Below, piece by piece: positions 1-64,000 of a stretch of DNA of 64,000 nt (position 1 is the first letter of the stretch; every line of letters starts with the position of its first letter). The position numbers and the translations under genes were made by a program. The stretch comes from an uncultured Lachnospiraceae bacterium. Lineage in GTDB: Bacteria > Bacillota > Clostridia > Lachnospirales > Lachnospiraceae. The notes under the pieces were generated by a model. That model searched no databases, was not told where the DNA came from, and saw only the letters and a program-made list of their open reading frames with translations. The stretch is from assembly GCA_902778165.1 (NCBI GenBank), contig CACYWQ010000004.1, positions 1-64,000 of the forward strand, read 5' to 3'.

Positions 1-1053
1 AAGTTATATGTCGAGGATCTTACTGACGAATTCTGCGACGATTTCATCATGCCCTGTGTTAAGGCACATGCAGTATATGAGAATAAATATCTTCTCGGTA
101 CATCAATGGCAAGACCTGTTATTGCCAAGAAGCTTGTTGAGATAGCTCGTAAGGAAGGTGCTACGGCAATCTGTCACGGTGCTACAGGTAAGGGTAATGA
201 CCAGATCAGATTCGAACTCGGTATCAAGGCACTTGCTCCCGATCTTAAGATAATCGCCGCTTGGAGAGATCCCAAGTGGAATATGAATTCGCGTGAAGAA
301 GAGATTGAATACTGCAGAGCTCATGGAATCAACCTTCCTTTCTCGGCAGATTCAAGCTACAGCCGTGACCGTAACTTATGGCATATATCTCATGAGGGTC
401 TTGAACTTGAAGATCCGGCTAATGAACCTAACTACGAGCATCTTCTCGTGCTCGGTGTAACACCCGAGAAGGCTCCCGATGAAGGTGAGTATATTACGAT
501 GACGTTTGAGAAGGGTATTCCTACTTCATTAAACGGTAAGAAGATGAAGGTGTCAGAGATCATTACAGAGCTTAATAAGCTTGGCGGTAAGCACGGAATA
601 GGAATTGTTGACATAGTTGAGAACAGAGTTGTAGGAATGAAGAGCCGTGGCGTATATGAGACACCCGGCGGAACAATCCTCTATGAAGCTCACCAGCAGT
701 TAGAGGAACTTATCCTTGACAGAGATACATATGCTCTTAAGGCTGATCTTGGTGCCAAGTTTGCACAGGTTGTATATGAAGGTAAGTGGTTTACACCTCT
801 TCGCGAAGCCATCCAGGCATTTATTGACAGCACACAGCAGTATGTAACCGGTGAGGTTAAAATGAAGTTATATAAGGGTAATATCATCAAGGCCGGTACA
901 ACATCACCGTATTCGCTTTATAATGAGAGCATTGCTTCATTTACTACAGGTGATATGTACGATCATCATGACGCAGAAGGATTCATTAATCTCTTCGGTC
1001 TTTCAACCAAAGTCAGAGCGCTTAAGATGCAGGAAGCCGGAGAACTTAAGTAA
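1..1053 (+). CDS. argG: Argininosuccinate synthase, 5' end outside window
   Basis: This enzyme joins citrulline and aspartate with ATP to make argininosuccinate, the penultimate step of arginine synthesis in the cytoplasm. The frame is open from base 1, and the first visible residues ([11 protein letters not shown]) align with roughly residue 60 of a normal ~400-residue ArgG, so about 60 N-terminal residues including the ATP P-loop are missing. The visible part has the conserved LGTSMARP segment, the substrate-binding [13 protein letters not shown] segment and a complete C-terminus. The ATG at 49 is internal and is not the start. A strong hairpin terminator follows 27 bases after the stop, so argG ends its own transcript although arginine genes continue downstream. 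Confidence 0.96.
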
Positions 1054-1080
1054 GCTTCCCACAAACCGATTGCAATTTAC

Positions 1081-1108
1081 GGTCCGCGGTATTTCCGCGG
1101 ACCTTTTT
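1081..1108 (+). terminator. Rho-independent terminator after argG
   Basis: A perfect 9-bp GC-rich stem (GGTCCGCGG / CCGCGGACC) with a 5-base loop is followed directly by five T residues. It lies between argG and the GNAT gene and argues that the following genes use another promoter or read-through. Confidence 0.9.
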
Positions 1109-1160
1109 GTTGAAAAACCAGCGCTTTTCAGTTATGATATTACTTTGGAGATGTATGAAT

Positions 1161-1607
1161 ATGATTGTACGAACAATGAATATAGAGGACTATGAACAGG
1201 TTAAGGTCTTATGGCACAAGATCAAAGGATTTGCCATAAGAAGTGTTGATGATTCCTATGAAGGAATAGACAGATTCCTTAAGCGCAACCCCGGATGCAG
1301 TGTAGTCGCACTGGAGGATGAGCACATTGTCGGTGCTATTCTGTGCGGGCATGACGGAAGAAGAGGATGCCTGTATCATGTATGTGTTGATCCTGAGTAC
1401 AGACTTCGCGGAATTGGCAAATCGATGGTGGTTCATTGTATGCAGGCACTTCAGTCTGAGGGCATCAATAAGGTGAGCCTTATAGCATTTACCAAGAATG
1501 ATATCGGTAATGCTTTCTGGAAAGAGATAGGCTGGACGAAGCGAGAGGATCTTAATTACTACGATTTCACACTTAATACCGAGAATATAGTTAATTTTAT
1601 TGAATGA
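1161..1607 (+). CDS. GNAT-family N-acetyltransferase
   Basis: A 148-residue protein with the GNAT fold: an N-terminal MIVRTMNIEDYE strand-helix, a central HVCVDPEYRLRGIGKSMV segment carrying the acetyl-CoA pyrophosphate loop (R-L-R-G-I-G), and a C-terminal NAFWKEIGW segment typical of the family. It resembles YpeA/RimI-like small acetyltransferases. GGAG at 1147-1150 can serve ATG 1155 (spacing 4) or ATG 1161 (spacing 10). I prefer 1161 because family members begin this way, but 1155 would add only two residues. The longer frame upstream runs into the argG terminator and is rejected. It ends 16 bases before argJ, so it is probably cotranscribed with the arginine genes. The substrate is unknown. 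A role in acetylglutamate supply is possible but not shown. Confidence 0.82.
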   Translation: MIVRTMNIEDYEQVKVLWHKIKGFAIRSVDDSYEGIDRFLKRNPGCSVVALEDEHIVGAILCGHDGRRGCLYHVCVDPEYRLRGIGKSMVVHCMQALQSEGINKVSLIAFTKNDIGNAFWKEIGWTKREDLNYYDFTLNTENIVNFIE

Positions 1608-1623
1608 TCATTTCGGAGGAAAC

Positions 1624-2847
1624 ATGGAGACGATTAAAGGCGGAGTGACAGCTGCCAAGGGATTTGAGGCAGCATCGTTGGCAGCAGGAATCAAATATAA
1701 GGGCAGAGAAGATATGGCGATGATTTTCTCAAGAACACCTTGTGTGTGCGCCGGAACCTTTACGACCAATGTTGTTAAGGCTGCATGTGTACTCTGGGAT
1801 AGGGATATTGTGCAATCCGGCAATCCCATGCATGCCGTGGTGATCAATTCCGGAATAGCCAACGCCTGCACGGGCAATGAGGGATTTGAAGCCTGTATTC
1901 TTACTGCGGAAGCAGTGGAAGAATCACTGGGTGTTCCGCATGATACCGTAGCCGTAGCATCAACCGGCGTTATCGGTATGCAATTACCTATTGATAAGAT
2001 TGTCGACGGAGTCGGCGCAATGAGTAAGGTGTTATCCGATTCCATAGAGGCGGGAGAGTTCGCCTCGAAGGCTATAATGACCACGGATACCGTCAATAAG
2101 GAAGTCGCTGTCAGTTTTACCATAGGCGGTAAGGAAGTAACCATGGGCGCAATGAGCAAGGGTTCGGGAATGATTCATCCTAATATGTGTACGATGCTTG
2201 GATTTATCACAACGGATCTTGCTATAGACAAGAAACTGTTACAGAAGGCATTAAGCGAGGTCGTTAAGGATACATTCAATATGATTACGGTTGACGGCGA
2301 TACGTCCACTAATGATACTCTGCTTATAATGGCCAACGGACTTGCAGGCAATCCCAAAATTGACAAAGAAAGTGATGATTATGTGACATTTAAGTCGGCG
2401 CTTTATTATGTGTGCGAATTCCTTGCGCGCAAAATGGCTGCCGACGGAGAAGGCGCAAGTAAGTTATTTACGGCCAAGGTGGTGAATGCAAGATCCAAGG
2501 AAGATGCGAGAATCTTAGCGCGTGCCGTTGTCGGATCGAACTTATCCAAGGCTGCGATATACGGCTGTGATGCCAACTTCGGAAGATTCTTGTGCGCCAT
2601 GGGATATTCGGGTGCGGATTTCGATCAGGAGAAGGTCGAACTGTATTTTGAAAGTGAAGTGGGCAAACTTAAAGTGTTTGACAGGGGTTCGCTTCCTGCG
2701 TTTGCTGAAGATACGGCAACGGAGATTATGAAAGCGCCTGAAGTGACGGTGCTTATTGATATGAATGATGGCAATGCCACGGCCACGGCTTGGGGTTGCG
2801 ATTTGACTGAGAAATATGTGGAGATTAATGCCGATTACAGATCTTAG
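1624..2847 (+). CDS. argJ: Glutamate N-acetyltransferase (ornithine acetyltransferase)
   Basis: ArgJ transfers the acetyl group from N-acetylornithine to glutamate, closing the acetyl cycle of arginine synthesis. Some members also use acetyl-CoA. The 407-residue length matches the family. ArgJ proteins cleave themselves before a threonine in a KGSGMIxPNM-x-T motif. Here the motif reads KGSGMIHPNMCT, which places the nucleophile at Thr190 and gives alpha and beta chains of about 189 and 218 residues. The usual residue before the Thr is Ala; here it is Cys. The start is ATG 1624, with GGAGG at 1615-1619. Whether the enzyme is mono- or bifunctional cannot be read from sequence. argC is not seen between this gene and its neighbours. 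Confidence 0.95.
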   Translation: METIKGGVTAAKGFEAASLAAGIKYKGREDMAMIFSRTPCVCAGTFTTNVVKAACVLWDRDIVQSGNPMHAVVINSGIANACTGNEGFEACILTAEAVEESLGVPHDTVAVASTGVIGMQLPIDKIVDGVGAMSKVLSDSIEAGEFASKAIMTTDTVNKEVAVSFTIGGKEVTMGAMSKGSGMIHPNMCTMLGFITTDLAIDKKLLQKALSEVVKDTFNMITVDGDTSTNDTLLIMANGLAGNPKIDKESDDYVTFKSALYYVCEFLARKMAADGEGASKLFTAKVVNARSKEDARILARAVVGSNLSKAAIYGCDANFGRFLCAMGYSGADFDQEKVELYFESEVGKLKVFDRGSLPAFAEDTATEIMKAPEVTVLIDMNDGNATATAWGCDLTEKYVEINADYRS

Positions 2848-2884
2848 GTAAAAGGCATAAAGTAAGCGAAAGGTGAAGTGAGAA

Positions 2885-3772
2885 ATGCAACAGACAGAGA
2901 TGGACGAATTGCTTAAGAAAGCGGAAGTACTTATAGAGGCACTTCCTTATATCCAGCAGTTTAACAGAAAGATTATAGTGGTTAAATACGGCGGTTCGGC
3001 CATGAGCAATGAGGAATTGCAGAAGAACGTGATTAAAGACGTGACACTGCTTAAACTTGTCGGATTCAAACCCATAATCGTACACGGCGGCGGTAAGGCC
3101 ATAAGTAAATGGGTAGAGAAGTCGGGTAAAGAGCCTAAGTTTATAAACGGACTCAGAGTAACCGATGAGGATACCATGGAGATAGCCGAGATGGTACTTG
3201 GCAGAGTGGGTAAGAATCTTGTCCGCATGGTAGAGGAACTCGGCGTCAGAGCTGTCAGTATCTCGGGCAAGGACGGCGGATTGCTTAAGTGTGATAAGAA
3301 GTTATCAGACGGTCAGGATATAGGATTTGTCGGCGATGTTAAGTCGGTTGATCCTAAGATCATATACGATCTGTTGGAGACGGATTTCCTTCCCATTGTT
3401 GCTCCGATAGGACTTGATGATGATTTTAATACATACAATATCAATGCCGATGATGCCGCATGTGCTATAGCCAAGGCGGTGGGTGCCAATAAGCTTGTAT
3501 TCCTTACGGATACCGAGGGACTGTACAGAGACTTTAATGATAAGTCCAGCTTTATATCAAGAATAACCGCATCGGATGCGGATAAGCTTATATCAGACGG
3601 TATGATAGGCGGAGGAATGTTACCTAAGCTTGCGGGTTGTACGGAAGCTGTCAAGAACGGTGTAAGTAACGTGCATATATTGGACGGCAGAATACCTCAC
3701 AGTATGTTGCTTGAGATATTTACAAGCAAAGGTATCGGTACGATGATCATCCCTGATAATAAACAGAATTAA
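2885..3772 (+). CDS. argB: Acetylglutamate kinase
   Basis: It phosphorylates N-acetylglutamate, normally the controlled step of the pathway. The 295-residue amino acid kinase has the phosphate-binding KYGGSAM at residues 34-40 and HGGGKA near 67-72. An N-terminal helix with ALPYIQQF precedes the catalytic core, and a C-terminal TSKGIGTMI segment is present. In this family those two traits mark the arginine-sensitive, hexameric type, so feedback inhibition by arginine is likely (inference). The start is ATG 2885 after a GGTGAAGTGAG stretch, a moderate ribosome site. The stop lies 11 bases before the argD start. Confidence 0.95.
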
Positions 3773-3783
3773 TGAGGAAGAGA

Positions 3784-4971
3784 ATGAATAAGATTATTGA
3801 ACTTGCAGAAGAGAATATACTTCATACATATAACAGATATCAGATAGTGCTTGATCACGGCAAGGGAACAAGACTCTATGACAGTGAAGGTAAGGAATAC
3901 CTTGATTTCTTCTCAGGCATAGGTGTGTACGCCCTTGGTTACGGAGATAAGGAACTTAATGATGCGATCAAGGCGCAGGTTGATAAGCTTGTTCATTGTT
4001 CCAATCTATATTACAACGAGCCTGCAGCCAAGGCAGCTAAGAAGTTATGCGACCTTACGGGAATGGATAAAGTGTTCTTTACCAATTCAGGTGCTGAAGC
4101 TGTAGAAGGTGCGCTTAAGGCGGCCATTAAATATGCTTATCTTAAGGACGGAAGACATGATCATGAAATAATAGCTCTTGACCATTCTTTCCACGGAAGA
4201 ACGATAGGTGCGCTTGCCGTTACGGGTAAGGCTGCATACAGGGAGGACTTTGCACCTTTTGTGGCTGATGTTAAGTTCGGAAATATGAACGATCTTGATT
4301 CGGTTAAGAATCTTATTAATGACAGAACCTGTGCGATTATAATGGAGACAGTACAAGGTGAAGGCGGTATATATCCTGCGAATAAGGAATTCATAGAAGG
4401 CATATATAAGATATGTAATGAGAAGGATATTCTTCTTATTCTTGATGAGATACAGTGCGGATTATACAGAACAGGCAGTGTATATGCATGGCAGCAGTAT
4501 GATATCAAGCCCGATATAATGACAACTGCCAAGGCACTTGGTAACGGTGTGCCCATCGGTGCTTTTATCTTAAATAAAAAGGTAGCCGATTCTTCGCTTA
4601 AGGCAGGAGATCATGGTACGACATACGGAGGCAATCCGTTAGCGACCGCAACGGCGGGTAAGGTGCTTGAATTGCTTGAAAGCAGAAAGATACTTGATAA
4701 TGTACGTAATCTTACACCTTATCTTGAACAGAAGCTTGATGCGCTTGTTGATAAGTATGATTGTATCAAGGAACGCAGAGGAAGAGGCTTCATGCAGGGT
4801 CTTGAACTTACGGATGTTGCGCCGGGAGAGATCGTCAATAAGGGAATTGACAGAGGAATTCTTATGCTGACAGCGGGAACCAATGTATTAAGATTGCTTC
4901 CTCCGCTTGTTATCACTAAGGATGATATAAATAAGATGTATGAGATACTTGATGAGGTATTTGCTTCATGA
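3784..4971 (+). CDS. argD: Acetylornithine aminotransferase
   Basis: A PLP enzyme that converts N-acetylglutamate semialdehyde to N-acetylornithine with glutamate as amino donor. The 395 residues carry the class-III aminotransferase hallmarks: the NSGAEAVEGA phosphate-binding loop (about 101-110), the SFHGRT segment, the LDEIQCG motif (about 220-226) whose Asp contacts the PLP pyridine nitrogen, and TTAKALGNG with the Schiff-base lysine at about Lys250. I chose ATG 3784, with GAGGA 5-6 bases upstream, rather than ATG 3772, which overlaps the argB stop and has no ribosome site. The last bases overlap the next gene as ATGA. Confidence 0.94.
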   Translation: MNKIIELAEENILHTYNRYQIVLDHGKGTRLYDSEGKEYLDFFSGIGVYALGYGDKELNDAIKAQVDKLVHCSNLYYNEPAAKAAKKLCDLTGMDKVFFTNSGAEAVEGALKAAIKYAYLKDGRHDHEIIALDHSFHGRTIGALAVTGKAAYREDFAPFVADVKFGNMNDLDSVKNLINDRTCAIIMETVQGEGGIYPANKEFIEGIYKICNEKDILLILDEIQCGLYRTGSVYAWQQYDIKPDIMTTAKALGNGVPIGAFILNKKVADSSLKAGDHGTTYGGNPLATATAGKVLELLESRKILDNVRNLTPYLEQKLDALVDKYDCIKERRGRGFMQGLELTDVAPGEIVNKGIDRGILMLTAGTNVLRLLPPLVITKDDINKMYEILDEVFAS

Positions 4972-6500
4972 AGGAGAATAAGAGACTGATAGCCGTACTG
5001 ATATGTGCGGCTATGATTATAGGTGTGATCAGGGTAGGCCTTAAGCCTGCACCGGCAGTGGCGGAAGTCACGGATCACGAATATAATGATTCGCTTATAG
5101 TATGGTATACGGATGAATCAATGACGGATTATCTTAATGCCATGGCTGTTGAGTATCATGAAAAGGGCGGAATGAGAGTCCTTCCAAGATTACAGGCAAG
5201 CGGTGAATATATAGAATCGGTGTATAAGAATTCCGTATCTAAGGAAGATGCACCCGATGTGTATATACTAAGCAACGACGCGCTTGAGAAGGCATATCTG
5301 TCGGGATGTGCCGCAATAGTTGATAAAAAGGGTGATTGTCTTAATACTTCGAATTTCCCGGAAGCTGCACTTGATGCCGTGACTTATAAGGGTAATAAAG
5401 TCGGATATCCGTATTATTTCGAGACATGCGCACTTGTATACAACAGGACATACCTTAGGGAGATGATTACCAATAAGGTCCTTGCAGAGACTGCCAAGGA
5501 ACCTGAGGAAAGTAATGAGGGTGAAGAGACGCCTTCGGAAGAGGAACCGGTTGAAGTTATTCCGACAGAGGGGACGCCTGAATTTGATGAATATATAGAG
5601 AATAAGATAGATGAAGCCATCCCTTCAACATTTGATGAACTCTTGGCTTTTGCCGACAGTTATGATGCACCCGAGAAGGTTGAGGGTATGTTTAAATGGG
5701 ATGTAAGAGATGTGTTTTTTAACTATTTCTTCATCGGCAATTATATTAACGTCGGCGGTAAATGCGGAGATGATGCAGGTACGATGGATGTGTACAACAT
5801 CGATGCGATACGAGCGATGACATTATTCCAGAGTCTTAACAGTTTCTTTGCGTTTGAGTCAAGCGATGTAACATACAATCAGGTCGTGGATGAATTCAAA
5901 GAGGGTAAGCTTGTATTCGCCACTGCAACATCCGATATAGTCGGAAGACTTGCCGAAGCGGCAGAGGCCGGAGAATTTGAATATGAATACGGTCTGGCAA
6001 TGATACCTGATATAAGCGAAGATATGGTGAGCAGAAGCTTATCCGTTACCGAGGCGATAGTTGTAAACGCATATTCCGATAAAGGTGATGAGGCAGAGAA
6101 ATTTGCGAGATTCTTAACCTGTCAGAATGCGGGCGGACTGTATGAACGAACAGGTAAACTCCCGTCAGCACTTAATGCAATAGATTATGGTGCGGATGCA
6201 AGATATGCTTATCTTAAGGCTTTTGCAGATGAGTATTCCTATTCCGTTCCTATGCCCAAACTAATGACAACATCCAATTATTGGCTGTTGCTTGAGGATG
6301 CATTTGCGGGTGTTTGGTCCGGCAAGGATGCATCGGGAACGCTCAAAAAACTTGCAGAGCAGTTATCGGCACAGATTAGCGGTGAGAATGTACTGCTTGA
6401 ATACATAATGCTTCCTAAGGAAGTTGAGGAAGTTGAATACTTAGACGAAGATGCGTTGTCTAAACAGGCCAAAGATGAGGACGGGAATCAGAGTCAGTAG
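4968..6500 (+). CDS. Extracellular solute-binding protein (family 1-like)
   Basis: A 510-residue exported protein. Residues 1-33 form a signal sequence or anchor (basic start, hydrophobic ICAAMIIGVI, then APAVAEV). There is no clear lipobox cysteine, so it may be released or held by the uncleaved helix. The mature part (DSLIVWYTDESMTDYLNAM, then EDAPDVYILSND) has the look of sugar-type ABC binding proteins, with the typical central EAIVVNAYSD segment. A strongly acidic, Pro/Glu-rich linker occupies about residues 175-215, and the C-terminus is acidic. Its ATG overlaps the argD stop (ATGA), implying translational coupling to arginine biosynthesis. No permease or ATPase genes follow, so the ligand and partner are unknown. 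Confidence 0.8.
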   Translation: MKENKRLIAVLICAAMIIGVIRVGLKPAPAVAEVTDHEYNDSLIVWYTDESMTDYLNAMAVEYHEKGGMRVLPRLQASGEYIESVYKNSVSKEDAPDVYILSNDALEKAYLSGCAAIVDKKGDCLNTSNFPEAALDAVTYKGNKVGYPYYFETCALVYNRTYLREMITNKVLAETAKEPEESNEGEETPSEEEPVEVIPTEGTPEFDEYIENKIDEAIPSTFDELLAFADSYDAPEKVEGMFKWDVRDVFFNYFFIGNYINVGGKCGDDAGTMDVYNIDAIRAMTLFQSLNSFFAFESSDVTYNQVVDEFKEGKLVFATATSDIVGRLAEAAEAGEFEYEYGLAMIPDISEDMVSRSLSVTEAIVVNAYSDKGDEAEKFARFLTCQNAGGLYERTGKLPSALNAIDYGADARYAYLKAFADEYSYSVPMPKLMTTSNYWLLLEDAFAGVWSGKDASGTLKKLAEQLSAQISGENVLLEYIMLPKEVEEVEYLDEDALSKQAKDEDGNQSQ

Positions 6501-6524
6501 CTGTGATTTTTCATAAAAATACGG

Positions 6525-6553
6525 TTGCACATGATACGCATATCGGATATAAT
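6525..6553 (+). promoter_or_regulatory. Sigma-A-type promoter for the comEA-comEC unit
   Basis: TTGCAC (6525-6530), a 17-base spacer and a consensus TATAAT (6548-6553). It is correctly placed for a leader of about 45 bases before the comEA start. Confidence 0.75.
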
Positions 6554-6574
6554 TGTCATGTCATAGGGAAGACC

Positions 6575-6596
6575 CGCTTCCGATGATCGGGAAGCG
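6575..6596 (+). promoter_or_regulatory. Hairpin abutting the comEA ribosome site
   Basis: A 7-bp inverted repeat (CGCTTCC 6575-6581, GGAAGCG 6590-6596) has an 8-base loop. Its last base is the first base of GAGG (6596-6599), the ribosome site of comEA. There is no T tract, so it is not a terminator. It could affect translation initiation. Confidence 0.4.
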
Positions 6597-6604
6597 AGGT
6601 ATCA

Positions 6605-7351
6605 ATGATTAACATATATAACAGAATACCGATTAAGTGTCGAATAAGAATAAGAAGCCTTGTGCAATACACAGGGCTCTTAGTGTCCCTATGGATATCT
6701 TTGATGTCACTTGTATTTACGGGCTGCGGAGAAAAGGCTGTATTATATGAGATAGCAGATGAGACAGCGGAAGCGGAAGTATCAGATAGTGAATCTGTTT
6801 CTGAGGGGGAAGAATTCGTTGTGCCGCAAGATGAACCTGTAACTGAAGATGAGGGTCAGATGCTTGTAGTCTTCTTATGCGGCGCTGTAAATAATCCGGG
6901 AGTATATGAACTTGGGACTGACAGCCGCATTATAGACGGAATCAATCAAGCCGGCGGATTCAGAGAAGATGCGAGCATAGATGCGCTTAATCTTGCTATG
7001 GAGGTAACGGACGGCAGCAGAATATATGTACCTACGGTAGATGAGGTTGAATCCGTTACAGAGGATCACGACAAAGATAATGTGAGACCGGACTTATCGA
7101 ATACGTATATATCGAATGCAGGGAGCATAAGCGGCGGCACAGGACAAGATTTAAGTGAAGGCAAGATAAATATCAATACGGCTGATGAGACGCTTCTTAC
7201 GTCGTTATCAGGAATAGGGCCAAACAGAGCCAAGGCAATTATCGCATACAGAGAAGAACATGGAGGATTTAACACCATTGAGGATCTTATGAATGTAAGC
7301 GGGATAGGTCAGGCAAGTTTTGATAAACTTAAGGATGATATCACAGTATAA
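6605..7351 (+). CDS. comEA: ComEA-like helix-hairpin-helix DNA-uptake lipoprotein
   Basis: ComEA binds incoming double-stranded DNA outside the membrane and passes it to ComEC. This 248-residue protein has a signal sequence ending in a lipobox (FTGC, Cys41), an acidic linker, an SLBB-type domain (GAVNNPGVYEL onward, about 95-155) and a C-terminal DNA-binding helix-hairpin-helix pair (INTADETLLTSLSGIG at about 187, then LMNVSGIG). The domain order is standard for ComEA. The lipoprotein signal is less usual, since the Bacillus protein uses a transmembrane anchor. ATG 6605 has GAGG at 6596-6599. It heads a run of genes ending in comEC, but a two-component pair and a GerMN protein lie between. 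Confidence 0.88.
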   Translation: MINIYNRIPIKCRIRIRSLVQYTGLLVSLWISLMSLVFTGCGEKAVLYEIADETAEAEVSDSESVSEGEEFVVPQDEPVTEDEGQMLVVFLCGAVNNPGVYELGTDSRIIDGINQAGGFREDASIDALNLAMEVTDGSRIYVPTVDEVESVTEDHDKDNVRPDLSNTYISNAGSISGGTGQDLSEGKININTADETLLTSLSGIGPNRAKAIIAYREEHGGFNTIEDLMNVSGIGQASFDKLKDDITV

Positions 7352-7371
7352 GTGTGTTAAATGAGGGAAAT

Positions 7372-8058
7372 ATGAGCAGGATTTTGGTTGTTGATGACGA
7401 GAAACTTATAGTTAAGGGACTTAAGTTTGCATTGGAACAGGACGGCATGGAGGTCGACTGTGCTTATGACGGAGCAGAAGCGGTAGAGTTCGTGAGGGCC
7501 AATACTTACGATTTGGTATTGCTTGATGTTATGCTTCCCAAACTTACGGGATTTGAGGCTTGTAAAGAAATAAGAGAGTTTTCGGATGTCCCAATTATTA
7601 TGTTAACCGCAAAGGGTGAAGATGAGGATAAGATATCCGGACTTGAATTCGGTGCGGATGACTATATGACCAAGCCTTTTAACGTACTTGAAGTTAAAGC
7701 CAGAATCAAAGCAATAATGAGGCGTGTGTCGAATAAGAATTCGGGAGGCAGAGCGCCTGAAGTCATTAATTGCGGTAAGCTTAATATGATGACGGATTCA
7801 AGAAGAGTAACCGTTGACGGAGTCGAAATAAGATTAACATCCAAGGAATTCGATATTCTTAAGTTGCTTCTGTGCAATCCGGGGAAGATATACAACAGGG
7901 ATGATCTGCTTAAGGCCATATGGGGCAGCGGTACTCCGGCTGATGCACGTACCGTGGATGTGCATGTAAGAAGGCTTAGAGAGAAGATAGAAGAAGATCC
8001 CGGTAATCCTGAGTATGTGTTCACGAAATGGGGTTGCGGATACTATAACAAGAGATAA
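7372..8058 (+). CDS. OmpR/PhoB-family response regulator
   Basis: A 228-residue DNA-binding regulator. The receiver domain (1-115) has the acidic pair Asp8/Asp9, the phosphoacceptor Asp52 in LVLLDVMLP, Thr79 and Lys101 in MTKPF. The winged-helix domain (about 130-225) ends with the typical VDVHVRRLREKI and KWGCGYY wing. ATG 7372 has GAGGGA five bases upstream; the in-frame ATG at 7354 lacks one. It is followed 5 bases later by its presumed kinase. It lies inside the comEA-comEC run, which suggests but does not prove that it controls competence or envelope functions. Confidence 0.93.
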   Translation: MSRILVVDDEKLIVKGLKFALEQDGMEVDCAYDGAEAVEFVRANTYDLVLLDVMLPKLTGFEACKEIREFSDVPIIMLTAKGEDEDKISGLEFGADDYMTKPFNVLEVKARIKAIMRRVSNKNSGGRAPEVINCGKLNMMTDSRRVTVDGVEIRLTSKEFDILKLLLCNPGKIYNRDDLLKAIWGSGTPADARTVDVHVRRLREKIEEDPGNPEYVFTKWGCGYYNKR

Positions 8059-8063
8059 GACAA

Positions 8064-9548
8064 GTGAGCATAGGCAAGAGAGTAGAATCCATATACAGAG
8101 GCTCTGTATCCAAGATAAGCGGATTAAGAATAATGCGAAGTTTCAGATTCAGAATATTCTTAATGCTGCTTGTGGTGGGTATTATTCCGGCTGTCATCGT
8201 CAGGACGGCGATTCTGTCAAGTTATGAAGACAGAGCCATAAGTGTTCGTGAATCTGAGGTAATGAACCAACTCTCAATCATTGCCAACCACCTTATTACA
8301 TATAACTATATGGGTGATCCGTCCAATGAAGCCGTTAATGCCGAGTTGGAACAGATGTCCAATCTATACGACGGTCGTATCCTCATAATCGGAGGGAATT
8401 TCAAGGCAATCAAAGATACCAACGGAGTCAGTATGGGTAAGACTATCATATCCGAAGAAGTAATTAAATGCTTCAAAGGACAGAAGGTAGTTAATTACGA
8501 TGCCAAGAACGGTTATATAGAGATGACTACTCCCATCAATGAGACGATTACCGATGAGGAGACGGGTCGTGATATAGATGTAGTGCGTGGTGTTATGTTA
8601 ACCAGCGTATCTACGGATACCTTGGCTACGACACTTAAGATACTAAGCCGTGTTGCATGGACTATCGATATAGTCATGATGGTTATTATATTTGCACTTG
8701 CCATGCTGTTTTCAAGGATATTAACCAAGCCGTTTAATAAGGTTACCGAGGCTATAAGCGAGGTTAAGGAAGGCTTCTCTACAGAGGCACTCTCTGTTCC
8801 GGATTATGCAGAGACAGAGCATATCGTAGAGGCATTTAATATGGTGCTTAAGCGAATGAGAGCTCTTGATGAATCCAGACAGGAATTCGTATCTAATGTT
8901 TCGCATGAACTTAAGACTCCCATTACATCCATGAAGATATTGGCAGAGTCTTTGATGGGAAGCGAAGACGTTCCCAACGAACTGTATCGTGAATTCATGG
9001 AAGATATCGTGGGTGAGATTGACAGGGAGGATAAGATAATATCGGACCTTCTGACATTGGTTAAGCTTGATAAAACCAATACAAGCATTAATCCCTCACA
9101 GACCAATATCAATGAAATGATGGAGCAGATACTCAAAAGGCTTAAGCCGATTGCTTCACTTAACAATGTTGAGCTTATACTTGAAAGTGAAAGAGAAGTT
9201 GTGGCAAATGTCGATGAAGTCAAACTGAATCTGGCATTTACCAACCTTATAGAGAATGCGATTAAGTATAACAAACAGGACGGAAGCGTACATGTCGCGC
9301 TTGATTGCGATCATCAATTCTTCACGGTTACAGTTAAGGATACGGGAATAGGAATTCCGGAAGAAGAGATTGAGCATATATTTGAACGATTCTACAGAGT
9401 GGATAAGTCCCATTCAAGAGAGATAGGCGGAACGGGACTGGGATTGTCCATTGCAAGAAATATTATCATTATGCACAGGGGTACGATTAGTGTTGAGAGT
9501 ACTCCGGGAGAGTATTCCGTATTTACCGTAAAGGTACCGATGTTATGA
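8064..9548 (+). CDS. Membrane sensor histidine kinase
   Basis: A 494-residue kinase, the partner of the preceding regulator. Order: cytoplasmic N-tail, TM helix at about 31-52, an extracellular sensor of about 145 residues, a second TM helix at about 201-219, a HAMP linker, a HisKA helix with the phosphorylated His281 in SNVSHELKTPI, then the ATPase domain with N-box (NLIENAIKYN), G1 (DTGIGIP), F-box (FERFYR) and G2 (GGTGLGLS). The layout is that of WalK/PhoR/ResE-type kinases. The start is GTG 8064 with only a weak AAGA upstream; an internal ATG at residue 24 is a possible alternative. The signal sensed is unknown. Confidence 0.92.
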   Translation: MSIGKRVESIYRGSVSKISGLRIMRSFRFRIFLMLLVVGIIPAVIVRTAILSSYEDRAISVRESEVMNQLSIIANHLITYNYMGDPSNEAVNAELEQMSNLYDGRILIIGGNFKAIKDTNGVSMGKTIISEEVIKCFKGQKVVNYDAKNGYIEMTTPINETITDEETGRDIDVVRGVMLTSVSTDTLATTLKILSRVAWTIDIVMMVIIFALAMLFSRILTKPFNKVTEAISEVKEGFSTEALSVPDYAETEHIVEAFNMVLKRMRALDESRQEFVSNVSHELKTPITSMKILAESLMGSEDVPNELYREFMEDIVGEIDREDKIISDLLTLVKLDKTNTSINPSQTNINEMMEQILKRLKPIASLNNVELILESEREVVANVDEVKLNLAFTNLIENAIKYNKQDGSVHVALDCDHQFFTVTVKDTGIGIPEEEIEHIFERFYRVDKSHSREIGGTGLGLSIARNIIIMHRGTISVESTPGEYSVFTVKVPML

Positions 9549-10486
9549 TTAAGAAGGCAATGATATACAACAGAATAATCATGATATGTATGTGCGTGCT
9601 GTTATCCGTAATTACAGTCGGTTGTGCCTTAAGTACGGACACAGATTCCGATTCGGATGAGGGAACATACTATATCTATTGCCTTGACAGGGATGAGAAT
9701 ACTCTGCCTTATTATGAATACAAGACCGATACAACCGATAAGTATCGACTTATAGATGAACTGATCAAAGAGATGTCTACAGTTAAAGAGGATGTTGGCT
9801 ATAAAGAGGCCATAAGAGATTTTAAAATAGTATCTGAAGTACTTGAAGATAAACAGTTAATATTATCAGTCGATGAGAAGTACAGTATGTTAAGCCCTAC
9901 TTCGGAAGTACTCACCAGAGCTGCGATAGTAAGGACGTTGGGACAGATAGACGGCGTGGATTATATATCGATAAGATATATGGGAGAGGAACTTAAAGAT
10001 GCGCTCGGACAACCCGTTGGACCGATGAATGTTGCTATGTTTATAGACAATCCGGGTGATGAGATCAACGCATATGAGAATAAGGAACTTAAGTTATTCT
10101 TTGCCAATATGGACGGAACCGGACTAACAGAAGTAACAAGAGACGTGGAATATAACACGAGTATCTCTGTTGAGAAACTTATTGTAGAGCAGTTGATTAA
10201 GGGAACCGAGGCTGAACAGTTAAGGTCGACAATCAATCCGCAGACAGAGATAATAAACGTAACGGTTAAGGATGGAATATGTTATGTCAACCTAACCAGC
10301 GCATTTTTGACCGTGCCCGACGGAATATCGCCTGATGTGATGCTGTATTCCGTTGTAGATTCACTCATGCAGGTACCGGGAATACAGAAAGTACAATTCT
10401 TAATAGACGGTGAAAGTAATATCAATCTGACTGATAATATCAGTCTGTCTGCTCTGTACGAGCGAAATCTCGACATCATCAGATAA
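9545..10486 (+). CDS. GerMN-domain lipoprotein
   Basis: A 313-residue secreted lipoprotein with a signal ending SVITVGC (Cys27). Two GerMN-like units can be recognised. The first covers about 45-160, and the second, about 180-300, includes LFFANMDGTGLTEV, EKLIVEQLIKGT and VPGIQKVQFLIDGE. GerMN domains occur in spore germination protein GerM and in LpqB, the lipoprotein partner of the MtrAB two-component system. The start overlaps the kinase stop as ATGA, so a regulator-kinase-lipoprotein triad is formed, the same architecture as MtrA-MtrB-LpqB. Function by that analogy is inference. Confidence 0.85.
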   Translation: MIKKAMIYNRIIMICMCVLLSVITVGCALSTDTDSDSDEGTYYIYCLDRDENTLPYYEYKTDTTDKYRLIDELIKEMSTVKEDVGYKEAIRDFKIVSEVLEDKQLILSVDEKYSMLSPTSEVLTRAAIVRTLGQIDGVDYISIRYMGEELKDALGQPVGPMNVAMFIDNPGDEINAYENKELKLFFANMDGTGLTEVTRDVEYNTSISVEKLIVEQLIKGTEAEQLRSTINPQTEIINVTVKDGICYVNLTSAFLTVPDGISPDVMLYSVVDSLMQVPGIQKVQFLIDGESNINLTDNISLSALYERNLDIIR

Positions 10487-10514
10487 CTCCCTACATCTAA
10501 ACGGAGATAACGGC

Positions 10515-12755
10515 ATGATTAATATAATAACGGATAAAATCCTGCGTATGTGCAGGATCAGACCGTTGTGCATATTATGCCCGTCTTTAATCATAATTAT
10601 TCATCTCATATCCGCAATTATTCCGGCAGAAAATAAATGTTTATCCGAGGTTAAGGATAAAGAATATATAACGGCGGAGGGCAATGTGTGTTCATTGTCA
10701 GTTGTAAGCGGATATAACGGGGATGAATCGGAGATATACTTAAATAACGTTACAATAACCGAACCGAATGGCAAAGATGTAAGCCGGTGGGAAGACAAGC
10801 ATAAGAAGATAAGAGTATATCTGCCTGTTAAAGAGAGTATATATATAGGACAACGGATCAAGGTGTGCGGAAGAGTTTCATTTTATGAACATGCAACCAA
10901 TCCCGGACAATTTGACGCATATAGATTCTATATGGCCAAAGGAGTAATGTTTGATATATATGATTGCAGCCTTAAGGGCGCTACTAAGGAGTATGACAGG
11001 TTACGTGACGGTTTATACAGGATTAGACTTAACGGTGAAGGAATTCTTGCAAAATACTTGGATACCGAAGATGCAGCCATAATAAAGGCTATGATGTTCG
11101 GGAATAAGAATGAGATCCCTGATAAGACCAGGGAACTGTTTACTAAAAACGGAATTGCCCATATTCTTGCTATTTCCGGCCTGCACATCTCATTCTTAGC
11201 CATGCTTCTGTACAGATTATTAGGATATGCAGGCATATCTGTTAAGATAAGGTCTGCAATAAGCGGTATTGTCATCTTTATGTACGGATTAATGGTGGGA
11301 TTCAGCCCCTCGGCCTTCAGAGCAATCTGCATGTTTGCGATATTTCTCTTAAGTAAGGCAATTAAGCGGACATACGACATGTTGACAGCAATGTCATTTG
11401 CATTGACATTTGTGTCATTAACTGAGCCAAACATGCTTGCAGACACGGGTTTGCGACTTTCTTACATGGCAGTACTTGGTGTCGGAATCTTAAATATCCG
11501 CAACGGAAGAAGCAAGAATAAGAAAGAATATCGTATTATAGCGGCTCTTAAGCTGTCCGGATTTGTTTTCCTGTTTACGTTGCCGGTTGTGCTAAGTACA
11601 TATTACGAAGTTGCTTTTTATTCCATATTATTAAATATAGTAGTTATTCCGCTTATGTCGGTTCTGTTGTCATCATCGATATTGCTCATATTAACCGGCG
11701 GGTGCGGATTTGTGCATATTCCCACACTCTTCGCCGGTATAGATAAAATTATATTAGGATTATATAAATTATCATGCAAACTTATGTCTGCGCATGGATT
11801 TGGAAGGACAAATGTGGGATGTCCAGCGGTGTGGCAGATAGTTTTGTACTACATCCTGCTTATAATCGCCATATTATATGTGGGTAAGAAGAAAGCGATA
11901 ATCATGACAGGAGCGGTTTTCTCTGCAGTTATGCTTATGTTTGTTCATCCGATGTCCGGATTGGATATATGGATGCTTGATATTGGGCAGGGGGATTGCA
12001 TGGTCCTGTTTAAATCTGATTCAATCTTAGGTCCTCGTTCTGCATATATCATAGATTGCGGAAGCAGCTCGGATAAAAAGGTCGGTAACAGAAGACTTGT
12101 GCCGATGCTTAAATACTTCGGAACTGACAGGATAGACGGTATTTTTATTACACATCCCGATGCCGATCATATAAACGGAATTGAGGAACTGTTATCGGAT
12201 TCGGATATGGAGAACATAACAATCGGAAGCATATATACATATGAGGGATTCACAGGTTGTAATGAACTGTCTAATATATCAGATATGCATGATATCACGG
12301 GATTGCACAAGAATTGCTGTATTCAGGACGGTAAACTAACATTTAAAGTGTTATATCCCTATTCCGGTTATCCCACCTACGATCCCAATGCTGCTTCCCT
12401 TGTTATGGAAGTGTCTTATGAGGACTTTTGTATGTTAACAATGGGAGATGCCGGAATTGAGGCAGAAAACTATGCGGTATACAACGAATCAGACATTATA
12501 CCTCACTCGTATTCGGTTTTAAAAGTAGGTCACCACGGATCATCCACATCATCAAGCGAGAAGTTTCTTAATACCTACAGACCCACAATTGCGCTTATAT
12601 CATGCGGATATAATAATTCATACGGGCATCCGCATAAACAAACGCTTAAAAGGCTTAGTGACGTGGGGGCCGACATGTATCGAACGGATTGCTTAGGAGC
12701 AATAAAGGTACATTCCGACGGATATAAAATATCTGTAAAAGCATATCTTGATTAG
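10515..12755 (+). CDS. comEC: ComEC/Rec2 DNA-uptake channel
   Basis: ComEC carries single-stranded DNA across the cytoplasmic membrane during transformation. The 746-residue protein is full length: an N-terminal membrane segment, an extracytoplasmic OB-type domain (about 45-150), the polytopic competence domain containing AHILAISGLHISF (about 215-230), and a C-terminal metallo-beta-lactamase-like domain (about 475-740). The latter keeps the metal motif THPDADHINGI and the later VGHHGSSTSS, so its nuclease site looks intact. The ATG at 10515 is supported by ACGGAGATAACGGC upstream. It ends the comEA unit; a purC promoter follows. Confidence 0.93.
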   Translation: MINIITDKILRMCRIRPLCILCPSLIIIIHLISAIIPAENKCLSEVKDKEYITAEGNVCSLSVVSGYNGDESEIYLNNVTITEPNGKDVSRWEDKHKKIRVYLPVKESIYIGQRIKVCGRVSFYEHATNPGQFDAYRFYMAKGVMFDIYDCSLKGATKEYDRLRDGLYRIRLNGEGILAKYLDTEDAAIIKAMMFGNKNEIPDKTRELFTKNGIAHILAISGLHISFLAMLLYRLLGYAGISVKIRSAISGIVIFMYGLMVGFSPSAFRAICMFAIFLLSKAIKRTYDMLTAMSFALTFVSLTEPNMLADTGLRLSYMAVLGVGILNIRNGRSKNKKEYRIIAALKLSGFVFLFTLPVVLSTYYEVAFYSILLNIVVIPLMSVLLSSSILLILTGGCGFVHIPTLFAGIDKIILGLYKLSCKLMSAHGFGRTNVGCPAVWQIVLYYILLIIAILYVGKKKAIIMTGAVFSAVMLMFVHPMSGLDIWMLDIGQGDCMVLFKSDSILGPRSAYIIDCGSSSDKKVGNRRLVPMLKYFGTDRIDGIFITHPDADHINGIEELLSDSDMENITIGSIYTYEGFTGCNELSNISDMHDITGLHKNCCIQDGKLTFKVLYPYSGYPTYDPNAASLVMEVSYEDFCMLTMGDAGIEAENYAVYNESDIIPHSYSVLKVGHHGSSTSSSEKFLNTYRPTIALISCGYNNSYGHPHKQTLKRLSDVGADMYRTDCLGAIKVHSDGYKISVKAYLD

Positions 12756-12764
12756 TAAAAACTC

Positions 12765-12793
12765 TTAAAAAACGTCGATAAGTATGCTAAAAT
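12765..12793 (+). promoter_or_regulatory. Probable purC promoter
   Basis: A weak -35 (TTAAAA 12765-12770), a 17-base spacer and TAAAAT (12788-12793) preceded by TG at -15/-14 (extended -10). It lies about 60 bases before the purC start. Confidence 0.5.
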
Positions 12794-12804
12794 CATATCC
12801 GTAC

Positions 12805-12836
12805 AAATTGCGAATCAGGACTTCAGTCCGTAATTT
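12805..12836 (+). promoter_or_regulatory. Structured leader of purC
   Basis: The short leader can fold into a lower stem (AAATTGC 12805-12811 with GTAATTT 12830-12836, one G-U pair) and an upper GGAC-TTCA-GTCC stem-loop. The AAGGAGGAGA ribosome site follows at once. It does not look like a purine riboswitch. It may tune translation. Confidence 0.35.
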
Positions 12837-12852
12837 AAGGAGGAGACATAAG

Positions 12853-13728
12853 ATGCAGGATATTAAACCTATCAAAGAGGGTAAGGTAAGAGAGATATAC
12901 GATAACAACGACAGCCTTATCATGGTTGCCACAGACAGAATAAGTTGTTTTGATGTGATACTTAACAACAGTGTAACGGATAAGGGTAAGGTACTTACGC
13001 AGATGAGTAAGTTCTGGTTTGACTTAACCAAGGATATAATACCCAATCATATGATTTCCACCAATACGGCTGATATGCCGGAGTTTTTCAGAACTCCTGA
13101 ATTTGAAGGAAGAAGTATGTTATGTAAGAAGCTTACAATGCTTCCGGTTGAGTGCATAGTAAGAGGATATATCACAGGTTCGGGCTGGGCAAGCTATGTT
13201 AAGGAAGGCACAGTGTGCGGAATTAAGCTCCCGGAGGGCCTTAAGGAGTCGGATAAGTTGCCAGAGCCCATTTACACTCCTTCAACCAAGGCTGAAATCG
13301 GCGATCATGATGAGAATATTTCATATGAGCAGAGCATAGAGTATCTTGAGAAAAGATTCCCGGGCAAGGGAGAGCAGTACGCATCGGCACTTAAGGAATA
13401 TACTCTTGCATTATATAAGAAATGCGCTGACTATGCCCTTACCAAAGGTATAATCATAGCAGATACCAAGTTTGAGTTCGGTCTTAATGAGAATGGCGAG
13501 ATAGTACTCGGAGATGAAATGCTTACTCCGGACAGTTCAAGATTCTGGCCCGCGGATGATTATAAACCCGGTCGTTCTCAGAGAAGTTTCGACAAGCAGT
13601 TTGCAAGAGACTGGCTTAAGTCAAATGAAGGTCATAACTGGACATTACCTGAAGAGGTTGTTAATAAGACAATAGATATCTATCATAAGGGATATGAGTT
13701 ACTTACCGGAAAGAAGCTTGAGGACTAA
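12853..13728 (+). CDS. purC: SAICAR synthetase
   Basis: PurC joins aspartate to CAIR in the eighth step of de novo purine synthesis. The 291 residues show KEGKVREIYD (ATP-binding beta strand), ATDRISCFDVIL, the CIVRGYITGSGW segment, and ADTKFEFG with the metal-binding acidic patch, all diagnostic. The length fits the longer, plant/Clostridium-like class. The start is ATG 12853 with AAGGAGGAGA upstream; the longer frame from 12784 starts inside the promoter. The 3' end is overlapped by 35 bases by the next gene in another frame. Confidence 0.96.
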   Translation: MQDIKPIKEGKVREIYDNNDSLIMVATDRISCFDVILNNSVTDKGKVLTQMSKFWFDLTKDIIPNHMISTNTADMPEFFRTPEFEGRSMLCKKLTMLPVECIVRGYITGSGWASYVKEGTVCGIKLPEGLKESDKLPEPIYTPSTKAEIGDHDENISYEQSIEYLEKRFPGKGEQYASALKEYTLALYKKCADYALTKGIIIADTKFEFGLNENGEIVLGDEMLTPDSSRFWPADDYKPGRSQRSFDKQFARDWLKSNEGHNWTLPEEVVNKTIDIYHKGYELLTGKKLED

Positions 13729-14791
13729 TAATAGCATATGTTATCATACGCCGGTTCTTGTTGCCGTTCTTCTTCTGTGCGCTGCTTTAATTGCAGGGTG
13801 CGGTAAGAATGAAGAAGATGCCACAAAGGTTGTGCTTACGGCGGGATTTGATAAGGGAGAAGTGTTCAGACTTGAGAATAAATCCTGTTCTGAAGCAGAG
13901 ATGCGTGTATATCTGACCAATATTCAGAATCAGTATGAGAATGTATACGGAAGCAGAATATGGGAGGCCAAGGTAGACGGAGAGACGCTTGAGGATAATG
14001 TCAAAGACATGGCTTTATCCAAGATGGCACAGATTAAGGCAATCAATCTTTTGGCGGAAGAGAAGGGAATAGACTTAAACGAGCAGGAACTTGCCAAAGT
14101 CAAAACAGCTGCAGACGAATACTACGGATCGCTTAATGACAGCGAGAAAGAGGCTATGGGTATTGATGAAGACGTAATAGTCGGGTTGTACAGGGAGTAC
14201 GCATTATCCGAGAAATTATATCAGGATATAATTAAAGATATCAATCCCGAGATCAGCGATGATGAAGCAAGGACCATAACCGTAGAGCACATACTTATTA
14301 AGACGTATAACTTAGATGAGAACGGGCAGATGCATGAATATACTGAGAATGCCCGTGCAGAAGCATATGCTCTGGCGCAGGATATATGTGAAAGAGCCCG
14401 AAACGGAGAAGATTTTGAGAATCTTGCCTCACAATATAACGAAGATTCACAGATGACATATTCATTCGGTAAGGGTGAGATTGACGCCGTATTTGAGAAT
14501 GCGGCATTTAACTTAGGTGAGAATGAGATATCTGACGTTATAGAGACTGAGTACGGATATCATGTTATCAAATGTATCAGTACGTTTAACAGAGAAGTAA
14601 CGGACGCCAATAAGATAAGGATAGTCGAAGAGAGAAGAGGTAAGGCTTTCTCGGAAGTATATGACAATTATGTGGCAGGACTCACCAAGAACATCAACAC
14701 CGAATTATGGGGTGATATGACGTTTATTCATGATGAAAATGTTACCACCTGTGATTTCTTTGAAGTATTTGACAGAATATGGAACAGTTGA
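13694..14791 (+). CDS. prsA: PrsA-like peptidyl-prolyl isomerase lipoprotein
   Basis: A 365-residue extracytoplasmic foldase. An unusually long N-region (about 20 residues) precedes the hydrophobic VLVAVLLLCAALIAGC, whose lipobox cysteine is Cys36. A SurA-N-like helical part follows. A parvulin (rotamase) domain at about 195-300 includes ITVEHILIKT, EDFENLASQYNEDS and EYGYHVIKC, all classic for the fold. The only usable ATG in frame is 13694, inside the 3' end of purC, with AAGGGA immediately upstream; no ATG, GTG or TTG lies between there and the signal core. The overlap implies translational coupling to purC, an odd pairing. PrsA-type proteins help exported proteins fold. Confidence 0.87.
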   Translation: MSYLPERSLRTNNSICYHTPVLVAVLLLCAALIAGCGKNEEDATKVVLTAGFDKGEVFRLENKSCSEAEMRVYLTNIQNQYENVYGSRIWEAKVDGETLEDNVKDMALSKMAQIKAINLLAEEKGIDLNEQELAKVKTAADEYYGSLNDSEKEAMGIDEDVIVGLYREYALSEKLYQDIIKDINPEISDDEARTITVEHILIKTYNLDENGQMHEYTENARAEAYALAQDICERARNGEDFENLASQYNEDSQMTYSFGKGEIDAVFENAAFNLGENEISDVIETEYGYHVIKCISTFNREVTDANKIRIVEERRGKAFSEVYDNYVAGLTKNINTELWGDMTFIHDENVTTCDFFEVFDRIWNS

Positions 14792-14830
14792 GTATACTTA
14801 TATATTAAGGGGAACAGAAAGGATTCTTGT

Positions 14831-15187
14831 ATGGCAAGGATAATGCTCTGTGATGATGCGTTGTTTATGCGCTCAGCTATCAGAAAGATGGTAGAAGATG
14901 CCAAACATACCGTGGTTGCCGAGGTCGGAAACGGTATAGAGGCTATCGAGACATACAATATGGTTAAACCGGATATTGTGCTTATGGATATCACAATGCC
15001 GGATATGGACGGAATAGAAGCTACCAAGAGAATCATTGATGCAGATCCGGATGCCAAGATTATCATTGTTTCGGCAATGGGACAGATGGAGATGGTTATC
15101 AAGGCCATAACCGCGGGAGCCAAGGACTTCGTCGTTAAGCCGATAGAAGGTGATAAGCTTCAGTTCTGTATTCGTAAATATATGTAG
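14831..15187 (+). CDS. CheY-like single-domain response regulator
   Basis: A 118-residue stand-alone receiver domain. It has Asp8/Asp9, the phosphoacceptor Asp53 in VLMDITMP, Ser81 in place of the usual Thr, and Lys103 in VVKPI. This is the CheY pattern of Firmicutes and Thermotoga. No kinase or chemotaxis gene is adjacent, so the partner is unknown. AGAAAGGA lies about 10 bases before ATG 14831. Two inverted repeats follow the stop directly. Confidence 0.9.
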   Translation: MARIMLCDDALFMRSAIRKMVEDAKHTVVAEVGNGIEAIETYNMVKPDIVLMDITMPDMDGIEATKRIIDADPDAKIIIVSAMGQMEMVIKAITAGAKDFVVKPIEGDKLQFCIRKYM

Positions 15188-15189
15188 CT

Positions 15190-15213
15190 TGTTGAAACGC
15201 AAGCGTTTCAACA
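15190..15213. repeat. Perfect 11-bp inverted repeat
   Basis: TGTTGAAACGC (15190-15200) and its exact complement GCGTTTCAACA (15203-15213) are separated by AA, just after the cheY-like stop. There is no T run after it, so it is a poor intrinsic terminator. It may be a REP-like intergenic palindrome or an mRNA 3' end stabiliser. Confidence 0.6.
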
Positions 15214-15215
15214 GC

Positions 15216-15238
15216 CGATTCGAGCGGAGCACGAATCG
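15216..15238. repeat. Second inverted repeat, 7 bp
   Basis: CGATTCG (15216-15222) and CGAATCG (15232-15238) flank a 9-base loop AGCGGAGCA. It sits two bases after the first palindrome. Together they could form a tandem hairpin element. Confidence 0.5.
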
Positions 15239-15281
15239 AAACTGCAATGAGGTTTAAACGGACGGAAAATAATAAAGAAAG

Positions 15282-15317
15282 TATAAATAATTAGCACTCG
15301 CTCTTGACGAGTGCTAA
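15282..15317 (+). promoter_or_regulatory. CIRCE operator (HrcA site) and -10 box of htpG
   Basis: TTAGCACTC, a 9-base spacer and GAGTGCTAA (15291-15317) match the CIRCE consensus in all 18 conserved positions. A TATAAA box (15282-15287) lies directly upstream, so transcription would start inside the operator, the usual arrangement for HrcA-repressed chaperone genes. No good -35 box is visible. By known CIRCE function, htpG should be repressed by HrcA and induced by heat. Confidence 0.92.
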
Positions 15318-15369
15318 TTTTCGTTATATAACAATTTATGTAATTTGAGAACAAAGGAGGTTATGACCT

Positions 15370-17448
15370 ATGGCTGAAAAACATGGAAGTCTGTCCATTA
15401 ACAGCGATAATATTTTTCCAATAATTAAGAAGTGGTTATATTCTGACCACGACATATTCTACAGAGAGCTGATATCTAACGGATGTGATGCCATCACCAA
15501 ACTCAAGAAACTTGACATGATGGGTGAATACTCTCTGCCTTCGGACTATAAGGCAAGGATTGACGTTATTTGTAATCCTGAGGACAAGACCCTTAAGTTT
15601 ATTGATAACGGTCTTGGAATGACAGCCGATGAGGTTGAAGAATATATCAATCAGATCGCTTTTTCCGGTGCTGCGGATTTTATTGAGAAGTATAAGGATA
15701 AAGCCAATGATGACCAGATAATCGGTCACTTCGGACTCGGATTCTATTCCGCATTTATGGTTGCGGATGAGGTACATATAGATTCGCTTTCTTATAAGGA
15801 CGGTGCGGCCCCGGTACATTGGGAATGTGATGGTGGAACCGAGTTTTCGATGAAAGACGGAGATAAGGCTACGGTCGGTACCGAGATTACGCTGTTCCTT
15901 AATGAGGACGTTCTTGAATTCTGCAATATCTATAAGGCGAGAGAGGTAATTAAGAAATATTGCTCGTTCATGCCTACGGAGATATATTTAAGCAAAGCAA
16001 ATACAGATGAGACAGAGACTATCGATAAGGGAGAGGAAAGACCTGATGATGAGATAGTTGAGACTATTGCTCCCAAGGATGATGATAAGGATAAGAAGAT
16101 AAGGCTTAAGATCCGCAAGAGACCGGAACTGCTTAATGAGACCAATCCTCTGTGGACCAGACATCCCAATGATTGTACCAAGGAAGAGTACATAGACTTC
16201 TACCGTAAGGTCTTTAACGACTATAAGGAGCCTTTGTTCTGGATACACCTTAATATGGATTATCCCTTTAATCTTAAGGGAATACTCTATTTCCCCAAGA
16301 TTAATCTTGAGTATGAGTCTATCGAAGGCGTGATTAAGTTATACAATAACCAGGTATTTATAGCCGATAATATCAAGGAAGTTATTCCTGAGTTTTTGAT
16401 GCTCCTAAAGGGTGTACTTGATTGCCCGGATCTTCCGCTTAATGTATCGCGTTCTGCGCTTCAGAACGACGGATTTGTTAATAAGATAAGCGAGTATATT
16501 ACCAAGAAAGTGGCAGATAAGCTCTCCGGCATGTGCAAAACCGAGAAAGAAGAGTATGAGAAATACTGGGATGATATATCACCCTTTATCAAATTCGGCT
16601 GCTTAAAAGATGATAAGTTCTGTGAGAAGATGACAGATTACATCTTGTTTAAGAACCTTGACGGTAAGTATATGACTCTTCCGGAATGCTTGGAAGTCAA
16701 GCCCATAGATGTTGATGATGAGGATGCGGAAAATGCGAAAAATAAGGCAAATGAACCTGCAGATACAACATCGACTGATGAAGTCAATGAAGGTGACACG
16801 ACTGTCGGAGAAGGTAGTGAAGAAGAAAAGAAGGAGAAGGTAATATACTATGTCACGGATGAACAGCAGCAGAGTCAGTATATTGCCATGTTTAAGAAGG
16901 CTAAAAAAGATGCGGTTATCCTTACGCATAATATAGATCAGCCCTTTATTTCTCAGCTTGAGAGCAAAAACGAGGGCATCAAGTTTATGAGAATAGATGC
17001 CGATCTTACCGATGAATTTACATCAAAGGCCAATAAGAAAGAACAGGAAGAGATGGATGCGGCGCTTGAAGATATTAACAAACTCTACAAGAAAGCCCTT
17101 AAGAAGGAGAAGGTTAACGTACAGCTCTCTAAACTTAAGAATAAAAAGATAGCATCTGTTATCACTCTGTCCGAAGAGTCAAGACGTATGCAGGATATGA
17201 TGAAGATGTACGGAATGTCCGGCATGGGTATGGGTGACATGGGTAAAGAAGGCGAGACGCTTGTTCTTAATTACGGCCATCCCCTTGTAAAGGCTTTGAT
17301 AGAGAATAAGGATAAGGCATCAAATGAACTGATATGCGAACAGCTCTATGATCTTGCAAGACTTCAGCACGCACCACTTGAACCTGAAGAGATGAGTCGC
17401 TTTATTGAAAGAAGCAATGATTTGATGAGCAAACTTATGGAGCAGTAA
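15370..17448 (+). CDS. htpG: Hsp90-family chaperone HtpG
   Basis: A homodimeric ATP-dependent cytosolic chaperone of 692 residues. The N-terminal GHKL ATPase domain shows ELISNGCDAI, DNGLGMT and GHFGLGFYSAF. The middle domain includes the WTRHPNDCTKEEY region and the NVSRSALQ catalytic loop segment. The C-terminal dimer domain follows. It carries an extra acidic insertion of about 45 residues (about 450-495: DVDDEDAENAK, then EGDTTVGEGSEEEKKEK) between middle-domain parts. ATG 15370 has AAAGGAGG 9 bases upstream. The ATG at 15363 is out of frame. It is monocistronic, between a CIRCE promoter and a strong terminator. Confidence 0.96.
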   Translation: MAEKHGSLSINSDNIFPIIKKWLYSDHDIFYRELISNGCDAITKLKKLDMMGEYSLPSDYKARIDVICNPEDKTLKFIDNGLGMTADEVEEYINQIAFSGAADFIEKYKDKANDDQIIGHFGLGFYSAFMVADEVHIDSLSYKDGAAPVHWECDGGTEFSMKDGDKATVGTEITLFLNEDVLEFCNIYKAREVIKKYCSFMPTEIYLSKANTDETETIDKGEERPDDEIVETIAPKDDDKDKKIRLKIRKRPELLNETNPLWTRHPNDCTKEEYIDFYRKVFNDYKEPLFWIHLNMDYPFNLKGILYFPKINLEYESIEGVIKLYNNQVFIADNIKEVIPEFLMLLKGVLDCPDLPLNVSRSALQNDGFVNKISEYITKKVADKLSGMCKTEKEEYEKYWDDISPFIKFGCLKDDKFCEKMTDYILFKNLDGKYMTLPECLEVKPIDVDDEDAENAKNKANEPADTTSTDEVNEGDTTVGEGSEEEKKEKVIYYVTDEQQQSQYIAMFKKAKKDAVILTHNIDQPFISQLESKNEGIKFMRIDADLTDEFTSKANKKEQEEMDAALEDINKLYKKALKKEKVNVQLSKLKNKKIASVITLSEESRRMQDMMKMYGMSGMGMGDMGKEGETLVLNYGHPLVKALIENKDKASNELICEQLYDLARLQHAPLEPEEMSRFIERSNDLMSKLMEQ

Positions 17449-17477
17449 AAGCGACGATAATAATCATATAAACAACT

Positions 17478-17520
17478 AAGCCGACGTAAGATAATAAAGG
17501 CAATTTTACGTCGGCTTTTT
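17478..17520 (+). terminator. Terminator of htpG
   Basis: A 12-bp stem (AAGCCGACGTAA 17478-17489 / TTACGTCGGCTT 17506-17517) with a 16-base A-rich loop is followed by a T-rich run. Confidence 0.9.
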
Positions 17521-17561
17521 CTTTATTTTTTGCCCCTTTCGTTGTATACTTGTATGTGGCT

Positions 17562-17586
17562 TATTATGCATATCGGATGCATAATA
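17562..17586. promoter_or_regulatory. Perfect 25-base palindrome before the DUF5717-like gene
   Basis: TATTATGCAT and ATGCATAATA are exact complements around a 5-base ATCGG centre. A TATACT box at 17545-17550 (with a poor -35, TTTATT, 17 bases before it) would place this dyad just downstream of the start of transcription, an operator-like position. It could instead act as an mRNA hairpin. No regulator is known. Confidence 0.5.
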
Positions 17587-17612
17587 TGTTAGTTCCCCGT
17601 AAGGATAATCTG

Positions 17613-20600
17613 ATGAGTGAGCATACTTCGAAAAGGGGAAGGGCGCAGGGCAATCTGACCTTCTCGGAATCCAAAATCGAATTGACACTTAAACAGGGTG
17701 AGTTGCATGAGGGATATTTCACCATAGAATGTCCCGAGAGCAATACCATGGAAGGATATGTATATTCTTCCTCTGTTCGTATGCAGACCGAAGTCAGGTT
17801 TATAAGCGGAGCAAGTGTAGCCGTGCCTTATGAGTTTGATAGCGCCGGAATGGAACAGGGCGATGTCTTAAAAGGCAGTTTCATGATAGTGAGCAATATG
17901 GGCGAGTATATTCTTCCCTTTGTTGTTCAGATCAGTCATGATACCATTGAATCTTCTCTGGGAAGTATTCGTAATCTGTTTCACTTCACCAACCTGGCCA
18001 AAAGTGACTGGGAAGAAGCGGTGAGAGTATTCTATAATCCCGGATTTATAGATATAATGACGGGCTCGGATGCGTCATATCGTAATCTTTATATGGGCCT
18101 GACGGCCTGTGGCAACAAAAACCACAATCTTGAAGAATTCTTAATAGGAATCAATAAAAAGAAGATAATAGAGTATTCGCTGTCAGATGAAAACATAAGG
18201 ATAAGCGACATATACGAGGATGTTACGCAGACGCTTAAGATAGTGAAAGACGGTTGGGGATACGTACTGCTTGGAGCCAAAGCGGAAGGTGATTTCATTA
18301 ATCTGCCCGGAAACAGGATTAAGTCCGATGATTTTGCAGGTAATGAATGTGTATTTGAATTCAGAATAGATGCGTCCAAACTTCACGAAGGAAACAATTT
18401 CGGAAGAATAGTATTTAAGCATCTATACGGGCAATTTGCCGTGGATATTACGGTAAGCAATACAACAAGAAGCAGAAGGACCGGAGCGCTTCACAGGTTA
18501 AAGACTGCTAAGTGCTCGCTTGTCAGATACTATCTTGATTACAGAATGGATCTGATAAGCAAGAATAAATGGGTTCAACTTACGGAAGAGATAGTTTCAC
18601 ACAGAGTAAGTATAGACAGTGATGATATAGAGAATGCTTTATATGAGACATATCTTCTGTTAAAGCAAGAGCGATTCAATGAGGCAAAGTGGATCCTTGA
18701 CAGACAGATATCACCTGTTATTGAAGATGAAGAAGATGAACTATATTGCTTCTATCTCTATCTGATGGCTTTGTACAATGTTGATAATTTCTATACTGCG
18801 GAAATCGGGGCCAGAGTAGGCTCTATATATGATAAGAATCCCGAGAACTGGCGTGTGGGTTGGGTGTTGCTTAAGACGCTGGATGAATTTAAGCGCAATC
18901 CGACCAGGAAGTATGCGTTTGCAATCAAGATGCTTGCCCTGGGATGCAACAGTCCGCTTATTTATATCGAGATAGTTAAGATGCTGCATAAGATGCCGTC
19001 TTTGTTAATGCATTTTGACAGAGAGGAATTAAGGGTATTAAGTTTTGCAGCCAAGAATCGACTGATAAGCGTGGAGCTAAGAGAACAGATCGCTTATCAG
19101 GCATTAAAGACCAAGGAATATGATCCTGAGATTGTAAGAATACTCAAAGCCCTCTATGACAGTAACCCGACTGACGATGTGCTACAGGCCATGTGTGCTC
19201 AGCTTATAAGAGGCGACAAGACGGGTGAGAAATATTATGACATATATGCGCAGGGAGTAAAGAGAGGGTTCGGAATCACAAGGTTATACGAGAGCTATCT
19301 TATGAGTGTCGGAGACAGAACCGATATAGAGATTCCTCGCGAAGCCTTGATGTATTTTACATACGACAATGACTTGTCATATAAACAGAAGGCATATCTC
19401 TATGCATATATATTTAAGCATAAAGAGGCCAATCCGGACATTTATATTGAATACAGGGCGGACATAGAAAGATTTGTGCTTAAGCAGTTATATGCCGGCA
19501 GGCTTAACAGAGATCTTGCTTATCTTTATCTTGAACTTGTATTAAAGGAGATGCCCACAGAGGATAATATATGCCAGTTTGCGAGTCTTATGCTTACGCA
19601 TCTTATACGTGTGGAAGATCCGCAGATAGTATCGGTTGTCGTGATGGATGAAAGGCTTAAGCAGGAGAGTATATACCAGGTCTCTTCGGGCAAGGCCCTG
19701 GTGATTCTTCCAAGCAGTGACTATACGGTGCTTTTGGAGGATTCGTTAGGCAACAGATATTACGGCACCAAGGAATATATTACCGAGAGATTCTTCCTTC
19801 CAAGGAAGTTAATGCCCATAATAGAACCATATGCCAAGGACAGCTTGTTTCTTGATCTGTTCATCTGTGAAGGAAATAAAGAATTCATAGTTATTACCGA
19901 GAGAAATCACGAGAGGTATCAGTATCTTGAATTAAGCGAGGAAGTGGATGAGAGATTTAAGGCAGCCATAAGACTTCCGCTTATTCAGTATTACAGAGAT
20001 GCGGATGATACGGCTATGCTTGACGGCCTGCTTGAAAGAATAGACAGAGATGATGTTCCGTACAAGGACAGAGATGAATTAATAAGGCTATTAATAGCAA
20101 GAGGATTTACAGACAGAGCATATGAATATGTCTTGTATTACGGCCCTGAGAGCATTGATCCGCAGGTGTTGGTAAGATTGTCAACAATGATAATAGACAA
20201 AGACGGCCTTATTGAGGATGATAACTTAACGGCCATAATAGTCAGTGCTTTTGACAGAGGTAAATACAACGAGACAGGACTGTTGTATTTAACGAAGTTT
20301 TACAAGGGCCCGGCCAAGAACCTTCGAAATATCTGGAAAGCGGCTTCGGGATTCTATGTGGATACATACAGTATCTGCGAGAGAATGATCGAACAGATGC
20401 TTATTACCGGTGCATATATCGGACAGGAAGCACAAGTTCTTAAGGAATACGTTGAAGGCGGAGCCAAGACGGGACTTGAACTTGAATATCTTACATATTT
20501 TGCCGACGAATACCTGTTAGGGGACCGGATTATGGATGAATACTTCTTTAAGGAGATGGCAAGGATATACGAGAATGAGCACGATCTCCCCAAGGTATGT

Positions 20601-21161
20601 ATGTTGGCGTTTCTTAAATACTATGCGCAGAATGCCAAGCCTTCGGATATAAAGGATAATATGGCTGAGCACATAAGAAGATATATTAAGACGTTATATA
20701 TTGATGACGGAGTCGTAATGCCGTTTATGCAGGCATTTGCCTCTATTTCGGTTGAGGCTGAACAGATAAGCAAATTGACAATTGTAGAGTACAGGGGACA
20801 ACCGGATTCAAGAGTTACGATCAATTACTTCATAAGCAGTGAGAACAGTGAGAATTACGGATATACAAGAGATGAACTGCATGAGGTATACGGCGGAATA
20901 TATACGGGAAGTTATCTGTTGTTCTTCGGAGATGCCCTGCAGTATTACGTGACCGAATCCAAAGACGGAATGGAGGAACTTACACAGAGCGGTACCGCAA
21001 CCAGAAATGATGTGGACTCGCTTGGAGGAAATGATAAGTTTACTCTGATTAACGATATATCCATGGCATCGACACTTAAAGATTATGATACTGCTTACAG
21101 GCTTATTGAAGAATATAAGCAGAAGGAATACATGACAGATCGCCTGTTTGTTGCACAATAA
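17613..21161 (+). CDS. Giant beta-sandwich/helical-repeat protein (DUF5717-like)
   Basis: A 1182-residue protein without signal peptide or obvious membrane helix. From memory it resembles the DUF5717 family of Lachnospiraceae; this is unverified. Two Ig-like beta regions occupy about 15-130 and 205-305, the second ending VFKHLYGQFAVDITVSN. About 310-1080 is mostly alpha-helical with TPR-like pairs (for example YETYLLLKQERFNEAKWIL), interrupted by a beta-rich island near 690-790. A last beta region (TIVEYRGQPDSRVTINYF) is near 1050-1130. ATG 17613 has AAGGAT six bases upstream. It heads a four-gene unit in which the second gene resembles Hsp70. No catalytic motif is visible; a scaffold or client-binding role is a guess. 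Confidence 0.75.
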   Translation: MSEHTSKRGRAQGNLTFSESKIELTLKQGELHEGYFTIECPESNTMEGYVYSSSVRMQTEVRFISGASVAVPYEFDSAGMEQGDVLKGSFMIVSNMGEYILPFVVQISHDTIESSLGSIRNLFHFTNLAKSDWEEAVRVFYNPGFIDIMTGSDASYRNLYMGLTACGNKNHNLEEFLIGINKKKIIEYSLSDENIRISDIYEDVTQTLKIVKDGWGYVLLGAKAEGDFINLPGNRIKSDDFAGNECVFEFRIDASKLHEGNNFGRIVFKHLYGQFAVDITVSNTTRSRRTGALHRLKTAKCSLVRYYLDYRMDLISKNKWVQLTEEIVSHRVSIDSDDIENALYETYLLLKQERFNEAKWILDRQISPVIEDEEDELYCFYLYLMALYNVDNFYTAEIGARVGSIYDKNPENWRVGWVLLKTLDEFKRNPTRKYAFAIKMLALGCNSPLIYIEIVKMLHKMPSLLMHFDREELRVLSFAAKNRLISVELREQIAYQALKTKEYDPEIVRILKALYDSNPTDDVLQAMCAQLIRGDKTGEKYYDIYAQGVKRGFGITRLYESYLMSVGDRTDIEIPREALMYFTYDNDLSYKQKAYLYAYIFKHKEANPDIYIEYRADIERFVLKQLYAGRLNRDLAYLYLELVLKEMPTEDNICQFASLMLTHLIRVEDPQIVSVVVMDERLKQESIYQVSSGKALVILPSSDYTVLLEDSLGNRYYGTKEYITERFFLPRKLMPIIEPYAKDSLFLDLFICEGNKEFIVITERNHERYQYLELSEEVDERFKAAIRLPLIQYYRDADDTAMLDGLLERIDRDDVPYKDRDELIRLLIARGFTDRAYEYVLYYGPESIDPQVLVRLSTMIIDKDGLIEDDNLTAIIVSAFDRGKYNETGLLYLTKFYKGPAKNLRNIWKAASGFYVDTYSICERMIEQMLITGAYIGQEAQVLKEYVEGGAKTGLELEYLTYFADEYLLGDRIMDEYFFKEMARIYENEHDLPKVCMLAFLKYYAQNAKPSDIKDNMAEHIRRYIKTLYIDDGVVMPFMQAFASISVEAEQISKLTIVEYRGQPDSRVTINYFISSENSENYGYTRDELHEVYGGIYTGSYLLFFGDALQYYVTESKDGMEELTQSGTATRNDVDSLGGNDKFTLINDISMASTLKDYDTAYRLIEEYKQKEYMTDRLFVAQ

Positions 21162-21195
21162 CAATTAGGATAAGCATACACGGGAACAGAAAGAA

Positions 21196-22476
21196 ATGTT
21201 TGAATTTAACAAATCCGTTATAGTTGGTTATGACTTATCAAATGAATATTCTCAGATCAGTTACTATACTGCCGGAGATGAGCTTGCCAAGACAATAAGC
21301 TTAAAAGACGGAGAGGAGCAGTATTGCAATCCTTTATGCCTGTTTAAGCGAAGTGAGGTTAACCAATGGTATGTCGGTACGGACGCACTGGCATACAAAG
21401 AGGTTGAAGAGGGAGAACTTGTATGGCAGTTATGGGACAGGGCTCTTATCGGTGAACCGGTAACGGTAGTGGGTGAGCAGTTTGATCCCCTTGCGTTATT
21501 GACATTGTATATCAGGCGCACGTTAAATTCACTGACCAATTTGGTCAACAAGAATGACATAGTCGGAATAATGTTCACAATACCCGAACTAACGGTAAGG
21601 GCAATTGAGGTGTTAGAAGTTGTTACTTCTTCGATTGATTTTAAATCTGCCAAGATAAGCTTCATGGGCAGGGAAGAAAGTATATTTAATTATATGATCA
21701 ATCAGCCGGAAGAGTTATGGAAGCATGATGTTGTTGTTTATGATTATAACGACGGAAAGATCAACTGCTATAATTTCAGGCTTAACAGAATAACCAGGCC
21801 TGTGGTCAGCTTCGTTGATAAGCAGGAATATAAGCTTAATAAAGAATATACGGATGATGAAAAAGACAATAAATTCTTAGATATAGTTCATGAGACGGTG
21901 GACGGCCATATCGTCAGTTGCGCTTATCTTTTGGGCGACGGATTTACCGGAGACTGGTGCAGGGATTCCCTTAAGGAACTGTGTCGAAACAGAAGATCGT
22001 TCAGAGGTAATAACCTATACAGCAGAGGTGCCTGCTATGCAATGCAGGATAGGGTTAAGGGCGTTAAAAACGAGAACAGAAAGATAGTGTTCTTAGGAAG
22101 TGATAAGCTTAAGGCCAATGTGGGAATGAGTGTTATAAGAGGCAGGGAAGAGTCTTATTTTGCCCTTTTGGACGGCGGAGAGAATTGGTTTGATTCCAAG
22201 AAAAGCGTCGATGTAATACTTGATAAGGGCAACAGTTTCACGGTAACAATAACGCCTCTTGACGGCAGAGGAGTAAGGCATATAGAGATTGTCTTAGACG
22301 GACTTAAGGAACATGAACCTAAGACGGTCAGGTTAAGGATAGAAGTTTTGATGGAATCCGAAGATGTTATGAGACTGAATGTAACCGACCTCGGATTCGG
22401 GGATTTCTTCCCGGCATCCAATCAGTTGTTCACACGAACAATCTCACTTACGGTAACGGGAGGTGAGTCGGAATGA
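21196..22476 (+). CDS. Hsp70/actin-fold protein (DUF5716-like)
   Basis: A 426-residue protein. The order of elements follows an Hsp70: a phosphate-1-like VIVGYDLSNEYSQISYY (8-24), FTIPELTVRAIEVL (127-140) at the place of the Hsp70 TVPAYF segment, DVVVYDYNDGKINCYNF (178-194) where phosphate-2 (DLGGGT) should be, LLGDGFTGDWCRDSLKEL (245-262) resembling the adenosine loop, and YSRGACYAM (275-283) resembling the ARGAA segment. Residues ~310-420 look like a beta sandwich, comparable to the Hsp70 substrate domain. Phosphate-2 is degenerate, so ATP hydrolysis may be weak or lost. From memory it matches DUF5716; unverified. It starts 34 bases after the giant gene and overlaps the next gene by ATGA. 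Confidence 0.75.
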   Translation: MFEFNKSVIVGYDLSNEYSQISYYTAGDELAKTISLKDGEEQYCNPLCLFKRSEVNQWYVGTDALAYKEVEEGELVWQLWDRALIGEPVTVVGEQFDPLALLTLYIRRTLNSLTNLVNKNDIVGIMFTIPELTVRAIEVLEVVTSSIDFKSAKISFMGREESIFNYMINQPEELWKHDVVVYDYNDGKINCYNFRLNRITRPVVSFVDKQEYKLNKEYTDDEKDNKFLDIVHETVDGHIVSCAYLLGDGFTGDWCRDSLKELCRNRRSFRGNNLYSRGACYAMQDRVKGVKNENRKIVFLGSDKLKANVGMSVIRGREESYFALLDGGENWFDSKKSVDVILDKGNSFTVTITPLDGRGVRHIEIVLDGLKEHEPKTVRLRIEVLMESEDVMRLNVTDLGFGDFFPASNQLFTRTISLTVTGGESE

Positions 22477-23318
22477 GCAATGTGATTCTGTGCAAGGGCG
22501 AGTATTCAAAGACTCCGTATCTGCTTAAAGGTGACTGTAAGAATGTGTATTGTATAGAGGAATTATGCTATTACCTGTATCACAATGCTTATTTGCTAAG
22601 CGATGATTTCGTTGATTTTGCTTTAGCTGATTGGATAGGTGACAGCCTAGGACTCACAGATTTGGGAAGAGAGATCAACAAGATATGTAAGAAGACCAAT
22701 GCCCTTGCCAAACTGATTGAACTTTTGGCAGAACATATCGGATTCTACAGTGACAAAGAATGGAAAGAATTGCTTGACTGTATAGTCAAGAACAATGAAT
22801 TGTCGGTGAATGAAAGACGTAAGATCCGTGCGGACGGATTCCTAAATGCGGGCAAATACGGTCTTGCAATGGATGAATACGAAGTGGTGATATCCAAAGC
22901 CATGGCCGGAGAAGACAAATTAAGGGCTAAGGCATTCCATAACCTGGGTGTATGCGCGGCCAAACTGTTTATGTACGAGAAGGCGGCACAGTATTTTGCC
23001 AAGGCGTATGAGGCATTTGCCAATACGGAGAGCTATATCTCCATGCTAAGTGCCATGAAATTATATATGCCTTCAAATGAGTATCTTGAATATTTGTCTT
23101 CACACAAAGAGTCTTATGAGGATTCGCTTGAAGTGGAGCGTAGATTTGAGAGTTATAAGGACGGATTTGCATCACAGCCTGTCGGAAGATATCTTAAAGA
23201 ACTGGCTGATAAGAAATCTACCGACAGTGATTATTATGACGGAATAGAATCATTGACCGAAGAGGTCAAAGAAGAGTACAGAAACCAGATATACAGAGGA
23301 AGAACCGGAGGATATTAA
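22473..23318 (+). CDS. TPR-like protein of the Hsp70-like cluster
   Basis: A 281-residue soluble protein of unknown function. The N-terminal ~110 residues are helical and Cys-containing (ILCKGEYSKTPYLLKGDC). The middle has two TPR-like helix pairs: RKIRADGFLNAGKYGLAMDE at about 117-136, and FHNLGVCAAKLFMYEKAAQY at about 155-174 with a third helix. The C-terminus is charged, ending in a basic YRGRTGG. It overlaps the Hsp70-like gene (ATGA) and is overlapped by one base by the next gene, so all three are almost surely translated together. TPR proteins are common Hsp70/Hsp90 partners, which suits the neighbourhood. Confidence 0.72.
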   Translation: MSNVILCKGEYSKTPYLLKGDCKNVYCIEELCYYLYHNAYLLSDDFVDFALADWIGDSLGLTDLGREINKICKKTNALAKLIELLAEHIGFYSDKEWKELLDCIVKNNELSVNERRKIRADGFLNAGKYGLAMDEYEVVISKAMAGEDKLRAKAFHNLGVCAAKLFMYEKAAQYFAKAYEAFANTESYISMLSAMKLYMPSNEYLEYLSSHKESYEDSLEVERRFESYKDGFASQPVGRYLKELADKKSTDSDYYDGIESLTEEVKEEYRNQIYRGRTGGY

Positions 23319-24523
23319 TGGGCTTTGGAGGAAAGATATTATCCAGACTCTTCGGAACGGAAGATGATGATTTCTCGGCACTTGAATTGGATGAAGGGCT
23401 TGAGGAAGAATTCGAATGGGACTGGGACCACATAGTGGAAGAACGCCATCTGTTTAAGATGAGCGATGAAGTCCAGAGAGATAAGTATATCAGAAGCCTT
23501 GTTGAGCAGATTAAGGATGCATCCGTAGAACTTGAGAAACTATCGGCTGAGTATAATCTCGTAACTGCGATGCTTAAGGACATGGATGAGATAGATGCAC
23601 TTCCTGCCAGTGAGAAACTCTCACTTCAGGATGCGGCCAGAAATATCTTATATTATGAGGATGAGGCAAGAGATTACGAGGCAAAGAGAAGCGCCATGAC
23701 TGAAGCTCAGTTTCGAAGTATGGAGCGCTTCGAAGACAGTATGCCTAAAGCTTATGAAGATATGGAAGAGGCTGAGAGGTATAAGGGCCTTATTAAGGAT
23801 GATCTTCGTAAATTAGAGGGTGAGAAGCATGCATATTTATACAGACAGGATGAATTAAAAACAGAGATCGGCAACCTTCGGGGGATGACGATAATATGCG
23901 TATTTGCGGCTGTTCTGTGTGTAATAATGCTTTTGGTGTTGCAGTTCGGATTCAATATGGATACGGGAATCGGATATATATTTACCTGCTTAACTGCAGC
24001 GGTTGTGATTACTCTGTTATATGTCAGATATCTTGATTCAACCAAGGAACTTAAGAGGATCGAGAAGGGAATCAACAGGCTGATTCTGCTGCAGAACACG
24101 GTTAAGATAAGGTATGTTAATAATACCAATCTTTTGGACTATCTCTATACCAAGTACAATACAAAGAATGCCAAGGAACTTAAGAAAGTGTGGGAGATGT
24201 ATGAACTTGAAAGAGATGAAAGAGAACGAGCCAAGTTAAATGAGAAGGAACTGACCTTCTACCAGGCAGAACTGTTACATAAACTTCGCAAATATCAACT
24301 TAACGATGTATATGCATGGCTTCATAATCCCCTTGCAATCATAGAACATAATGAGATGGTCGAGCTCAGACATGCGCATATTTTACAGCGTCAGAAGCTG
24401 CGAGCCAGAATGGATTATAACAAAAGAATCGCCAAGGACGGACAGAACGAACTTAAAGAATTTGTACGTCAGTATCCCGAATATGCGGGGGAAGCTCTGA
24501 ATATGGTGGAGAGATATTCGTAA
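23318..24523 (+). CDS. Coiled-coil membrane protein of the Hsp70-like cluster
   Basis: A 401-residue protein with an acidic N-terminus (EDDDFSALELDEGLEEEFEW), a long heptad-rich region (about 50-188), two membrane helices (about 190-210 and 217-236) joined by a short hairpin, and a second long charged coiled coil (about 238-401). Both long arms therefore face the same side, presumably the cytoplasm. I recognise no catalytic motif. As last gene of the unit, it could anchor the soluble partners at the membrane (inference). It ends about 5 bases before the promoter of the amino acid transporter. Confidence 0.72.
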   Translation: MGFGGKILSRLFGTEDDDFSALELDEGLEEEFEWDWDHIVEERHLFKMSDEVQRDKYIRSLVEQIKDASVELEKLSAEYNLVTAMLKDMDEIDALPASEKLSLQDAARNILYYEDEARDYEAKRSAMTEAQFRSMERFEDSMPKAYEDMEEAERYKGLIKDDLRKLEGEKHAYLYRQDELKTEIGNLRGMTIICVFAAVLCVIMLLVLQFGFNMDTGIGYIFTCLTAAVVITLLYVRYLDSTKELKRIEKGINRLILLQNTVKIRYVNNTNLLDYLYTKYNTKNAKELKKVWEMYELERDERERAKLNEKELTFYQAELLHKLRKYQLNDVYAWLHNPLAIIEHNEMVELRHAHILQRQKLRARMDYNKRIAKDGQNELKEFVRQYPEYAGEALNMVERYS

Positions 24524-24528
24524 GATTG

Positions 24529-24557
24529 TTGACAGAATGGGGCCCGTAGGGTACTAT
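24529..24557 (+). promoter_or_regulatory. Sigma-A promoter of the amino acid ABC operon
   Basis: A consensus TTGACA (24529-24534), a 17-base spacer and TACTAT (24552-24557). The leader is about 60 bases. Confidence 0.8.
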
Positions 24558-24622
24558 ATCCTAGTCGCTTTAATATGATAATGTAATGCAGAGAAGCACA
24601 AAAGGGAGGAAATGAGGATATT

Positions 24623-25444
24623 ATGAAAAAGATAGTTGCGGTATTAATGATAATGACTATGACACTCGGCCTTATGGCCTGTGGCAATAAGGCTGCTGAC
24701 AGCGCCGATACTTCGGACAGAAAGACTCTGACCGTAGGATTTGATGCTGAATTCCCGCCTTACGGATTCTTGGATGAGAGCACCGGTGAGTATGTCGGAT
24801 TTGACCTTGACCTTGCGGCTGAGGTATGTAAGCGTAAAGGCTGGGAACTTGTTAAGCAGCCGATTGACTGGGATGCCAAGGATATGGAACTTGATTCTGG
24901 TGCCATTGATTGTATTTGGAACGGATTTACCATTAACGGAAGAGAAGATCAGTATACATGGTCTGTTCCTTATGTAGATAACAGCCAGGTATTTGTTGTT
25001 TCTGCAGAGTCGGGTATTAAGACCAAGGCCGATCTTGCAGGTAAGGTAGTTGGTGTACAGAAGGATTCTTCGGCTCTTGCAGCGCTTGAGGATGAAGAAA
25101 CACCTGAGAATATCGAACTTAAGGATTCATTTGCAGAACTTGTTCAGTATGCGGATTACAATACGGGATTTATGGATCTTGAAGCTGGTGCAATTGATTG
25201 CCTTGCACTTGATATAGGAGTTGCAGCTTTCCAGATCTCCGAAAGAGAAGATGGCGCTTATGTGATCCTTGATGATAAGTTATCTGTTGAGCAGTACGGT
25301 ATAGGATTCAAACTCGGTAACGAGGAACTTAAGAATGAAGTAGAGAAGACTCTGCTTGAGATGGTTGATGACGGAACTTTCCTTAAGATTGCACAGAACT
25401 ATTCTGATTTCGGTCTTACGGACAGCGTGTGCTTAGGCAAATAA
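24623..25444 (+). CDS. Polar amino acid ABC transporter binding lipoprotein
   Basis: A 273-residue SBP_bac_3 protein with a signal ending LGLMAC (lipid Cys20). The mature part begins TLTVGFDAEFPPYGFLD and has GFDLDLAAEVCKR and GAIDCIWNGFTI, the amino acid binding signature. Later come KADLAGKVVGVQKDSSA and a C-terminal hinge strand. ATG 24623 has GAGGAT 5-6 bases upstream. A four-codon ATG frame at 24612-24626 overlaps the start as ATGA and may be incidental. The permease and ATPase follow. The exact amino acid (cystine, glutamine, histidine or other) cannot be read. Confidence 0.93.
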   Translation: MKKIVAVLMIMTMTLGLMACGNKAADSADTSDRKTLTVGFDAEFPPYGFLDESTGEYVGFDLDLAAEVCKRKGWELVKQPIDWDAKDMELDSGAIDCIWNGFTINGREDQYTWSVPYVDNSQVFVVSAESGIKTKADLAGKVVGVQKDSSALAALEDEETPENIELKDSFAELVQYADYNTGFMDLEAGAIDCLALDIGVAAFQISEREDGAYVILDDKLSVEQYGIGFKLGNEELKNEVEKTLLEMVDDGTFLKIAQNYSDFGLTDSVCLGK

Positions 25445-25453
25445 TCAGGGTAT

Positions 25454-26098
25454 ATGACTACGACTTTTTCACAACTGTTATCGGGAATGGTGGTGTCGGT
25501 GGAGATATTTCTGCTGACACTGTTGTTCTCGCTTCCTTTGGGACTTTTGGTTGCCTTTGGAAGGATGTCCAAAAACAGAATATTGCAGGGCTTTGTTAAG
25601 GTATATATAGCAATTATGAGAGGTACACCACTTATGCTTCAGCTTATAGTGGTGTATTTTGCGCCGTTTTATGTTTTCGGTGTCAAAATATCCCAGAGTT
25701 ACAGATTTGTTGCGGTGATAATAGCATTTTCCATCAATTATGCCGCATATTTTGCTGAGATATACAGAGCGGGTATTGAATCGATACCCATCGGGCAATA
25801 TGAGGCCGCTGCGGTTTTGGGATACAGTAAGTCGCAGACATTTTTTAAAATAATATTTCCGCAGGTCATCAAGCGTATCCTGCCGCCGGTCACTAATGAA
25901 ACGATTACGCTTGTTAAGGATACTTCACTTGCGTTCGTAATAGCAGTTGCGGAGATGTTTACGATAGCGAAGCAAATATCGGCCAAGCAGGCATCGGTAA
26001 GTGCGCTTATGGTAGCCGGACTGTTTTATTTCGTATTTAACTATGTTGTTGCATATATAATGGAGATGTTTGAGAAGAAACTCTCTTACTACAGATAA
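25454..26098 (+). CDS. Polar amino acid ABC transporter permease
   Basis: A 214-residue HisM/GlnP-type membrane subunit with about five helices. It has the RGTPLMLQL segment near residue 54 and the EAA loop EAAAVLGYSKSQTFFKIIFPQ (about 116-136), which docks to the ATPase. It begins 9 bases after the binding protein stop with a weak ribosome site (CAGGGTAT), so translation may depend on coupling. Only one permease is present, implying a homodimer. Confidence 0.94.
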   Translation: MTTTFSQLLSGMVVSVEIFLLTLLFSLPLGLLVAFGRMSKNRILQGFVKVYIAIMRGTPLMLQLIVVYFAPFYVFGVKISQSYRFVAVIIAFSINYAAYFAEIYRAGIESIPIGQYEAAAVLGYSKSQTFFKIIFPQVIKRILPPVTNETITLVKDTSLAFVIAVAEMFTIAKQISAKQASVSALMVAGLFYFVFNYVVAYIMEMFEKKLSYYR

Positions 26099-26134
26099 TA
26101 AGCCTTAAGAATAGGTTATCGGGACAGAGATTAT

Positions 26135-26899
26135 ATGGAAGAGAATAATCTACTTAGAATTGAACATATGAAGAAGCATTTCGGCGAGACCGCAGTGCTT
26201 CACGATATATCGCTTAAGGTTGATAAGGGTGAGGTTGTGTCGGTTATCGGCCCGTCAGGTTCGGGTAAGTCCACATTACTTCGATGTGCGACTCTGCTTA
26301 CCGAGATGGATGACGGTAATCTGATATATGAAGGCAGGAAAGCGGCTTACAGCGAAGGCGGAAGAAGCGTCTATGCATGTAAGGATGAGCTTAAGGAGAT
26401 AAAGAGGTCCTTTGGACTGGTATTCCAGAATTTCAATCTTTTCCCGCATTACAGCGTATTGCAGAATATTACGGATGCGCCCGTAAGTGTTGTGGGAATG
26501 GGCAGAGAAGAGGCAACGGCCAAAGCAAGGGAACTTCTTAATATGCTCGGTTTATCCGACAAAGAAGACGCCTACCCGTGCGAACTGTCGGGAGGACAGC
26601 AGCAACGTGTGGCTATAGCAAGGGCGCTTGCACTTGAACCTAAGCTTTTGTTTTTTGATGAGCCTACGTCGGCGCTTGATCCCGAACTTACGGGTGAAGT
26701 GCTTGCCGTTATAAGAAGACTGGCCAAGGAGCATATGACCATGGTTATAGTCACTCATGAAATGGATTTTGCAAGAGAAGTGTCTGATAGGATACTTTTT
26801 ATTGAGAAGGGATATGTCATAGAAGAAGGAACGCCGGATCAGCTGTTTGCTTCAGAGAATCCCAGAGTCAGAGAATTTATCGGTAGAATAAGGAGGTAG
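26135..26899 (+). CDS. Polar amino acid ABC transporter ATPase
   Basis: A 254-residue GlnQ/HisP-type ATPase. It has Walker A GPSGSGKST (about 44-52), Q-loop VFQNFNLFPH, signature LSGGQQQR, Walker B LLFFDEPTSALDP and the H-switch VTHE. A short extra segment follows the Walker A helix (EGRKAAYSEGGRSVYA), slightly longer than GlnQ. It closes the importer operon. purB follows after two bases, so purine genes may be read from the same transcript. Confidence 0.95.
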   Translation: MEENNLLRIEHMKKHFGETAVLHDISLKVDKGEVVSVIGPSGSGKSTLLRCATLLTEMDDGNLIYEGRKAAYSEGGRSVYACKDELKEIKRSFGLVFQNFNLFPHYSVLQNITDAPVSVVGMGREEATAKARELLNMLGLSDKEDAYPCELSGGQQQRVAIARALALEPKLLFFDEPTSALDPELTGEVLAVIRRLAKEHMTMVIVTHEMDFAREVSDRILFIEKGYVIEEGTPDQLFASENPRVREFIGRIRR

Positions 26900-26901
26900 A
26901 G

Positions 26902-28335
26902 ATGGGTACGGATAGTTATATCAGTCCGCTGTCGGAGAGATATGCGAGCAAAGAGATGCAGCATCTGTTCTCTCAGGATAAGAAATTCCGCACATGGAGG
27001 CGCTTATGGGTTGCGCTGGCTGAGACTGAGAAAGAGCTTGGCCTTGACATAACGGATGAGCAGATTGAGGAACTTAAGAGTCATCTGGATGACATCAATT
27101 ATGATGTAGCCAAAGCAAGAGAGAAGGAAGTACGTCATGATGTAATGAGTCATGTATATGCATATGGTGTGCAGTGTCCCAAGGCCAAAGGCATAATCCA
27201 CCTTGGTGCAACAAGCTGCTATGTCGGTGATAATACGGATATTATTATTATGACTGAGGCTCTTAGGCTTGTGAAACGTAAGTTGTTAAATGTCATTAAC
27301 GAACTTGCGAATTTTGCGGATAAGTATAAATTTCAGCCGACGCTTGCATTTACTCATTTCCAGCCTGCTCAGCCTACTACGGTGGGCAAAAGAGCGAGCC
27401 TTTGGCTTAATGAATTTGTCATGGACTATGAGGATGTATGTTACGTACTCTCTACAATGAAGTTGCTTGGAAGCAAGGGTACCACGGGTACACAGGCTTC
27501 GTTCCTTGAACTCTTTGACGGAGATGAAGATAAGATAGATAAGATTGATCCCATGATCGCCAAGAAGATGGGATTTGATTCGGTGGTTCCCGTATCAGGA
27601 CAGACTTATTCACGTAAGATGGATACAAGAGTACTTAATGTGCTTGCGGGTATTGCCGCTTCTGCAACCAAGATGAGTAATGATATCAGACTCTTGCAGC
27701 ATCTTAAGGAAGTTGAGGAACCGTTTGAGAAGAATCAGATAGGCTCTTCAGCTATGGCGTATAAGCGTAATCCCATGAGAAGCGAGAGAATTGCTTCGCT
27801 TAGCAGATATGTGATATGTGATGCGCTTAATCCCGCTATAACATCAGCTACACAGTGGTTTGAGAGAACACTGGATGATTCGGCAAATAAGAGACTTGCA
27901 GTTCCCGAGGGCTTCCTTGCCATAGACGGTATACTTGATCTGTGTATCAACGTTGTGGACGGACTTGTGGTATATCCCAAGGTTATTGAGAAGCATATGC
28001 TTGCGGAACTTCCCTTCATGGCTACCGAGAACATAATGATGGATGCGGTTAAGGCCGGCGGAGACAGACAGGAATTGCATGAGAAGATCCGTACACTGTC
28101 TATGCAGGCAGGTAAAGCCGTCAAAGAAGAGGGTGCAGATAATAATCTGTTAGAGCTTATTGCTGCAGATGATGCGTTCGGATTAAGCATAGAGGAGCTT
28201 AAGGAGACCATGAAGCCTGAGAAGTATACAGGAAGAAGTGCAAGGCAGGTTGAGGTATTCTTAAGGGATGTAGTAAGACCAATACTTGATGAGAACAAAG
28301 ACAGCCTCGGATTAAGTGCCGAGATCAACGTATAG
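26902..28335 (+). CDS. purB: Adenylosuccinate lyase
   Basis: It splits SAICAR to AICAR and adenylosuccinate to AMP, so it serves two steps of purine synthesis. The 477 residues include SPLSERYASKEM at the N-terminus, HLGATSCYVGDNTD (the catalytic His loop), and the fumarase-superfamily signature GSSAMAYKRNPM with its catalytic serine. The length matches the longer, eukaryote-like PurB group. AGGAGG lies just before ATG 26902, two bases after the transporter ATPase stop. Confidence 0.96.
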   Translation: MGTDSYISPLSERYASKEMQHLFSQDKKFRTWRRLWVALAETEKELGLDITDEQIEELKSHLDDINYDVAKAREKEVRHDVMSHVYAYGVQCPKAKGIIHLGATSCYVGDNTDIIIMTEALRLVKRKLLNVINELANFADKYKFQPTLAFTHFQPAQPTTVGKRASLWLNEFVMDYEDVCYVLSTMKLLGSKGTTGTQASFLELFDGDEDKIDKIDPMIAKKMGFDSVVPVSGQTYSRKMDTRVLNVLAGIAASATKMSNDIRLLQHLKEVEEPFEKNQIGSSAMAYKRNPMRSERIASLSRYVICDALNPAITSATQWFERTLDDSANKRLAVPEGFLAIDGILDLCINVVDGLVVYPKVIEKHMLAELPFMATENIMMDAVKAGGDRQELHEKIRTLSMQAGKAVKEEGADNNLLELIAADDAFGLSIEELKETMKPEKYTGRSARQVEVFLRDVVRPILDENKDSLGLSAEINV

Positions 28336-28395
28336 AAATGTATTGTGCCTGTATTAATATGATGCGGGTTGAGTGTAACGGAGGTGTATTAACAA

Positions 28396-29688
28396 ATGGT
28401 TAAAGCTGTAGTAGGAGCCAATTGGGGCGACGAAGGTAAGGGTAAGATAACGGATATGTTGGCTGCTAAGGCCGATATTATTGTAAGATTCCAGGGAGGA
28501 GCAAATGCAGGGCATACAATAGTCAATGACTACGGTAAGTTTGCGCTTCATACTCTGCCAAGCGGTGTTTTCTATAATCATACAACAAGTATTATAGGTA
28601 ACGGTGTAGCGCTTAACATTCCTATTCTTATCGGTGAGATTAAGTCCATCGTAGATAAGGGTGTTCCGGCTCCCAAGATTTTAGTATCCGACAGGGCTCA
28701 GATTGTTATGCCGTATCACATCCTGCTTGACCAGTATGAAGAAGAGAGGCTTGCCGGTAAGTCATTTGGTTCAACCAAATCAGGTATTGCACCTTTCTAT
28801 TCTGATAAGTATGCCAAGATCGGTTTCCAGGTAAGCGAATTGTTCGACGAAGAGATTCTTAAGGAGAAGGTAGACAGAGTCTGCGATATTAAGAATGTAT
28901 TGTTCGAGCATATGTATCATAAGGACAAGATAGATAAGGGTGAGCTTCTTAATACTCTTCATGAGTACAGAGATATGATAGCTCCTTATGTTTGTGATAC
29001 TGCATTATATATTGATAAGGCTCTTAAAGAAGGCAAGACAGTGCTTCTTGAGGGGCAGCTGGGTACTTTAAAGGATCCCGACCACGGTATATACCCCATG
29101 GTTACATCTTCATCAACACTTGCCGCATACGGAGCAATCGGAGCAGGTATAGCGCCTTATGATATTAAGCAGATAATCACCGTATGTAAGGCATACTCTT
29201 CAGCTGTAGGTGCTGGAGCATTTGTATCGGAGATATTCGGAGATGAGGCAGATGAACTCAGAAGACGCGGAGGCGACGGCGGTGAATACGGCGCAACAAC
29301 AGGAAGACCCAGAAGAATGGGGTGGTTTGACTGCGTTGCCAGCAAGTACGGTTGCCGTATGCAGGGAACAACAGATGTAGCTTTCACGGTACTTGATGTA
29401 TTAGGATATCTGGATGAGATTCCGGTGTGTGTAGGATATGAGATAGACGGAGAAGTCACCAAGGAATTCCCTGTTACAAGACTGCTTGAGAAGGCTAAGC
29501 CTGTACTTAAGAAGCTTCCCGGATGGAAGTGCGATATCAGAGGCATCAAAAACTACGAGGAACTTCCCGCAGAGTGTCGTGCATATATAGAGTTTATTGA
29601 AGATGAGATCGGCTATCCCATTACCATGGTATCAAACGGCCCCAGCAGAGACGATATAATATACAGAAAGAGTAAATACAGCAAATGA
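28396..29688 (+). CDS. purA: Adenylosuccinate synthetase
   Basis: It makes adenylosuccinate from IMP, aspartate and GTP. The 430 residues start MVKAVVGANWGDEGKGK, the GTP P-loop with its catalytic Asp, followed by GGANAGHTI with the catalytic His. RRRGGDGGEYGATTGRPRR carries the aspartate-binding loop. GGAGG sits 11 bases upstream of ATG 28396. Together with purB it gives the IMP-to-AMP branch. The stop overlaps the HAD gene by ATGA. Confidence 0.97.
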   Translation: MVKAVVGANWGDEGKGKITDMLAAKADIIVRFQGGANAGHTIVNDYGKFALHTLPSGVFYNHTTSIIGNGVALNIPILIGEIKSIVDKGVPAPKILVSDRAQIVMPYHILLDQYEEERLAGKSFGSTKSGIAPFYSDKYAKIGFQVSELFDEEILKEKVDRVCDIKNVLFEHMYHKDKIDKGELLNTLHEYRDMIAPYVCDTALYIDKALKEGKTVLLEGQLGTLKDPDHGIYPMVTSSSTLAAYGAIGAGIAPYDIKQIITVCKAYSSAVGAGAFVSEIFGDEADELRRRGGDGGEYGATTGRPRRMGWFDCVASKYGCRMQGTTDVAFTVLDVLGYLDEIPVCVGYEIDGEVTKEFPVTRLLEKAKPVLKKLPGWKCDIRGIKNYEELPAECRAYIEFIEDEIGYPITMVSNGPSRDDIIYRKSKYSK

Positions 29689-30290
29689 TAGATACTGTAG
29701 TCTTTGATGTAGGCAATGTGCTTACCAGCTTCGGATGGAAGGATTTCATAAAATCGTTCGGTTATTCGGAAGATGTCACCGAAAGAATCGGCAAAGCCAC
29801 AATAGAAGGGCGATATTGGAATGAATATGACAGGGGTGTCATGACAAATGACGAGATTGTCAACAATTTCGTAAGCCTTGATAAAGACTTAGAAAATGAG
29901 ATTCGGACCACTATGAAGTGTTTCACCGGGATACTTAAGCCGGTTGATTATGCCATACCTTGGATAGGCGAACTTAAGAACAGAGGATTACGCGTGTTAT
30001 TCCTGTCTAATTTCTCCGAAAGAGCTTTTAATGAGTGTCAGGATGCGCTGGGATTTCTTGATTACGTTGATGGGGGTATTTTCTCATACCGGGTAGGGCT
30101 TATCAAACCCGATCCTGCCATTTATCGTAAACTAATTGAGACTTATGCACTAACGCCTCAAAATTGTGTATTCATAGACGATCTTAAAGATAATGTGGCA
30201 GCTGCATCGGCGATTGGCTTTAATACCATACTTTTTGAAGAATACAATCAGGCACGTGCTGAACTGAAACAGTTGTTAATAATGCACTAA
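29685..30290 (+). CDS. HAD-superfamily phosphatase (YihX-like)
   Basis: A 201-residue HAD hydrolase. Motif I is FDVGNVL, the DxGNV variant found in YihX-like sugar phosphatases, in which Asn replaces the second Asp. Motif II is LSNFS, motif III has Lys in GLIKPDP, and motif IV is FIDDLKDN. The four-helix cap lies between motifs I and II. It is translationally coupled to purA (ATGA) and ends in a terminator. The natural substrate is unknown; a nucleotide or sugar phosphate is likely. Confidence 0.88.
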   Translation: MIDTVVFDVGNVLTSFGWKDFIKSFGYSEDVTERIGKATIEGRYWNEYDRGVMTNDEIVNNFVSLDKDLENEIRTTMKCFTGILKPVDYAIPWIGELKNRGLRVLFLSNFSERAFNECQDALGFLDYVDGGIFSYRVGLIKPDPAIYRKLIETYALTPQNCVFIDDLKDNVAAASAIGFNTILFEEYNQARAELKQLLIMH

Positions 30291-30305
30291 CTATATCAAA
30301 ATAGT

Positions 30306-30338
30306 ATAACACCACAATATTTTGTGGTGTTATTTTTA
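30306..30338 (+). terminator. Terminator after purA-HAD
   Basis: A 12-bp stem (centre AACACCACAA / TTGTGGTGTT) with a TATT loop, followed by TTTTTAT. Confidence 0.92.
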
Positions 30339-30382
30339 TATTCGCCTGAAATGGCGCAAAATAGGGATTTACAGGCATTCTC

Positions 30383-30400
30383 ATAGTACATTGGTACTAT
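30383..30400. promoter_or_regulatory. 18-base dyad upstream of the GGDEF/EAL gene
   Basis: ATAGTAC and GTACTAT are exact complements around ATTG. It is followed by a possible -10 (TAAAAT 30405-30410) without a clear -35. Operator function is only a possibility. Confidence 0.3.
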
Positions 30401-30462
30401 AGCATAAAATAGCAGGTTATGTTAATATCATTGCGGAAGTTATATAAGGTATACGGTGGATT

Positions 30463-33400
30463 ATGAATTTTCATTCCAAAAGATTCATTTTAAAGACGGG
30501 ATTATCCGAGACAGCCAGGGTGGACAGGGTTGTCCTGCTTTGTTACGCGTTTTGTGCTCTGGTACTATCCTTTTTAGGTGAATCCCATGTATACGGTTTT
30601 TCTGATTTAACTGCAGCGAGAAATTTGATTTCGGTTCTATTCTACGTCTTATTGTGGTTACCTATCTTAGTTTGTAAGGTGTTCTTCTACCGGATGCAGA
30701 AAGGTTTCCTATCTATAAGACGTGTTTTATTTTCACTGTTCCTTTTGTTCTATGCATTTCTCCTTACTACCAATCCCAATTTTGAATGTGCATATGTAGC
30801 AATACCGTTCTCAATCCTTACGATTGCTTACAGCAGTACGAGGCTTACTGTTTCTGTTACATTCTATAGTGTTATGATGTCGGGAGTATATGCGGTTATT
30901 CCTTATGTTTCCGGTGATAGCGATTTGGCAAAGCACAGAGCCTATGCATTTATCATAATCTTATCGGTAGCCTTATTCCTTAATCAAATGACATATTTGA
31001 TTGAACAGAAGCAGTACCGAAAGAGAGTGGAACTTGAAACGGAACGTAACAGACTTAAGTCGTTTGTATCTGTAGGTATTAAGCGCATATTTGAGTATGA
31101 CGTCAAGGAAGATCTGTTTATGACGGCCGGAAGCAGAGACGGCAATTACGGTGAAGAGAAATATATTGAGAACTTCCGTGAGAACGTCAAGAAATTAAGA
31201 TATGTATTATATGCCGATTGGGACAGATTCGATGATTTTATCGCAGACTGTGACAGAGGCGAAGATTTAATAAAAAGACAGCTCCGTTTAAGAGACAGAA
31301 ATGCGGATTATAAGTGGTATTCCATCAAAGCCCGTTCGGTTAAGGATGAAAATGGTAATGTTCTTAAGGTTGTCGGTGTTATGGAGAATATCGATGAACT
31401 TAAGCGTATGGAGATAAGACAGGCGGATGAGAATATGAGAGATCCGCTTACCAAATTATATCGCAAAGATTATGCAAGAGAACTTATTGAAGACTTCTTA
31501 AGATTCCAGGCAGATAACGATAATCCTGAATTTGCCGGAATCCTGGCTATAGATATTGATAACTTCGACATTCTCTGTGACAGAATGGGTAAGGCATTCG
31601 GTGATGAGATTCTTAAGAATATAGCATCGGATCTGGATGAAATATTCTATCCCACTGATGTACTTGGAAGAGTGGGCGGAGACGAGTTCGTTATATTAAT
31701 GAAGAATATCGTTGACGTTCGTGATATAGATAAGAAGATCAGAGAGATACAGAGAGTTATTAATCATACCTATGTCGGTGAGAATGTCAGCTTCGGATCT
31801 ACGGTGGGCATAGGAGCTTCGGTATATCCTACGGACGGCGAAGATTTCGATACATTGTTTGACAGAGCGGAGAAAGCACTCTTCCATGCTAAGAGTGCCG
31901 GTAAGAATTGCTACGGCTTCTATCTGGCATCCAAGGAAGATGTATATAACGAGTATCCGATTGAAGAAAGAAGAGAAAGAATCGCAAGACTTGATAAGGA
32001 GTCAATGGATTCCGGTAATGCATCCGATTCGCTTATAGAACTTGCATTTAAGTTAATAGATGAATCCAAGGATACGGACAGCGCAATCAATCTGCTTATT
32101 CGCCAAGTAGCAAGACAGATGGGCCTTGGCGGTATCAGAATTAAGTCGCGCGTCGGTAAGGAATTCAGAACAGCCAATATGTATCAGTGCTGTATGGTTC
32201 CGGATATGGGATTTGATGATGCGGATATGTCATATACCTTCGATCAATGGACGGATATGCTCGATGAATACAGATCAAATAACAATCTGATAGTATGCGA
32301 CAGCGTAATGGATATTGAGAATCCGGTGACAAGGCAGCTTATGTTGGTATCGGGTGCCAGGTCGTATGTTGGTTGTGCGTTCATGGATAAGGGTGAATTT
32401 GCGGGAAGTATCGATTTCGTAGACTTCTCAGGCCCAAGAGCATGGACTAAGAATGATCTTACAACAATCAGAGCCGTAACTAATGTGGTATCTTCATATC
32501 TGCTTAAGATGAAGGCATATGAGGATGCTTCAGATACAATCGAAAGACTTACCGGATATGACAGCATAACCGGACTTATGACTTATGAGAAGTTCATAAC
32601 GATGGTAGGAGAGTATATAGAGAATGCTCCTCATGGTGATTACGCCATGGTATATATGGACTTCAGTAATTTCAAGTATGTCAATGAGACATACGGATAC
32701 GAGACCGGTGATAAGATACTTAGAGAACTTGTTACCGAGGCAGCAGGATACGGAGATTATTACGTTTACGGAAGCCGTGTATTCTCGGATAATATTGTTA
32801 TGCTTGCCAAGACCGGAAGTAGGAGTGAGGAAGAGATTGTGGCTGCATTCGAAAGAGCCAGCAAGGTATTTTCGGACAGAATGCAGAAGGATTATATAGA
32901 CAGCAAGTTAATTCTCGATATAGGTGTTTGTACATTCGAGATTTGCGGTCGTCCCGTACCGCTTAAGAGCATTATTTCCAATGCTAATATGGCGCGTAAG
33001 AAAGCCAAGCTTCCGGATAGTCCCAGGTGTATCGTTTACGATGAGACAATGGGTGCGGAAGTCAGAGCAGAAGTGGCTTACGCCAATGACATGGAAGATG
33101 CCTTCAGAAATCATGAATTTGTCGTATATATGCAGCCTAAGGTTGATTTGCAGACCAATGAAATTGAGGGTGCTGAGGCGCTTATCAGATGGAAGAAGCA
33201 GGACGGAACCCTTATATTCCCTAATGACTTTATTCCTGTATTTGAGAAGAACAAGAGTATCACACTGCTTGATTACTATGTATATGATGAGGTTTGCAAG
33301 TACTTAAGACGCAGAATGGATGAAGGCAAGAGAATAGTCAGGGTATCTGTCAATGTATCGCGTGTTCATCTGTATTCAATCAATGAACTTGTAAGTTATG

Positions 33401-33837
33401 TGAGGTCATTGCTTGTTAAATACGAGATTCCGCCGCAGTACCTTGAATTTGAGCTTACAGAGACCGTATTTACCGATAAGGTGGATGATACCATCTTACT
33501 TATGAATAAATTAAGGGATATCGGCGTTAAGGTATCCATGGATGATTTCGGATCGGGTTATTCATCGCTTAACGTACTTACTAAACTTCCGCTTGATGTA
33601 CTTAAGCTTGATAAGGATTTCCTTGATGATTTTGATAACGATCCAGATGAGAAGATTATTATTCCCAGTGTTATCGATATGGCCAAGAAACTTAATCTTC
33701 GCGTAGTATGTGAGGGCGTAGAGACTAAGGAACAGGTAGGCTTCTTACGTGAAGTCGGATGCGATTATGCGCAGGGTTACTTCTATTCTAAGCCTATAAC
33801 ACAGGAACAGTTCGATGAATTGCTTGAAGTCGTGTAA
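30463..33837 (+). CDS. Membrane c-di-GMP protein with two GGDEF domains and one EAL domain
   Basis: An 1124-residue protein. The N-terminal ~185 residues hold about six membrane helices. A PAS-like domain (about 200-320, WYSIKARSVKDENGNVLKVVGV) follows. The first GGDEF domain (about 325-490) has an intact RVGGDEF near residue 405, but the inhibitory RxxD site reads YPTD. A GAF-like region is at about 515-690. The second GGDEF-like domain (about 695-855) is degenerate, with SRVFSDN at the active-site turn. The EAL domain (about 865-1124) keeps GAEALIRW, ELTETVF, DDFGSGYSS, KLDKDFL and EGVET, so it should hydrolyse c-di-GMP. It is monocistronic. It could both make and break the messenger, with PAS, GAF and membrane parts sensing signals. 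Confidence 0.93.
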   Translation: MNFHSKRFILKTGLSETARVDRVVLLCYAFCALVLSFLGESHVYGFSDLTAARNLISVLFYVLLWLPILVCKVFFYRMQKGFLSIRRVLFSLFLLFYAFLLTTNPNFECAYVAIPFSILTIAYSSTRLTVSVTFYSVMMSGVYAVIPYVSGDSDLAKHRAYAFIIILSVALFLNQMTYLIEQKQYRKRVELETERNRLKSFVSVGIKRIFEYDVKEDLFMTAGSRDGNYGEEKYIENFRENVKKLRYVLYADWDRFDDFIADCDRGEDLIKRQLRLRDRNADYKWYSIKARSVKDENGNVLKVVGVMENIDELKRMEIRQADENMRDPLTKLYRKDYARELIEDFLRFQADNDNPEFAGILAIDIDNFDILCDRMGKAFGDEILKNIASDLDEIFYPTDVLGRVGGDEFVILMKNIVDVRDIDKKIREIQRVINHTYVGENVSFGSTVGIGASVYPTDGEDFDTLFDRAEKALFHAKSAGKNCYGFYLASKEDVYNEYPIEERRERIARLDKESMDSGNASDSLIELAFKLIDESKDTDSAINLLIRQVARQMGLGGIRIKSRVGKEFRTANMYQCCMVPDMGFDDADMSYTFDQWTDMLDEYRSNNNLIVCDSVMDIENPVTRQLMLVSGARSYVGCAFMDKGEFAGSIDFVDFSGPRAWTKNDLTTIRAVTNVVSSYLLKMKAYEDASDTIERLTGYDSITGLMTYEKFITMVGEYIENAPHGDYAMVYMDFSNFKYVNETYGYETGDKILRELVTEAAGYGDYYVYGSRVFSDNIVMLAKTGSRSEEEIVAAFERASKVFSDRMQKDYIDSKLILDIGVCTFEICGRPVPLKSIISNANMARKKAKLPDSPRCIVYDETMGAEVRAEVAYANDMEDAFRNHEFVVYMQPKVDLQTNEIEGAEALIRWKKQDGTLIFPNDFIPVFEKNKSITLLDYYVYDEVCKYLRRRMDEGKRIVRVSVNVSRVHLYSINELVSYVRSLLVKYEIPPQYLEFELTETVFTDKVDDTILLMNKLRDIGVKVSMDDFGSGYSSLNVLTKLPLDVLKLDKDFLDDFDNDPDEKIIIPSVIDMAKKLNLRVVCEGVETKEQVGFLREVGCDYAQGYFYSKPITQEQFDELLEVV

Positions 33838-33862
33838 GTAGTATTTAAAACCACCAAATATA

Positions 33863-33905
33863 GTAATGCGAATATATTTTAATTTTGTAGTCAAATTTGC
33901 ATTAC
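33863..33905. repeat. AT-rich dyad downstream of the GGDEF/EAL gene
   Basis: GTAATGCGAAT (33863-33873) and ATTTGCATTAC (33895-33905) pair over 11 positions with one G-U. There is no T tract. It may be part of a long 3' untranslated region. The remaining gap to 33990 is AT-rich with nothing else recognised. Confidence 0.3.
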
Positions 33906-33991
33906 CATTATCAGTGAATATGTGATATATTATTTCTTGGTTAGTAGAATAGATTATAAGCTATTTCCGAAAGAATTCCCCTTTTACACAG

Positions 33992-34025
33992 GAAAGTGGC
34001 GTAGGCTCCCACCTACGCCACTTTC
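33992..34025. terminator. Convergent terminator between GGDEF/EAL and SEC-C genes
   Basis: A perfect 14-bp stem (GAAAGTGGCGTAGG / CCTACGCCACTTTC) with a 6-base loop. On the plus strand a pyrimidine-rich TCTCTTTGTATTT follows. On the minus strand the tail is poor in T, so it mainly suits plus-strand transcription but may stop both. Confidence 0.85.
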
Positions 34026-34046
34026 TCTTTGTATTTGTTGATTTAC

Positions 34047-34565
34047 TTATTTGTTCTTACCGCAACACTTCTTATACTTCTTACCTGATCCGCAAGGGCA
34101 GGGATCGTTGGGGTATATCTTGGCTTCATTAACTACTGTTGTAGACTTCTTCTGCTCTTTGTACAGTTCTTTCTGACGCTCTTTGGTGAATATTTCATCC
34201 CACTGAGGAAGTCCGTATAACCAGTCGGCACCTGCAGCTACCATATTCTTATATAAGAGTTCTTTATCAAACTTAAGGGACACCTTGGTGTCCTCCGTCA
34301 TCTCTTCGATGGGATTGGGCTTAACAAGACTGTCATTGATTCCGTCTAAGAATCCTGTCATTATCTTAAGTTCTACACCGTATTTCTCAGCCAATTCCTT
34401 GACACTTCCCTTTACTTCTGTATCGGGATCTGCAAGAAGTGAAGCGTAGATATCCTTCTCTTTCTCAAAATAATCGGTCCAGAGTCTCTGAAGTGTTCCT
34501 TTATCGGTTGTTTCCGAATAGGCTTCGTCTCTCCAGCTTTCAAGTAATGTCTTAGCTTTAGCCAT
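34047..34565 (-). CDS. SEC-C zinc-binding motif protein
   Basis: A 172-residue soluble protein. The last ~22 residues form a SEC-C motif ([17 protein letters not shown]), the zinc-binding tail shared with SecA, which binds SecB or ribosomes there. The rest is charged and helical, with no match I recognise. It is the last gene of a minus-strand operon and starts three bases after the 74-residue membrane protein stop. Its role is unknown; such proteins are often taken to be protein-handling adaptors. Confidence 0.85.
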
Positions 34566-34568
34566 GTG

Positions 34569-34793
34569 TTACTGACCTTCCTTTCTTCTTTCCATCATTC
34601 TGTCATACATATATATATTAATCCACAGAATCACCGGTATTATTATTGTTGCACCCAGGCAGGCGAAGAAATATCTCTGCCAGCCTGCGACATCTATTAT
34701 AGCAAAAATGAGAAGTAATAGATACATAAGTATCAAAACGATTGCTCCTATAATTGCAAGTATTCTCTTAAACTTATTTCTTTTAACTTCCAT
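34569..34793 (-). CDS. Small two-helix membrane protein
   Basis: A 74-residue protein with a basic N-terminus (MEVKRNKFKR), two hydrophobic helices (about 11-33 and 41-62) and a basic, charged C-terminus (DRMMERRKEGQ), predicting both ends in the cytoplasm. No family is recognised. It lies within the minus-strand operon, 20 bases after the DUF1667 gene, and is retained between functional genes, which supports it as real. Confidence 0.65.
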   Translation of the reverse strand: MEVKRNKFKRILAIIGAIVLILMYLLLLIFAIIDVAGWQRYFFACLGATIIIPVILWINIYMYDRMMERRKEGQ

Positions 34794-34813
34794 ATCAAAT
34801 CACCGATTATATA

Positions 34814-35182
34814 TTACATAGACCTTGAGGCTAATACATCAACACCAAGGTTACACACGTTACTTATGATCACATCACCTCTGTTAACAGGTGAATTAAC
34901 GCTTACATCTTTGAGGGCATTCATGACATCCGTCATTTTCTCTTTGGGTATTTCAGCTGAGAGAATAACGGGTAATCTGGCATATATACCGCCTTGTATT
35001 GCTACGGTTGAAGTTAACTGTCTCATGGGATGTGTCAGCTCGTTTCTGACGTATGTCTCGCCTCTGGGACAGAAATTACCGTCTATGGATACAATACCTC
35101 CTGATTCATCAAGCGTTGCAGTAACATCGCAACCTCTGGGGCAAACTATGCAAGTGTAAGTCTTGGTTACGTCTTTGGCCAT
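34814..35182 (-). CDS. DUF1667 protein (glycerol-3-phosphate oxidation partner)
   Basis: A 122-residue cysteine-containing protein. The N-terminal CIVCPRGCD and FCPRG motifs (Cys at about 11, 14, 18 and 38) are typical of DUF1667 and suggest an iron-sulfur or zinc site. In Clostridia, DUF1667 genes occur next to two FAD oxidoreductases annotated as a glycerol-3-phosphate dehydrogenase, exactly as here. It follows the oxidoreductase gene after two bases. An electron-transfer role is inferred. Confidence 0.88.
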   Translation of the reverse strand: MAKDVTKTYTCIVCPRGCDVTATLDESGGIVSIDGNFCPRGETYVRNELTHPMRQLTSTVAIQGGIYARLPVILSAEIPKEKMTDVMNALKDVSVNSPVNRGDVIISNVCNLGVDVLASRSM

Positions 35183-35184
35183 AT

Positions 35185-36444
35185 TTATTGCTCCTTAACG
35201 GATATCGTAAGATTCTGTGTACATCCGCTTAACTCATCACGGCTTATGGGGAATTTCTCCATTTCACTGGGGGCTATTCGCAACTTATTTATTTCCTTGA
35301 TCTGCCTATCGCCGCAACTAAGGACTATGCGGACGTTTCGTGCATTATATCCGACGCGGAGTTTAAGTTCCGTATTATCTTCCATGGCCTTGGTATCTAT
35401 ATATGTGGGAAGAACATAACTGACGCCTTCACCTGCGGTAATCTCAAGGCTTTTATCATGAGTCAACTCACCTTTGACATATTTTGCCGCCGACAATCCG
35501 GCTTCTTCGCCCTCAAGACTTACGAAATCAACGAGGTCGTGAACGTGCAAGCCGTTGCCGCAGGCAAAAATCCCCGGAACTGATGTCATCATATGTTCAT
35601 CGACAACCGCACCCTTGGTCTTGGGATGCAGTTTGATGCCGGCTTCTGTTGCGAGGGCAGTATCGGGAATAAGCCCTACTGACATAAGAAGAGTGTCTAC
35701 ATCAAAGTCAGTTTCGGTTCCCTGTATCGGATTAAGATTCTCATCTACTTTGCTTATTGTAATGCTGCTTAGACGATCATGCCCTTTGATATCGGTCACG
35801 GTATGACTCAAATACAAAGGAATATCAAAGTCATCAAGGCATTGCTTTATATTACGTGGTAATCCATTGGAATACGGCATGATTTCGGCTACACCAAGTA
35901 CCTTGGCACCCTCAAGTGTCATGCGCCTGGCCATTATCAGACCTATATCGCCGCTTCCCAAGATAAATACACGTCTTCCGACCATATATCCGTGCATATT
36001 GATATATTTCTGTGCAGTTCCGGCGGTCCATACTCCGCTTGGCCTAAAGCCCGGAGTAGCAATCGCGCCACGACTTCTTTCTCTGCATCCTGTGGCAAGA
36101 ATAACAGCTCCTGCCTTGATCGTGACATAGCCTTCACGTGGATTAACGTATGTTATGAGTCGGTCGGCGCTTAAATGAATGACGGTCGTTGATGTCTTAA
36201 CTTCCACATCGGTTGCATCAAGCATCTCAACCCACTTCTGTGCATATGCCGGACCGGCCAATTCTTCTTTAAATCTGTGTAATCCGAACCCGTTATGAAT
36301 GCATTGTAACAGAATTCCGCCAAGCTCCGCATCTTTCTCAAGCAGCAGAATATCCTTGCATCCGTTATTATATGCGCATACAGCAGCCGCTATACCGGCA
36401 CTTCCTCCGCCTATTATGACTATATCCTTAGTAATTACGCCCAT
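35185..36444 (-). CDS. NAD(P)/FAD-dependent oxidoreductase
   Basis: A 419-residue flavoprotein of the pyridine nucleotide-disulfide reductase fold. It has the FAD Rossmann motif IIGGGSAGIAAA near residue 10, a second NAD-binding site FILGSGDIGLIMARRM near 150, and a late FAD motif VPGIFACGNGLHVHD near 285. No redox-active CxxC disulfide is visible. It lies between the GlpA-like gene and DUF1667. By analogy with clostridial clusters it would pass electrons from the GlpA-like subunit to NAD or another carrier. Confidence 0.9.
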   Translation of the reverse strand: MGVITKDIVIIGGGSAGIAAAVCAYNNGCKDILLLEKDAELGGILLQCIHNGFGLHRFKEELAGPAYAQKWVEMLDATDVEVKTSTTVIHLSADRLITYVNPREGYVTIKAGAVILATGCRERSRGAIATPGFRPSGVWTAGTAQKYINMHGYMVGRRVFILGSGDIGLIMARRMTLEGAKVLGVAEIMPYSNGLPRNIKQCLDDFDIPLYLSHTVTDIKGHDRLSSITISKVDENLNPIQGTETDFDVDTLLMSVGLIPDTALATEAGIKLHPKTKGAVVDEHMMTSVPGIFACGNGLHVHDLVDFVSLEGEEAGLSAAKYVKGELTHDKSLEITAGEGVSYVLPTYIDTKAMEDNTELKLRVGYNARNVRIVLSCGDRQIKEINKLRIAPSEMEKFPISRDELSGCTQNLTISVKEQ

Positions 36445-36454
36445 GTACCTCTAC

Positions 36455-37882
36455 CTACATCTTGTCAACAAGCATTACGGAATCGGGTGAATCGTACCTA
36501 ACCTGTGTCTTATCTATACCGAGTTCCTCGGCCAATATATCAACAACAAGAGGTTCGCAGAAACCTCCCTGACATCTTCCCAGACCGGGGCCTACACGTT
36601 TCTTGACTCCCTTAACTGTTGTAGCTCCGACCGGACGTCTGATTGCATCCAGGATCTCACCCTTACTTACAAGACAACATCTGCATACGATTTCGCCGTA
36701 TGAAGGATCTTGCGCAATCATCTCATTCTTGGCTTCATCATCCAGTTCATTCATATATTTGATCGGAGTTCTGTGTATATAATCGGATTTGAGTTCATAA
36801 TTAAATCTGCCCTGCATCACTTCGTTTATTACGTATTCGGCAATGGCCGGAGCTGATGCAAGTCCGGGTGAATCTATACATGCCACATTGACAAAACCGG
36901 AAAGAGACTCAGACTCCTTGATATAGAAGTCTCCGTCATTACCGGACGGACGCAAGCCCGCAAATGTTCTGATAACCTTATCGTAAGGGATGTTTATCAC
37001 TGTCTTTCCTACGTTTTGCTTAACATAGTTAAGCGCTGAGGCCGTATTATTGTTGTTATCGGGACTGTCTGTGATATCAGAATTGGGACCGAGAAGAATA
37101 TTATTATGTATTGTGGGAATAACAAGGACACCCTTGCCGGCCGGTCCCGGAACAGGATAGATTATTCTGTTTACAACTGTCTGGGCCATCTCATCAAGAA
37201 CATAATATTCACCGCGCTTGGGAATAATACTGTAATCAGGCTTGCTCTTAAGGGCCATCTCGTATATTCTGTCGGCATATAATCCGGCAGCGTTAATAAC
37301 ATATTCGGATTCATATACAGATTTATCTGTTGTTACAGTATAACCCGAAGACGTCTTAGTTATGTCAACCACTTTTTCGCATAGTTTAAGTTCAGTTCCG
37401 TTTAAGACGGCTTCTTCCATCAATGCAATGGCTACATTCCATGGATATATTATGCCTGTATCGGGGAATTCCAAGGCTCTGATAACAGAAGGTGATAGAT
37501 TTGGCTCAAGTTTACGGGCATCTTCGCCTGAACGATCAATGCAGGTCACATCACGATCTTCGGCCTGAGATTTGAGAGTATCAAGAATCTTGCTTTCATC
37601 CGGATCAACAGCGACCACAAAGGCGGAACATTTTCTGTATGTAACGCCCAATTCTTTGCATATATCAGGATACATACGATTGCCCAACACATTAAGTTTG
37701 GCCTTAAGCGTACCGGGCTTGGGATCATATCCTGCATGAATTATCGCACTGTTAGCCATGGAAGTGGCATTTGCAACGTCCGCTTCCTTGTCGATGACTA
37801 ACACCTTACATTGTCTTTTGGAAAGATTATGAGCTATAAAGCTGCCGGTTATGCCGGCACCTATTATGATTATGTCGTACAT
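36455..37882 (-). CDS. GlpA-like FAD dehydrogenase with [2Fe-2S] BFD domain
   Basis: A 475-residue protein of the DAO/glycerol-3-phosphate dehydrogenase family. IIIIGAGITGSFIAHNL (4-20) binds FAD, and SMANSAIIHAGYD fits the substrate-side region. The C-terminal ~95 residues form a BFD-like domain with cysteines in VCRCCLV and RCQGGFC, a [2Fe-2S] site. It probably oxidises glycerol-3-phosphate or a similar 2-hydroxy compound. No glpK or glpF is in the window. It starts 14 bases after the large cyclic-nucleotide-domain gene and precedes the second flavoprotein by 10 bases. Confidence 0.88.
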   Translation of the reverse strand: MYDIIIIGAGITGSFIAHNLSKRQCKVLVIDKEADVANATSMANSAIIHAGYDPKPGTLKAKLNVLGNRMYPDICKELGVTYRKCSAFVVAVDPDESKILDTLKSQAEDRDVTCIDRSGEDARKLEPNLSPSVIRALEFPDTGIIYPWNVAIALMEEAVLNGTELKLCEKVVDITKTSSGYTVTTDKSVYESEYVINAAGLYADRIYEMALKSKPDYSIIPKRGEYYVLDEMAQTVVNRIIYPVPGPAGKGVLVIPTIHNNILLGPNSDITDSPDNNNNTASALNYVKQNVGKTVINIPYDKVIRTFAGLRPSGNDGDFYIKESESLSGFVNVACIDSPGLASAPAIAEYVINEVMQGRFNYELKSDYIHRTPIKYMNELDDEAKNEMIAQDPSYGEIVCRCCLVSKGEILDAIRRPVGATTVKGVKKRVGPGLGRCQGGFCEPLVVDILAEELGIDKTQVRYDSPDSVMLVDKM

Positions 37883-37896
37883 AGTTTAAGCCTTTA

Positions 37897-40152
37897 TTAT
37901 CTCGCAACAAGATCCTGCAGAGTAACAAATTCCTCGGGAAGGTCCTTGCCGGCGTTACGATACTTGGCAATGATACCTTCGAGTCTGTGAGTAACCTGTC
38001 CCACTGATATTCTGTGTCTTGACAGACATTCGTCGAAAGTTGCGTTCTTGCTGATTTTCTCTCTTATGTCCTTACCCATGGGACAGAAAGTGAAGATTAT
38101 ACCACGGGAAACTTTGTTAAGACGGCTTGAACCGGCTGATTCATACATCATATAAATCGCATATTCATACAGGAACAGCTCTTTGAAACTGTTCTTACAC
38201 TTCTTAAGGTTCTCTTTGATCTTCTCTTTGGCATCATATGACAGATCTCTGTTCTTGGCAAAGAACTGTGCATAATCGCAGTATTCACTTGTGAGCGAAT
38301 GACTGGATACATCGTTCCAACGTGCACCCTGTTCTCTCTTACACATCTCCCAACGGAATTCGCCGGTCATACGTATGAATGCCTTCTCAACATTCTCGAC
38401 ATACAGTGATGAGATGACGAAACGACCGGGAGTCTTGCGGTTCATTCCTTCTATTTCCTGCCACATTGCACCACGGCTTCCGGCGTTGGGCATGAGGATA
38501 ACATCCGGTCTTATATCCGTCATTACGGTGTCCTTAACTCCGATCTTGGTATCCTCAAATATGAATTCGTGATAGAAAGCCGAATAATCGATGGAACATA
38601 TCTTGTTAAGAGTCTCGATTATCTTGGCAGGAGTCATAAGAATATCCTCGGGAGTTCTCATGATATTGTCATCAAGAAGTATGGGGCAATATCCGAAGAT
38701 TCGGCCGAAAGTGATCTTATTAACCGTCGGGAACATATTCTTAAGCTCGAAATTGAGTTTCTCATCCACATTATCGGCCAATGCGGCTTCTTTATCTCTG
38801 GTAAGCCTGCCCTCCTTGATAAGAGAACGAAGATACTGAGAGTAATCCTGATCAAACTCATTACGTGAAGGTTGCTTCTCGCCGTTATATATTGCCTGGA
38901 ACCATTCTAAGGGAGTATAGATACCCTGCTCCTTGTGTCCGTGGAATGTCTCGGCAATATGATAAAGAGCAAGCGAATTGTCTTCGCCGCAGAGCTTGTA
39001 ATCCACGTAACCGAAATTAAGGAACATCTTAACGATAACCGGAACGTCGTCGTTGTTGATGGCATTCTTAACGGCACATTCATATACTTCGTAGAATAAC
39101 TTGGTGATCGAACGACGAAGGGTATCAACAGCCTTCTCGGTCGATGATCTGTCGGGAACTTTCTTGAATTCTTCTATAGCCTTACGGAATTCCGAAGCGA
39201 CCTTGGGATCGGGATCGGCAAAATTAAGTATTACCGTCATTGAATCAGCCAAAGAAGCCTGGATGGCGGTATCGTCACTTGACAGTGTAGCCTTGACAGT
39301 ACTTCTGGTATTAATCTTGGATTTGAAAGTCTCGACACGGGTGTCGATAAATGGCTTGTCGCATAATCCGAGTCCCCAGACTTTATCTATGATTTCGTCC
39401 GTCATACCCATTATGACGGATGTGTCGTCACCGTTAGAAGCAACTCTTAAACATAAGTCACAATATAGGTCGTAGAAGTCGATATAATCCTCGTTGATCA
39501 TATATGACGAGAATGTCTCCATTGCTGTTTTGAGTCCTGTCTCCAAAGCTAGGATATTGTTTATATCTTGACCACTTCGGTCAAGATATCCGTAAACAAG
39601 ACCGGTACTCATTGAAGGAGACAGATCTTTGACCAATTTGCGGAGGGAGGCATAGAAATCACCCATCCAGAAAGGCATCTCTTCGTCAAACTTAAACTCC
39701 GTAAGTTCATCCACGAAAGGAAGTGTCTTGGGAGTTAAGTGAAAACTTCCCGCTATCTCATGATACTTCTTCTGCAGATCACACAGATAAGCGTGAAGGT
39801 CCATACATTTCTTGTAGTCCTCGTTATATGCAGCAATGATTCCGCAGATGTTGCGATTAAGTGAATTGACCATGAGTTTGCGCAAATCTTCCTGCTTATT
39901 CATCATGGCAATAAGCCCCTTGGTATCTCCGAAAGGGTAGGGGATTAAAGTCGCATCGCTTGATGCGATATAAGCGCAGGTATGTTCCGGACTGGTAATG
40001 TCCAAAATACCGACTATATCACCTTTTTTGAGAGGATAGTTCTGGGAACCGACCCTTGCGTCGACTGTTCCGTCGGCGATTACGTAGAAAGTATCGTTCG
40101 GTCGGCCTATCTGAAATATAATCTGATCCTGTTCAAAGGTCTGCATGCTCAT
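37897..40152 (-). CDS. Large protein with cyclic-nucleotide-binding-like domain
   Basis: A 751-residue soluble protein. Residues 1-~125 look like a CNB (CRP-type) beta-roll (QIIFQIGRPNDTFYVIADG, then LKKGDIVGILDI), but the phosphate-binding cassette lacks the usual Glu and Arg, so cAMP binding is doubtful. No helix-turn-helix is visible. The remaining ~620 residues are mainly helical. A conserved-looking core near 540-575 (PDVILMPNAGSRGAMWQEI) is rich in polar, possibly catalytic residues. I do not recognise this part. AGGGGGAA lies before ATG 40152. It opens the six-gene operon with the GlpA-like enzymes and is divergent from the 156-residue protein gene. Confidence 0.75.
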   Translation of the reverse strand: MSMQTFEQDQIIFQIGRPNDTFYVIADGTVDARVGSQNYPLKKGDIVGILDITSPEHTCAYIASSDATLIPYPFGDTKGLIAMMNKQEDLRKLMVNSLNRNICGIIAAYNEDYKKCMDLHAYLCDLQKKYHEIAGSFHLTPKTLPFVDELTEFKFDEEMPFWMGDFYASLRKLVKDLSPSMSTGLVYGYLDRSGQDINNILALETGLKTAMETFSSYMINEDYIDFYDLYCDLCLRVASNGDDTSVIMGMTDEIIDKVWGLGLCDKPFIDTRVETFKSKINTRSTVKATLSSDDTAIQASLADSMTVILNFADPDPKVASEFRKAIEEFKKVPDRSSTEKAVDTLRRSITKLFYEVYECAVKNAINNDDVPVIVKMFLNFGYVDYKLCGEDNSLALYHIAETFHGHKEQGIYTPLEWFQAIYNGEKQPSRNEFDQDYSQYLRSLIKEGRLTRDKEAALADNVDEKLNFELKNMFPTVNKITFGRIFGYCPILLDDNIMRTPEDILMTPAKIIETLNKICSIDYSAFYHEFIFEDTKIGVKDTVMTDIRPDVILMPNAGSRGAMWQEIEGMNRKTPGRFVISSLYVENVEKAFIRMTGEFRWEMCKREQGARWNDVSSHSLTSEYCDYAQFFAKNRDLSYDAKEKIKENLKKCKNSFKELFLYEYAIYMMYESAGSSRLNKVSRGIIFTFCPMGKDIREKISKNATFDECLSRHRISVGQVTHRLEGIIAKYRNAGKDLPEEFVTLQDLVAR

Positions 40153-40218
40153 AGATTCCCCCTAGAATTTAGTACGATTTATAATCGCGATGTTTGTGAT
40201 ATATATAATAACACATAC

Positions 40219-40247
40219 TGTACAAAATGGGAAAAAATTGGTAAAAT
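40219..40247 (+). promoter_or_regulatory. Probable promoter of the 156-aa / TetR / purL unit
   Basis: TGTACA (40219-40224; four of six consensus), a 17-base spacer and TAAAAT (40242-40247), about 47 bases before the first start. It lies in the 141-base divergent gap with the minus-strand operon. Confidence 0.5.
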
Positions 40248-40293
40248 AAAAACCGTATCAAAAATTCCGATATCGCATAAAGAGGACGATTCG

Positions 40294-40764
40294 ATGATTA
40301 CAGATGGGATGACACCCGATCAGGTAATGAACAAATACAAGGATGATGTCAATAAATTGGCCGGATATCTCAATTGGTTAGAGCAGAAGAGCGGCACGCC
40401 AATGACAGGTATATACGGTGATGACGGATTAAGCGAGCATTCGGTTGCAGTGCCCGTATATGACAGTAATCTCATGAACTTTATTAAGGCTGCCGATTCG
40501 ACCTCATTTATGGACAGGAATTATCGGTATGCATATACAAGGAATCATATAAGGACGGCCAAGGATGAGATAGATTTCATCGATAAGGCTACCATCCTTC
40601 AGATGGATATACTCGGAGGCATACTGTCAAATTATGTATTGGGTGGTCGTACCAAGGCCAGATTATGGTCAGAGGGAATGAATAACGGAGTCTTTCTGCA
40701 TTTGGTCAGGAAGATGAAGGAACTTATAGATTTCTGGGCCAACGCGGAGCGGAAAGAATACTAG
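40294..40764 (+). CDS. Conserved-looking protein of unknown function (156 aa)
   Basis: A soluble, charged 156-residue protein; no family is recognised. It begins MITDGMTPDQVMNKYKDDV with a helical N-third, has a central strand-rich part (SVAVPVYDSNLMNFI) and a helical C-terminus with DILGGILSNYVLGGRTKARL and a Trp/aromatic end. ATG 40294 has GAGG eight bases upstream. The frame stays open back to 39982, but that part overlaps the divergent gene and its own promoter and is rejected. It is 12 bases before a TetR gene and is cotranscribed with it and purL. Confidence 0.7.
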   Translation: MITDGMTPDQVMNKYKDDVNKLAGYLNWLEQKSGTPMTGIYGDDGLSEHSVAVPVYDSNLMNFIKAADSTSFMDRNYRYAYTRNHIRTAKDEIDFIDKATILQMDILGGILSNYVLGGRTKARLWSEGMNNGVFLHLVRKMKELIDFWANAERKEY

Positions 40765-40776
40765 GAGGAATTTAAA

Positions 40777-41370
40777 GTGAGCGAGAGAGCTGATGTCAAG
40801 AGACAGTTGATTCTGGATAAGGCCGCAGAGGTATTTGCCTCTAAGGGTTATCGCAGCGTGACAATGAAAGATATAGTGGAGGCCAGCGGTATAAGCCGTG
40901 GTGGTCTGTATTTATATTATGAGTCAACCGAGCAGGTGTTCTTGGATGTTGTTAAGAGCATGGATGAGGCTGAAGAACAGAACGGTAAGAATATGTCTGA
41001 GAGCCTTAAGAATGCAGGAAGTGCAGAGCTTCTGTTGTGGTTTTTAAAGGAGCAGAAGAAGGAGATTCTTAAGGGTAAGAACAGCTTAAGCGTAGCAATG
41101 TATGAGTATGCGTTTGAGTGCAAGCTTAACGGCAAGAACAGCGGTGCCAAGCACAGATTCGAGACTGCAACGCAGGTTCTTGAGAAGATCTTGGAACGCG
41201 GTAACGAGACAGGCGAATTTGTATGCGATGATGCGAAGGCAATTGCGAGCAATATGATGTATGCCATTGAGGGCATGAAGGTAATTGCCAGAACTGTGGG
41301 CATCAGCGAGAAGAAAGTAGATAAAGAACTGGTATATATGATGAGACAGTTCATGGGAGTGGAGGAATAA
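40777..41370 (+). CDS. TetR-family transcriptional regulator
   Basis: A 197-residue repressor-type protein. The N-terminal helix-turn-helix (DKAAEVFASKGYRSVTMKDI, then ASGISRGGLYLYY) is typical TetR. The C-terminal ligand domain ends in IEGMKVIARTVGISEKKV. The start is GTG 40777 with AGGAGG upstream; an ATG alternative is absent nearby. It lies between the 156-residue gene and purL (5-base gap), so it may regulate this unit or the divergent operon. The ligand is unknown. Confidence 0.93.
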   Translation: MSERADVKRQLILDKAAEVFASKGYRSVTMKDIVEASGISRGGLYLYYESTEQVFLDVVKSMDEAEEQNGKNMSESLKNAGSAELLLWFLKEQKKEILKGKNSLSVAMYEYAFECKLNGKNSGAKHRFETATQVLEKILERGNETGEFVCDDAKAIASNMMYAIEGMKVIARTVGISEKKVDKELVYMMRQFMGVEE

Positions 41371-41375
41371 GATCT

Positions 41376-44300
41376 GTGAGTGGAGTCAAACGTATATACG
41401 TTGAGAAGAAGCCCCCTTATGCAGTTAAGGCAAGGGAACTTAAGGAGGATATAGAAGGATATCTCGGTATATCAAATATTGAGGATGTCAGAGTACTAAT
41501 AAGATACGACGTGGAGGGACTAAGCGAGGCGACCTTTGACAGGGCCTGCGGATATGTGTTCAGTGAACCTCCGGTTGATACGCTCTATAAGGATAGTATT
41601 GATTTATCTCCTTCAGAGCATATGTTCTCGGTGGAGTTCCTTCCGGGACAGTACGATCAGAGAGCCGATTCGGCTGCTCAGTGTGTGAGATTCTTAGATG
41701 AGGATTCAGATCCCATCATCAAGACCGCGGTGACATATATTATCGGCGGAAATATCAGCGATGAAGATATCGCCCGTATCAGAGATTATGTCATCAATCC
41801 GGTGGATTCAAGAATAGCAGATAATAACATCCCGGATACTCTTGTAACAGAGTATGACGAGCCTGCAGATGTTGCGATCTTCACAGGCTTTACATCTATG
41901 TCTGAGGAAGAACTTAAGAATCTGTATGACAGTCTCGGACTTGCGATGACATTTAAGGATTTCCTGCATATTCACAATTATTACTTAAATGAAGAGCACA
42001 GAGATCCCACAATGACAGAGATCAGGGTGCTTGATACATATTGGTCGGATCATTGCAGACATACGACGTTCTCTACGGAACTTAAGAATGTCAGTTTTGA
42101 TGAGGGCTATTATAAAGAGCCTATCGAGACCACATACCAGAGTTACCTGGATACCAAGGAAGAAATATACGCCGGCAGAGATGATAAATATGTCTGCCTT
42201 ATGGATATAGCCTTAATGGGCATGAAGAAACTTCGTGCCGCAGGTAAACTTGAGGATATGGAAGTATCCGATGAGATCAATGCCTGTTCGGTTATTGTGC
42301 CCGTTGAGATGGATTACGGCGAGGGCAAGGTAACGGAGGAGTGGCTTGTGTTCTTCAAGAATGAGACACACAACCATCCCACGGAGATTGAGCCTTTCGG
42401 TGGCGCTGCGACATGCTTAGGCGGTGCCATAAGAGATCCTCTCTCAGGCAGAGGCTATGTATATCAGGCAATGAGAGTTACGGGTGCAGCAGACCCTACG
42501 GTACCGGTATCGGCTACCCTTAAGGGCAAGTTGCCTCAGAAGAAGCTTACAACGGGTGCGGCAGCAGGTTATTCATCATATGGCAATCAGATAGGTCTTG
42601 CTACCGGACTTGTTAAGGAGATATATCATCCGGGCTATGTAGCTAAGAGAATGGAGATAGGTGCCGTTATGGGTGCTGCTCCGAGAAGATGCGTTAAGAG
42701 AGAGAACTCCGATCCCGGAGATATTATCATATTACTCGGCGGACGTACGGGCCGTGACGGTTGCGGCGGTGCCACAGGTTCATCCAAGGTACATACCGAG
42801 GAGTCAATTGAGACTTGCGGAGCCGAGGTTCAGAAGGGAAATGCTCCTACAGAGCGTAAGATTCAGAGATTATTCAGACGCGAAGAGGTTGCGAGTCTTA
42901 TTAAGAAATGTAATGACTTCGGTGCCGGCGGTGTATCTGTAGCGATAGGCGAACTGGCAGCAGGACTTACGGTTGATCTTGATAAGGTACCTAAGAAGTA
43001 TGCGGGACTTGACGGAACCGAACTTGCGATATCCGAGAGCCAGGAGAGAATGGCTGTTGTCGTTGATCCTAAGGATGTAGACACGTTCCTTAAGTATGCG
43101 GCTGAAGAGAACCTTGAGGCTACCGTTGTGGCTACGGTTACCAAGGAGCCCAGACTTGTACTTAACTGGCGCGGCAAAGAGATTGTGAACTTAAGCCGTG
43201 CATTCTTAGATACAAACGGCGCACATCAGGAGACTGACGTAGAAGTACCGATGCCGTCGGAAGACGCGTGCCCTATTGGTAAAATAGCGGATACTAAGGT
43301 ATCGGCTGATTTAGAATCAGGCGACATCAGGGCAGCTGTTACAGATACGCTTGCTAATCTCAATGTCTGCTCGCAGAAGGGACTTGTGGAGAGATTCGAT
43401 GCTTCAATCGGAGCAGCCAGTGTATACATGCCCTACGGCGGTGTGACTCAGCTTACTGAGACTCAGACCATGATAGCTAAGCTTCCGACTCTTAAGGGAA
43501 GTACCGATACAGTGACAATGATGAGTTACGGTTTCGATCCCTATATTTCGAGTTGGAGTCCTTACCACGGAGCAATATATGCGATAGTATCATCTATGTC
43601 TAAGATTGTTGCATCAGGCGGCGATTACGGCAAGATCAGGTTTACTTTCCAGGAATATTTCAAGAGAATGACAGAGGATGCCAAGAGGTGGGGAGCACCT
43701 TTTGCAGCATTGCTTGGTGCTTTCGATGCACAGGTTGGCTTCGGCCTTCCTTCAATAGGCGGTAAAGACAGCATGTCAGGTACGTTCAATGATATAGATG
43801 TGCCGCCTACACTTGTGTCATTTGCAGTAGATATAGCTAAGATAACAGATGTTATTACGCCTGAACTTAAGAAGGTCGGCAATAAACTAATTCGTTTCGA
43901 AGTAGAGAAGGATGATTTCGGCATTCCCGTATATGAGAAAGTACAGTCAATGTATGATTCGGTAACTTCACTTATAAGGGACGGCATCATCGTATCGGCA
44001 TATGCGCTTGATTGTTACGGAATAGTGGCTTCAGTGGCTAAGATGGCTTTTGGTAACATGCTTGGTGTCAGATTTGAGAATGATATTGATCCGGAAGAAC
44101 TCTTCATAGACCGAATGGGAGATATCATTGTCGAAGCGGATGTTTCTAGACTTCATGAGATAGATACAGAATATGAGGTTGTTGCAACGGTTACTGATGA
44201 TAAGAATATTACCATAGGCGATATTTCGGTAGATCTTGACGAAGCAGTGAAAGTATGGGGAGCACCTCTTGATAAGGTATTCCCGTACAAAGCGACCAGG

Positions 44301-45170
44301 TCGACCGAATCGGTCAATATGCCTTTGTATGATGCAAAGGGTGATATATATATATGTAAGAATAAGGTTGCTAAGCCTAATGTATTCATTCCGGTATTCC
44401 CCGGCACGAACTGTGAATACGATTCAAGGCGTGCATTTGAAAGAGCGGGTGCAACCGTTAATGATGCGGTATTTAAGAATATGACTTCTTCAGATATAAG
44501 AGCATCATTTGAAGAGTATGTCAGAAGAATAGATGCGGCACAGATTATCATGTTCCCCGGAGGATTCTCAGCCGGTGATGAACCTGACGGATCAGCCAAG
44601 TTCTTTGCGGCAGCATTCCAGAATGAAGCAGTTAAGGAAGCAGTTATGAGACTCCTTAATGAAAGAGACGGTCTTATCTTAGGTATATGTAACGGTTTCC
44701 AGGCACTTATCAAGCTCGGACTTGTTCCTAACGGAGAGATAACCGGTCAGAATTCCGATTCACCCACATTGACGTTCAATACCGTTAACCGTCATATCTC
44801 TAAGATGGTATATACCAAGGTTGTATCGAATAAGTCGCCTTGGCTTGCGGAAGCAACACTTGGTGATGTATACGTTAATCCGGCTTCTCACGGTGAGGGA
44901 CGTTTCGTCGCACCGAAGGAATGGCTCGATAAGCTTATACAGGGCGGCCAGGTTGCAACTGTATATTCAGATCCTGACGGTAATGTCTCAATGGATGAGG
45001 AATACAATATCAACGGTTCATACATGGCTATTGAGGGTATTACCTCGGCAGACGGAAGAATACTCGGTAAGATGGCGCACTCGGAGAGAAGAGATAAGGG
45101 AGTGGCTGTAAATATTTACGGTGAACAGGACCTTAAGATCTTCGAAAGTGGCATTAAGTACTTTATGTAA
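41376..45170 (+). CDS. purL: Phosphoribosylformylglycinamidine synthase, single-chain
   Basis: A 1264-residue long-form PurL converting FGAR to FGAM with glutamine and ATP. The N-terminal PurS-like region is followed by the synthetase domains with VLDTYWSDHCRHTTF, the ATP-site FKNETHNHPTEIEPFGGA and DPLSGRG. The C-terminal class-I glutaminase domain (about 1005-1264) has FPGTNCEYDS, the nucleophile Cys in ILGICNGFQ and the SHGEGRF segment. The start is GTG 41376 with GGAGGAA in the end of the TetR gene. Fusion of all three activities (PurS, PurL, PurQ) is known in Clostridia and proteobacteria, unlike Bacillus. Confidence 0.97.
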   Translation: MSGVKRIYVEKKPPYAVKARELKEDIEGYLGISNIEDVRVLIRYDVEGLSEATFDRACGYVFSEPPVDTLYKDSIDLSPSEHMFSVEFLPGQYDQRADSAAQCVRFLDEDSDPIIKTAVTYIIGGNISDEDIARIRDYVINPVDSRIADNNIPDTLVTEYDEPADVAIFTGFTSMSEEELKNLYDSLGLAMTFKDFLHIHNYYLNEEHRDPTMTEIRVLDTYWSDHCRHTTFSTELKNVSFDEGYYKEPIETTYQSYLDTKEEIYAGRDDKYVCLMDIALMGMKKLRAAGKLEDMEVSDEINACSVIVPVEMDYGEGKVTEEWLVFFKNETHNHPTEIEPFGGAATCLGGAIRDPLSGRGYVYQAMRVTGAADPTVPVSATLKGKLPQKKLTTGAAAGYSSYGNQIGLATGLVKEIYHPGYVAKRMEIGAVMGAAPRRCVKRENSDPGDIIILLGGRTGRDGCGGATGSSKVHTEESIETCGAEVQKGNAPTERKIQRLFRREEVASLIKKCNDFGAGGVSVAIGELAAGLTVDLDKVPKKYAGLDGTELAISESQERMAVVVDPKDVDTFLKYAAEENLEATVVATVTKEPRLVLNWRGKEIVNLSRAFLDTNGAHQETDVEVPMPSEDACPIGKIADTKVSADLESGDIRAAVTDTLANLNVCSQKGLVERFDASIGAASVYMPYGGVTQLTETQTMIAKLPTLKGSTDTVTMMSYGFDPYISSWSPYHGAIYAIVSSMSKIVASGGDYGKIRFTFQEYFKRMTEDAKRWGAPFAALLGAFDAQVGFGLPSIGGKDSMSGTFNDIDVPPTLVSFAVDIAKITDVITPELKKVGNKLIRFEVEKDDFGIPVYEKVQSMYDSVTSLIRDGIIVSAYALDCYGIVASVAKMAFGNMLGVRFENDIDPEELFIDRMGDIIVEADVSRLHEIDTEYEVVATVTDDKNITIGDISVDLDEAVKVWGAPLDKVFPYKATRSTESVNMPLYDAKGDIYICKNKVAKPNVFIPVFPGTNCEYDSRRAFERAGATVNDAVFKNMTSSDIRASFEEYVRRIDAAQIIMFPGGFSAGDEPDGSAKFFAAAFQNEAVKEAVMRLLNERDGLILGICNGFQALIKLGLVPNGEITGQNSDSPTLTFNTVNRHISKMVYTKVVSNKSPWLAEATLGDVYVNPASHGEGRFVAPKEWLDKLIQGGQVATVYSDPDGNVSMDEEYNINGSYMAIEGITSADGRILGKMAHSERRDKGVAVNIYGEQDLKIFESGIKYFM

Positions 45171-45220
45171 TATGTGAAATAGGTTAACATAATTATTTAA
45201 ATACGAAAGGATGTATTAAA

Positions 45221-46504
45221 ATGGAAAACAAATGGATTCGCGGTGCGATTCCCGCATTGCTCTTACACTGCAGTATCGGTACCGTATACTGTTGGTCAAC
45301 TTTCAGCGGAGAGATAGCTGAATATGTCGGCGCTGATAAAAGTGCAGTAGGCTGGGCATTCTCGCTTGCAATATTCTTCCTTGGAATGTCAGCAGCATTC
45401 TTGGGAGACGTCGTTGAGAAGGATATTCACAGATCTTCTCTTATAGCTACGATATGCTTCACAGCCGGTATGGTAGGTACGGGATTTGCGATCATGATTC
45501 GCTCGCTTCCGCTTATCTTCTTATTCTATGGTTGCATCATGGGTATCGGACTCGGTACGGGTTATCTTTCGCCGGTTAAGACCCTTATGTTATGGTTTAA
45601 GGATAAGAAGGGCCTTGCTACAGGACTTGCGGTTGCAGGTTTCGGTGCAGCTAAGGCCATAGCTACTCCCATCATGCAGAGTATTCTTAATAAATTTGAT
45701 AACAATCCTGCTCCCATGTTCTTCATCATGGGTGGTGTATACTGCGTAATGATGTTTATCGGTCACCTGCTTCTTCGTAAGCCTTCAGATTGGGTTGAGC
45801 AGCATGCAGAGGGCGGAATCAAAGAATTCTTCCAGACTTTGGGTAAGAACTTCAAGACATCATTCTCCAATAAGACATTCATCGGAATCTGGTTAATGTT
45901 CTACATTAACATCACTTGTGGACTTGCACTTATCTCACAGGAGAAGCAGATATTCAATACCGTGGGATTGTCTGTAGCTACAGCAGCATTACTCGGTACT
46001 GTAACAGCCATAGCCAATGCGGCAGGTCGTCTCGGCTTCTCTGCATGGGCAGATACATTTAAGGACAGAAATACAATCTATAAGATTATATTCATCTTAT
46101 CTATAGTATTTACAGGTGCAACAATCCTTACACAGGGTATCAACAATAAGATTGCATGGTTGTGCATAGGACTTCTCATTGTTGTTAACGCAGGATACGG
46201 CGGAGGATTTTCTAATGTACCTACATTGCTCTCAGACCACTTCGGTATGAAGTCTATCTCAGCAGTTCATGGTATGTGCCTCTCGGCTTGGGCTATAGCA
46301 GGTCTTACAGGTAATCAGATGGCTACATATATTGTTAACCATGTAGGTGAATTCACTGAGATTACATTATCTAACGGCAAGGCAGCAAGCGTTAATCCTG
46401 TAGGTTATCAGACAGTTCTCTATGTAACAGGAGCTCTGTACGTGATAGCACTTATCATAAGCTTTGTGATGATTCCCAAGGCCGGCAAGAATAAGGCTGA
46501 GTAA
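45221..46504 (+). CDS. OFA-family major facilitator transporter
   Basis: A 427-residue protein with about twelve membrane helices. The N-terminus (GAIPALLLHCSIGTVYCWSTF) and the GIGLGTGYLSPVKTLMLWF segment after helix 4 are typical of the oxalate/formate antiporter (OFA) family of MFS. GFSNVPTLLSDHFGMKS in the second half also fits. AAGGATG lies 8 bases before ATG 45221. No oxalate or formate enzyme gene is adjacent, so the substrate is unknown; a monocarboxylate is likely. It ends in a terminator. Confidence 0.92.
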   Translation: MENKWIRGAIPALLLHCSIGTVYCWSTFSGEIAEYVGADKSAVGWAFSLAIFFLGMSAAFLGDVVEKDIHRSSLIATICFTAGMVGTGFAIMIRSLPLIFLFYGCIMGIGLGTGYLSPVKTLMLWFKDKKGLATGLAVAGFGAAKAIATPIMQSILNKFDNNPAPMFFIMGGVYCVMMFIGHLLLRKPSDWVEQHAEGGIKEFFQTLGKNFKTSFSNKTFIGIWLMFYINITCGLALISQEKQIFNTVGLSVATAALLGTVTAIANAAGRLGFSAWADTFKDRNTIYKIIFILSIVFTGATILTQGINNKIAWLCIGLLIVVNAGYGGGFSNVPTLLSDHFGMKSISAVHGMCLSAWAIAGLTGNQMATYIVNHVGEFTEITLSNGKAASVNPVGYQTVLYVTGALYVIALIISFVMIPKAGKNKAE

Positions 46505-46532
46505 CAAGTCTAATATGCTAAAACAATCAATT

Positions 46533-46560
46533 AAAAGAAGCACCCTTGGGTGCTTCTTTT
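46533..46560. terminator. Bidirectional terminator between OFA transporter and AlaX-like gene
   Basis: A 13-bp stem (AAAAGAAGCACCC / GGGTGCTTCTTTT) with a very short TT centre. The A and T arms give a U tract on either strand, and the genes converge on it. Confidence 0.9.
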
Positions 46561-46579
46561 TGTATATTTAAGAATCTTG

Positions 46580-47815
46580 TTATAAAAGACTTATTTCGGT
46601 TATTACAGATTCGATACTTAAGCGGGTTGACTGCACTCGGCCCTGAATCATATCGGAATTGCCGCCGCCCTTGGCACCAATCTTATTAAGGATTGGGATA
46701 AGGGTCGTAGAATCGATGTTACGGCCTCCGGCAAGGTAACGGTAGCCTGAGGTGTCATCTCCTGCGAATATACCGACATAACCGGAATACTTATTCTTAA
46801 GCACGTTATATATATTCTTCATGGGACCTGCAGGAAAGTCAGGATCTACGAATACAAGGTGAGTTCGATCTATATCGGGGTCACCTTTTTCTATGCGTGA
46901 TACAATATCTCCTTCCAATGCACCTGATAATTTGGCCTTAAGATCCTTTATCTCATCCATCTGACCACGGACGCGTTCTATAAGATTATCTTCATTGGTG
47001 GTCATAAGGTCAGTTAGTCCCATTATGATATTCTGCCTGTGATTAATGTATTCTAAAGCTCGTCTTCCGCATAATATCCCTATACGTACTCCGCCCTTCC
47101 AGTTAACTATCGATATGACCTTAATGATGCCTACCTCTCCAGTATGAGCTACATGAGGTGCACAGCAGGCACATATATCTACGGTAGTTTTATCATCACC
47201 TATAGTTATAAGTCTGACCTGACCCTCTATATCTATCTTACTTCTGTACGCTATGTCCTTTAATTCATCTTTCGACGGATATGAGGCCCTTACCGGCAAA
47301 TTAGCATATATTACGGCATTAGCTCTAGCCTCTTCTTTAATAATCTGGCCATATGTAAGGGGGCCATCTAAGTCTAAAGTGACCAATCCATCGTCACTTA
47401 AGTGAAATCCGACGTTGTTGTATCCATAGTCATTGTGGACTGTTCCGGTCAATATATGCTCGCCTGTATGATTCTGCATCCTATCATAACGCTTGTCATA
47501 GTCAAGAACACAGTGGATTTCTGAATTTATGACAAGAATGTCAGATAGCGCAGGTAATTCACCGAAAGATTTCTTGCATGAATCAGAGTAGTCAACTCTG
47601 TACCGAATGCCGCCATCTGTTACCTGCCCGTCAAGGACATCCAATTCATACGCATTAAGTATAATGCAACCTGTGTCGGCATACTGACCTCCTTCCTCGG
47701 GGAAGAATATGCTGTCACGAATATATATGTATGCTCCGTTTTCGGTGAAATCGGCTCCGTTTATCACCGTGTTACATTCCTTCATATAGCTGTCATTTTC
47801 ATATAATTTGTTCAT
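46580..47815 (-). CDS. AlaX-like alanyl-tRNA editing protein with DHHA1 domain
   Basis: A 411-residue free-standing relative of the alanyl-tRNA synthetase editing half. The N-terminal FFPEEGGQYAD segment, the HTGEHIL motif near 115 and CACCAPHVAHTGE near 212 supply the zinc ligands of the editing site, which deacylates mischarged Ser- or Gly-tRNA(Ala). A coiled region and a C-terminal DHHA1 domain (GGRNIDSTTLI, KGGGNSDMIQG) follow, making it the long AlaX type. It overlaps queH (ATGA) on the minus strand, an operon of two tRNA-related proteins. Confidence 0.9.
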   Translation of the reverse strand: MNKLYENDSYMKECNTVINGADFTENGAYIYIRDSIFFPEEGGQYADTGCIILNAYELDVLDGQVTDGGIRYRVDYSDSCKKSFGELPALSDILVINSEIHCVLDYDKRYDRMQNHTGEHILTGTVHNDYGYNNVGFHLSDDGLVTLDLDGPLTYGQIIKEEARANAVIYANLPVRASYPSKDELKDIAYRSKIDIEGQVRLITIGDDKTTVDICACCAPHVAHTGEVGIIKVISIVNWKGGVRIGILCGRRALEYINHRQNIIMGLTDLMTTNEDNLIERVRGQMDEIKDLKAKLSGALEGDIVSRIEKGDPDIDRTHLVFVDPDFPAGPMKNIYNVLKNKYSGYVGIFAGDDTSGYRYLAGGRNIDSTTLIPILNKIGAKGGGNSDMIQGRVQSTRLSIESVITEISLL

Positions 47816-48459
47816 GAATTGGCTCCTCCGGTCTCTGAACGCTTAGAATAGACGCAACCACAGTAATTCTGACGATACAGATTATATTCTTTGGATAATT
47901 CGATGCTCTTTTTGTATCCGTCCTCTTTCTTAAAATCCGACGGAAGCCACATAACTGCTCCGTTTGATTCCTCTGCAAGACTGTAGCCTATTGTATTAAG
48001 TCTTTCTGCATCTTTTAGGGGGCTTAATGTAAGGGCTGTTGCGAAGTAATCGTAGCCGCCTGCAACAGCAGCATCGGCTGTTGCCTTAAGCCTAAGCTTA
48101 TAGCAGAGACTGCAACGATCTCCACGTTCCGGACAATTCTCATAACCCCGTGCCATATCAAAGAAAACCTCCGGATTGTATTCACTCTCCATAATATTGA
48201 TATGACCTCTGTCAGGCATATCATTGTATATGTCTACAAGGCGTTTTAGCTCGTCCATGCGGTATTGATATTCGCTTTTAATTGTTATATTAGGATTAAA
48301 GAAATAGACGGTTGTCTCAAAGTGATCGCGGACTCTGTCCATACATATACTGCTGCACGGCGCACAGCAGGCATGCAAAAGAAGCCTCTTTGGGTGTATG
48401 GAAGCATTCTGTGCTGAGATTATTCTGTTGAATTCTTTGTTGTAATCAATCTTATTCAT
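47812..48459 (-). CDS. queH: Epoxyqueuosine reductase QueH
   Basis: QueH reduces epoxyqueuosine to queuosine in tRNA. This 215-residue protein has LLLHACCAPCSS (the paired-Cys motif), CSLCYKLRL and a late YCGC, the cysteine pattern of QueH (formerly DUF208) that binds a [4Fe-4S] cluster and a second metal. I chose ATG 48459 (MNKIDYNKEF) because family members start this way. The longer open frame to 48582 overlaps the promoter region. Its ribosome site is poor. The stop overlaps the AlaX-like start. Confidence 0.88.
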   Translation of the reverse strand: MNKIDYNKEFNRIISAQNASIHPKRLLLHACCAPCSSICMDRVRDHFETTVYFFNPNITIKSEYQYRMDELKRLVDIYNDMPDRGHINIMESEYNPEVFFDMARGYENCPERGDRCSLCYKLRLKATADAAVAGGYDYFATALTLSPLKDAERLNTIGYSLAEESNGAVMWLPSDFKKEDGYKKSIELSKEYNLYRQNYCGCVYSKRSETGGANS

Positions 48460-48472
48460 AATTATCTGCAAT

Positions 48473-48502
48473 ATTCTATCATATATACGCGCATCTGCGC
48501 AA
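48473..48502 (-). promoter_or_regulatory. Probable queH promoter
   Basis: On the minus strand: TTGCGC (48502-48497), an 18-base spacer and TAGAAT (48478-48473). The predicted transcript would start about 7 bases before the queH ATG, an almost leaderless message. Confidence 0.45.
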
Positions 48503-48600
48503 AAACAGGAGTGGTGGAAATAAGAAAAGACCGTCATCTTACGTAGAAAAGCATTCATTGCGTTGACGCGTTGAATCAGCAAATTTTTTTGCGTAAAGTA

Positions 48601-48629
48601 TTGCAGATATGGGGTTTTGCTTGTAAAAT
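48601..48629 (+). promoter_or_regulatory. Probable promoter of the chemoreceptor gene
   Basis: TTGCAG (48601-48606), a 17-base spacer and TAAAAT (48624-48629), 50 bases before the ATG at 48679. Confidence 0.55.
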
Positions 48630-48678
48630 CTTATATATAGTCCGACATAAGGATTATATTCAAGGAGGGATTATAGAA

Positions 48679-50670
48679 ATGAGAGGAACTATCAAAAGTA
48701 AATTGACGTTTGCCGTAATACTTATCGTGGTTGCCGCGATGTTGGTATCTACGGCCATAATTGTAGGTGCTTCAGGAAAGAACCTTACAAGCAGACTTAC
48801 GGGTGAACTTCAGACTAATGCCGATAAGTATGCCAATTCAATCAACAGCTGGATTGAGATGGAGAAAGGTCTTAATTCGGCAGGCGCAGCAGCCTTTGCG
48901 GCGCTTCCCGAAACTTCTTATGATAGGGAACATATACAGAATATCGTAACGACTGAGGCATCGGGTCATCCCGAATTCCTTAATCTGTATTACGGTATGT
49001 CAGATAAGCAACATATTCAGATGGACCCCAATGCAACGGTGCCTGACGGATATGATCCTACGGCAAGAGGTTGGTATAAGGCGGCCGCAGCAGCCGGTAC
49101 AACGATTGTTACCGATCCGTACATGGATGTATTGATTGGCGGTATGTGTATTACGATAGCAACTCCCGTATACAGAAACGGTGAGCTTGTCGGTGTGTTG
49201 GGTGCGGATTTTACTCTTGACTACATATCTGAAGTAGTTAACAGTATTCCTTATGAAAAGGGAGAATACGGGTTCTTAATAGATGCAAGTGCCAATTATA
49301 TAATGCATGAGAATAAAGATTATCTTCCGGGTGAAGATGTTGCTACTGCAGTTTCATCGGTAATGCCTGCGATTAATTCAATTGTAACGACACCTGGAAC
49401 GGAAGTTATTCTTACGGCGGATTATGACGGTGAGAAGAATTATTTCGCAACATCAACCATAGAAGGTTGCGGTTGGTCACTCGGTCTTGCAATGCCTAAA
49501 GGTAATGTAAGCGGTACGATAACAAGACTTATAGTTACAGCCATTATTATTACACTTGTTGCTATCGCTGCGGTTGTAATCTTTATGACAAGACTTATCG
49601 GTTCGCAGCTTGCGCCGATGGAGGATATGAAGACCTTCGTTAAGAATAAGATTATAGGCGAAGCTAATGTTAAGAAGGCGAATTCGGAGGTTGAAGAAAT
49701 AAGATATCTTCTGTCAGAACTTGAGGATCGTGTTATAGATACGATTCATAAGACGCAGGATGAGTCGCAACTTATCAAGGATAAGATGGCTTCTGCATCT
49801 GATAAGATAAGCGGAATCAATGATTCCATAACCGAGATTAATGAAGCAATGCATCGTACCGAAGGCGGAATAGAGACTCAGACCGATAGTATCAGAAGCA
49901 TTGAAGAGATTTGCAATAACGTGATGATAGCGGCAGATACCTTTGCAACGGATACAAGAGACATGACCGACAGGACGGATGAGATCATCGCAAGAGTTAA
50001 GGGCATTGTCCCGGAGATAATAGCCAATAAGAGACATGCCGTTGAGGTTACCAACCAGACCAAGGAAGAACTTGAAGAGGCAATTAAGGGTATTCAGGTA
50101 ATTGAACAGATAGTAGAAGTGGCTTCGGCTATACAGGGAATTGCCAATCAGACTAATTTGCTTGCGCTTAATGCATCGATAGAGGCAGCAAGAGCCGGTG
50201 AAGCCGGAAGAGGATTTGCGGTTGTTGCGGATGAGATCAACAGCTTAAGTACTACGACCGGAAGCGAAATAGAGAAGGTTAATGCGCTTACTAAGGAAGT
50301 AACCTACAATATTGATGAGCTCTCTAAGGTTTGTGACAGAATTGTAAAGTTCTTAACGGAAAATGTGCTTAAGGATTATGATAATCTTGAAACATTGGCA
50401 AATAATTACATGGAAGATGCAAATTATTACGGCGATGTAAGTAAGGAACTCGGTGCAGGAGCCGAAGAAGTAAATGCTTCCGTTACGGATATCAATAATG
50501 TCTTAGAGACAATAAGCAAAGCACAGGAAGAGCTTGGCAGCGCAGTGCATGATATCTCCGGCAACATGCAGAGCATCACGGAATCAAGTGCAAATGTATC
50601 GGATGAGACTAAGGAAGTAATGGACAGCATTACTACACTGCAGGATACAACAGGAAGGTTTAATCTGTAG
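48679..50670 (+). CDS. Methyl-accepting chemotaxis protein with dCache sensor
   Basis: A 663-residue chemoreceptor. TM1 is at about 8-30. An extracellular double-Cache domain covers about 35-275, including [17 protein letters not shown] and GVLGADF, the residue pattern that in dCache_1 sensors binds amino acids. TM2 is at about 282-305. There is a short linker, then the cytoplasmic signalling coiled coil with the hairpin tip [21 protein letters not shown] and [11 protein letters not shown] 48679 has AAGGAGGGA upstream; the frame is open further but lacks a start signal. It is monocistronic. CheA and CheW genes are not in the window. Confidence 0.93.
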
Positions 50671-50687
50671 AATAACAGAATAACAAA

Positions 50688-50747
50688 GGTCCCCACGGGA
50701 CCGGAAATATATAAAAAGGCGAAGGAGTATATCTCCTTTGCCTTTTT
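50688..50747 (+). terminator. Tandem hairpins and terminator after the chemoreceptor
   Basis: First a 6-bp hairpin (GGTCCC-CAC-GGGACC, 50688-50702). Then a long stem (AAAAAGGCGAAGGAG / CTCCTTTGCCTTTTT, one G-U, loop TATAT, 50713-50747) ends in five T residues. Confidence 0.88.
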
Positions 50748-50826
50748 ATGTTAAATATGTGGAAAAATAAGCAGAAAAGTTATACAATGTACAGAGTGAA
50801 ATTTAAAGTTGGGGTATTATGGGTAT

Positions 50827-51939
50827 ATGACAGGAATTATTAAGCATTTTCACGATGTTCGCCTGGTGCTTGAAGGCAAGAGACTGATCGAAGATGAAGC
50901 CAAGTATAGGATAATATGTATCGGCGCGGCACTGATACATGTTGTATTTACAATATGTATGTATATCATGCATGCGGACATAATGGTCTACTACAATTTT
51001 TGTATTGTTGTGGCGTATTTCTTTATGGGATTAGTCTTATCGGCAAGAAGTAAGAGAAGGCTGTTATTAGGCCTGCTGTTTGGTGAGATTGTGTTCCATT
51101 CGGCCCTTGCCAGCTTTATGCTTGGAATAGATTGCGAGTTTATGTTATATACGGTGTCTTTGATTCCAATGGCATTCTATCTGACCAATACCGCCACGAA
51201 GAAGACAAGGCGAACCAATTTCGCTGTGATGCTGTCTTCCTTTGTAGTATTGGCATATCTGTTTGTGAGCATAATTCATCCCAGTCAGGCGTATTATGAT
51301 CTGTCTGCATACGGTTCCATTAAGACGGGAATAAGATTCTTTAATATGTTCATTGCATTCATGCTTCAGTTAAGCTTCTCGCTGCTGTTTGCATTGGAAG
51401 CGCAGTATCTGTCAAGATTGTTAGAGAATGAGAATGTTAAGCTTACGGAAGATGCGAATGTGGATCCCCTTACCAAATTGTGGAACAGAAGAAGCCTGTC
51501 CAATGCCGTTACGGAAGCGATTAACACAATGGAACATATTGATGTATTCAGTGTTGTTATGATGGACATAGATGATTTTAAGAAAGTCAACGATACTTAC
51601 GGACATGATGTAGGTGATGAAGTGCTGGTGAAACTTGCTGAAATCATCAAAGAAGAGGTAAGAAACGGAGACTATTCCTGCCGTTGGGGTGGTGAGGAAT
51701 TCCTGTTATTCGCTCACGGACCGCGTAATGAGGTTCAATATGTGGCGGAGAGGATTCTTGAGAGACTTAAGAGTATAAGCTTTGAAGACAGAAAGGGCGG
51801 TAATTTCAGCGTAACACTGACCGCCGGTGTTGCAGAGTTTAAATACGGTGCACAGTTAAGAAACGTCATAGAAGCTGCCGATAAGAGACTGTATTACGGT
51901 AAGACCCACGGCAAGAATCAGATTGTAAGCGCATCATAA
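50827..51939 (+). CDS. Membrane diguanylate cyclase
   Basis: A 370-residue protein. About six membrane helices occupy residues 27-195. A short linker (LEAQYLSRLLENENVKL) leads to a GGDEF domain (about 215-370) with DPLTKLWNRR, MMDIDDFKKVNDTYGH and an active GGEEF. RNGD five residues before GGEEF matches the inhibitory RxxD site, so product feedback is likely. I use ATG 50827; the alternative TTG 50809 has no ribosome site. argS starts 26 bases downstream, so both may share a transcript. Confidence 0.9.
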   Translation: MTGIIKHFHDVRLVLEGKRLIEDEAKYRIICIGAALIHVVFTICMYIMHADIMVYYNFCIVVAYFFMGLVLSARSKRRLLLGLLFGEIVFHSALASFMLGIDCEFMLYTVSLIPMAFYLTNTATKKTRRTNFAVMLSSFVVLAYLFVSIIHPSQAYYDLSAYGSIKTGIRFFNMFIAFMLQLSFSLLFALEAQYLSRLLENENVKLTEDANVDPLTKLWNRRSLSNAVTEAINTMEHIDVFSVVMMDIDDFKKVNDTYGHDVGDEVLVKLAEIIKEEVRNGDYSCRWGGEEFLLFAHGPRNEVQYVAERILERLKSISFEDRKGGNFSVTLTAGVAEFKYGAQLRNVIEAADKRLYYGKTHGKNQIVSAS

Positions 51940-51965
51940 TCCAAATAATCAAGGAGGATTCCCTT

Positions 51966-53750
51966 TTGAAAAGCATAGCGGAATTAATTAGCGAAGAAGT
52001 TAAAACTGCATTTAATAACGCGGGATATGATCCCGAATTAGGTCAGGTAACTGTATCTAACAGGCCGGATCTGTGTGAATTTCAGTGTAACGGAGCTATG
52101 GCAGGTGCCAAATTGTATCATAAGGCTCCGATTCAGATTGCAACGGAAGTGGCAGATAAGCTTAAGGATAACAGGGTAATAGAGAGTGCTCTGGCGGTTA
52201 ATCCGGGATTTCTGAATATAAATATCAAAGGTGAGTGGTTAGCAGAATACTTAACGGCCATGGCAGCGTGCCCGGACGGAAGACTTGGCATAGAGACACC
52301 CGAAACACAAACCGTTATTGTGGATTACGGCGGAGCGAATGTGGCCAAGCCGCTTCATGTAGGACATTTAAGAAGTGCTGTTATCGGTGAGAGTATTAAG
52401 CGAATATCCAGATATATGGGACATAAGACCATAGGAGATGTTCATCTCGGCGATTGGGGCCTTCAGATGGGTCTTGTAATTACGGAACTTAAGCAGCGTA
52501 AGCCTGATCTGCCTTATTTTGACGATGAGTTCTGCGGTGAGTATCCCAAGGAAGCTCCTTTTACGATAGCCGAGCTTGAGGAGATATATCCTGCTGCTTC
52601 AGCAAAGAGTAAAGAAGATGAGGAATTTAAGAGAGCCGCAATGGAAGCAACTGCCAAGCTTCAGAGCGGTGTAAGAGGATACAGGGCTTTATGGAAGCAT
52701 ATCATAGATGTATCTGTAGCAGATCTTAAGCGTAATTATGATTCACTTGATGTAGAATTTGATCTATGGAAAGGTGAAAGCGACGTTCATGATCTTATTC
52801 CGGGCATGGTGGATTATCTTAAGGCGGGCGGTTATACACGAATGAGTGACGGCGCCCTTGTGGTTGATGTTAAGGAAGATACGGACAATAAAGAGATGCC
52901 GCCTTGTATGATTCTTAAGTCAGACGGTGCATCATTATATAATACAACCGACCTTGCCACTATTATGGACAGGGTGAAGCAATATAATCCCGACAGACTG
53001 GTTTATCTGACCGATAAGAGACAGAATCTGTATTTTGAACAGGTCTTCAGATGTGCAAGGAAGACGGGTTTAATTGATAAGGATAAGGAACTTATACATA
53101 TCGGCTTCGGTACTGTTAACGGTAAGGACGGTAAGCCGTTTAAGACACGAGACGGCGGAGTCATGCGTTTGGAATATCTGATTAAGGATATTAATGACAG
53201 GATGTATGAGAGAATCACCCAGAATCGTGACATAGATGAGGATGAGGCTCTTAAAATCAGCCGTATTGTCGGACTGGCTGCAATCAAATACGGTGATCTG
53301 TCTAATCAGGCATCCAAGGACTATATATTTGATGTAGACAAGTTTACATCAAGTGAGGGTAATACGGGTCCATATATACTTTATACGATTGTAAGAATTA
53401 AGAGTATATTGGATAAGTATTCAGATCAGGGCGGAACTATCCCTGACATTGATTCCGGTAAGATCAATTTCATCGCTCCGGTATGTTCTTCTCATAAGAA
53501 TCTTATGATGGAGCTTACAGGATTTGCAGAAACGATAAGCGGTGCATATACGGAAGCAGCCCCTCACAGAATATGCGCATATATCTATGGATTGGCTAAT
53601 GCATTTAACAGCTTCTACCATGAAGTTAAGGTCCTTGCGGAAGAGGATGCAGACAAAAAAGAAGGATATATAGCCCTGCTTGCGCTCACGAAGAAGGTCT
53701 TGACGATATGTATCGATTTGTTGGGATTTAAGGCACCTGACAGAATGTAA
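51966..53750 (+). CDS. argS: Arginyl-tRNA synthetase
   Basis: A 594-residue class-I synthetase charging tRNA(Arg). The N-terminal Add-1 domain is followed by NVAKPLHVGHLRSAVIGESI with the HIGH-type HVGH near 130. The KMSKS position is replaced by GKPFKTRDGG, as is normal in many ArgRS. The C-terminal anticodon-binding helices follow. The start is TTG 51966, supported by AAGGAGG at 51951-51957 and by the natural N-terminus KSIAELISEEV; no in-frame ATG is nearby. No T-box leader is visible in the 26-base gap. Confidence 0.95.
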   Translation: MKSIAELISEEVKTAFNNAGYDPELGQVTVSNRPDLCEFQCNGAMAGAKLYHKAPIQIATEVADKLKDNRVIESALAVNPGFLNINIKGEWLAEYLTAMAACPDGRLGIETPETQTVIVDYGGANVAKPLHVGHLRSAVIGESIKRISRYMGHKTIGDVHLGDWGLQMGLVITELKQRKPDLPYFDDEFCGEYPKEAPFTIAELEEIYPAASAKSKEDEEFKRAAMEATAKLQSGVRGYRALWKHIIDVSVADLKRNYDSLDVEFDLWKGESDVHDLIPGMVDYLKAGGYTRMSDGALVVDVKEDTDNKEMPPCMILKSDGASLYNTTDLATIMDRVKQYNPDRLVYLTDKRQNLYFEQVFRCARKTGLIDKDKELIHIGFGTVNGKDGKPFKTRDGGVMRLEYLIKDINDRMYERITQNRDIDEDEALKISRIVGLAAIKYGDLSNQASKDYIFDVDKFTSSEGNTGPYILYTIVRIKSILDKYSDQGGTIPDIDSGKINFIAPVCSSHKNLMMELTGFAETISGAYTEAAPHRICAYIYGLANAFNSFYHEVKVLAEEDADKKEGYIALLALTKKVLTICIDLLGFKAPDRM

Positions 53751-53767
53751 CTTATTGGGAGATTTGT

Positions 53768-54763
53768 ATGATATTTAAGTGTAAGAATTGCGGTGGAAAT
53801 ATAGTATATAATCCCGAGAAAGGTACCATGTGCTGCCCGCACTGTGACGGACTTGATACCGATGAGAAGATAACGGGTGAAGATACGATGCACACCTGTA
53901 TAAGTTGCGGAGCCCCGTTGGAGAATGTCATCCTTGAGCATACTTCGGCAACTAAGTGCCCCAACTGCGGAACATATGTAGTATTGGATGAGAGGGTGCA
54001 GGGAACATATGAACCTCAGCTTATACTGCCGTTTAGGATAAGCAAGAATAAAGCGATTGACCTGCTTAAGAGCGAATTCGGTAAGAGAGTATTTACTCCC
54101 GCAGGATTCTTAAGCAATGCATCGGTGAGCAAAATAGAGGGTACATATGTACCTTTCTTTATGTATGACTATGATACTTCTACGGAGTATCAGGGAACGG
54201 GAACTAAAGTAAGGCACTGGACTTCCGGAGATTATGAATATACCGAGACATCATATTACGATATTCACAGATCCATGGATGCAACATTTGACAAGGTTCC
54301 TGTGGATGCATCGGATTATATGGAAGATCAGTATATGGATCTTCTTGAGCCTTACGCGTATGAAGGACTTGAGCAATTCCAAGAGAAATACATGTCTGGA
54401 TTCTTCGGTGAGAAGTATAACAGATCTGAAGAGGAACTGGCACCCAGAGCGGTAGAGAAGATTAAGACCGCGATTGAATCTTTGATAGGTGAGAGTATCA
54501 CCGGATATACAACCGTAACCAAGAAGAGCATGGATGCCAATGCATCCAAGAAGAAGGTAGATTATGCGCTTCTGCCTGTATGGGAGTATGTATTCAGATA
54601 TAAGAATGTTAATTACAAATTCCATGTCAACGGACAAACCGGTAAGGTAGTCGGTAAGACGCCTGTAGCCAAGGATAAGGTAGTGTTGTACGGAACCACG
54701 GTATTTGGCTTAATTACGCTGATAGGAGCAATGATCAGACTTTTGTTGGCGGCAGTAATGTGA
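53768..54763 (+). CDS. Zinc-ribbon membrane-associated protein of unknown function
   Basis: A 331-residue protein. The N-terminus has several zinc-ribbon cysteine pairs: CKNCGG, CCPHC, CISCG and CPNCG (within residues 5-75), often annotated as TFIIB-type or PriA-like ribbons by chance. A large uncharacterised middle domain (LPFRISKNKAIDLLK, FTPAGFLSNASV, VPFFMYDYD) leads to a C-terminal membrane helix (about 304-327). TTGGGAG precedes ATG 53768. It is followed by the TPM-domain gene, with which such proteins often pair. No enzyme activity is assigned. Confidence 0.75.
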   Translation: MIFKCKNCGGNIVYNPEKGTMCCPHCDGLDTDEKITGEDTMHTCISCGAPLENVILEHTSATKCPNCGTYVVLDERVQGTYEPQLILPFRISKNKAIDLLKSEFGKRVFTPAGFLSNASVSKIEGTYVPFFMYDYDTSTEYQGTGTKVRHWTSGDYEYTETSYYDIHRSMDATFDKVPVDASDYMEDQYMDLLEPYAYEGLEQFQEKYMSGFFGEKYNRSEEELAPRAVEKIKTAIESLIGESITGYTTVTKKSMDANASKKKVDYALLPVWEYVFRYKNVNYKFHVNGQTGKVVGKTPVAKDKVVLYGTTVFGLITLIGAMIRLLLAAVM

Positions 54764-54812
54764 TATATAGGGAATTAAGCAGACGTAATACAAAGAGTTG
54801 TTGAGGATAGAA

Positions 54813-55625
54813 ATGAAATCGTATTTTAAGTATTTTAAAATCCCGTTTATAATAGCAATAGTTATCACGGTAATTGCCATACCGTTATATCTTAAGAAAA
54901 AGGCCGACTTTATGGCTTCTGAGAGGAACAATTCCTCTTGGGATAATACTGTAACGGTAATAGATGCAGCCGATAAGATGACAGATGAAGAAGAACAGGT
55001 CCTTGGTGAACAGATACGTGTGATAGAGGACAAATGTCAGTCGGATATTGTCTTTGTTATTCTGAACGATCCGGCGAACGGATACCTTGATTCTGTGAGA
55101 AGGCTTGCGGACTCATTCTCTGAAGATAATCATATGGGATATGATTATCCGGGCGGATCGGCAATTGTCTTTGTAGATAACTGGAGCCGAGGAGGAGACG
55201 GTGGCATACATTCATGGATGTCTACGACCGGAAATATAAGGGATAGGATTGACAATGATGATGCGACAGAGGTGCTCAATGTATTGGATGAGCTGAGTGA
55301 TGATGACGATCCTTACTATGTTTATTCCAAACTTGCAGCTTCGATAGAGAAAAGAGGCTCTCTTCTCAGAGCACCTTATTCAGTTGGTGCGGTACTTATT
55401 GTATCTCTTATTATTTCGGTAATATACATTATTCTGAATTGGCACAGTAAACTTGGTGATGTTACAGTTACTTCCGGTACATATTTAGAAGGAAAAACTG
55501 CTAAATTCAGAGTCAAGACGGATACATTTAATCACAAGACCGTTACTTCTCATAAGATTGAGAGAAGTTCCGGCGGCGGAGGCGGCGGAGGCGGAAGCCA
55601 TGGCGGAGGCGGTCATTCAAGATAA
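54813..55625 (+). CDS. TPM-domain membrane protein
   Basis: A 270-residue protein with an N-terminal signal-anchor (about 10-28), an extracytoplasmic TPM domain (about 45-185; IDAADKMTDEEEQVLGEQI, then GSAIVFVDNWS), a second membrane helix (about 188-208) and a glycine-rich tail with runs of Gly, Ser and His. This layout is common in the TPM (formerly DUF477) family, members of which were reported as phosphatases or as photosystem II assembly factors in plants. ATG 54813 has GAGGATAG upstream; the TTG starts before it are less likely. The function here is unknown. Confidence 0.82.
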   Translation: MKSYFKYFKIPFIIAIVITVIAIPLYLKKKADFMASERNNSSWDNTVTVIDAADKMTDEEEQVLGEQIRVIEDKCQSDIVFVILNDPANGYLDSVRRLADSFSEDNHMGYDYPGGSAIVFVDNWSRGGDGGIHSWMSTTGNIRDRIDNDDATEVLNVLDELSDDDDPYYVYSKLAASIEKRGSLLRAPYSVGAVLIVSLIISVIYIILNWHSKLGDVTVTSGTYLEGKTAKFRVKTDTFNHKTVTSHKIERSSGGGGGGGGSHGGGGHSR

Positions 55626-55655
55626 GCAAGAAATTATTAAGGTAGGATTTAATTA

Positions 55656-57461
55656 ATGGACCAAAACCATATCAGAAATTTCTGTATAGTGGCGCATATA
55701 GATCACGGTAAGAGTACCTTGGCAGACAGAATTATCGAGAAAACCGGCCTTCTGACCGAACGTGAGATGCAGGAGCAGGTGCTTGATAACATGGATATTG
55801 AGCGTGAGAGAGGCATTACAATCAAAGCGCAGACTGTACGTACCGTATATAAGGCCAAGGACGGACAGGAATATGTATTTAACCTTATAGATACTCCGGG
55901 ACATGTGGATTTCAACTATGAAGTCAGCAGATCTTTGGCTGCATGTGACGGAGCAATTCTCGTTGTTGATGCAGCTCAGGGCATAGAAGCTCAGACTCTT
56001 GCCAATGTGTATCTTGCGCTTGATCATGATTTGGAAGTATTTCCTGTAATCAATAAGATTGATCTTCCAAGCGCAGAACCCCAGAGAGTAATAGAAGAGA
56101 TTGAGGATGTAATAGGTATTGAAGCAGAAGATGCTCCGTTAATATCGGCCAAGAACGGAATTGGAATAGAAGATGTGTTAGAGCGTATTGTAGAACGTGT
56201 ACCTGCCCCGAAGGGTGATGCATCTGCACCTCTTAAGGCGCTTATCTTTGATTCTTTATACGATTCATACAGGGGCGTGATTATATTCTGCAGAATTATG
56301 GATGGCAAGGTATCCAAGGGTACCCGAATCAGAATGATGGCTACCGGTGCGGTTGCCGAGGTTGTGGAAGTCGGAGTGTTCGGAGCCGGACAGTTTATTC
56401 CCGATGAAGAATTGTCGGCCGGTATGGTTGGATATATCACTGCATCCATTAAGAATGTAAGAGATACGGCAGTTGGTGATACGGTTACGGATGATGATAA
56501 TCCCTGCTTAGAAGCTCTTCCCGGATATAAGAAGGTTCAGTCAATGGTGTACTGCGGAATGTACCCTGCGGATGGAGCTAAGTATCCGGATTTAAGGGAT
56601 GCACTTGAGAAACTGCAGCTTAATGATGCATCGCTTAACTATGAGCCCGAAACGTCGGTGGCTTTGGGATTCGGATTCAGATGTGGATTCTTAGGTCTGC
56701 TTCATCTTGAGATTGTCCAGGAAAGACTGGAGAGAGAGTATAATCTCGATCTTGTTACGACAGCCCCGGGTGTTATATATCATGTATGGAAGACAAATGG
56801 TGAGATGATAGAACTTACCAATCCGACCAATATGCCGGATCCGTCTGAGATAGATTATATGGAAGAACCCATAGTATCTGCTGAGATTATGCTTACTTCT
56901 GAGTATTTGGGTGCAATAATGGGCTTATGTCAGGAAAGACGAGGAAGACAGACAGGAATGGAATATATAGAAGCTAACAGAGTGCTTCTTAAGTACGATC
57001 TTCCTCTGAATGAGATAATATATGACTTCTTCGACGCGCTTAAGAGTAGATCAAGAGGATATGCTTCATTTGACTATGAACTTAAGGGATATGAGAAGAG
57101 TTCTCTTGTTAAGCTCGATATTCTGATTAACAGAGAGGAAGTTGATGCTCTGTCGTTTATTGTTCATGCAGACAGCGCCTATGAAAGAGGCCGTAAAATG
57201 TGTGAGAAACTTAAGGATGAGATTCCCAGACATCTATTCGAGATTCCGATTCAGGCAGCTGTGGGCGGAAAGATTATAGCAAGAGAGACAGTTAAGGCTA
57301 TGCGTAAAGATGTCCTGGCCAAGTGTTACGGTGGTGATATAACGCGTAAGAAGAAACTGTTGGAGAAACAGAAGGAAGGTAAGAAGCGTATGCGACAGAT
57401 AGGAAACGTTGAGATACCGCAGAAAGCCTTTATGTCTGTGCTTAAGCTGGATTCGGAATAA
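55656..57461 (+). CDS. lepA: Elongation factor 4 (LepA)
   Basis: A 601-residue ribosome-associated GTPase that acts on stalled or back-translocated ribosomes. The G domain has AHIDHGKST (P-loop), [16 protein letters not shown] and SAKNG. Domains II, III and V follow EF-G, and the LepA-specific C-terminal domain is present ([16 protein letters not shown]). The length is standard. It starts 30 bases after the TPM gene; hemW follows after 7 bases, a lepA-hemW order common in Firmicutes. Confidence 0.97.
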
Positions 57462-57468
57462 TTAATTC

Positions 57469-58710
57469 ATGATTTCATTTTATATACATTTCCCCTTTTG
57501 CATAAAGAAATGCAATTACTGTGATTTCCTGTCTTTTTCGGCAGGAGATGACATAAGGGATAGATATGTTGATTCGTTGTGCGGTGAGATCAGGCGGTAT
57601 TCTGAGTATATAAAAGAACCTGTATTTACCGTATTCTTCGGCGGAGGGACCCCTTCGCTGCTTACTCCTAAACAAACAGAAAGAATAATGAATGCAATAA
57701 CGGATTGTTATCGCATGGATAAGTGCAACGAGATAAGCCTAGAGTGCAATCCCGGTGCTTCTTTATATGACAATCTTAAAGCATATAGAGATTTGGGAAT
57801 CAACAGATTAAGCATCGGACTTCAATCAACCGATGATAATGAACTTAAGATTCTCGGTCGAATACATAATTATGAGCAATTTGTATCAACCTACAGCGAT
57901 GCAAGAAGGGCCGGATTTGATAATATCAATATTGATATTATGAGTGCAATCCCGGGTCAGACCATAAAGAGTTACAAGGATACTTTGACTCAAATAGTCA
58001 ACGTCGACCCGGAGCACATATCTGCATATAGCCTGATTATCGAAGAAGGTACTAAATTCCACGATTTGTACGCACATGACAACAGTGTCACATCAAGCAT
58101 TTCGAACCACTCAGAACGACCAAAAAGGAATATGATTCCACCTCTTCCGAATGAGGATGAGGAGCGTGAGATGTATTATATAACACATGATATCCTAGAC
58201 AAAGCAGGATTCTCTCGATACGAGATATCCAACTATGCCAAGGAAGGATATGAATGCAGGCACAATAATGTATATTGGACAGGAGGAGACTATATCGGAT
58301 TCGGTCTTAATGCTTCTTCATATTATATGGGGTACAGATATAGGAATCCCGCGGATATAGGAAGATATTCAGAACTATATACAGATTATGAGAACTCTTT
58401 CACTGCGTTTAAACCGGATATGTCTGTATATGAGTATATAGACAATCCTGAATTGCATGAGGAGATCAACAAACTATCGGTTAAAGACATGATGGAAGAG
58501 TATATGTTCCTTGGATTAAGAAGAATGAAAGGTGTAAGTACAGAAGGATTTAAGAAGAAGTTCTTAACTGAAATGAGGAATGTGTACGGTTTGATTACAG
58601 ACAAACTAATTAAGGATGGTCTTATTATTGAAGAAGAGGGTTATATAAGATTGTCCGACAGAGGAATAGATGTCAGTAATGTGGTGTTATCTAACTTTTT
58701 ACTGGACTGA
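57469..58710 (+). CDS. hemW: Radical SAM protein HemW
   Basis: A 413-residue HemN-like protein; HemW acts in heme trafficking rather than coproporphyrinogen oxidation. The radical SAM motif is FCIKKCNYCDF near residue 9 (CxxxCxxC). TVFFGGGTPSLL, NRLSIGLQS and NIDIMSAIPGQT are the usual family segments, and RYEISNYAKEGYECRHN starts the C-terminal part. The N-terminal extra cysteine of HemN is absent. The ribosome site before ATG 57469 is weak, consistent with coupling to lepA. A ~70-residue acidic and Ser/Asn-containing insertion near 200 is slightly unusual. Confidence 0.92.
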   Translation: MISFYIHFPFCIKKCNYCDFLSFSAGDDIRDRYVDSLCGEIRRYSEYIKEPVFTVFFGGGTPSLLTPKQTERIMNAITDCYRMDKCNEISLECNPGASLYDNLKAYRDLGINRLSIGLQSTDDNELKILGRIHNYEQFVSTYSDARRAGFDNINIDIMSAIPGQTIKSYKDTLTQIVNVDPEHISAYSLIIEEGTKFHDLYAHDNSVTSSISNHSERPKRNMIPPLPNEDEEREMYYITHDILDKAGFSRYEISNYAKEGYECRHNNVYWTGGDYIGFGLNASSYYMGYRYRNPADIGRYSELYTDYENSFTAFKPDMSVYEYIDNPELHEEINKLSVKDMMEEYMFLGLRRMKGVSTEGFKKKFLTEMRNVYGLITDKLIKDGLIIEEEGYIRLSDRGIDVSNVVLSNFLLD

Positions 58711-58804
58711 TATTATATATAGGTGGTATCATAGTATCGATATGGGTTACACGAAGCGGATATAGCAATACAAGGTATTAACTCCAAGAAAACCAAATTT
58801 CCTA

Positions 58805-58833
58805 TTGACTTATGGGCTTCCTTGACATACAAT
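58805..58833 (+). promoter_or_regulatory. Sigma-A promoter of rpsT
   Basis: TTGACT (58805-58810), a 17-base spacer and TACAAT (58828-58833). The leader of about 75 bases contains a GTGTGA (58843-58848) / TCACAC (58872-58877) stem. Confidence 0.78.
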
Positions 58834-58914
58834 AACATTTGCGTGTGACAAGACGTCCGTGTCCGGATTGCTCACACCTATTACTAACACTGAATCTGAT
58901 AGGAGGTGGAGAAC

Positions 58915-59178
58915 TTGGCTAATATCAAATCCGCTAAGAAGAGAATCTTAGTATCAAATGCCAATGCAGAGCGCAATAAGGCTATCAAGTCCGGCGTTAA
59001 GACTTCTGTTAAGAAGGTAATGAGCGCAATTGAATCCGGGGACAAGGAAGCTGCAGCAGCTGCTTTAGTCGAGGCCACAGCTACAATAGACAAGGCTACA
59101 TCTAAGGGAGTATATCATAAGAATACTTCATCAAGAAAGGTATCTCGTCTTAGCCAGGCTGTTAACAAGATGGCATAA
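58915..59178 (+). CDS. rpsT: Ribosomal protein S20
   Basis: An 87-residue basic protein of the 30S subunit that binds 16S rRNA early. It starts ANIKSAKKRILVSNANAERN and ends STSRKVSRLSQAVNKMA-like, typical of S20. The start is TTG 58915 with AGGAGG eight bases upstream; the in-frame GTG at 58906 overlaps that ribosome site. A TTG start is also used by E. coli rpsT, where it is part of autoregulation. It is monocistronic between promoter and terminator. Confidence 0.96.
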   Translation: MANIKSAKKRILVSNANAERNKAIKSGVKTSVKKVMSAIESGDKEAAAAALVEATATIDKATSKGVYHKNTSSRKVSRLSQAVNKMA

Positions 59179-59199
59179 TATCTAAGTATTGTAATTCTG

Positions 59200-59229
59200 A
59201 CCGCGTGACCGTCATCACGCGGTTTTTTT
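59200..59229 (+). terminator. Terminator of rpsT
   Basis: A 9-bp stem (ACCGCGTGA / TCACGCGGT) with a 6-base loop and seven T residues. Confidence 0.95.
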
Positions 59230-59268
59230 ATGCATTAAAATATAATGTGAAGGGTAGGTAGAGAAGTA

Positions 59269-60330
59269 ATGGCTAATTTTACCATTGAACAGGTTCTAAG
59301 AGTTGCGGTAGAAGCGGGGGCTTCAGATGTGCATATCACTGTTGGTGTGCCGCCTAAGATGCGTGTCAACGGAAGATTGATGGCTATGGAGTATGACAGA
59401 CTCATGCCGGATGACACTAAGGAACTGCTGTACAGCATAATGAACGATCAACAAATTCAGAAGTTTACGGAGAAGGGTGAGCATGACTTCTCATACTCGC
59501 TTCCGGAGTTGGGACGTTACCGTGTCAATGCTTTCAGACAGCGTGGTACATGTGCAATGGCACTTCGTTTGGTTAGTTCCGATGTTCCGTCTCCGGAATC
59601 ATTGGGTGTTCCGGAGTCTGTTATAGATTTGTATAACCGTAAGAGAGGACTTATTCTTGTAACCGGTCCCACCGGTTCAGGTAAGTCAACAACACTTGCG
59701 GCTATTATTGACAGAATCAATCATCAAAGAGATGCTCACGTAATCACACTTGAGGATCCCATCGAGTATTTGCACAGACATGATAAGTCAATCGTCAATC
59801 AGCGAGAAATCGGTCTTGACAGCCAGTCATATGCCAACGCTTTAAGAGCGGCTCTTCGTGAAGATCCCGATGTAATTCTGGTCGGTGAGATGCGTGACTT
59901 TGAGACAATATCCGTAGCTATTACGGCTGCCGAGACGGGCCACTTGGTGCTTTCTACATTGCATACCATCGGTGCTGCATCTACAGTAGACCGTGTAATT
60001 GATGTATTCCCGCCTCATCAGCAGCAGCAGATAAGAGTTCAGCTTGCAAACGTGCTCGAAGCAGTTATTTCACAGCAACTTATGCCGACATCAGACGGAA
60101 AGGGCCGTGTAGCTGCATTTGAGGTGCTTCACACAACTAATGCCGTTAAGAACCTTATAAGAGAAGGTAAATCTCATCAGCTTACTTCCGTTATGCAGAC
60201 CAACCGTAAGATGGGCATGATTACGATGGATGATTGCATACAGCAGATTTATTTCGCTAACAGAATCAGCAAGGAGACTGCGGTTCAGTTTGCCGTAGAT
60301 CCCGATGCTATGGAGAATAAACTCTTCTAG
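59269..60330 (+). CDS. pilT: Type IV pilus retraction ATPase PilT
   Basis: A 353-residue hexameric motor ATPase that retracts type IV pili. The N-terminal PAS-like part starts VEAGASDVHI. Walker A is GPTGSGKST near 134, Walker B DPDVILVGEMRD near 200, the His box GHLVLSTLHT follows, and the PilT-specific NLIREGK is near the C-terminus. No other pilus gene is in the window. A lone TATAAT at 59241-59246 has no matching -35 box, so the promoter is unclear. It has its own terminator. Confidence 0.95.
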   Translation: MANFTIEQVLRVAVEAGASDVHITVGVPPKMRVNGRLMAMEYDRLMPDDTKELLYSIMNDQQIQKFTEKGEHDFSYSLPELGRYRVNAFRQRGTCAMALRLVSSDVPSPESLGVPESVIDLYNRKRGLILVTGPTGSGKSTTLAAIIDRINHQRDAHVITLEDPIEYLHRHDKSIVNQREIGLDSQSYANALRAALREDPDVILVGEMRDFETISVAITAAETGHLVLSTLHTIGAASTVDRVIDVFPPHQQQQIRVQLANVLEAVISQQLMPTSDGKGRVAAFEVLHTTNAVKNLIREGKSHQLTSVMQTNRKMGMITMDDCIQQIYFANRISKETAVQFAVDPDAMENKLF

Positions 60331-60350
60331 AAATGATATATAATATATGA

Positions 60351-60382
60351 TAAGGACCGGTGTATTCCGGTCCTTATTTTTT
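60351..60382 (+). terminator. Terminator of pilT
   Basis: A 10-bp stem (TAAGGACCGG / CCGGTCCTTA) with a 6-base loop, followed by six T residues. Confidence 0.94.
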
Positions 60383-60385
60383 GTG

Positions 60386-60414
60386 TTGACACCACAACGC
60401 GTGTATGCTATTTT
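60386..60414 (+). promoter_or_regulatory. Promoter of comM-dprA
   Basis: A consensus TTGACA (60386-60391), a 17-base spacer and TATTTT (60409-60414) preceded by TGC (extended -10). It lies directly after the pilT terminator. Confidence 0.72.
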
Positions 60415-60497
60415 AACAGTACTTCGATTCATTTCGATTTTTCACTTAGGTTTTCCCAGTTATATCAAGTAAATAATTATGGAATGGAGGGACGTTT

Positions 60498-62033
60498 ATG
60501 TATTCTTCTGTCTGTTCGGGTGCCGTTAACGGAATGGCATCCTATATCGCGTCCGTTGAAGTGGACGTAAGCAGAGGATTGCCCGGATTTGATATGGTGG
60601 GCAAATTATCCAATGAAGTAAAAGAAGCAAAGGAAAGAATTAAGGTTGCACTCAAAAACTGCGGAATAGATATTCCGCCGGTTAAGATTACAGTCAATAT
60701 ATCGCCTGCGGATATAAGCAAATCCGGGGTCGGATTCGATCTTCCGATTGCTATGGGCATACTGACATCATTGGGACAAATACCCAAAGAGAATATTGAA
60801 GATATTCTGATAATCGGAGAACTCGGACTTATGGGCGATGTCAAGCCTGTAAGCGGGGTGCTTCCCATAGTGATTAAGGCCAAGGAAGAAGGAAAAAGGG
60901 GATGTATATTGCCTGTCGGGAATATAAAGGAGGCATCATATGTTAAAGGCATAGATGTTATTCCTGTCACTGATATGTGTGAGGCAGTGAGTATACTGCA
61001 GAATAGGGAACTTTTAAGAACCATGGTCTGTGAAATGTCTGATTATGTAAGTGATGATAAGTATTCGGAGGATATTCCGGATTACTCGGATGTTGTGGGT
61101 CAGGAGAGCTGTATAAGGGCAGCCACGGTCGCGGCGGCAGGATTTCATCATATGTTAATAACCGGGCCTCCGGGAGCGGGCAAGACAATGATTGCCAAGC
61201 GTATCAGATCAATCATGCAACCTCTTGATGAAGCTGAAAGTCTTGAAGTATCAACAATATACAGTATATCGGGAATGTTAAATGAGGAAAGACCGTATAT
61301 TACCGTAAGGCCGTTTATACAACCGCACCATACGGCAACGCGTGTAACCCTGGCGGGAGGGGGAATGTATCCGAGGCCGGGAGCTATGTCCCTTGCACAC
61401 AAAGGAGTATTATTCCTTGATGAGTTCCCGGAATTTAGCAGAGAGTGCATAGAGGTATTAAGAGAGCCCTTAGAGGAGAAGAAAATACAATTATCCAGGG
61501 GAAAGGCGACTTATACATACCCTGCTGATTTTATGCTTGTAGCTGCAGCCAATCCCTGCCCCTGCGGCCATTATCCAGACAGAAATCAGTGTAACTGCTC
61601 GGATGGAATGATAGCCAGATACAGGAGCAGAATATCGGGCCCCGTCAAAGACAGAATAGACATCATAGTAAGTGCATCCCGAATCGATGCCGACAGAATG
61701 ATCGGCAGTAAAAGAAATGAGAATAAAAGAAATATCAGCAGTGAGATATTAAGAGAAGATGTCAGGAGAGCACTAAATAAACAGCAAACCAGATATTCAG
61801 GAACGAATATCAGATATAACAGCGAGATACCTTCGGGGCATATTGATGAATATTGTGCGCTTATGGGTGAGGAGAAGGAGTATATGAAGGATGTATATGA
61901 TGCAATGGAATTAACCGCAAGGTCTTACCATAAGATACTTAAGGTTGCCAGGACAATAGCTGATCTTGACGATGATGATGAAATACGGATTAAGCATTTG
62001 GCTGAGGCGGTAAGTTATAGGGGAGGACTGTAA
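60498..62033 (+). CDS. comM: ComM/YifB-family AAA+ ATPase
   Basis: A 511-residue protein. ComM is a helicase that promotes branch migration during integration of transforming DNA. The N-terminal Lon-like domain (about 1-165) includes SRGLPGFDMVG and KSGVGFDLPIA. The AAA+ magnesium-chelatase-like core has GPPGAGKT near 220 and VLFLDEFPEF. A Cys cluster NPCPCGHYPD and CNCS near 355-370 is typical. The C-terminal Mg-chelatase domain ends RIKHLAEAVSYR. It overlaps dprA by one base. Confidence 0.95.
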   Translation: MYSSVCSGAVNGMASYIASVEVDVSRGLPGFDMVGKLSNEVKEAKERIKVALKNCGIDIPPVKITVNISPADISKSGVGFDLPIAMGILTSLGQIPKENIEDILIIGELGLMGDVKPVSGVLPIVIKAKEEGKRGCILPVGNIKEASYVKGIDVIPVTDMCEAVSILQNRELLRTMVCEMSDYVSDDKYSEDIPDYSDVVGQESCIRAATVAAAGFHHMLITGPPGAGKTMIAKRIRSIMQPLDEAESLEVSTIYSISGMLNEERPYITVRPFIQPHHTATRVTLAGGGMYPRPGAMSLAHKGVLFLDEFPEFSRECIEVLREPLEEKKIQLSRGKATYTYPADFMLVAAANPCPCGHYPDRNQCNCSDGMIARYRSRISGPVKDRIDIIVSASRIDADRMIGSKRNENKRNISSEILREDVRRALNKQQTRYSGTNIRYNSEIPSGHIDEYCALMGEEKEYMKDVYDAMELTARSYHKILKVARTIADLDDDDEIRIKHLAEAVSYRGGL

Positions 62034-62998
62034 TGAATTCAAAGATAACGTCACAATTAATTAAAAGAGAAATTAATTATATCACACGCGATGACGAGGA
62101 GTATCCAAGGCGCTTAAGAGATATCAATTCCGCTCCAAAACAATTATATTACATTGGAAATCTGCCGGATCAGAATATGTTAAGTGTGGCAATAGTGGGG
62201 GCGAGGAATTGCTCCGGATACGGAAGGCAAATGGCCAGGGAATTTGCCAGAGAGATTGCACAGGCAGGGATCCAGGTGATCAGCGGTATGGCTGACGGAA
62301 TCGACGGTATAGCTCAGATGTCGGCATTATCGGTGGGCGGTAAATCTTATGCAGTGTTAGGCGGAGGAGTGGATATATGCTATCCCACGGGCAATATGAG
62401 ATTATACGAACGACTTATGGATGAAGGCGGGCTTATAAGTGAATTTCCCGTAGGCAGTCCGACGCTGGGGCGTAATTTTGCGATTCGAAACAGGATAATA
62501 TCTGCACTTTCGGATGCAGTCCTTGTCATTGAGGCAAGAGAAAAAAGCGGAACGCTTATTACGGTGACTTATGCCCTTGAGCAAGGCAAAGATGTATATG
62601 CGCTCCCGGGAAGGGTGACTGATTCACTGAGCTTGGGATGCAATAAATTAATTGCGGACGGAGCAATTCCGTTAATAAGACCCTATGATTTTGTAAGAGA
62701 TTTTCTTGATAATATGGGGAATAAAGAAAGGACAGACAATTACAAAGCACCTACCACAAACCCTGGAAATGACAATATTCATGAATTCATGACATCCAAA
62801 CAAAGAGCAATAGTTTCAGTGCTTGATTATAATCCCAAAAGTGTCAGCGAAATACTTTATGACTTAAGTGATAAAACCGATATTGAGATTCCTGAATTGC
62901 TTGAGAACCTGACTCATATGACCATTCGGCATATGATTGATTGCGTCGACGGAAATAACTATTGCATCCATGCCGAAAATGACGGTGCAAGCCGTTAA
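62033..62998 (+). CDS. dprA: DNA processing protein DprA
   Basis: A 321-residue protein that binds incoming single-stranded DNA and loads RecA. The Rossmann-like core shows VAIVGARNCSGYG, QVISGMADGIDGIAQ, LGGGVDICYP, GLISEFPVGSPT, FAIRNRIISALSD and KSGTLITVTYALEQGKDVYALPG in order. A C-terminal winged-helix-like segment (about 245-310) is retained. It begins on the last base of the comM stop. topA, which often follows dprA, is not here. Confidence 0.95.
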   Translation: MNSKITSQLIKREINYITRDDEEYPRRLRDINSAPKQLYYIGNLPDQNMLSVAIVGARNCSGYGRQMAREFAREIAQAGIQVISGMADGIDGIAQMSALSVGGKSYAVLGGGVDICYPTGNMRLYERLMDEGGLISEFPVGSPTLGRNFAIRNRIISALSDAVLVIEAREKSGTLITVTYALEQGKDVYALPGRVTDSLSLGCNKLIADGAIPLIRPYDFVRDFLDNMGNKERTDNYKAPTTNPGNDNIHEFMTSKQRAIVSVLDYNPKSVSEILYDLSDKTDIEIPELLENLTHMTIRHMIDCVDGNNYCIHAENDGASR

Positions 62999-63068
62999 TA
63001 ATACTTGTTAGAATCTGGGTTATTTGGTAAAATATAAGACGTTTCGGAAAGCAGACGGAAGAGATATT

Positions 63069-63097
63069 TTGACTCATAACATAGGTAGTGGTATGAT
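63069..63097 (+). promoter_or_regulatory. Promoter of the ptb operon
   Basis: TTGACT (63069-63074), a 17-base spacer and TATGAT (63092-63097). The leader is about 90 bases. Confidence 0.72.
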
Positions 63098-63113
63098 ATA
63101 TCTCTGTGGGTTT

Positions 63114-63168
63114 GTACATATTATTTATGTACCACCATACATTTAAGCAAATTACAGGCATAAGCCTG
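63114..63168 (+). promoter_or_regulatory. Two small hairpins in the ptb leader
   Basis: GTACATA-TTATT-TATGTAC (63114-63132) and CAGGC-ATAA-GCCTG (63155-63168) lie between the promoter and the ribosome site. Neither has a T tract. They could affect message stability or be protein sites. Confidence 0.35.
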
Positions 63169-63196
63169 CAACAATACAAATAAACGGAGGATTAAA

Positions 63197-64000
63197 ATGA
63201 GCGACACTAACAGCAAATCATTTGAAGATTTATTATCTAAGGTAGGTCAGGCAGGACGCAAGAAACTGTCTGTTGCGGTAGCACAGGACAAGGCGGTTTT
63301 GGAGGCCGTTAAGGTAGCCAAAGAGAGTGGCATTGCTGATTCCATTCTGGTAGGTGATGCGGATGAAATAGCCAAGATTGCCGCTGAGATAGGTATGAAT
63401 CTTGACGAATACAGTGTAATAGATGAGAAGGATATTGTAGAGGCTTCACTTAAGGCGGTTAAGCTTGTTCACGACGGTGAGGCAGATATGTACATGAAGG
63501 GCCTTCTGCCTACGGGAACATTCCTTAAGAGCGTACTTAACAAGGAAGTTGGTCTTCGTACAGGTAAGCCCTTATCGCATGTATGCGTGTTCGAGATTCC
63601 CGGCATAGACAGACTCTTGTTCTTCACGGATGTGGCTTTCATGCCTTATCCTACGCTTGAAGATAAGAAGTGCATGATAGAGTATACGGTTGATGTTGCC
63701 AAGGCATGCGGAGTGAACATGCCTAAGGTAGCAGCACTTGCGGCACTTGAGACAGTCAATGAGAAGATGCCCGTAACTTTGGATGCTGCAGAACTTACAA
63801 AGATGAATGAAGCAGGAGAAATTAAGGATTGTATAATCGACGGACCTCTTTCGCTTGATATAGCTCTGTATAAGGAAGCTGCAGAAGAGAAGGGCGCGCT
63901 TGACCGAAGAGTTGCAGGAGATGCAGATATCCTTGTATTCCCTGATATCCATGCGGGTAATCTTACATATAAGGCAATAGTGCATATGGTTCCTTGCAAG
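63197..64000 (+). CDS. ptb: Phosphate butyryltransferase, 3' end outside window
   Basis: It converts butyryl-CoA and phosphate to butyryl-phosphate, the step before butyrate kinase makes ATP and butyrate. 268 residues are visible of about 300; the frame is open to the last base. ADMYMKGLLPTGTFLKSVL, LSHVCVFEIPG and the late DILVFPDIHAGNLTYK are typical of the phosphate acetyl/butaryltransferase fold, closer to Ptb than Pta in length and sequence. GGAGG lies 6 bases before ATG 63197. A butyrate kinase gene is expected just beyond the window. Confidence 0.9.
   Translation, partial: MSDTNSKSFEDLLSKVGQAGRKKLSVAVAQDKAVLEAVKVAKESGIADSILVGDADEIAKIAAEIGMNLDEYSVIDEKDIVEASLKAVKLVHDGEADMYMKGLLPTGTFLKSVLNKEVGLRTGKPLSHVCVFEIPGIDRLLFFTDVAFMPYPTLEDKKCMIEYTVDVAKACGVNMPKVAALAALETVNEKMPVTLDAAELTKMNEAGEIKDCIIDGPLSLDIALYKEAAEEKGALDRRVAGDADILVFPDIHAGNLTYKAIVHMVPCK

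What the first reader, a model, noticed from the sequence alone, without database searches (positions are those of the whole stretch)
17613..24523. Four-gene unit built around an Hsp70-like protein: candidate undescribed folding or assembly system
Four genes spaced or overlapped by -4 to +34 bases encode a 1182-residue beta-sandwich plus helical-repeat protein, an Hsp70/actin-fold protein with a C-terminal beta sandwich, a TPR-like protein and a two-helix membrane coiled-coil protein. There is no DnaJ or GrpE. The unit follows htpG. The combination of a scaffold, an Hsp70-like core, a TPR adaptor and a membrane anchor suggests one complex at the cytoplasmic face. I know related DUF5716/DUF5717 names from memory only; no function is known to me.
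Basis: partly seen in the sequence, partly recalled or inferred. Interest (0 to 1): 0.82.

Follow-up and report, generated by a model that had tools for sequence, protein, structure and literature searches.

The report
Chaperone-derived complex with dead Hsp70
A four-gene unit found in nearly all examined members of one bacterial family carries a crippled relative of the protein-folding chaperone Hsp70, and it looks like the stripped-down descendant of a larger, apparently undescribed machine with four Hsp70s and its own nucleotide-exchange factor.

Summary
The four genes are real, and the second protein has an Hsp70 fold. It is probably not a working Hsp70: its ATPase motifs are degenerate, the nucleotide-exchange lobe IIB is deleted, and it has no lid. 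DUF5716 occurs in 59 of 60 genomes of the window's family. In 53 loci examined, the A scaffold adjoins it in 50, the TPR protein adjoins or is fused in 52, and the membrane protein follows in 32. Related families of the order carry a larger operon: A, Hsp70-1, a coiled-coil protein ending in GrpE, a pseudo-Hsp70, Hsp70-3, Hsp70-vWA, TPR, sometimes the membrane protein. The window's protein branches with that pseudo-Hsp70. Its family therefore appears to have lost three probable ATPases, the GrpE and lobe IIB, keeping the pseudo-Hsp70 core. Best reading: an ATPase-free client-binding or assembly complex, membrane-tethered where D is present. Adjacency to htpG is confined to one genus, with a terminator between. 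My searches of an open-access library showed no description of it. Function is inferred, not shown.

The parts
17613..21161 (+). A: DUF5717 scaffold, 1182 aa
   Evidence: Pfam PF18984 and PF18983; adjacent to B in 50 of 53 family loci
17676..17933 (+). A residues 22-107: N-terminal beta-sandwich
   Evidence: AlphaFold model, strands 22-107
18474..19592 (+). A residues 288-660: first helical solenoid
   Evidence: AlphaFold model; Foldseek hits are TPR/HAT-type scaffolds (complexes of Ctr9, Ski2-3-8, IFT-A, Naa15) with TM-scores below 0.25
19596..19766 (+). A residues 662-718: middle beta domain
   Evidence: AlphaFold model
19842..20768 (+). A residues 744-1052: second helical solenoid
   Evidence: AlphaFold model
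20775..21002 (+). A residues 1055-1130: C-terminal beta-sandwich
   Evidence: AlphaFold model
21196..22476 (+). B: DUF5716, pseudo-Hsp70, 426 aa
   Evidence: PF18980; hhalign to an Hsp70 profile, probability 99.6, 399 columns; AlphaFold and Foldseek
21832..21855 (+). B residues 213-220: place where NBD lobe IIB is missing
   Evidence: Strand 204-213 runs almost straight into helix 220-235 in the model; phosphate-2 to adenosine spacing 59-78 in 53 family rows against 134-152 in 18 B2 rows and 143 in DnaK
22120..22446 (+). B residues 309-417: SBD-beta-like sandwich, no lid after it
   Evidence: hhalign covers SBD-beta and stops before the lid; strands 309-417
22473..23318 (+). C: TPR-like protein, 281 aa
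   Evidence: Weak TPR matches; same profile and position as the TPR protein of the large operon; fused to B in one genome
23318..24523 (+). D: coiled-coil protein with a two-segment membrane hairpin, 401 aa, optional member
   Evidence: Downstream of C in 32 of 53 loci; also found in some copies of the large operon
23885..24025 (+). D membrane hairpin (about residues 190-236)
   Evidence: Hydropathy peaks at residues 199 and 227
17478..17517 (+). Likely intrinsic terminator separating htpG from A
   Evidence: 15-bp hairpin, -20.5 kcal/mol, z -6.0, followed by a T-rich run

Best explanation
The unit encodes a stable complex built around a pseudo-Hsp70 (B/DUF5716), held on a large scaffold of beta-sandwiches and helical solenoids (A/DUF5717), with a TPR protein (C) bound to B and, in about 60% of the examined family loci, a membrane-anchored coiled-coil protein (D). 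It descends from a dedicated Hsp70 machine that related families still carry: A, Hsp70-1, a coiled-coil protein with a C-terminal GrpE domain, the pseudo-Hsp70, Hsp70-3, Hsp70-4 fused to a vWA domain, C, and sometimes D. SHOWN by sequence and models: the fold, the conserved gene order, the kinship with the operon's pseudo-Hsp70, the loss of ATPase residues and of lobe IIB, and the absence of the three putatively active Hsp70s and the GrpE from the operon in the window's family. INFERRED: the complex binds client or partner segments through its SBD-beta-like sandwich and the solenoids without an ATP cycle, and so acts as a holding, assembly or recruitment platform, membrane-tethered where D is present. 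In the larger machine the same pseudo-Hsp70 would act as a non-catalytic partner of the active Hsp70s, as Ssz1 does for Ssb.
For: Fold. Degenerate ATPase: K70, E171, the GGGT loop and other contacts are kept in B1, B3 and B4 but lost in B2 and in the family's B. In named genomes the P1, K70 and phosphate-2 patterns are each met in 0 of 50 B2, against 35-36 of 36 B1, 35-36 of 36 B3 and 24-27 of 27 B4. IIB loss. A 2015 review states that all NEFs target IIB (PMC4753570, passages), so losing IIB fits losing the operon's GrpE: X-type GrpE in 0 of 60 family genomes and 17 of 38 genomes of other families. Operon order: 19 of 53 named loci show all seven genes in order; the rest are partial; no labelled gene lies on the opposite strand. 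Kinship: nine sampled family rows and eight outer B2 rows form one side of a 100/100 branch, and all 53 family rows form one branch with the B2 of f4 and f22 nearest. Physical link: a B-C fusion in one genome (154 bits with a C profile that leaves that row out; best of 200 shuffles 6.3; window C alone E 8.9e-15). Constraint: dN 0.16-0.17 with dS above 2.5 for B.
Against: No client, phenotype or expression data were available. Binding by SBD-beta is assumed; the groove was not tested. Nucleotide binding without hydrolysis is not excluded: the first aspartate is kept in 85% of family rows, and residues near the old adenosine site (G247, F250, W254) are strongly conserved. The membrane link is weak: D was not found in 21 of 53 loci, three of which (L063, L064, L098) have under 1.2 kb left after C. 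A does not flank B in 3 of 53 (one a contig end) and C is missing in one (L096). The supposedly active Hsp70s of the large operon also lack the canonical hydrophobic linker in the sequences printed, and B1 and B3 lack the lid region, so their ATP-coupled cycle is itself inferred from NBD motifs only. The A model is moderate (pLDDT 71, pTM 0.40).
Confidence: 0.55

Rival explanations
1. B is a regulatory co-chaperone of the cell's ordinary DnaK: A-B-C-D recruits DnaK, with its normal DnaJ and GrpE, to a site in the cell, as RAC (Ssz1-Zuo1) does for Ssb. The complex then works through borrowed ATPase activity.
For: RAC/Ssz1 structures are among the top Foldseek hits (6sr6_C rank 9, E 2.4e-18). 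Ssz1 binds but does not hydrolyse ATP and lacks the lid (PMC7083937, passages). DnaK is present in the window's genome and in 16 of 16 other family genomes searched.
Against: No J-domain match in the unit, in the L037 operon or in eight genes flanking the operon in L122. No evidence here of contact with DnaK or the ribosome.
Confidence: 0.25
2. B is still an ATP-driven Hsp70 that uses the general DnaJ and GrpE.
For: First phosphate-loop aspartate kept in 85% of rows; NBD without IIB plus SBD-beta present.
Against: K70, E171 and GGGT equivalents lost; IIB, reported as the target of all NEFs, deleted in 53 of 53 rows; no lid.
Confidence: 0.08
3. The unit is a conflict or anti-phage system related to the GAP1-N2 GTPase systems that carry Hsp70, GrpE and TPR or FNIII proteins.
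For: Kaur et al. 2020 describe neighbourhoods in firmicutes and actinobacteria with HSP70, GrpE, sometimes a second HSP70 without a peptide-binding domain, and an FNIII protein fused to DnaJ or TPR (PMC7159879, section 29). The Hsp70-vWA and TPR proteins of the large operon weakly match the candidate-defence models PDC-M61B (E 1.7e-6) and PDC-M71B (E 2e-9).
Against: No GTPase or GAP1 family among the matches listed for the nine L037 operon proteins or for A-D; no PADLOC match at E<=0.01 for A, B, C, D, X or B2 (Hsp70-1, Hsp70-3 and the L037 A were not scanned); 59 of 60 family genomes carry DUF5716, normally as one copy; no plasmid match for A and no relative of B or X in pattern-limited IMG/VR scans.
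Confidence: 0.06
4. The unit is a client or co-chaperone module of HtpG (Hsp90).
For: htpG directly precedes A in 10 of 16 same-genus loci, and an HSP90 match is present in 17 of 17 family genomes searched. TPR proteins are Hsp90 partners in eukaryotes (recalled).
Against: 0 of 37 other family loci have htpG directly before A (eight of them could not show it); a strong terminator separates them in the window; the only CIRCE element found in the window lies upstream of htpG.
Confidence: 0.06

Closest known systems
Pfam DUF5717 (PF18984, PF18983) and DUF5716_C (PF18980)
   Same: A and B match over the curated cut-offs.
   Different: The families are of unknown function; their link to Hsp70 and to a four-Hsp70 operon did not appear in my library searches.
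Yeast ribosome-associated complex, Ssz1 (atypical Hsp70) with Zuo1
   Same: Hsp70 with SBD-beta but no lid and no ATP hydrolysis, acting beside an active Hsp70 (PMC7083937, passages).
   Different: No J-protein found in or beside the operon; the window's B also lacks lobe IIB; A, C and D have no RAC counterpart known to me; special kinship with Ssz1 was not tested.
DnaK-DnaJ-GrpE system
   Same: The relatives' operon has Hsp70s with intact NBD motifs and a GrpE domain.
   Different: Three putative ATPases plus one degenerate Hsp70 in one operon, GrpE fused to a long coiled-coil region, one Hsp70 fused to vWA, no linked J-protein found, no lid in Hsp70-1 and -3; the window version lacks the active parts.
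GAP1-N2 GTPase-centred systems with HSP70 and GrpE (Kaur et al. 2020, PMC7159879)
   Same: Gene neighbourhoods with HSP70, GrpE, a second reduced HSP70 and a repeat protein with TPR (section 29 read).
   Different: No GTPase or GAP1 match here; a different degenerate Hsp70 (ours keeps SBD-beta); nearly universal, normally single-copy genes in the window's family.
Cyanobacterial DnaK1/DnaJ3 system of type IV pili (PMC9239167, passages)
   Same: A second, dedicated Hsp70 system serving one membrane-associated process.
   Different: Active DnaK with a J-protein; no scaffold or pseudo-Hsp70 in the passages seen.

Membership tests
DUF5717 / DUF5716 | Match over curated cut-off | tested here: met
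   910.8 and 293.2 bits against 25; 316.6 against 34.7
Hsp70 superfamily (fold and homology) | Actin-like NBD followed by SBD-beta | tested here: met
   hhalign 99.6% over 399 columns; 48 of the 50 listed Foldseek hits are titled as Hsp70, Hsp110, BiP, mortalin or RAC, the other 2 are chains of a ciliary central pair not named in the listing; best E 2.8e-19
Hsp70 (Pfam PF00012) | Direct match to the HSP70 profile | tested here: not met
   No PF00012 match of B at E<=1; not among the PF00012 places of the genome
Hsp70 chaperone (active) | Conserved ATPase residues | tested here: not met
   K70, E171, GGGT positions degenerate in 53 family rows; first aspartate kept in 85%
Hsp70 chaperone (active) | NBD lobe IIB (NEF site) | tested here: not met
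   Spacing 59-78 against 143 in DnaK
Hsp70 chaperone (active) | SBD-alpha lid | tested here: not met
   Alignment and model end after SBD-beta
RAC / Ssz1 | J-domain partner | tested here: not met
   None in the unit, in the L037 operon or among eight flanking genes in L122; elsewhere in the genomes not searched
RAC / Ssz1 | Ribosome association | not testable with these tools
   Needs biochemistry
DnaK-DnaJ-GrpE system (relatives' operon) | Dedicated GrpE | tested here: met
   17 of 17 X proteins match PF01025, all over the curated cut-off
DnaK-DnaJ-GrpE system (relatives' operon) | Linked DnaJ | tested here: not met
   No J-domain match in L037 or in L122 flanks; other loci not scanned for it
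GAP1-N2 conflict system | TRAFAC GTPase and GAP1 proteins | tested here: not met
   No such family among matches listed for nine L037 operon proteins or for P0001-P0004

The most novel reading that the evidence does not exclude
An undescribed bacterial Hsp70 machine with four co-encoded Hsp70 paralogs (three probable ATPases, one constitutive pseudo-Hsp70), a built-in GrpE-coiled-coil exchange factor, an Hsp70-vWA fusion, a TPR protein and a giant scaffold. In one large family it evolved into a core complex that works entirely without ATP, the pseudo-Hsp70 having become a structural or client-binding subunit after losing the lobe through which exchange factors act.
Probability: 0.5. Interest if true: 0.85.

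Novelty: new variant of a known kind. Interest (0 to 1): 0.74.

Why it matters
Pseudo-Hsp70s are rarely recognised in bacteria (recalled). Here one is kept in 59 of 60 genomes of a family, and the comparison with related families suggests how an ATP-driven chaperone operon became an ATP-free one in step with loss of the exchange-factor lobe. It gives DUF5716 and DUF5717 a structural identity and a testable hypothesis, and it exposes a multi-Hsp70 operon with its own GrpE in a named strain (Defluviitalea phaphyphila Alg1) in which its client could be sought.

Tried and rejected
Considered and rejected: (1) Defence system: no PADLOC match for the unit (the large operon's Hsp70-vWA and TPR proteins match candidate-defence models weakly), core distribution, no plasmid match for A, no relative of B or X in pattern-limited IMG/VR scans. 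Five 'Bacteriophage sp.' faecal records match B by protein at 25-31% identity; they were not examined, and bacterial DNA labelled as phage is only my guess. (2) htpG partnership: direct adjacency in one genus only, terminator. (3) Spread through the class: 10 of 291 sampled class genomes have a DUF5717_N match over the cut-off, all in the window's family; an eleventh, weak match (G212) fell in a frame that reads, to my eye, as an HD-domain-like protein with no unit around it. The sample showed none of the operon-bearing outer families, so it does not bound the spread well. (4) Missing Hsp70s moved elsewhere: of 14 extra Hsp70 places in 16 family genomes (MreB-like frames and three weak actin-fold matches in G034 not counted), 11 were put in a tree and fell on the DnaK side, none with B1, B3 or B4; the other 3 (G017, G027, G036) were not fetched. 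(5) Sporulation-only role: no Spo0A match in 3 of 17 family genomes that carry B. (6) valS as a functional neighbour: in 9 of 52 family loci, 4 of 20 outer loci and 2 of 53 named loci; read as ancestral position only. (7) Alignment A6 of the scaffold was discarded because fragments were misplaced; A7 was used.

Caveats on controls: the profiles were iterated on these same loci, so group borders rest on the trees. The C profile used for the B-C fusion contained the fusion itself (225 bits); one search repeated the test without it (154 bits). One search is a quick tree with several long branches; midpoint rooting there puts most outer B2 rows on the other side from the family rows, while the careful tree joins them. 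hhalign E-values are for single comparisons. Several family genomes are incomplete: 7 of 60 show no GrpE at all, so 0 of 60 for X-type GrpE is an upper claim.
Full report
WHAT IS THERE. A (1182 aa) is DUF5717 N plus C, B (426 aa) is DUF5716_C, C (281 aa) shows only weak TPR signals and D (401 aa) has no family over a cut-off. No NCBIfam model reaches its cut-off.

B IS AN HSP70 BY FOLD, PROBABLY NOT BY CHEMISTRY. B has no PF00012 match at E<=1. A profile of 53 orthologs aligned to a profile of the operon Hsp70s plus DnaK gives 99.6% probability over 399 columns, from the first phosphate loop through SBD-beta. The AlphaFold model (47-row alignment, pLDDT 79.3, pTM 0.71) finds DnaK 2v7y first (E 2.8e-19); 48 of the 50 hits listed are titled as Hsp70, Hsp110, BiP, mortalin or RAC, and the other 2 are unnamed chains of a ciliary central pair. 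TM-scores are only 0.43-0.52 by query length, probably because the two domains sit at another angle and IIB is missing. In the family's B the K70, E171 and GGGT positions are degenerate; the first aspartate is kept in 85%. The stretch between the phosphate-2 aspartate and the adenosine motif is 59-78 residues in all 53 family rows, 134-152 in 18 outer B2 rows and 143 in DnaK: a loss of about the size of lobe IIB, with no intermediate in this set. In the model strand 204-213 runs into helix 220-235 with no room for IIB. There is no lid.

THE GENES STAY TOGETHER. DUF5716 is found in 59 of 60 genomes of the window's family and 18 of 38 genomes of other families of the order. I fetched long stretches for 52 of the 58 other family genomes with a match. 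With the window (n = 53), A is adjacent in 50 (misses: L067 at a contig end, L083, L096), C in 51 (misses: L096, and L093, where C is fused to B) and D follows C in 32; three of the 21 without D have under 1.2 kb left after C. In L093 one 713-residue frame holds B (1-423) and C (449-710; 154 bits with a profile that leaves this row out, best of 200 shuffles of the tail 6.3; window C alone E 8.9e-15), which argues for contact between B and C. B evolves under constraint (dN 0.16-0.17, dS above 2.5 and near saturation); dS could not be computed for A, for D and for one of two C comparisons.

THE LARGER OPERON. In other families of the order the neighbourhood is A (usually split in two), Hsp70-1, X, pseudo-Hsp70 (B2), Hsp70-3, Hsp70-4, C, sometimes D; in six of the 20 outer loci (L039-L043, L047) the genes are partly scattered. 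X was found in 17 of the 20 outer loci. It is mostly 500-650 aa (shorter in L035, L048, L051), and its C-terminus is GrpE: 17 of 17 match PF01025. Hsp70-4 carries a vWA domain, with a DTTGS motif in 27 of 27 named copies. One pattern-limited scan of 84,980 species genomes with X gave 53 loci. Their titles name Defluviitalea phaphyphila Alg1, Candidatus Epulonipiscium MAGs and Defluviitaleaceae MAGs, and others given only as Eubacteriaceae, Eubacteriales, Clostridiales, Clostridia or Firmicutes. All seven genes stand in order in 19 of 53; the other 34 are partial, many cut by contig ends; no labelled gene is on the opposite strand. P1, K70 and phosphate-2 patterns are met in nearly all Hsp70-1 (35-36 of 36), Hsp70-3 (35-36 of 36) and Hsp70-4 (24-27 of 27), and each in 0 of 50 B2; the adenosine pattern is met in 2 of 50 B2. 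So B2 was already a pseudo-Hsp70 inside the full operon. Against calling the others standard chaperones: the printed Hsp70-1, -3 and -4 lack the canonical hydrophobic linker, and Hsp70-1 and -3 lack the lid region. G082 is D. phaphyphila (same 262,338-base contig), which places the window in the same order.

REDUCTION IN THE WINDOW'S FAMILY. In the careful tree, nine sampled family rows and eight outer B2 rows form one side of a 100/100 branch, with the B2 of f4 and f22 nearest the family. In the quick tree of all rows the 53 family rows form one branch, again with f4 and f22 nearest, but midpoint rooting leaves the other B2 rows on the far side; long branches make the exact order unsure. The f4 genome still has Hsp70-1, an X shortened to 279 aa, B2 with IIB, Hsp70-3 and Hsp70-4 (split in two frames). 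X-type GrpE is found in 0 of 60 family genomes and 17 of 38 outer ones (seven family genomes, mostly incomplete, show no GrpE at all, and a weak sub-cut-off match in a 431-residue frame of G031 lies 118 kb from its B). Extra Hsp70s of family genomes fall on the DnaK side (11 of 14 places tested). A review states that all NEFs target IIB (PMC4753570, passages), so the joint loss of IIB, GrpE and the active Hsp70s makes mechanical sense. One other genome (G074, f16) shows only A and B together, possibly a separate reduction.

HTPG. htpG directly precedes A (28-172 bases) in 10 of 16 same-genus loci and in 0 of 37 others; 2 of the 37 have it 3.6-3.8 kb upstream, and 8 could not show adjacency for want of sequence or of A. 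HSP90 itself is present in 17 of 17 family genomes searched. A perfect CIRCE element lies upstream of htpG (15291-15317; 0.01 expected), and a 15-bp terminator hairpin follows htpG. The unit is therefore probably transcribed on its own.

THE SCAFFOLD. The A model (26-row alignment, pLDDT 71, pTM 0.40) has a beta-sandwich (22-107), an unreliable stretch (170-294), solenoid (288-660), beta domain (662-718), solenoid (744-1052) and beta-sandwich (1055-1130). Foldseek returns many TPR/HAT-type scaffolds with TM-scores below 0.25 in the list shown, a generic result.

MECHANISM. Shown: anatomy, kinship, losses. Inferred: a constitutive, ATP-free complex in which the SBD-beta-like part and solenoids bind partners or clients, tethered by D where present. 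Ssz1 (lidless, binds but does not hydrolyse ATP; PMC7083937, passages) is the best functional analogue, and recruitment of DnaK is the main rival. No Spo0A match was found in 3 of 17 family genomes that keep B, which argues against a sporulation-only role.

KNOWN OR NEW. A search for DUF5716 and DUF5717 gave one paper (listing seen only; its title concerns mismatch repair and curcuma derivatives). Searches for Hsp70, GrpE and vWA operons gave none or long lists of which I saw the top 10 of 127 and 6 of 3,552; nothing listed describes the unit. Most subscription-journal papers and all preprints are outside the library. The nearest published layout I saw is the HSP70-GrpE theme of GAP1-N2 systems (PMC7159879, section 29); its defining GTPase and GAP1 proteins were not found here.

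Noticed in passing
window 15291-15317: Perfect CIRCE element (HrcA site) upstream of htpG; htpG is likely HrcA-controlled here.
   Followed up: partly
L093:8246-10387: Natural fusion of DUF5716 and the TPR-like protein in one frame of 713 residues.
   Followed up: yes
L122:15158-17233 and 26 further named loci: Hsp70 with a C-terminal vWA domain (Pfam-checked in L037 and L122) and a conserved DTTGS metal-site-like motif; function unknown.
   Followed up: partly
L045 (G074, family f16): Only A and B2 of the operon are seen together; possibly an independent reduction.
   Followed up: no
phage records MT835719, MT835988, MT835486, MT837634, MT837190: Unannotated 'Bacteriophage sp.' faecal records encode DUF5716-like stretches (25-31% identity); perhaps bacterial contigs labelled as phage.
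   Followed up: no
window 14831-15187: Stand-alone CheY-like response regulator (PF00072) just upstream of the CIRCE element and htpG.
   Followed up: no
L037:4676-6355 and orthologs: Hsp70-1 has about 35 extra residues between the phosphate-2 and adenosine motifs (177-182 against 143 in DnaK), in the region of lobe IIB.
   Followed up: no
L035, L037, L044, L053 and nine own-family loci: valS lies near the operon in both outer and own-family loci, suggesting an ancestral chromosomal position.
   Followed up: partly
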